DNA of 11,111 nt from an uncultured Planctomycetaceae bacterium (GTDB taxonomy: Bacteria; Planctomycetota; Planctomycetia; Pirellulales; UBA1268). A program made the translations under genes and the position numbers. Below the pieces are notes generated by a model. It worked only from the letters and a program-made list of their open reading frames with translations. It ran no database searches and was not told the DNA's origin. This document shows, in pieces, positions 1-11,111 of the stretch. The first letter of the stretch is position 1; each line of letters begins with the position of its first letter. The stretch covers positions 1-11,111 of the forward strand of contig CALAZQ010000487.1 in the NCBI GenBank assembly GCA_937926325.1. The letters run 5' to 3'.

Positions 1-1
1 A

Positions 2-1885
2 GCCGAAGCAGCCGAGGAGGCCCCCCGGCCGGTGCCGATTCGCAGCCGGCAGAGCCGCCGCGTCAAGCAGCTGGAACTCGACCTCGCCCCTGATCCGGCC
101 GGCGACTATACCCTGCCCTCGCTCGACCTGCTGCTGCCGCCTGAGCAGCTTGCCCTCGAGGAACAAGAGGCCGAGGTCCGCGAGCGGGCCCGCGTGCTCG
201 AGCAGACCTTCGCCAACTTCGGCTTCAAGGTGCGGGTGGTCGAGATCGAGACCGGGCCGGTCATCTCGCAGTATGAGATCGAGCTGGAAGCCGGCCTGCG
301 GCTGGCCAAGATCACCAACCTGGCTGATGACCTGGCCATCGCCCTCCGGGTGCCGGCGGTCCGGATCGTCGCGCCGATTCCAGGCAAGAACTCGGTCGGC
401 GTCGAGGTGCCCAACACCGATCGGCAGATGGTGCGGCTGCGGGAGGTGATGGAGGAGACCCAGGCCAAGACCCGGACCATGAAGATTCCGGTCTATCTCG
501 GCAAGGACGTCGCCGGCAACCCGATGGCGGTCGACCTGGCCAGCATGCCCCACCTGCTGATCGCCGGCCGGACCGGTACCGGCAAGAGCGTCTGCCTCAA
601 CTCGATCATCGTCTCGATGCTGATGACCCGGCGGCCCGACGAGGTCCGGATGCTGATGATTGACCCCAAGATGGTCGAACTGACGCCTTACAAGTCGCTG
701 CCGCACCTGATGCACCCGGTCGTCACCGACATGAAGAAGGCCGAGGCGATCCTCGCCTGGGCGGTCGACAAGATGGAGCAGCGGTACGCCCTGCTGGCCC
801 GGGCCGGCGTCCGGCACCTGACGCAGTACAACGCCCTCGGCCGCGAGGAACTCCTCAAGCGAATCAACCCCGAAAGCCAGGAAGAGGCCGACGCCATTCC
901 GACGACCATGCCGTTCATCGTGATGATCGCCGACGAGATCGCCGACATGATGATGACCGCCGGCAAGGAGATCGAGCAGTACATCATCCGGCTGGCCCAG
1001 AAGAGCCGGGCGGTTGGCATCCATCTGATTTTGGCCACCCAGAAACCGACGGTCGATGTCATCACCGGCCTGATCAAGAGCAACCTGCCGGCACGGATCG
1101 CCTTCCAGGTGGCCAGCCGAACCGACAGCCGGGTGGTGCTCGACGAATGTGGGGCAGAGAAGCTGCTCGGGAACGGCGACATGCTCTTCCTCTCGCCCGG
1201 CACCAGCCTGACCCTCCGTGGCCAGGGCACGTTTGTCAGTGACGACGAGATCGGTCGGGTGATGGGCACGATTGGCACCGCCGAGCCGCAGTACGCCGCC
1301 GAACTGGTCAACCTGCAGCCGGCACCCTCAGGTGATGAGCCGGCCAAGGGCTCGACCGGCAAGGACCGCGACGAGCTTTATGAGGCGGCGGTCGAGGTGG
1401 TGATCCGCGAGGGCCGCGGCAGCGTCTCGCTGCTGCAGCGGGCGCTTGGTGTTGGCTACGGTCGTGGGGCCCGGCTGATCGATTACATGGCTGAGGACGG
1501 CATTGTCGGCCAGTATGCCGGCAGCCAGGCGCGTGAAGTGCTGATGACCATGGAAGAGTGGGCGGCGGCTCAGGGTGAAGAACCCGTGCCTCCCGATCCA
1601 CCACCACGCCGGCTGAAGATCAATCCACATGCCGAGGAGGAATCTGGTGAGGTAGACGAGATCGAAACAGATGAGGACGCAGGCGATACCGCCGAGGCCT
1701 GGGATGAGGCTGAAGCTGACGCGGCCGACGACGCCGACGAGGAGGTTGAAGAAGACGCCGACGACGAGGTGTCCACGGACGACGGCGATGAGGAGTACGA
1801 AGAGTACGAGGAGGAGTACGACGAAGAATACGAGGACGAGGAAGAGCCCGACGCCGATGATGCCGAAGACGAGGAAGAGGCATGA
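2..1885 (+). CDS. ftsK: DNA translocase FtsK/SpoIIIE, 5' partial (N-terminus outside window)
   Basis: FtsK-family hexameric DNA pump that moves chromosome ends through the division septum. The reading frame is open to the left edge and starts inside an Ala/Glu/Pro-rich linker, so the GTG at 32 is probably an internal Val; membrane segments would lie upstream. Numbering from that Val: alpha-type domain about 25-150; RecA-like motor with Walker A GRTGTGKS at 179-186 (the family usually has GATGSGKS) and Walker B IVMIADEIAD with Asp301/Glu302; then the family block ILATQKPTVDVITGLIKSN. A winged-helix gamma domain follows at about 447-509 (LLQRALGVGYGRGARLIDYM), the part that reads KOPS-like polarity sequences. 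After it comes a Pro-rich stretch and an 82-residue acidic tail (536-617, 52 Asp/Glu, no Lys/Arg), which is unusual because FtsK normally ends near gamma. The stop overlaps the next gene's ATG by 4 bp. Family assignment is very secure. Confidence 0.96.
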   Translation, partial: AEAAEEAPRPVPIRSRQSRRVKQLELDLAPDPAGDYTLPSLDLLLPPEQLALEEQEAEVRERARVLEQTFANFGFKVRVVEIETGPVISQYEIELEAGLRLAKITNLADDLAIALRVPAVRIVAPIPGKNSVGVEVPNTDRQMVRLREVMEETQAKTRTMKIPVYLGKDVAGNPMAVDLASMPHLLIAGRTGTGKSVCLNSIIVSMLMTRRPDEVRMLMIDPKMVELTPYKSLPHLMHPVVTDMKKAEAILAWAVDKMEQRYALLARAGVRHLTQYNALGREELLKRINPESQEEADAIPTTMPFIVMIADEIADMMMTAGKEIEQYIIRLAQKSRAVGIHLILATQKPTVDVITGLIKSNLPARIAFQVASRTDSRVVLDECGAEKLLGNGDMLFLSPGTSLTLRGQGTFVSDDEIGRVMGTIGTAEPQYAAELVNLQPAPSGDEPAKGSTGKDRDELYEAAVEVVIREGRGSVSLLQRALGVGYGRGARLIDYMAEDGIVGQYAGSQAREVLMTMEEWAAAQGEEPVPPDPPPRRLKINPHAEEESGEVDEIETDEDAGDTAEAWDEAEADAADDADEEVEEDADDEVSTDDGDEEYEEYEEEYDEEYEDEEEPDADDAEDEEEA

Positions 1886-2871
1886 AAGCAGCGGTCATTG
1901 ATCAGGTCGGCCCGCCAGAGGCCATTGTCGTCCGTGAACTGCCCGACCCGGTAGCGGGGCCCGGGGAGGTGCTGGTGCGGGTTCGGGCTGCGGCGGTGAA
2001 CCCGATCGACACCTATGTGCGGGCCGGTAGCGTGGCCATGCCCCTGCCCTTCCCGTTTATCGTGGGCTGCGATCTGGCCGGTGAGGTGGTGGCGGTTGGG
2101 GCCGGCGTCAATGTCTTCAAACCGGGTGACCGGGTCTGGGGCTCAAATCAGGGCGTGCTCGGCCGGCAAGGGACCTGTGCTGAGCTGGCGGCTGTACCAG
2201 CCGAGTGGCTCTATGCGACGCCCGCCGGTGTCAGCGATCGTGACGCTGCCGCTGCGGCATTGGTCGGTATCACCGCCCATCTCGGGCTGGTCCACCATGC
2301 GGCGATGCAGCCGGGAGAGACCGTACTCGTAAACGGCGGCTCGGGCGCGGTCGGCTCGATGGTGATTCAGATGGCCGGGCTGCTCGGGGCCCGGGTTGTG
2401 GCCGTCGTAGGTACCGATGCAGGGCTTGCCCGGGTCCGCGAACTTGGGGCAGTCGCCCTCGACCGTCGCAAGGCTGGCCTCACCGAGGCGATCACTGCCG
2501 CCTGTCCTGAAGGCGTGAACCTCTGGTGGGAGGCCCTCCGCGAGCCCGACTTTGATACGGCAGTCGGTAGCCTGGCCGAAAACGGACGAATGATCCTGAT
2601 GGCCGGCCGCGACGCCCGGCCCCCCTTCCCCGTCGGCCCCTTCTATGTCAAGCAGGCCCGGCTGCTCGGGTTTGTCATGTTCAAGGCGGCAGCCGAGGTC
2701 CAGGCTGCGGCTGCGGCGGACATCAACAGCTGGCTGGCAGCCGGCAGCCTGCGTGTGCCGATCGGTCGGGTGCTGCCGCTGGCGGAGACGGCGGAGGCCC
2801 ATCGGCTGCAGGAAGAGGCTACCATCCACCTCGCGGGCCCGCTTGCAGGCAAGATCGTAATCGAGCCTTAA
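1882..2871 (+). CDS. Zinc-independent MDR oxidoreductase, NADPH:quinone reductase-like
   Basis: A 329-residue medium-chain dehydrogenase/reductase of the quinone oxidoreductase branch, a soluble NAD(P)H-dependent reductase of quinones or enones. The N-terminal GroES-like half has the family pattern PGEVLVRVRAAAVNPIDTYVR followed by GCDLAGEVVAVGAGV and PGDRVWG. The Rossmann half has VLVNGGSGAVGSMVIQMA, with the nucleotide loop GGSGAVG at residues 152-158. The Cys/His set that binds catalytic and structural zinc in alcohol dehydrogenases is not seen, which supports the zinc-less QOR/zeta-crystallin group. Full length for the family, ending in the usual GKIVIEP. The ATG overlaps the ftsK stop (ATGA), so it is likely translated by coupling. 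A link in function to FtsK is not apparent. The exact substrate cannot be read from sequence. Confidence 0.9.
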   Translation: MKAAVIDQVGPPEAIVVRELPDPVAGPGEVLVRVRAAAVNPIDTYVRAGSVAMPLPFPFIVGCDLAGEVVAVGAGVNVFKPGDRVWGSNQGVLGRQGTCAELAAVPAEWLYATPAGVSDRDAAAAALVGITAHLGLVHHAAMQPGETVLVNGGSGAVGSMVIQMAGLLGARVVAVVGTDAGLARVRELGAVALDRRKAGLTEAITAACPEGVNLWWEALREPDFDTAVGSLAENGRMILMAGRDARPPFPVGPFYVKQARLLGFVMFKAAAEVQAAAAADINSWLAAGSLRVPIGRVLPLAETAEAHRLQEEATIHLAGPLAGKIVIEP

Positions 2872-2889
2872 GCTTGGCTCCGAACGAAT

Positions 2890-2895
2890 AGGAGG
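2890..2895 (+). promoter_or_regulatory. Strong Shine-Dalgarno for the YdcZ-like gene
   Basis: AGGAGG lies 5 nt before a GTG codon at 2901. It fixes a GTG start for the small membrane protein, and it is the clearest ribosome-binding site in the window. Confidence 0.8.
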
Positions 2896-2900
2896 CAACC

Positions 2901-3344
2901 GTGCAGAGTTTCTGGATCATCCTTGCCACGCTTGCCGGTGGTGCGATCGCCGTGCAGGCGGCAGCCAACAGCAGCCTGCGAACGGCGGTGGGCGATGCCC
3001 GCTATGCCGCCTTTTTTTCAATCGTCGGCACGATGCTCTGCGCGGCGGCCTTCATGTTGCTGCTGCGGCCGCCACTGCCTGCGGCAGCCGCTGTTCGGGG
3101 AACACCCTGGTGGAACTGGATTGGGGGGCCGCTGGGGGCACTCTTTGTGCTCTCCGGGGCGGCGCTCGTGCCCCGGCTGGGAGCGGCCGCCTTCATCGCG
3201 GCGGTGGTGGCAGGGCAGCTGGTCTTTTCGCTGCTCCTTGACCACTTCGGCCTGATGCATCTGCCACAGCAGTCGATCACGCCGGGCCGGGTGTTGGGAG
3301 CCGTGCTGGTATTTGCCGGAGTGCTGGCAGTGAAGTATCTCTGA
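2901..3344 (+). CDS. DMT-superfamily small transporter, YdcZ/DUF606 type
   Basis: A 147-residue inner-membrane protein resembling the five-helix YdcZ family (DMT_YdcZ), single-domain relatives of the ten-helix EamA exporters. Hydrophobic segments are seen at about residues 4-22, 36-56, 72-91, 95-113 and 128-145. Family-like marks are an early AVQAAANSSLR after helix 1, WWNWIGGPLGALFV at helix 3, and GQLVFSLLLDHFG at the end of helix 4. The last helix ends at the C-terminus. Start is the GTG at 2901 with a perfect SD. It lies 29 nt after the oxidoreductase, so probably in the same transcript. Such proteins probably pair up to form a transporter; no partner copy is next to it. Substrate unknown. 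Confidence 0.85.
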   Translation: MQSFWIILATLAGGAIAVQAAANSSLRTAVGDARYAAFFSIVGTMLCAAAFMLLLRPPLPAAAAVRGTPWWNWIGGPLGALFVLSGAALVPRLGAAAFIAAVVAGQLVFSLLLDHFGLMHLPQQSITPGRVLGAVLVFAGVLAVKYL

Positions 3345-3376
3345 GCAGCCGGGATCGACCGCGAGTGCTACCGAAT

Positions 3377-3410
3377 GCGGAAACAAGCGGGTATTCTTGA
3401 CAGTTTCCGC
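3377..3410 (+). other. Inverted repeat upstream of cimA (8-bp stem, 18-nt loop)
   Basis: GCGGAAAC at 3377-3384 is exactly mirrored by GTTTCCGC at 3403-3410. The loop contains TTGACA at 3397-3402, matching a sigma-70 -35 hexamer, but no convincing -10 was found about 17 nt further on. It sits in the 96-nt gap between the YdcZ-like gene and cimA. It could be a weak terminator of the first operon (no T tract follows), an operator for cimA, or chance. The perfect match is seen; the function is inference. Confidence 0.35.
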
Positions 3411-3440
3411 TCCCCTGCCCTTTGACCCCCAGCACCGTTC

Positions 3441-5069
3441 ATGCGCACGATCGAGATTTACGACACCACATTGCGGGACGGCTCGCAGGGCGAAGGCGTG
3501 AACTTTTCCCTCGAGGACAAGCTGGCCATCGCCCGGCGGCTTGATGAGGCGGGCGTCGATTTCATCGAGGGGGGCTACCCGCTTTCCAACCCGAAGGATG
3601 CTCAGTTCTTCGCCCGTGGCCGTGATCTCGGCCTGCAGCATGCCCGGCTCTGTGCCTTCGGCATGACCCGCCGGCGGGGCATGACGGCGGCGGCCGACCC
3701 CGGCATGCAGGCCTTGCTCGAGGCCGAAACGCCGATTGTGACGATTGTCGGCAAGACCTCGGCGTTCCATGTCGAGACCGTGCTGGGCGTGACCCGTGAA
3801 GAAAACCTGGCGATGATCGCCGACACGGTCGGCTATCTCAGCAGCCAGGGCCGCGAGGTCTTTTATGACGCCGAGCATTTTTTTGATGGCTGGAAGCTGG
3901 ACGCCGACTATTCCCTGCAGACGCTCAAGGCCGCAGCCAAAGCGGGCGCGACGCGACTGGTGCTCTGCGACACCAACGGCGGCACGCTACCGAGTGAGAT
4001 TGACGCGATTCTGCGGGCGGTGGCTGTTGATGTTGCCGTGCCGCTGGCGATCCACTGCCACAACGACTGTGACCTGGCTGTCGCCAACTCGCTGGCGGCC
4101 ATCGCCGCGGGCGCCGTCCAGGTGCAGGGCACGATTAACGGCATCGGTGAGCGGTGTGGCAATGCCGATCTGATTTCGGTGGCGGCAAACCTGGCCCTCA
4201 AGCTCAGCGACTACACCGTCCTGGTCGGGGCAGCTGGTGGCACCAGTGGGGTGGCCCACCTGACCGAACTCTCGCGGTTTGTCTACGAGACGGCCAACAT
4301 GTCGTACCGACCCGGCCAGCCGTTTGTCGGGGCGAGTGCCTTTGCTCACAAGGGTGGTATGCACGTCCATGCAGTGGCCAAGGCGACCGAGTCGTATGAG
4401 CACATTCCTCCTGAGGCGGTTGGCAACTCACGACGGATCCTGGTGAGTGAACTCTCGGGCCGGTCGAACATTGCGGCGCTTGTCACCCGGCCCGACGTCA
4501 AGAACGATCGGACCCTGCTCGACCGGGTGCTGGCCGAGGTCTGCCGGCTGGAGAACGAAGGCTGGCAGTTCGAGGCGGCCGGGGCCTCGTTTGACCTGCT
4601 GGTCGATCGCTGTGCCGGCACCTTTCGGCCGCAGTTCACCAAGCTCGCCTACAACGTCGCGGTGGAAAGCCGGGAGGATGCGGGCGACGGCGTTCGCACC
4701 GAGGCGACAGTCAAACTGGCGGTCGGTGCGGAAATTCGGCACGAGGTGGCCGAAGGGGACGGGCCGGTCAATGCCCTCGATGCCGCCCTCCGCAAGGCGC
4801 TTGAGCAGGCCTTTCCCAGCCTCGCGCGGATGCACCTGCTCGACTACAAGGTGCGGGTGATCAATGCCCAGGAAGGCACGGCGGCCAAGGTGCGGGTCTC
4901 AATTGAAAGCACTGACGGCGAGCGGGTCTGGGGCACGGTGGGCGTGAGCGAGAACGTGATTGAGGCGAGTTGGCTGGCGCTCGCTGATTCCTTTCACTTT
5001 TTTCTTGGAACGGTTCCTCCACCAGCAGAATCGCCGGCAACAGACGCCCCGGCGGTGGTGTCGTCGTGA
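3441..5069 (+). CDS. cimA: (R)-citramalate synthase
   Basis: Condenses pyruvate with acetyl-CoA to (R)-citramalate, the threonine-independent route to 2-oxobutyrate and isoleucine. The protein has 542 residues, normal for the long CimA form. It opens with the DRE-TIM metallolyase signature YDTTLRDGSQGEGVNFS (Arg12/Asp13), has HCHND at 205-209 whose two His should bind the divalent metal, and GIGERCGNADL with Asn241 as a further ligand. FVGASAFAHKGGMHVHAV and ELSGRSN follow, as in LeuA/CimA proteins. Residues about 409-530 form a LeuA-type regulatory domain (VNALDAALRKAL, DYKVRVI), where isoleucine feedback would act. The short spacing of the motif block and TTLRDGSQG fit CimA rather than 2-isopropylmalate synthase. 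No clear SD precedes the ATG at 3441. Its stop overlaps pdxA. Confidence 0.94.
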   Translation: MRTIEIYDTTLRDGSQGEGVNFSLEDKLAIARRLDEAGVDFIEGGYPLSNPKDAQFFARGRDLGLQHARLCAFGMTRRRGMTAAADPGMQALLEAETPIVTIVGKTSAFHVETVLGVTREENLAMIADTVGYLSSQGREVFYDAEHFFDGWKLDADYSLQTLKAAAKAGATRLVLCDTNGGTLPSEIDAILRAVAVDVAVPLAIHCHNDCDLAVANSLAAIAAGAVQVQGTINGIGERCGNADLISVAANLALKLSDYTVLVGAAGGTSGVAHLTELSRFVYETANMSYRPGQPFVGASAFAHKGGMHVHAVAKATESYEHIPPEAVGNSRRILVSELSGRSNIAALVTRPDVKNDRTLLDRVLAEVCRLENEGWQFEAAGASFDLLVDRCAGTFRPQFTKLAYNVAVESREDAGDGVRTEATVKLAVGAEIRHEVAEGDGPVNALDAALRKALEQAFPSLARMHLLDYKVRVINAQEGTAAKVRVSIESTDGERVWGTVGVSENVIEASWLALADSFHFFLGTVPPPAESPATDAPAVVSS

Positions 5070-6070
5070 GCTCGCAGGCACCGCCACCGCCCCGGCTGGC
5101 CGTGACGATGGGCGACCCGGCTGGCGTTGGCCCCGAGCTTTGTCTGCGGCTGCTGGCTGCGGCCGCGGATGGGCAGTTCAGTGAATGCCTGCCGGTGGTG
5201 TTTGGCAGTGCTACGGTGCTGCAGCAGGTGGCTGACCGGTTGGGGCTGGCATGCCGATTCCCACGGGTGACCGACCCTGCTGCTGCAACGGATGCTGCGG
5301 TCTACGACATCAGCAGTGATGCGCTGGACGCAATTGAGCCGGGGCGGGTTTCGGCAGCGGCTGGTGATGCCGCCTTCCAGTACTGCACGACGGCAATCGA
5401 CGCGGCTCTCGCCGGCACGGTGGCCGGCATTGTCACGGCGCCACTAAACAAAGAGGCCCTGCACGCCGCTGGCCACCACTACCCCGGCCACACCGAGTTG
5501 TTTGCGGAACGGCTGGCGGCCGACTGCAGCTGCATGATGCAGTATGCCGATGATATTGCCTGCAGCTTCGTGACCACCCACGTCGGCTATGCCGAGGTGC
5601 CGGGGCTGCTGACGACTACGCGGATCGGTGAGGTGCTCGACCTGACTGACGCAGGCCTCCGCCGCATTCGGGGCCGGCCGCCGCGGCTGCTGGTCTGCGG
5701 GCTTAATCCGCACGCCGGTGAGCATGGTCTGTTTGGCAATCGCGAGGAAGAACGGCTGATCGCCCCGGCGGTCTCCGCCGCCGTGGCCCGGGGGATCGAC
5801 GCCACCGGCCCGGTGCCCGGCGACACCGCCTTCACGCCCCAGGCCCGCCAGCGGTATGACGCCGTTGTCTGCATGTACCACGATCAGGGCCACATTCCCG
5901 TGAAGATGATTGCTTTCGACCGGGCGGTGAACATCACCCTCGGCCTGCCGGTGCCGAGGACGAGCGTTGACCACGGCACCGCCTTCGACATCGCGTGGCA
6001 GGGCGTCGCCGACCCCGGCAGCCTGTTCGCCGCCGTGCGGCTCGCGGCCAGGCTGACGTGTCAGGGTTGA
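5066..6070 (+). CDS. pdxA: 4-hydroxythreonine-4-phosphate dehydrogenase family (PdxA or PdxA2)
   Basis: NAD-dependent, metal-requiring decarboxylating dehydrogenase; classical PdxA oxidises 4-phosphohydroxy-L-threonine in DXP-dependent vitamin B6 synthesis. The protein has 334 residues, normal length. Motifs: VTMGDPAGVGPE (about 13-24), TAPLNKEAL, YPGHTE with His142, TTHVGY with His172, NPHAGEHGLFG from Asn214, MYHDQGHIPVK with His272, and RTSVDHGTAFDIA. The three His correspond to the family metal ligands. The GTG at 5066 must be the start because the first ATG lies inside the MGDPAG motif; it overlaps the cimA stop as GTGA, so coupling is likely. HDQGHIPVK resembles the PdxA2 (threonate/erythronate 4-phosphate dehydrogenase) wording more than the HDQG-LPVLK of enterobacterial PdxA, so the substrate is uncertain even though the family is secure. 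Confidence 0.9.
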   Translation: MSSQAPPPPRLAVTMGDPAGVGPELCLRLLAAAADGQFSECLPVVFGSATVLQQVADRLGLACRFPRVTDPAAATDAAVYDISSDALDAIEPGRVSAAAGDAAFQYCTTAIDAALAGTVAGIVTAPLNKEALHAAGHHYPGHTELFAERLAADCSCMMQYADDIACSFVTTHVGYAEVPGLLTTTRIGEVLDLTDAGLRRIRGRPPRLLVCGLNPHAGEHGLFGNREEERLIAPAVSAAVARGIDATGPVPGDTAFTPQARQRYDAVVCMYHDQGHIPVKMIAFDRAVNITLGLPVPRTSVDHGTAFDIAWQGVADPGSLFAAVRLAARLTCQG

Positions 6071-6084
6071 TCGGGAGAAGGCGA

Positions 6085-6112
6085 TCACCACGAAGGCACG
6101 AAGAGCACGAAG
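6085..6112 (+). repeat. Left 28-bp inverted repeat arm
   Basis: Arm beginning TCACCACGAAGG, with CACGAAG at 6089-6095, 6097-6103 and 6106-6112. It matches the complement of 6568-6595 at 27 of 28 positions. It starts 14 nt after the pdxA stop, so it may also act as the 5' side of a transcript hairpin. Confidence 0.85.
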
Positions 6113-6156
6113 CGGAGGAAGGGGCGTCGGGGTTCGGTGGTGGGGTGGACAATTTT

Positions 6157-6176
6157 GGAAGCCGCCAGGCGGAAGC
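6157..6176 (+). repeat. Inner inverted segment matching the array unit
   Basis: GGAAGCCGCCAGGCGGAAGC. Its complement shares the outer 8 nt on each side (GCTTCCGC and CGGCTTCC) with the core of every array unit, the last being at 6537-6555. The middle differs. It may be a degenerate inverted copy of the unit core and would let the element fold as a nested hairpin. Confidence 0.5.
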
Positions 6177-6555
6177 CGGCGGACCGGCAGTCGTTGTTCG
6201 CGCGGTGTCAGGAATGCTGCGTGTCCAGTCGCTTCCGCTCCCGGCTTCCTATTCTAAAAAACGTTCGCTGTCGTGAGCCGGCGGACCGGCAGTGGTTGTT
6301 CGCGCGGTGTCAGGAGTGCGGCATGTCCGGTCGCTTCCGCTCCCGGCTTCCTATTCCAAAAAACGTTCGCTGTCGTGAGCCGGCGGACCGGCAGTCGTTG
6401 TTCGCGCGGTGTCGGGAGTGCTGCGTGTCCGGTCGCTTCCGCTCCCGGCTTCCTATTCTAAAAAACGTTCGCTGTCGTGAGCCGGCGGACCGGCAGTGGT
6501 TGTTCGCGCGGTGTCAGGAGTGCGGCATGTCCGGTCGCTTCCGCTCCCGGCTTCC
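6175..6555 (+). repeat. 102-bp tandem repeat, about 3.7 copies, A-B-A-B order
   Basis: Unit starts (GCCGGCGGACCGG) fall at 6175, 6277, 6379 and 6481, exactly 102 bp apart; the last copy matches for 75 bp and then changes into the right flank. Copies 1 and 3 share GCAGTCG and TGCTGCGTG; copies 2 and 4 share GCAGTGG and TGCGGCATG. Copies 2 and 4 are identical over the 75 bp, while 1 and 3 differ at three sites. This points to a 204-bp A-B dimer that was duplicated. Each unit holds GCCGG-CGGA-CCGGC (5-bp stem), an AT-rich TAAAAAACG stretch, and an imperfect palindrome described among the findings. Confidence 0.93.
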
Positions 6556-6567
6556 GGTGAAGAAATC

Positions 6568-6595
6568 CTTCGTGTTCTTCGTGCCTTCGTGGTGA
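6568..6595 (+). repeat. Right 28-bp inverted repeat arm
   Basis: Arm beginning CTTCGTGTTCTTCGTG, with three CTTCGTG heptamers. It is the inverse complement of 6085-6112 except for one T in place of C. It ends 65 nt before the SDR start codon, so the SDR promoter must lie in the array, the arm or the short remaining leader. Confidence 0.85.
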
Positions 6596-6648
6596 ATCAG
6601 CCTTGCCTGCTGTATCGTGTCGGTCGGATGACGAACAGAGACAACTGC

Positions 6649-6653
6649 GAGGA
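6649..6653 (+). promoter_or_regulatory. Shine-Dalgarno deciding the SDR start
   Basis: GAGGA, 7 nt before the ATG at 6661. It favours this start over the in-frame ATG at 6628 and over a GTG at 6496 lying inside the tandem repeat. Confidence 0.65.
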
Positions 6654-6660
6654 AATCACG

Positions 6661-7470
6661 ATGACCGGCACTGCTTCTTCAACTGCAGCTGATGACGAAA
6701 TTTTCTCACTCACAGGCAAGCGGGCCCTGGTAACGGGCACCAGCCGGGGCCTCGGCTTGCAGATGGCCAAGGCGCTGGCCCGGGCCGGGGCCGATCTCGT
6801 CGTCACCTCGCGGACACTCGAATCACTCAATGAGCCCTGCGGTGAGTTGAAGGCCTTTGGTCGGCAGGTGCTGCCGCTGGCCCTCGATCTGCGAGATGAG
6901 GCCAGCATCCGCGCGGCAGCCGACGCGGCGGGCGATATTGACATTTTGGTCAACAACGGCGGCTGCAACATTCGCAAGCCGGCTCTTGACGTCAGCTGGG
7001 ACGACTGGGACACCATCGTCGATACCAACCTGAAGGGCAGCTTCTTCATGACCCAGGCCGTCGTGCCGGGCATGCTGGCCCGGGGCTGGGGCCGGGTGAT
7101 CATGATCGGTAGTTGCACGAGCCTGTTCGGCTTTCCCGGCCTCGCCCCCTACACCGCCAGCCGTGGCGGCATTCGCCAACTGACGATGAGCCTGGCTTCT
7201 GAATTCGGGCCCCAGGGCGTGACGGTCAACTGCCTGGCGCCGGGATGGTTCCGGACTGCCCAGAACGACGTGCTCTACCGTGATGCCGACTGGCTTGAGT
7301 CAATCGTCTCGCGGACGCCACTGCGGCGGCCGGGGCGGGCCGACGACCTTGACGGGGCGGTGGTCTTCCTCGCCTCGGAGGCCAGCCGGTTTGTCACCGG
7401 TCAGACCCTGATGGTCGATGGCGGTTTCACGACCGGTGAAACCCGGGCCCTGCCGACCAGCCAGAGCTGA
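6661..7470 (+). CDS. Short-chain dehydrogenase/reductase with YxxxR in place of YxxxK
   Basis: A 269-residue classical-type SDR, an NAD(P)-dependent oxidoreductase that would act in the cytoplasm, close in general wording to gluconate 5-dehydrogenase/glucose dehydrogenase-like members (FSLTGKRALVTGTSRGLG at the start). The cofactor loop TGTSRGLG is at residues 25-32, NNGG at 98-101, the catalytic Ser at 151 (GSCTS) and Tyr at 164, and the C-terminal block FLASEASRFVTGQTLMVDGG is present. The usual catalytic Lys four residues after Tyr is Arg168 (codon CGT) in YTASRGG. Length and all other motifs are normal. The start is the SD-preceded ATG. The open frame reaches back into the repeat, but those residues are not SDR-like. 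It converges on the PPK2 gene. The substrate is not predictable. Confidence 0.9.
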   Translation: MTGTASSTAADDEIFSLTGKRALVTGTSRGLGLQMAKALARAGADLVVTSRTLESLNEPCGELKAFGRQVLPLALDLRDEASIRAAADAAGDIDILVNNGGCNIRKPALDVSWDDWDTIVDTNLKGSFFMTQAVVPGMLARGWGRVIMIGSCTSLFGFPGLAPYTASRGGIRQLTMSLASEFGPQGVTVNCLAPGWFRTAQNDVLYRDADWLESIVSRTPLRRPGRADDLDGAVVFLASEASRFVTGQTLMVDGGFTTGETRALPTSQS

Positions 7471-7473
7471 CAG

Positions 7474-7497
7474 CCAGCAACTCCGTACCGCTGCTGG
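7474..7497. terminator. Possible hairpin between convergent genes
   Basis: CCAGCA (7474-7479) and TGCTGG (7492-7497) can form a 6-bp stem with a 12-nt loop in the 33-nt gap between the stops of the SDR and PPK2 genes. The position suits a bidirectional terminator, but there is no T run on either side and the stem is short. Confidence 0.3.
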
Positions 7498-7503
7498 TGA
7501 TGT

Positions 7504-8400
7504 TCACTCTTTCTCGAGTTGTCGGCGGGCGGAGTTGATCTGTTCCCGCTTGGCGGCATCGACCGTTGGCCACTCCAGGCCAAGCTTTCGAATCGTGCCG
7601 GCCAGCACGGCTGCCACGGCGGCTCGGCTGACCCATTTGCGGTCGGCCGGAATCACGTACCAGGGGGCATGGTCGGTCGAGGTCGCCGCGATCATCGCTT
7701 CGTAGGCCTCCATGTAGGCATCCCAGTGCTGCCGCTCGGCAACGTCTGCGGCCGAGAACTTCCAGTGTTTGTCGGGCTCGTTGATTCGGTCCAGAAATCG
7801 CTGCCGCTGCTCTTCCCGCGACAGGTGCAGGAAGAACTTCACGATGGCGGTGCCATTACGGGCCAGGTGCTTTTCGAAGGCGTTGATGTCCTCAAACCGC
7901 TGCTGCCAGGTTTGCGCTGAGGGGGTGACGCCTGGAATCCGCTGGGCCTCGAGCAGGTGAGGGTGGACCCGGACGATCAGCACCTCCTCGTAGTAGGAGC
8001 GATTGAAGATGCCGATGCGGCCCCGCTCGGGCAGCTGCTTCATGCACCGCCAGAGATAGGTGTGGTCGAGGTCCTCAGCGGACGGGTGCTTGAAGCTGGT
8101 CACCTCGACCCCCTGCGGATTGACGCCGCTCATCACATGCTTGATGGCCCCGTCCTTGCCGGCAGCATCCATTGCCTGAAAGATGACCAGCATGCTCCAG
8201 CTGTCGGCGGCGTAGAGTAGCTCCTGCGTTTCGGCCAGATCGGCCTTACTCTGCTTGAGAATTTCCTTCGCCCGCCGCTTCCGCTTTTTTTCCGGAATGT
8301 CTTCATCACCGGCCCAGCGGGGATCGTGGTCGTTCAGGTGCAGCGGTTTCCCCGCGGGCACACGAAACAGCCGGTCGGCGAGGTCGTAGTCAAGTGGCAT
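7504..8400 (-). CDS. Polyphosphate kinase 2 family protein (polyphosphate:nucleotide phosphotransferase)
   Basis: Transfers phosphate between polyphosphate and nucleotides; members phosphorylate AMP, ADP or GDP. The 298-residue single-domain protein has the PPK2 Walker A region IFQAMDAAGKDGAIKHVMSG (Asp78, Lys82), the Walker B region IGIFNRSYYEEVLIVRVHP (129-147) and the lid region FLHLSREEQRQRF with DRINEPDKHWKFS. TSTDHAPWYVIPADRKW follows at 241-256. The N-terminal FRVPAGKPLHLNDHDP and overall wording fit the PPK2-related subgroup often annotated as polyphosphate:nucleotide phosphotransferase, which may include AMP-using class III enzymes; the class is not settled here. The ATG at 8400 is chosen because AGGAG lies 7 nt upstream (8412-8408) and the family homology begins there; a further 37 upstream codons are open but not PPK2-like. 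Divergent from valS. Confidence 0.93.
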   Translation of the reverse strand: MPLDYDLADRLFRVPAGKPLHLNDHDPRWAGDEDIPEKKRKRRAKEILKQSKADLAETQELLYAADSWSMLVIFQAMDAAGKDGAIKHVMSGVNPQGVEVTSFKHPSAEDLDHTYLWRCMKQLPERGRIGIFNRSYYEEVLIVRVHPHLLEAQRIPGVTPSAQTWQQRFEDINAFEKHLARNGTAIVKFFLHLSREEQRQRFLDRINEPDKHWKFSAADVAERQHWDAYMEAYEAMIAATSTDHAPWYVIPADRKWVSRAAVAAVLAGTIRKLGLEWPTVDAAKREQINSARRQLEKE

Positions 8401-8573
8401 GCCGCCGCTCCTATGGTCTGAGGCACATTTTTTCAGCGTTCCTCCGATGGTAGCCGAAAGAGGTCGCGAAATGCGGGGGGCAGAGCCTTGCCGGTGTCGT
8501 TTTGGCGGCACATTCGGCTACATTCGGCAGCACGAGTAGTGATTAGTCTGCCTGCCTTGTGTGAGAGTCCGCC
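8401..8573. promoter_or_regulatory. Divergent intergenic region with three GCCGAA half-sites
   Basis: The 173-nt space between the starts of the PPK2 gene and valS should hold both promoters, but no convincing -35/-10 pair was seen. A 9-bp inverted repeat, GTAGCCGAA at 8450-8458 and TTCGGCTAC at 8513-8521, is followed by a second direct copy: ACATTCGGC at 8510-8518 and again at 8520-8528 (10-nt period). This arrangement could bind a regulator. Only the repeats are seen; regulation is inference. Confidence 0.4.
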
Positions 8574-11111
8574 ATGCCTGAATTGCCGAAGCACTATGAC
8601 CATGCCGCCGCCCAGACCCGCTGCCGGGAACGCTGGGATGCAGGCCGCTTCTGGCACGCCGAGCCGGGGGATGATCGGCCGGTCTTTTCGCTCGTCATTC
8701 CGCCGCCGAACGTCACCGGTGCGCTTCACCTCGGGCATGCCCTCAACAACACCCTGCAAGACATTCTGGTGCGGACCCGGCGGATGCAGGGCTTCAACAC
8801 GCTCTGGATGCCCGGGACCGACCATGCCGGCATTGCCACCCAGGCGGTGGTTGAGCGGCGGCTGCTGGAAGAGGAAAAGCTGTCACGGCATGACCTGGGC
8901 CGGGAAAAGCTTGTGGAGCGGATCTGGGCCTGGAAGGAGCAGTACGAGGCCCGCATCCTCGGCCAGTTGCGGGATCTCGGGGCTAGTTGTGACTGGGACC
9001 GCACCCGCTTCACCCTCGATGACCAGTGCGGCCGGGCGGTTCGCGAAACCTTCTTCCGGTTGTTCAAGCAGGGGCTGGTCCGCCGCGGCAAACGGCTGGT
9101 CAACTGGGACACCTTCCTGCAGACCGCCGTCAGCGACGACGAGGTCTTTCACGAGGAAGTGAAGGGCCACTTCTGGCACATCAGCTATCAGGTGATCGAC
9201 CCGCAGCCCGGTGAGCCCGAGCAGGTGACGGTTGCCACCACCCGGCCGGAGACGCTGCTGGGCGACACCGCCGTGGCGGTCCATCCCGACCCGGCGGCGG
9301 CTCTCGCTGTCGTCGAGGCCGAACTGCGTGACAAACTGGCCGCCGCCACCGCCAAGGAACGGCCGCAGCTCGAGCAGGAACTCGCTGCCATCGCCGACCG
9401 CCGCGCGACCGTGCTGCCGCTGCTTGAAACGCTGGCTGGGATGGCCCGGGCAGGCCGGCAGGTGCGGCTGCCGTTGCTGGGCCGGGAGATTCCGCTGGTG
9501 GCCGATGAGTGGGCCAAGCCCGAGCTGGGCTCGGGCTGTGTGAAGATCACGCCGGCCCACGACCCCAATGACTATGAGGTCGGCCTGCGGCAGAGCCTGC
9601 CGATGCTCAACATTCTCAACCCCGACGGCACCCTCAATGCGGAGGCCGGGCCGTATGAAGGGCTGTCCATTGCCAAGGCCCGGAAGCAGGTGGTGGCCGA
9701 TCTCGAGAGTGCCGGCCAGCTGCTGGAGGTGGAGGATCGGCTGATCGAGCTGGCCCACTCGGATCGCTCGAAGACCCCGATCGAGCCCTACTTGGCCGAT
9801 CAGTGGTTCATTCGCATGGCCGATCTGGCTGAGCCAGCCCTGGCAGCCGTGCGAAACGGTCAGATCAGCTTTCATCCACAGCGGTATGCCAAGAGCTATC
9901 TCGACTGGCTGGGTGAAAAGCGGGACTGGCCGGTGAGTCGCCAGCTTTGGTGGGGCCATCAGATTCCGATTTGGCACGTCAGCGGCGTCACCGAGACCGA
10001 CCTACAGCAGGCCTTCGCCGACCGTGAGGATGTCGCTTGGACGGCCGATGCAGAGGTTGCAGCCGGGCAGCCAGCCGGCTGGTTTATCTGTTCAGCCACG
10101 GAGGAACTCGGCATCGACACGGTAGCCGGCCAGCCGCTGGTCCGTGATCCCGACGTGCTCGACACCTGGTTCTCCTCGGCCCTCTGGCCGCACTCCACCC
10201 TCGGCTGGCCGGAGCAGACGCCTGAGCTGGAGGCCTTCTATCCGACCAGCACGCTGGTCACCAGCCGCGACATCATCACGCTCTGGGTGGCCCGGATGGT
10301 GATCATGGGGCTGTTCAACACGGGCGAGATCCCCTTCCGGCAGGTTGCCATTCATCCCAAGATTCTCGACCGCTACGGCGAGACGATGAGCAAGAGCAAG
10401 GGCAACGGGGTCGATCCGCTCGACGTGATCGAACTGCTGGGAGCTGATGCTCTGCGGTTTGGCATGGCGAGCATGGCGACCGAGACCCAGGACGTGCGGA
10501 TGCCGGTGGAGTTTCAGTGCCCTACCTGTGCTACCCGGATCGACCAGACGACAGCCAATCGCACCAAACCCCGGATCGAGTGCCCGAAGTGCCACGAGGC
10601 CTTCCGCACCCAGTGGGCGACTTCGGCGGAAGACCTCGCCCTGCCCCGCGGTCCGGCAGTGAGCGAACGGTTTGAGGCCGGCCGCAACTTTTCGAACAAG
10701 CTCTGGAATGCCACCCGGTTTGTACTGATGCAGTTAGAGGGCTTTGAAGCTGGCGATCTGGCAGGCCGGGCGGCCGATCCGTCTGAACCGCCGCTGGACG
10801 CGGCGGCAGCGAACCTCGCAAAACCTCGGCTTTTGCAAGGTTCGCCCTCGTGGGAAGAGGCCATGGAGGGCTCTCCCCACAGCCAGTTAGAAGATCGTTG
10901 GTTGCTTAGCAGGCTGGCGACTGTTTCCGCCGAAGTGACAGCTGCGATCGACGGCTATCACTTTGCCGAGGCCGCCCGGCTGCTCTATGCCTTTGCCTGG
11001 GATGAGTACTGCAGTGCCTACCTCGAGCTTTGCAAATCCCGGCTTGCTGATCCCGAGCAGCGTGACAGTGCCCGGGCCATGCTGCTGCTGGGACTCGACA
11101 CGATCCTGCGG
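8574..11111 (+). CDS. valS: Valyl-tRNA synthetase, 3' partial
   Basis: Class I synthetase that charges tRNA-Val and edits mischarged threonine. 846 codons are present and the frame runs off the right edge. N-terminal PPPNVTGALHLGHALNNTLQD holds the HIGH motif as HLGH (52-55). The CP1 editing domain has TTRPETLLGDT from 222 and ITPAHDPNDYEVG with Asp330. LDTWFSSALWPHSTLGWP and the KMSKS motif, here TMSKS (604-608), follow, then ATETQDVR and the anticodon-binding domain (NKLWNATRFVL, EDRWLLSRL). Three insertions stand out against E. coli ValRS: about 45 extra, helix-prone residues in CP1 (about 240-296); a CPTC...CPKC zinc-ribbon-like loop (Cys649, 652, 670, 673); and about 35 residues near 725-775 that include a DNA palindrome. 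The ATG at 8574 begins the standard MPELPKHYD-type start; the SD is weak (GAGAG). Confidence 0.96.
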   Translation, partial: MPELPKHYDHAAAQTRCRERWDAGRFWHAEPGDDRPVFSLVIPPPNVTGALHLGHALNNTLQDILVRTRRMQGFNTLWMPGTDHAGIATQAVVERRLLEEEKLSRHDLGREKLVERIWAWKEQYEARILGQLRDLGASCDWDRTRFTLDDQCGRAVRETFFRLFKQGLVRRGKRLVNWDTFLQTAVSDDEVFHEEVKGHFWHISYQVIDPQPGEPEQVTVATTRPETLLGDTAVAVHPDPAAALAVVEAELRDKLAAATAKERPQLEQELAAIADRRATVLPLLETLAGMARAGRQVRLPLLGREIPLVADEWAKPELGSGCVKITPAHDPNDYEVGLRQSLPMLNILNPDGTLNAEAGPYEGLSIAKARKQVVADLESAGQLLEVEDRLIELAHSDRSKTPIEPYLADQWFIRMADLAEPALAAVRNGQISFHPQRYAKSYLDWLGEKRDWPVSRQLWWGHQIPIWHVSGVTETDLQQAFADREDVAWTADAEVAAGQPAGWFICSATEELGIDTVAGQPLVRDPDVLDTWFSSALWPHSTLGWPEQTPELEAFYPTSTLVTSRDIITLWVARMVIMGLFNTGEIPFRQVAIHPKILDRYGETMSKSKGNGVDPLDVIELLGADALRFGMASMATETQDVRMPVEFQCPTCATRIDQTTANRTKPRIECPKCHEAFRTQWATSAEDLALPRGPAVSERFEAGRNFSNKLWNATRFVLMQLEGFEAGDLAGRAADPSEPPLDAAAANLAKPRLLQGSPSWEEAMEGSPHSQLEDRWLLSRLATVSAEVTAAIDGYHFAEAARLLYAFAWDEYCSAYLELCKSRLADPEQRDSARAMLLLGLDTILR
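10809..10845. repeat. Palindromic element inside valS
   Basis: GCGAACCTCGCAAAA at 10809-10823 and TTTTGCAAGGTTCGC at 10831-10845 are inverse complements at 14 of 15 positions (one C/A mismatch), separated by 7 nt. It lies in frame in the coding sequence (residues about 746-758, read NLAKPRLLQG) within a variable, low-complexity stretch between two conserved ValRS blocks. Such a long stem is unlikely to arise by codon choice alone. It may be a small palindromic repeat that inserted into a tolerant loop. Confidence 0.7.

Follow-up and report, generated by a model that had tools for sequence, protein, structure and literature searches.

Judged by its anatomy, the 511-bp inverted-repeat element between pdxA and an SDR gene in an uncultured Planctomycetaceae bacterium is a gene-less relative, and not a gene-bearing member, of the cassettes that enclose GxxExxY genes. 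The best explanation found, to which we give about an even chance, is that the element is a gene-less, cargo-swapped member of a nuclease-linked, heptamer-armed cassette family, moved by a mechanism that we infer below. The whole stretch of DNA that was analysed, 11,111 nucleotides in length, is referred to here as the window; the features of the element and its neighbours are collected in Table 1.

Table 1. Features of the inverted-repeat element and the genes on either side (positions in the window)
Feature	Position	Strand	Remarks
Left neighbour, pdxA	5066..6070	+	
Left arm	6085..6112	+	outer TCAC and three CACGAAG: 6089-6095, 6097-6103, 6106-6112
Spacer, left arm to array	6113..6173	.	contains start of inner imperfect inverted pair (from 6169)
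Open frame, 152 aa	6137..6595	+	spans array and right arm; not considered a gene
Tandem array	6174..6555	.	102-bp unit x 3.7, 94% matches; copies alternate in type
27-nt core GTCC(A/G)GTCGCTTCCGCTCCCGGCTTCC, first copy	6223..6249	.	further copies 6325-6351, 6427-6453, 6529-6555
Right arm	6568..6595	+	three CTTCGTG: 6568-6574, 6577-6583, 6585-6591; and outer GTGA
Right neighbour, SDR gene	6661..7470	+	

The sequence-only reading had described two paired 28-nt arms, each consisting of three CACGAAG heptamers. This description holds: the arms are complementary at 27 of 28 positions (96%) and spaced 455 nt apart, the heptamers can be read from the sequence in both, and the sole mismatch, a left-arm G opposite a right-arm T, would be a G-U pair in plus-strand RNA, as had been stated. 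The arms are not the work of chance, because both the heptamer-pair count and the length of the perfect arm exceed those of shuffled sequences. Two CACGAAG heptamers 2 nt apart, with at most 2 mismatches, are found three times in the window and never three times in 200 dinucleotide shuffles; the longest perfect inverted arm within 700 bp is 20 nt, compared with at most 15 nt in 100 shuffles. The window arms terminate in TCACC...GGTGA, as do the ends of a cassette of Bacteroides finegoldii (TTCACC...GGTGAA). No target duplication is visible by eye in the flanks of the element, in line with the earlier remark that a clear one is lacking.

Most of the interior is made up of a tandem array, which was absent from the earlier description. 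Copies 1 and 3 of the array are alike, as are copies 2 and 4, pointing to a probable duplication of a 204-bp pair. A nested inner inverted pair had also been claimed; it exists, but it is imperfect, with 73-81% complementarity. The open frame of 152 aa is, we think, a by-product of the period of the array (102 = 3 x 34), and a Pfam search with it returned no family at cut-off. The earlier claim that no transposase gene is present is borne out by Pfam for this frame, the only ORF so checked. No match to a GxxExxY gene was found anywhere in the window.

Arms of this kind are common around genes of the GxxExxY family (TIGR04256 / PF13366, PDDEXK_3). PF13366 genes were present in 96 of 199 planctomycete genomes, with up to 15 per genome. 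The 100 loci analysed (30 from this genome search, 40 more from the high-scoring part of its list, and 30 from a further search) contained 104 distinct gene matches, one broken gene being counted twice, and 96 of these had sufficient flank. The gene lay within an inverted pair scoring 28 bits or more in 83 of the 96, which amounts to 81 distinct arm pairs. Of 300 random windows taken from other planctomycete genomes (L001-L080), 2 gave a pair in the same test, and of 28 ParE genes from the same phylum none did. GxxExxY arms consist of tandem heptamers, about three per arm, mostly with 8-10-nt spacing, and the unit varies by locus (CACAGAG, CACGGAG, CACGAAG, CGCCAAG, CGCAGAT and others). The heptamer types of the left and right arms agree in 60 of 73 pairs (shuffle mean 5.5), an agreement that is partly built in because the arms were found by complementarity. 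The arms of the window follow the same design, facing each other with about three tandem heptamers at 8-10-nt spacing, and their CACGAAG heptamer is also present in gene-bearing members, where it occurs in both arms of 6 of the 81 pairs and in either arm of 7.

In GxxExxY proteins, the residues E, D, ExK and QxxxY are kept in 98-100% of 49 sequences. The protein has the residues expected of a PD-(D/E)XK nuclease and is predicted to be one. A PDB sequence search with an alignment of 8 GxxExxY proteins gave nothing significant; the best E value was 0.096, and that of a Cas4-family chain was 0.34. In the accessible text of the few open papers naming it, GxxExxY is a family name without described function. 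The design of the arms suggests that their partner is this predicted nuclease and not a transposase.

Outside Planctomycetota, arms were observed at 4 of 9 GxxExxY loci in named records, belonging to Bacteroides, Gemmatirosa, Sphingomonas and Bernardetia. A short pair was seen in Treponema, and the loci of Persicobacter, Prevotella and a halovirus had no arms. A GxxExxY gene on a Fusobacteria plasmid (L431) is flanked by the direct repeat GATTTAATCCGTGTACCTAT, not by an inverted one. On plasmids, the family was found in 8 of 72,556 records, and among phages in 2 records of one virus; a search of viral contigs, reaching close relatives only, found none.

At two loci, in Bacteroides and Sphingomonas, comparison of intergenic gaps showed that the arms mark the edges of DNA that is absent from relatives. 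The gap of 478 bp between radA and an FAD gene in Bacteroides finegoldii consists of one G, the cassette TTCACC...GGTGAA, and AAAAT, with no obvious target duplication. The radA-side gap measures 13 bp in Parabacteroides and contains about 690 bp of unrelated DNA in Phocaeicola. In Sphingomonas parapaucimobilis, the fabD/fabG gap with the cassette is 464 bp long, and the corresponding gaps of S. paeninsulae and of a Rhizobium measure 32 bp and 30 bp, respectively. Gain of the cassettes, rather than their loss, can only be inferred from these gaps, because the compared relatives are not close.

Within a single genus, alignment of orthologous sites shows that content differs between conserved arms. 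When a GxxExxY locus of genome G530 (L369) was used as query in this genus (G358, G530, G531, G532), both arms recurred at dozens of sites; the remaining matches among those listed were to its ortholog in G358, to a single paralogous gene and, over part of the flank, to G532. Eight of the nine arm-matched G530 loci examined have no room for a GxxExxY gene. The arm pair of L282 in the same genome encloses a gene that matches GxxExxY / PDDEXK_3 (E 5e-43 and 4e-41).

Site comparison among G358, G530 and G531 yielded 19 pairs. Content was alignable above all 200 shuffles in 9 of them and not in 10. In sixteen pairs, representing 14 sites, each flank matches over more than 400 bp, and of these pairs 6 are alignable in content and 10 are not. 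The remaining three (L220/L521, L218/L520 and L479/L523), which have short or single flanks, are all alignable. Among the 10 non-alignable pairs, 7 have at least 66 nt of content on both sides, with flanks 78-94% identical; in the other three the contents are shorter than 50 nt, so that the comparison has little power. The clearest swap is that between L476 in G358 and the orthologous L518 in G531, in which the flanks are 94% and 84% identical and the contents, 653 versus 293 nt, are unrelated. The heptamer-armed stretch of L518 (630-972) has an 82-aa frame with a sub-threshold match to DUF4926. Inversion of the content between the arms was considered and rejected, since none of the 9 alignable pairs among the 19 aligned better inverted than forward. 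At one further site, an arm pair is present in G358 and G531 and absent in G530; this site was rejected as a clean insertion junction, the intergenic DNA of G530 being unrelated.

The paired arms of G358, G530 and G531 enclose 64 distinct contents. Only two within-genome pairs match over nearly the whole length, L275/L516 in G531 (110 bp, 92%) and L482/L483 in G358 (132 bp, 82%), and several match in part; L222 and L223 have the same content with the same flanks. One sub-family of this genus (L220, L278, L516 and L521) has a common content of about 110 nt with 87-93% identity, is represented at least twice in G531, and is also alike over 50-100 bp outside the arms where these were compared. 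This sub-family looks as if it had been copied as a whole unit. Going by such matches, a minority of the arm-bounded copies appear to have been copied in this way.

The element as a whole was not recovered in relatives of the window. As a query, its 511 bp matched in 20 of 146 relatives, the best candidates being scored up to four per genome, and no full-length match was among those scored. The partial matches fall on the arms, some extending slightly beyond, or on interior pieces, and none spans arms and interior together. In near relatives such as G403, pieces of the interior lie scattered between genes, above all the 27-nt core GTCCGGTCGCTTCCGCTCCCGGCTTCC, and variants were found in G401, G003 and G443. 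The strict three-heptamer CACGAAG pattern occurred in 9 of 392 planctomycete genomes (0 for the reversed control) and, among viral contigs, in 22 stretches. With the two-heptamer pattern, 294 matches were obtained in 11 of 15 genomes, compared with 2 for the reversed control, the 15 genomes having been picked mostly because matches were already present. Judging from these matches, the CACGAAG arms and the interior core are dispersed independently of each other.

A planctomycete assembly of 5 Mb (G220) contained 104 heptamer-pair matches, many of them as tight hairpins. Facing arms were present at 14 of the 20 loci read there, which were partly chosen for showing pairs, and 17 distinct contents of 5-34 nt lay between arms. 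Some contigs of this assembly end at or close to heptamer-pair matches (L196-L215). Another palindromic repeat is located between the arms in L081 and L091 (by eye), as in the window. One viral contig (L086 and L097) carries eight arms, several of which are followed by a similar stretch (GGGACGGG ... CCCCCGGTGA). Between genes of the near relative G003 lie further composite repeats, both tandem and inverted, around the motifs GGACTCCGGG and CTTCCGC (L158, L159).

The neighbouring CimA protein has its best relatives in uncultured Planctomycetota, with 86% identity in L001. In three near relatives (L001, L002 and L128), a different gene, which by eye resembles a transporter, comes after pdxA, and no heptamer arms were found within the 260 bp examined behind pdxA. 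The SDR gene of relatives is located elsewhere, mostly behind the apparent 3' end of a dehydrogenase gene (by eye). The element therefore lies at a synteny break. An empty site at the pdxA/SDR junction, which had been proposed as a check, was not found in relatives, where pdxA and SDR are not adjacent. Between 6070 and 8560 the window contains the SDR gene and a further gene, PPK2-like by eye, at the place where a different gene follows pdxA in the three near relatives.

In the explanation that we prefer, gene-bearing cassettes carry one small gene, most clearly that of the predicted GxxExxY (PDDEXK_3) nuclease, and gene-less cassettes hold other filler, which in the window is the 102-bp array related to a dispersed repeat of planctomycete relatives. 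The nuclease, supplied in trans from a gene-bearing copy, would recognise or cut the heptamer arms, which may be extruded as a hairpin when this happens. Repair against another copy with matching arms would then replace the content between the arms. Cargo, including the nuclease gene, could thereby move between existing arm pairs, and gene-less copies would stay on as passengers or relics. On this view the nuclease would act on the arms, and the window copy may once have been moved by it.

Several observations speak against the link with the nuclease. A GxxExxY gene was found at none of the 36 loci picked out by their CACGAAG arms (22 from viral contigs and 14 from genomes), and PF13366 was found in 0 of 7 near relatives (G001-G004, G401, G403 and G443). 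Among the 11 genomes in which CACGAAG pairs occur, three gave no match to PF13366: G293, with 24 pattern matches in about 4.3 Mb, G489 with 8, and G403 with 4. The assembly G220 has three PF13366 pieces, and only L373 has clear arms, which are CGCGAAG/CGCAAAG and not CACGAAG. Arms of the CACGAAG type may form an ancient branch that is for the most part without the gene, or they may be spread in a different manner. Because of G293, G489 and G403, and because some sub-families have an interior in common, we hold the nuclease-linked explanation slightly less firmly, and take an origin as a MITE slightly more seriously, than would otherwise be the case.

The sequence-only reading had proposed a non-autonomous mobile element or a large structured RNA. 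The former is right in outline, in that the arms recur in other genomes, one pair is present or absent within a genus, and arms bound inserted cassettes; a plain MITE family fits poorly, because most copies have no common interior, although a few sub-families do. It is unlikely that the element is an internally deleted transposon of this type, moved by a DDE transposase recognising the arms. The 28-bp inverted ends, the lack of a gene, the dispersed copies and the few sub-families with a common interior (L275/L516 and L482/L483) would all suit such an origin, but the two near-whole-length pairs among 64 contents leave most contents unshared, no target duplication is visible, and it is with the family of a predicted nuclease that the arm design is associated. 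A candidate for the autonomous transposon, the 4.8-kb spaced arm pair of L221 and the one wide pair examined, was rejected: it encloses trkA/trkH-like genes (by eye), and it is not one element, its right arm having its own partner, so that two separate copies are present. Quite improbable, in our estimate, is a REP/REPIN palindrome moved by a RAYT (Y1 transposase), in which the outer arms and the inner repeat would be two nested REP-like families. REPs have been reported in Planctomycetes (PMC3733652), the element is intergenic and dispersed, inspection of L081 and L091 by eye likewise shows nested palindromes, and the inner 27-nt core recurs in relatives. Arms built of tandem heptamers, with contents between them that range from 5 to 653 nt, argue against this origin, as does the accessible main text of PMC3733652, from which the heptamer string is absent.

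Transposition may also be dispensed with altogether, if slippage lengthens the heptamer arrays and template switching inverts them, the pair then being a by-product of replication. Variation of heptamer number in orthologous arms (4 versus 6 in L266/L267) and the array of the window, itself a tandem expansion, are consistent with this idea; it has little probability in our view, for it leaves unexplained why 83 of 96 GxxExxY genes are located between such arms, why arms edge inserted cassettes, and why orthologous sites hold unrelated content. An RNA function at the 3' end of pdxA, whether as a structured RNA, as a terminator or as a hairpin that stabilises the mRNA, would agree with the location behind a gene and with the folding of the whole element, which is better than that of shuffles when folded as DNA (z -3.9), as its long arms lead one to expect. 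The 102-nt unit, however, folds as DNA no better than shuffles on the two strands (z -0.02 and -0.63), Rfam gave 0 matches at gathering score, contents vary between copies, and the arm mismatches of 81 gene-bearing relatives have no sense-strand bias toward G-U wobble (88 versus 98). A large structured RNA was thus not upheld, and this group of explanations is very improbable.

Among published systems, the nearest likeness found is with the S23-bearing intervening sequences (IVS) of 23S rRNA, as these are described in the accessible parts of the literature. No description of heptamer arms was found in the open literature, subscription papers and preprints being outside the scope of the search, and six 15-16-mers of the arms occurred in an open-literature text search only in a paper on fish environmental DNA. 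According to the accessible text on Coxiella (PMC4990558), the IVS lies within 23S rRNA, from which RNase III excises it, has a 28-bp terminal stem with one mismatch and a bulge, and contains tandem heptamers of variable number before the gene. The S23/IVP intervening sequences (PF05635), as far as they are described there, share with the cassettes a small gene between terminal inverted repeats. The window element differs from them in that it is intergenic (pdxA/SDR), is gene-less, has no Rfam match, and has an ORF with no Pfam family above cut-off. Planctomycete PF05635 genes (L386-L415) were observed between tandem-unit inverted arms with a period of about 7 (TTAGTTG, AGGGGTT and others) at 23 of 26 loci. 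One architecture used with several proteins (GxxExxY and PF05635) is suggested.

A wider proposal, which we advance with somewhat less than even confidence, is that tandem-unit inverted arms define an unnamed class of bacterial mobile cassettes. In this class, a small dedicated protein would act on its own arm code (the GxxExxY nuclease on a period of 8-10 nt, the S23 four-helix protein on a period of 7), and homologous arm pairs at scattered places in the genome would exchange their cargo; the window would then hold a cargo-swapped, gene-less copy with the array of another repeat family. If GxxExxY genes are the cores of heptamer-armed cassettes, their role becomes immediately testable: the arms would be the expected targets of binding or cutting, and the heptamers, which vary over many loci, would amount to a naturally occurring code of protein-DNA recognition. 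A class of intergenic inverted repeats in planctomycete genomes would be explained as well, and a transposase-free route would be suggested by which small cargo spreads and is exchanged.

The element may finally be set beside the systems that resemble it. With the GxxExxY cassettes it shares tandem-heptamer inverted arms, which in some of them are also of the CACGAAG type and in Bacteroides have the outer TTCACC/GGTGAA; it differs in that it has no such gene. REP/REPIN elements, which are associated with RAYT, are dispersed, intergenic, non-autonomous palindromes. Window-type elements are likewise dispersed, intergenic and palindromic, but differ in arm design, length and variable content. MITEs have inverted ends and no transposase gene, and are shorter than 600 bp. 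The window element has inverted ends, falls below the same length, and has no transposase found by Pfam in the 152-aa frame; it differs in an interior mostly unshared among copies and in that no target duplication was seen. In homing endonuclease elements, a small nuclease gene spreads into matching sites by repair, and spread of this kind would account for the replacement of content between conserved arms. Unlike those elements, the cassettes have many dispersed sites rather than one, their arms are repeats, and their nuclease is a predicted one.
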